NCBI GenBank assembly: GCA_030592105.1
Contig: JAUVKE010000185.1
Coordinates: 1 to 5,446, forward strand
DNA: 5,446 nucleotides
Reading direction: 5' to 3'
Origin: Desulfobacteraceae bacterium
GTDB taxonomy: Bacteria; Desulfobacterota; Desulfobacteria; Desulfobacterales; BuS5
Of the stretch, positions 1-5,446 are shown in pieces. How positions within the stretch are numbered: the first letter of the stretch is position 1; every line of letters begins with the position of its first letter. Made by a program: the position numbers and the translations under genes. The notes below the pieces were generated by a model that searched no databases, had not been told where the DNA came from, and saw only the letters and a list, made by a program, of their open reading frames with translations.

Positions 1-2
1 AG

Positions 3-2495
3 ATGGCAAGAATTGTAAACACTGAAGAACAAGATCTATTGGAAAAAGGTGAATATTGGAACTGGGCGGAAAAAGCAAGAACTTCCAGACTAGACTATTT
101 AAGAAAAGCTGTGTGGTCCAAGGCGACCAAGGGTTCTTCGTATCTGCCTGGAGTTAAGGTAGAAACAGAAACAATTAAATGGGGTACAAAGGTGTTCAAA
201 GAGGCAGATCCCATGGAACCATGGGTGTTGACAAAAGGTAAAGCTATGAATGCCATTTTTACCAATAGCCCAGTTTTTATTATCGATCAATCAAGAATAG
301 TCGGCTACAACGGCTCAGCACCACACAACGTTCAATGGTGCCCCTGGGGTTCCTATATGGGGAATGAAGATATATTCAACGACAGATCTGATTATCTGTC
401 TGAAGAAGACAGGCCCTGGCTGAAAGAGGCTATAGATTTCTGGAAACCGAGAACTCTTCTGGCAAAGGCTGAAAAATACCTTACCAGCAAAGAGAGAATG
501 GTATGTGCTATGGGATACACGCTCTGGGGGAACAGAGCTTTGTCCAATGTAGATTACGTTACTCTGCAGCCGGAATGGATGTATAAGGCAGGTTTTGAGG
601 GTGTTATTAAACAGATTGATGAGAATCTTGCAGCTGCCCATAAAAAACTTCACGAAGGCGCTCCTGATGGTGCAGAAGCATTTGAACTTCTTCCAAAAAT
701 CGATCAGTGGAAAGCAATGAAAACATCCCTTGAGGGATTGCTTGTATGGACAAAACGTCATGCAAGGCTTGCCAGAATAATTGCTGAAAATTTTACCACT
801 GATACAACACGAAAAGAAGAACTTTTAAGAATATCAGAAACATGTGAAAAGGTTCCTGGACGTCCGCCTGAACATTTCTGGGAAGTTATTCAATTTGACC
901 ATTTCATGAATGTTGCCTACAGGTTTGAGTGGGGAAGCCAGGGCGGCTGGCCCTGCCGTTTTGATTATTATCAGTGGAAATACTATAAAAAAGATGTAAT
1001 TGATGAAAAAAATATTACCCGTGAAGATGCTGTTGAGTATTGTGCAGAATTACGGTTAAGGTGTTGTGAAACTCACAATGTCAGCATGAGGCTTGCACGT
1101 GAAAGTACCCAGGGAGGCATAATTTATGTGTGGACTCTTGGAGGTACCAATGACGACGGGAGTGATGCATGTAATGACCTTACGGATTGTTATCTCGAAG
1201 CTGCCCGTCTTACAAGAACCTGTGATCCTACCATATCCTTCAGATATCATCCCAATGTTCGTAAAAAAACATTGCAGCAGGTCTTTGAATGCATAAAACA
1301 TGGATTAGGGTATCCCTCCATGAGAAACGACCCTATTATAATGGATTGTTTACAACACTGGTTTGGATTTAGCGTTGATGATTCCCGCAAGTGGGTACAC
1401 CAGGCATGCATGGCACCTGCACCCATTACAAAGACTGGTGCACCAGGTCGCAGATATCCTGGCCCTATTACAGCTGCCGGCGTAAAATCTGTGGAATTAG
1501 CCTTGTTTAATGGAATGGATCCCATCAGTAAAATGCGTATGGGGATAAAGACCGGTGATCCAACCAAATTCAAGACCTATGAAGAATTTTATGAGGCATG
1601 GTTAGAACAACACCGAATGATCATGTATATGGGTGTGAGGATAGATAATATAATTCAGTGGGTTGTAGCAACCCAGCATCAAAGACCATTTATATCATCA
1701 GTAATGGAAAGATGTGTAGAGAGCGGAAAAGATGTTGATGCGTATCAAACAGAACAGGCTACTCTCTGGTTTACGCATTTTGGTTTCAGCGAATACGGTG
1801 ATGTTCTCGCTGGAGTAAAAAAGCTGGTTTATGATGATAAAAAATATACCATGACGCAGCTTTTAGAGATGCTCAAAGCTGACTGGAAGGGATATGAAAA
1901 AGAGAGGATGGAGTTTCTAAAAGTGCCCAAGTGGGGAAATGATGACGATTATGTGGATAATATCTATACCAGCAGTATGAAGGATATCGCCAAAATATCC
2001 TGGGAATGCAAAAATCCCGGCGGATACCCCTGGCCGATTCTTCCTGAAAATATATCCTGCCATGTGTCAAGCGCATGCAAAGTCGGTGCACTTCCCAATG
2101 GAAGACGTTTTAACGACATCCTTTATGACGGCGGGTGCTCACCAGGCGCAGGGATGGACAAAAAAGGACCTACCGCTGTATTAAGGTCAGTTTCCAAATT
2201 TGACCATGTCAAGGACTTCAGGTCCAGCCTCCTTAATCAACGCCTGAATCCAAGCCAGTTCAAGGGCGGAAAGGGGTTTGATCTCTGGAGCAGTTATATG
2301 AAAACCTGGGCTGAATTAGGGATTAACCATGTTCAGTTTAACATGGTTGATAATGACACACTGCTTGCTGCCCAAGCAGAACCTGAGGATTATCCGGAGC
2401 TGCTTGTCAGGGTCGCTGGCTATAGTGCTCATTTTGTTGAGTTGAGCAGAAAGAATCAGGATGCGATAATATCACGTACAGTACAAGCGCTTTAA
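3..2495 (+). CDS. Glycyl radical enzyme, alpha subunit of a fumarate-adding (benzylsuccinate/alkylsuccinate/naphthylmethylsuccinate-type) synthase
   Basis: Probable catalytic subunit of an X-succinate synthase, which joins the methyl or methylene carbon of a hydrocarbon to fumarate in the anoxic cytoplasm. The 830 residues cover the PFL-like barrel (about 25-690) and the C-terminal glycine radical domain (about 695-825). Seen directly: RVAGYSAHF with the radical glycine at G806; the glycyl-radical-family stretch GALPNGRR (695-702) followed by GPTAVLRSVSK (722-732); and HQACMAP with the thiyl cysteine at C469. The cysteine is followed by Met-Ala-Pro, not the Glu of the dehydratase/lyase (GCxE) members; this is typical of fumarate adders. 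R484 lies 15 residues after C469, the spacing of Cys493 and fumarate-binding Arg508 in Thauera BssA; the Cys-Gly spacing (337) also fits (336). The start is at the window edge, so its ribosome binding site cannot be seen and the N-terminus might extend upstream. BssA is about 30 residues longer. The class is well supported; bssA, assA/masD, nmsA and hbsA-type substrates cannot be told apart here, so no symbol is given. No beta, gamma or activase gene follows. Confidence 0.9.
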   Translation: MARIVNTEEQDLLEKGEYWNWAEKARTSRLDYLRKAVWSKATKGSSYLPGVKVETETIKWGTKVFKEADPMEPWVLTKGKAMNAIFTNSPVFIIDQSRIVGYNGSAPHNVQWCPWGSYMGNEDIFNDRSDYLSEEDRPWLKEAIDFWKPRTLLAKAEKYLTSKERMVCAMGYTLWGNRALSNVDYVTLQPEWMYKAGFEGVIKQIDENLAAAHKKLHEGAPDGAEAFELLPKIDQWKAMKTSLEGLLVWTKRHARLARIIAENFTTDTTRKEELLRISETCEKVPGRPPEHFWEVIQFDHFMNVAYRFEWGSQGGWPCRFDYYQWKYYKKDVIDEKNITREDAVEYCAELRLRCCETHNVSMRLARESTQGGIIYVWTLGGTNDDGSDACNDLTDCYLEAARLTRTCDPTISFRYHPNVRKKTLQQVFECIKHGLGYPSMRNDPIIMDCLQHWFGFSVDDSRKWVHQACMAPAPITKTGAPGRRYPGPITAAGVKSVELALFNGMDPISKMRMGIKTGDPTKFKTYEEFYEAWLEQHRMIMYMGVRIDNIIQWVVATQHQRPFISSVMERCVESGKDVDAYQTEQATLWFTHFGFSEYGDVLAGVKKLVYDDKKYTMTQLLEMLKADWKGYEKERMEFLKVPKWGNDDDYVDNIYTSSMKDIAKISWECKNPGGYPWPILPENISCHVSSACKVGALPNGRRFNDILYDGGCSPGAGMDKKGPTAVLRSVSKFDHVKDFRSSLLNQRLNPSQFKGGKGFDLWSSYMKTWAELGINHVQFNMVDNDTLLAAQAEPEDYPELLVRVAGYSAHFVELSRKNQDAIISRTVQAL

Positions 2496-2504
2496 GAATT
2501 GATA

Positions 2505-2538
2505 CTAAAAGCTCGCGTAAAAATAACTTTATATTTTA
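2505..2538 (+). repeat. Degenerate solo copy of the MITE-like element end
   Basis: This 34-bp stretch starts ten bases after the enzyme's stop codon. It matches the reverse complement of the right end of the palindromic element (2933-2966) at 28 of 34 positions without gaps, including the shared core AAAAATAACTTTA. Similarity stops at about 2538, so this is only an end. It could be a remnant of an older insertion or deletion, or the outer end of a larger element. It has the same orientation as the left end of the neighbouring copy, so it forms an inverted pair with that copy's right end. The match is seen by direct comparison; the origin is inferred. Confidence 0.6.
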
Positions 2539-2617
2539 GGAAATACAAATATAAAACCGGCACAAATAAACTCTGTAAAATGTCTTTTGAGCTAATGCGA
2601 TAAAGGCAATTAATCAT

Positions 2618-2654
2618 AAAAAACCCTGTCTTGATTTTCAAGACAGGGTTTTTT
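2618..2654 (+). terminator. Strong Rho-independent terminator, probably bidirectional
   Basis: A perfect 17-bp inverted repeat (arms 2618-2634 and 2638-2654) closes on a TTT loop. The stem core is CCCTGTCTTGA. Six A on the left pair with six T on the right, so either strand would give a GC-containing hairpin followed by a U tract. It lies 123 nt after the stop codon of the glycyl radical enzyme and would end that transcript. No convergent gene is visible on the other side, so the reverse activity may be unused. Confidence 0.93.
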
Positions 2655-2801
2655 GCTGATTTCAGGTTTAACCAAATGCAAAAAAAAATATACCAAAGTA
2701 TTTGTTCATCTATCATTTATTTTGTTAGTTGTCTTTTCGATGAAAAGAATTTAATATATAAAAATGGGATTGATTATAAATTTTTCCCAATAAAGAAAAA
2801 A

Positions 2802-2966
2802 CTAAGGGCCCGCTCAAAAATAAATTAGCAATTTTAAGTGTTGAGTCGCCTGGCTGGCAAAGCGCGAAAGCTCAGAAATATCAAGATATTCCTGAGTTTT
2901 CGGAATGTAGCCAGACGGGATGGATCGGCGCTTAAAATGTAAAGTTATTTTTGAGTGAGCCCTTAG
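2802..2966. mobile_element. MITE-like 165-bp palindromic element with long terminal inverted repeats
   Basis: The whole stretch folds back on itself around 2883-2884. The outer arms (from 2802 inward and from 2966 inward) pair at 20 of the first 22 positions, plus one G-T wobble. Pairing continues with a few mismatches and a one-base shift through TTTTAAG/CTTAAAA (2832-2838 and 2931-2937). A central hairpin (arms 2865-2882 and 2885-2902) has only one mismatch and one wobble around a two-base loop. It encodes no transposase. TA flanks both ends just inside the outermost C/G (2803-2804 and 2964-2965), as expected of a TA target duplication such as IS630/Tc1-mariner elements make. TA is self-complementary, however, so it could simply be part of the inverted repeat. 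A non-autonomous element mobilised in trans is the best reading; a large structured RNA or intergenic palindrome family is the alternative. Confidence 0.65.
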
Positions 2967-3049
2967 CCTAAGCAAAACTTGAAAAATGTATGCAGGTCTA
3001 TGGTTATCATCCATTGAATAGTGGTCTGTTTTTTTAAATGCAAAAGTCA

Positions 3050-3188
3050 ACAGGCTGTTACGAAACGCAATTTATCCAATTTCTGCGTTAAAAAATAAAT
3101 TTAATTCTCGAAATACAACGGGTATGTCTGCTGTTAAATTAATTTTTCGCCTTGAACCTTAAAAAATTTTCATTCCGTAACAACCTGT
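3050..3188. repeat. Second imperfect palindromic element, about 139 bp
   Basis: The ends form a 16-bp inverted repeat (3050-3065 and 3173-3188) with 14 matches; the core is TGTTACG/CGTAACA. An inner AT-rich arm (about 3085-3104) pairs with 3134-3150 with a small bulge, leaving an apical loop of about 29 nt. It shares no obvious sequence with the palindrome at 2802-2966, so it is a different family. No clear target-site duplication flanks it and it has no coding potential. Its size and structure suggest a second small non-autonomous transposable or extragenic palindromic repeat. Its right end lies about 80 nt before the exporter gene, so it could also affect transcription entering that gene. 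Confidence 0.5.
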
Positions 3189-3267
3189 CGGGGTAAAATT
3201 CCCTTGTTTTTTCTCGTAAATTCCATCCTAACATTATTGAGCAATTACTTTAGTATATAAAATTATA

Positions 3268-5010
3268 ATGTCATCTGTAAAACTACTAAAACCATATTTT
3301 AAAAAAAACTTCCTGATAATCGGCACAGGCTTATTCTGTTTGATTGTTGTAGATTTATTGCAACTTATTATTCCTCGTATAATAAAATGGGTTATAGATG
3401 ATATTGCCACTTTTCAGGCTGATACAAAAAAATTGCTTATTTATGCATTTTATATAATAGGATGTGCAATTTTAACAGGAATATTTCGCTATATTTGGAG
3501 GCGCTCACTTATAGGCATGTCAAGAAAGATTGAAGAAGGTCTGAGAAATACACTTTTTGAACATATTCAGAAACTTTCTGCTTCATATTTTGATAAAACC
3601 AAAACAGGAGTTTTAATGGCCCATGCTACCAATGACATTATGAATATCCGAATGGCAACAGGGATGGGGATTGTTGCTTTAACCGATGCTCTTATACTCG
3701 GTGGCGCAGCAATCGGTTTTATGGCGTATATTAATATTCCATTAACAATATTGGTAATTCTGCCTTTTCCATTATTAGTTTTTTGTTCCCGTTTTTTTAC
3801 AAAAAAAATGCATCAACTCTATATGGAGGTACAGGAAATATTTTCTGATTTATCTGAATCTGTAAGAGAAAAATTTTCAGGCATCCGGATAATCAAGGCA
3901 TATAACAGGGAAGAAGAGGCTGCCTTGCAATTTAACTCAATTTCAAAGGAATATGTATCAAAAAATATTTCCCTGATAAAAATTATAGGCTCTTTTTTTC
4001 CTATGTTGATGCTCTTTTCAAATTTAAGCCTTGTCATAGTTTTGTATGTTGGTGGTAAAAAAACCATCGGATTTCAGATGACACCCGGTGATTTTGTTGC
4101 ATTCATCAGCTATCTTGCCCTGATGTCATGGCCTGTTATGGCTGCAGGATGGTTAATAAATCTTCTTCAGCGTGGTAAGGCCTCCCTTAATAGAATTGAT
4201 AAAATTTTGCAAACCAGGCCGGAAATCACAGATTTACCTGATTCAACTCAAGCCAGCAATATTACAGGTGATATAGTTTTTAAAAATGTTTCTTTTTCCT
4301 ATAATCATAACAGGTTGACCGAATTATCAGATATCAATATAAAGCTTGAGCATGGAAAAGTAACAGGAATCGTCGGTCCCCCGGGAAGTGGCAAAACAAC
4401 CCTTTTAAACCTTATTCCCAGATTATATGACACAACAGATGGACAAATTTTGATTAATAATATTAATATAAAAGATATCAGCCTTTGCAATTTGAGATCA
4501 GAGATTTCCTTTGTTTCCCAGGAGCCTTTTCTCTTTGCAGGAACTATCAGGGATAATATTCTGTTTGGACAAAAAAACATTGATGAATCTGCATTGATCA
4601 AAGCCTGTAAAGAGGCATCCTTATACGACACACTCATGGCCCTTCCCAACGGCTTTGAGACCATAGTCGGGGAAAAGGGGGTAATCCTTTCAGGGGGGCA
4701 GAGACAGCGGGTAGCCATTGCCAGAGCTTTTTTGCATGATGCACCAGTGCTGATACTGGATGATCCGGTTAGTCAGGTTGATGTGGAGACGGCAAATATA
4801 ATAATTAACACAATTAGAAAAAAAACAGCTGAAAAGACAATTATCATTGCATCACACCGGCTTGCAGCGGTCAGCTTTTCAGATAAAATTATTTCTCTTG
4901 AAAATGGCCGGATAATAGAATCAGGAGCCCATTCTGTTTTGATAAAAAATAATTATTACTACGCAACAGTATACCGGATGCAGGAGATAGAAAAAATAAA
5001 TGCAATTTGA
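3268..5010 (+). CDS. ABC exporter half-transporter with degenerate ATP site (MdlA/BmrC/TM287-like)
   Basis: A full-length inner-membrane ABC exporter subunit of 580 residues, close to the length of B. subtilis BmrC (about 585). Six hydrophobic segments are visible at roughly 15-37, 56-77, 130-152, 155-175, 238-262 and 273-297. The nucleotide-binding domain follows: A-loop Y345; Walker A GPPGSGKTT (370-378, K376); Q-loop Q418; intact signature LSGGQ (474-478); Walker B LILDDP (495-500) with Mg-coordinating D498; H-loop H530. D499 takes the place of the usual catalytic glutamate, and the D-loop reads SQVD. This is the mark of the subunit that supplies the degenerate ATP site in heterodimeric exporters. 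Its canonical LSGGQ would complete the active site of the partner encoded just downstream. The substrate (drug, lipid, peptide or other) cannot be read from the sequence. The start is chosen because residues from MSSVKLLKPYFKKN onward match the family's usual N-terminus, although no Shine-Dalgarno sequence precedes the ATG. Confidence 0.93.
   Translation: MSSVKLLKPYFKKNFLIIGTGLFCLIVVDLLQLIIPRIIKWVIDDIATFQADTKKLLIYAFYIIGCAILTGIFRYIWRRSLIGMSRKIEEGLRNTLFEHIQKLSASYFDKTKTGVLMAHATNDIMNIRMATGMGIVALTDALILGGAAIGFMAYINIPLTILVILPFPLLVFCSRFFTKKMHQLYMEVQEIFSDLSESVREKFSGIRIIKAYNREEEAALQFNSISKEYVSKNISLIKIIGSFFPMLMLFSNLSLVIVLYVGGKKTIGFQMTPGDFVAFISYLALMSWPVMAAGWLINLLQRGKASLNRIDKILQTRPEITDLPDSTQASNITGDIVFKNVSFSYNHNRLTELSDINIKLEHGKVTGIVGPPGSGKTTLLNLIPRLYDTTDGQILINNINIKDISLCNLRSEISFVSQEPFLFAGTIRDNILFGQKNIDESALIKACKEASLYDTLMALPNGFETIVGEKGVILSGGQRQRVAIARAFLHDAPVLILDDPVSQVDVETANIIINTIRKKTAEKTIIIASHRLAAVSFSDKIISLENGRIIESGAHSVLIKNNYYYATVYRMQEIEKINAI
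4982..4986 (+). promoter_or_regulatory. Candidate ribosome binding site for the second exporter gene
   Basis: AGGAG lies inside the end of the first exporter gene, 13 nt before the ATG at 5000. The gap is longer than optimal. With the 11-nt overlap and the TAA immediately before the ATG, translation of the second subunit is probably coupled to that of the first. Confidence 0.45.
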
Positions 5011-5446
5011 TTATGGTTATTCCGAAGAAGAGCAACTTGATAAAACTTATGATTTAAAATTAATAAAAAAGCTTTATCCTTTTATACGGCCTTATATTTC
5101 GCTGTTATTTGTATCAATGTTTCTGATTATACTCATAGCAGCAATGGATTTATCACTTCCCTATATAACTAAAATTGCCATTGACCAATATATTGTGCCA
5201 CATACAAATGTTTCTAATATTCCCAATGGCTTTACATCAAAAGAGAAAGCCAGATGCTTTGAAATTGATATGGCAAATGAGGAGTTCAGGCGAATTGTCG
5301 AAAAATATCCTGAGCTGTTTAAAACGCATCAGTCTTTTGCGTTTATATCTTATGATGATCTTAAATCTATTGATGAAAAGGTTTTACAAATACTGCGCAA
5401 AAAAGACATTTACGGACTGGGATGTCTTGCTGCCCTGTTTCTTCTC
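5000..5446 (+). CDS. ABC exporter half-transporter, partner subunit, N-terminal part (MdlB/BmrD-like)
   Basis: An open frame runs from ATG at 5000 to the window end without a stop (149 codons); the rest, including the ATPase domain, lies outside. The codon before the ATG is TAA (4997-4999) in the same frame, so no upstream start is possible. The start overlaps the end of the preceding exporter gene by 11 nt. An AGGAG (4982-4986) lies upstream with a rather long 13-nt gap. The N-terminus is typical of the family: a charged cytoplasmic stretch, then KLYPFIRPY leading into TM1 (about 31-56) and the post-TM1 motif PYITKIAIDQYI (54-65). Instead of the usual short loop, about 70 mainly polar residues (about 66-136) come before TM2 begins near 138. 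B. subtilis BmrD carries an extracellular domain at this place, so this is likely the BmrD-type partner, expected to carry the catalytic Walker B glutamate. The partner role is inferred from gene order and the neighbour's degenerate site. Confidence 0.85.
   Translation, partial: MQFDYGYSEEEQLDKTYDLKLIKKLYPFIRPYISLLFVSMFLIILIAAMDLSLPYITKIAIDQYIVPHTNVSNIPNGFTSKEKARCFEIDMANEEFRRIVEKYPELFKTHQSFAFISYDDLKSIDEKVLQILRKKDIYGLGCLAALFLL

Follow-up and report, generated by a model that had tools for sequence, protein, structure and literature searches.

The window, by which we mean the entire 5,446-nt stretch of DNA analysed here, begins two bases before the ATG start codon of a forward-strand open reading frame (ORF) that encodes 830 amino acids without an internal stop (Table 1); the genes upstream of it lie outside the window. 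Close relatives of the encoded protein have the same length (830 residues each in P0002, P0003 and P0005-P0010, 829 in P0004), indicating that the ORF is complete. Further downstream there are two overlapping genes for half-size ABC exporters, the second of which is still open at the window end. They have no visible link to the enzyme, and the best NCBIfam match of the first one, SmdA-like, lies under its cut-off. Imperfect inverted ends mark a dispersed repeat (Table 1) that recurs at 80-86% in the loci L002 (twice), L024, L074, L007, L023 and L032, with copies in the genomes G001 and G005, and at 87% on the Desulfosarcina sp. BuS5 plasmid NZ_CP087953.1. These copies point to a Desulfobacterales host, probably a sulfate reducer. 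With Rfam, nothing in the window reached the gathering score.

Table 1. Features of the window (positions in window nucleotides) and, in the last rows, of a small MasE-like protein encoded outside it (positions in the named locus). MASS, MasD of HxN1 (PDB 9o8u); BSS, BssA/TutD (PDB 4pkc); PMC12358834 is cited from passages of it
Feature	Position	Strand	Basis
Catalytic (alpha) subunit of a predicted alkylsuccinate-synthase-type X-succinate synthase, 830 aa, complete	3..2495	+	ORF, domains, trees, fold
W175, aligned with Trp185 of MASS, where this Trp obstructs the hydrocarbon channel	525..527	+	alignment, PMC12358834
Y185, aligned with MASS Tyr194 (BSS Ser199), which shifts fumarate	555..557	+	alignment, PMC12358834
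S368-T369, against Gly-Leu in MASS and Ile384-Phe385 in BSS	1104..1109	+	alignment; BSS Phe385 lines toluene, PMC12358834
C469, thiyl radical cysteine	1407..1409	+	aligned with MASS Cys477, BSS Cys493
R484, putative fumarate carboxylate contact	1452..1454	+	aligned with MASS Arg492, BSS Arg508; contact per PMC12358834
T591 and F593, aligned with MASS Thr598 and Phe600 (BSS Asn615, Ile617)	1773..1781	+	alignment, PMC12358834
E682, aligned with MASS Glu690 (BSS Gln707), hydrogen bond to fumarate	2046..2048	+	alignment, PMC12358834
G806, glycyl radical residue	2418..2420	+	motif RVAGYSA, alignment
Likely intrinsic terminator: 17-nt perfect inverted repeat, 3-nt loop, T run, 122 nt past the stop codon	2618..2654	.	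sequence
Dispersed repeat	~2803-2966
Half-size ABC exporter gene	3268-5010
Half-size ABC exporter gene, open at the window end	5000-5446
Small MasE-like protein	L075:7669-8007	-	TGA/Cys alignment
Small MasE-like protein	L007:13361-13702	+	TGA/Cys alignment
Small MasE-like protein	L161:5684-6019	-	TGA/Cys alignment
Small MasE-like protein	L125-L150		TGA/Cys alignment
Small MasE-like protein, Cys forms	L050, L127, L142, L146, L153

A glycyl radical enzyme of the probable fumarate-adding type

Pfam searches recovered the PFL-like (6.8e-119) and Gly_radical (1.7e-27) domains in the window protein. Along with the thiyl cysteine and the C-terminal RVxGYSA glycine these constitute the features of glycyl radical enzymes, and a CMxP cysteine loop lacking Glu and an Arg at +15 are features of the X-succinate synthases. 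An earlier note on this DNA had pointed to Met-Ala-Pro after C469, R484 at +15 and G806 at +337, with which both the ORF and our alignment agree. It had further taken this arrangement as the layout of BssA. The residues do match those known from BSS (Cys493 and Arg508, as given in passages of PMC12358834), but they do not indicate a special likeness to BssA, since MASS (Cys477 and Arg492, same source) fits equally well, with its Arg also at +15 and its Gly at +337; the spacing is +336 in the BSS chain. The Cys and Arg columns are invariant in the clade of the window protein (12/12 rows each) and the Gly column is kept in 11/12, one row being truncated, and these three aligned residues together with the Pfam scores exclude a chance resemblance. 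The stretch following C469, APITKTGAPGRR, differs from CMSP-type stretches as had been remarked; CMAPxPxTK followed by Arg-Tyr-Pro-Gly, or nearly so, is the usual form in the clade to which the window protein belongs. This cysteine loop is not described in passages of PMC7673041, PMC8767102, PMC9576796 and PMC6472368.

In principle the protein could be a glycyl radical enzyme with a chemistry other than fumarate addition, i.e. a lyase, dehydratase, decarboxylase or PflD-like member. Such a reading could draw on P0003, a relative named formate acetyltransferase by its source, and on the fact that the R484 column also holds Arg in 6/7 rows of other glycyl radical enzymes. By this token R484 by itself is no proof of fumarate addition, and the assignment is carried by the other contacts and the trees. 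Nevertheless, we regard this alternative as extremely improbable, given the lack of Glu after the cysteine, bit scores of at most 320 to all solved members of these kinds, NCBIfam equivalog scores far below the cut-offs, and the position in both trees. The Archaeoglobus PflD-like enzyme was likewise considered and rejected (248 bits to 2f3o_A). Consistent with this, the predicted fold superposes on MASS, with BSS as the second-best solved match. The earlier placement among fumarate-adding enzymes, and not among dehydratases, lyases or decarboxylases, is thus upheld by bit scores, trees and structure match alike, and such a function is very likely by analogy.

Phylogenetic position

Two trees were constructed: one with FastTree from 153 hand-picked rows (114 of the 121 proteins P0001-P0121, 15 of 120 from a second protein set, 22 locus proteins, some of them cut or broken genes as in L001 and L003, and two solved chains), and the other with a quick IQ-TREE run on a 50-row subset (LG+C20+F+G4, PMSF, SH-aLRT). 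In labelling the rows we took that of Desulfosarcina cetonica (L008) to be an HBS. Both trees set the X-succinate synthases apart from other glycyl radical enzymes as one clade (146/153 and 46/50 rows; support 100) with the window protein inside it, which answers the tree check proposed earlier. They also agree in separating a clade of BSS/HBS-type rows from one of alkylsuccinate-type rows (100 each), and the window protein shares the latter with MasD of HxN1 (100 in both). The alkylsuccinate-type rows fall into two halves. The first (support 99 and 100) comprises AssA/MasD (HxN1, Desulfothermus naphthae P0094, P0103) and a basal group with Geothermincola (L004). The second (99 and 99) comprises a 14-row group, a 52-row group with CMAPAPDTK-like loops and the 12-row window clade (FastTree counts). 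The window clade is supported at 100, with six of its rows in the 50-row tree, and sits on a stem of 0.33 (FastTree) or 0.32 (IQ-TREE) changes per column.

Joining the window protein to the AssA/MasD core, a grouping chosen for the test after the first tree, costs 181 log units (p-AU 2.2e-81), placing it outside that core. The earlier note had guessed at an NmsA- or HbsA-like or a less-described branch. We followed this guess by joining the window clade to the BSS/HBS rows, which stand for the aromatic branch in trees that contain no row named NmsA, HbsA or IbsA; the result was worse by 64 log units (p-AU 0.0155), a moderate rejection. Hence, the less-described branch was the apt part of the guess and the aromatic affinity was not, as the window clade is a separate clade in the alkylsuccinate half of the X-succinate synthases.

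The fumarate side of the active site

Passages of PMC12358834 contrast the side chains of MASS and BSS involved in fumarate binding at three positions (Tyr194/Ser199, Thr598/Asn615 and Glu690/Gln707). The window protein has the MASS residue at all three, and F593 and W175 are also MASS-like on the hydrocarbon side. Y185, R484, T591, F593 and E682 are identical in 12/12 rows of the window clade, while the BSS/HBS rows have Ser (20/20), Asn (17/20), Ile (15/20) and Gln (19/20) in place of Y, T, F and E, respectively. This pattern of conservation suggests that fumarate should be held as in MASS. The superposition on 9o8u and the aligned Arg492 suggest that R484 would be oriented toward the site. 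Similar contacts are seen in the 52-row sister clade (P0011-P0061 and L003, with L154 and L155 placed there by identity alone), which is 52-59% identical to the window protein and has CMAP in 49/52 rows (T 52/52, R 52/52, E 51/52, Y 48/52).

These observations bear directly on whether the protein is an aromatic fumarate-adding enzyme of the benzyl-, hydroxybenzyl- or naphthylmethylsuccinate synthase kind, which we consider very improbable. It does have CMxP, the Arg at +15, the Gly and the overall fold in common with BssA/TutD, and BSS ranks second among the solved matches. Furthermore, Ile411, present in 12/12 rows of the window clade, agrees with BSS-type rows (19/20) rather than with Phe419 of MASS, and position 410 is a BSS-like Ser in 11/12 rows, though the window protein itself has Thr as in MASS. 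Against this stand the MASS residues at Y185, T591, F593, E682 and W175, an identity of only 33% to BssA/TutD, and the tree position with the AU result from the BSS/HBS clade.

The hydrocarbon side and clade-specific changes

The sequence, predicted fold and active site place the window protein in the alkylsuccinate branch, yet it departs from MasD of HxN1 and AssA on the side where the hydrocarbon should lie. Ser368 is found in 12/12 rows of the window clade, followed by Thr, Ser, Gly or Ala at 369, and a few residues further the Gly at MASS381 is deleted in 12/12. The sister clade, in contrast, retains this Gly in 52/52 rows and has Leu, Met or Ile at the BSS Phe385 position. At the positions of BSS Gly512 and Gly513 the window protein has P488 and I489, as seen in neither BSS nor MASS (Ala/Thr), with Pro conserved in 11/12 and Ile in 12/12 rows of its clade; an extra Asp is inserted at 579 in 12/12. 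The W175 column is more relaxed (Trp in 8/12, Phe in 4/12). V183 (MASS Phe192) was dropped as a mark of the clade, as Phe occurs there in 7/12 window-clade rows and Val in 7/39 AssA/MasD rows.

The 369 column aligns with Phe385, a stated pocket residue of BSS, and 368, 381 and 411 presumably line the pocket too. The smaller side chains suggest a roomier hydrocarbon site. Given that the clade differs in this region, we infer, more weakly than for the chemical steps, that its substrate is probably an alkane other or bulkier than the C6-C8 n-alkanes of HxN1. However, it is conceivable that these differences represent drift in an ordinary alkylsuccinate synthase that acts by the same mechanism on the n-alkane substrates of AssA/MasD. 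The conserved fumarate contacts, the presence of several paralogues in one genome, and passages of PMC4703814 in which known MasD clusters have substrates indistinguishable from sequence would be consistent with this possibility, which we nonetheless hold to be rather unlikely in light of the stem length of 0.32-0.33, the clade-wide changes at and beside the BSS Phe385 position and the clade-wide deletion. According to passages of the same work (Stagars et al. 2016), the MasD clusters I-III are less than 60% similar and cluster II is of marine-seep origin without cultured members. Like the window clade, cluster II is a divergent MasD lineage, a comparison that is drawn from its description.

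Genomic distribution and partner genes

No gene for an activase, MasB, MasC or MasE is present in the window, the left edge of which cuts at the start codon; this is a possible further difference from the MasD/AssA systems. Close relatives (L001, L002) were found in the Desulfobacteraceae MAG CSMAG_3012 (G001). It is the only genome with a match above 60% identity in a sample of 389 from the order (taken from a larger group), and a set of 395 genomes of the phylum likewise yielded no other; the matches in G569 (55%) and G575 (54%) were assigned to the sister clade solely on their identity. In the vicinity of these matches, MasC was recovered at L157 and no MasB, MasC or MasE match at L156. MasC also adjoins the sister-clade gene in L003. 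A plasmid search with the enzyme gave matches of at most 31% identity in the best 15 of 137 records, and no protein named BuS5 MasD occurred among the 120 listed of 264 proteins.

In G001 the clade is represented by one full copy on contig C152 and by three cut ones, two of them on C173 and the third on C166; the genome also has two enzymes of the 14-row type. The pair in L001 is in tandem, with both members cut by contig ends, and in L086 a cut copy is accompanied by additional short pieces. MasB and MasC gave no match in this 1.6 Mb partial genome, while G002-G005 each have both. Given these tandem copies and pieces and the missing MasB and MasC, one might view the clade as a spare or decaying paralogue devoid of partner subunits. 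We deem this very unlikely, as the window ORF is unbroken and retains every catalytic residue, and the contact residues Y, R, T, F and E are preserved in 12/12 rows of the clade. G001 also encodes a glycyl-radical activating protein (TIGR02494, 321.8 bits against a cut-off of 174.35, and under the cut-off of every equivalog listed), which shares 53% identity with an activating protein encoded next to the enzyme of L007. In that locus MasB, MasE and two activases surround a MasD-type gene. On contig C62 of G001, the only genome found with close relatives, an activase is paired with the selenoprotein candidate described below. This suggests the tentative reading, to which we give a small share of our belief, that the window clade represents a distinct kind of alkylsuccinate synthase acting on a class of hydrocarbons so far linked to no such enzyme (e.g. 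branched or cyclic alkanes). In this reading it would need no MasB and MasC, and would operate together with an activase and a MasE-like selenoprotein.

Several related enzymes were noticed in the course of these searches. PFL-like matches, including fragments, number 27 in G004 (MAG CSMAG_2994) and 11 in G001, with tandem pairs in L005 and L001. In the 14-row group, nine rows have CIVP or CVVP for CMSP (L086:3145-5643, L088:8057-10555, P0071, P0076, P0082, P0084, P0088, P0092 and P0108) and 12/14 have Gln at the MASS Glu690 position. Perhaps this group uses another type of substrate; a methylmalonyl-CoA mutase gene lies 6 kb from the enzyme gene in L088. An actinobacterial MAG (Candidatus Geothermincola primus, L004:9553-12208) encodes an alkylsuccinate-type enzyme followed by MasB-like, two MasE-like and two activase-like genes.

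A small MasE-like protein with an in-frame TGA

The search for MasE-like proteins detected, outside the window, a small protein in three genomes with an in-frame TGA at one and the same place. A profile made from four sequences gave 28 strong matches (E 1e-20 or better) in 27 of the 389 genomes, with G113 and G234, which match the first part of the profile weakly, left out of the 27. An alkylsuccinate-type enzyme is present in 26/27 of these genomes compared to 31/389 overall, the exception being G333 with a Cys form, and the small protein occurs in 0/13 genomes with only BSS-type enzymes. The genome classes were read by hand with at most two candidates scored per genome (the 31 comprise 29 full or long matches and two partial ones, G101 and G324), so that the Fisher p-value of 2e-34 for co-occurrence applies to hand-set classes without correction for kinship. 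The small-protein gene follows masC, masD, masE and masB on a 7.3-Mb contig of G331 (L161), with the same order in G005 (L162). It is frequently, though not invariably, next to masB/masE or an activase gene, and its placement varies: it is away from the mas genes in G002 (L077) and after the activase in G001 (L075).

An alignment of 31 sequences showed TGA in 26, all in one column, and Cys in that column in the other five. A stem starting about 6 nt past the TGA was seen in 22 rows, after leaving out four TGA rows without it (L075, L147-L149); eight pairs form in 16-22 of the 22, and one of these is G-C in 15, C-G in 4 and unpaired in 3. Speaking against a bacterial SECIS, single-sequence folding gave z-scores of +0.18 to -2.81, many near zero, relative to single-base shuffles, and 2/5 Cys forms keep the stem. 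Part of the stem may follow from the protein, as it lies in conserved codons. A tRNA-Sec scoring above the gathering threshold is present in 36/45 genomes and in 20/26 with the TGA form, with no such match in G001 (a partial genome), G005, G095, G128, G137 and G341; its presence does not discriminate, because 7/10 unselected genomes (G006-G015) have it.

The small protein had no match over the cut-off in Pfam (five forms), none in NCBIfam (nine forms) and none at E 0.001 with Foldseek, and in L075 Rfam gave one match below its cut-off that is likely due to chance. We found no description of it in the literature, including passages of PMC13188914, PMC12013277 and PMC8318568. Passages of a review among these list a 'dual CXXC motif small protein' and 'protein DW' under NF041197, to which nine small-protein sequences had no match at E 1. 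The predicted fold (pLDDT 87, pTM 0.61) consists of a small region rich in strands and, after it, three helices. The protein is probably a selenoprotein. Many of its rows show a UxxC centre, the Cys of which is replaced by Thr, Ser or Gly in some others.

Proposed function and significance

We favour, with good confidence, the interpretation that the window encodes the catalytic subunit of an anaerobic enzyme of the alkylsuccinate synthase type from a separate clade, its chemistry being assigned by analogy. A radical-SAM activase encoded outside the window would place a radical on G806, which would then pass to C469 as a thiyl radical. This in turn would take a hydrogen from an alkane-type hydrocarbon, and the resulting carbon radical could add to fumarate, for which R484, Y185, T591, E682 and the Cys loop would provide the binding contacts. 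Quenching of the product radical via C469 would give an alkyl-substituted succinate. Every one of these chemical steps is extrapolated from MASS and BSS.

Enzymes of the alkylsuccinate synthase type start the anaerobic breakdown of oil alkanes, with substrates known for few of them. Two of the nine close relatives P0002-P0010 are named by their sources, one as formate acetyltransferase and the other as formate C-acetyltransferase/benzylsuccinate synthase, and surveys may therefore miss or misname the window clade. The MASS structure supplies named positions at which the pocket of this clade can be tested. If real, the UxxC MasE-like protein might conceivably help to maintain the redox state of the radical enzyme's thiols or of its activase. 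In passages of PMC12358834 the authors of the structure describe the rubredoxin-like delta subunit of MASS as puzzling. A selenoprotein beside relatives of the window enzyme, if it is confirmed, would give a system with such a subunit a further redox component.
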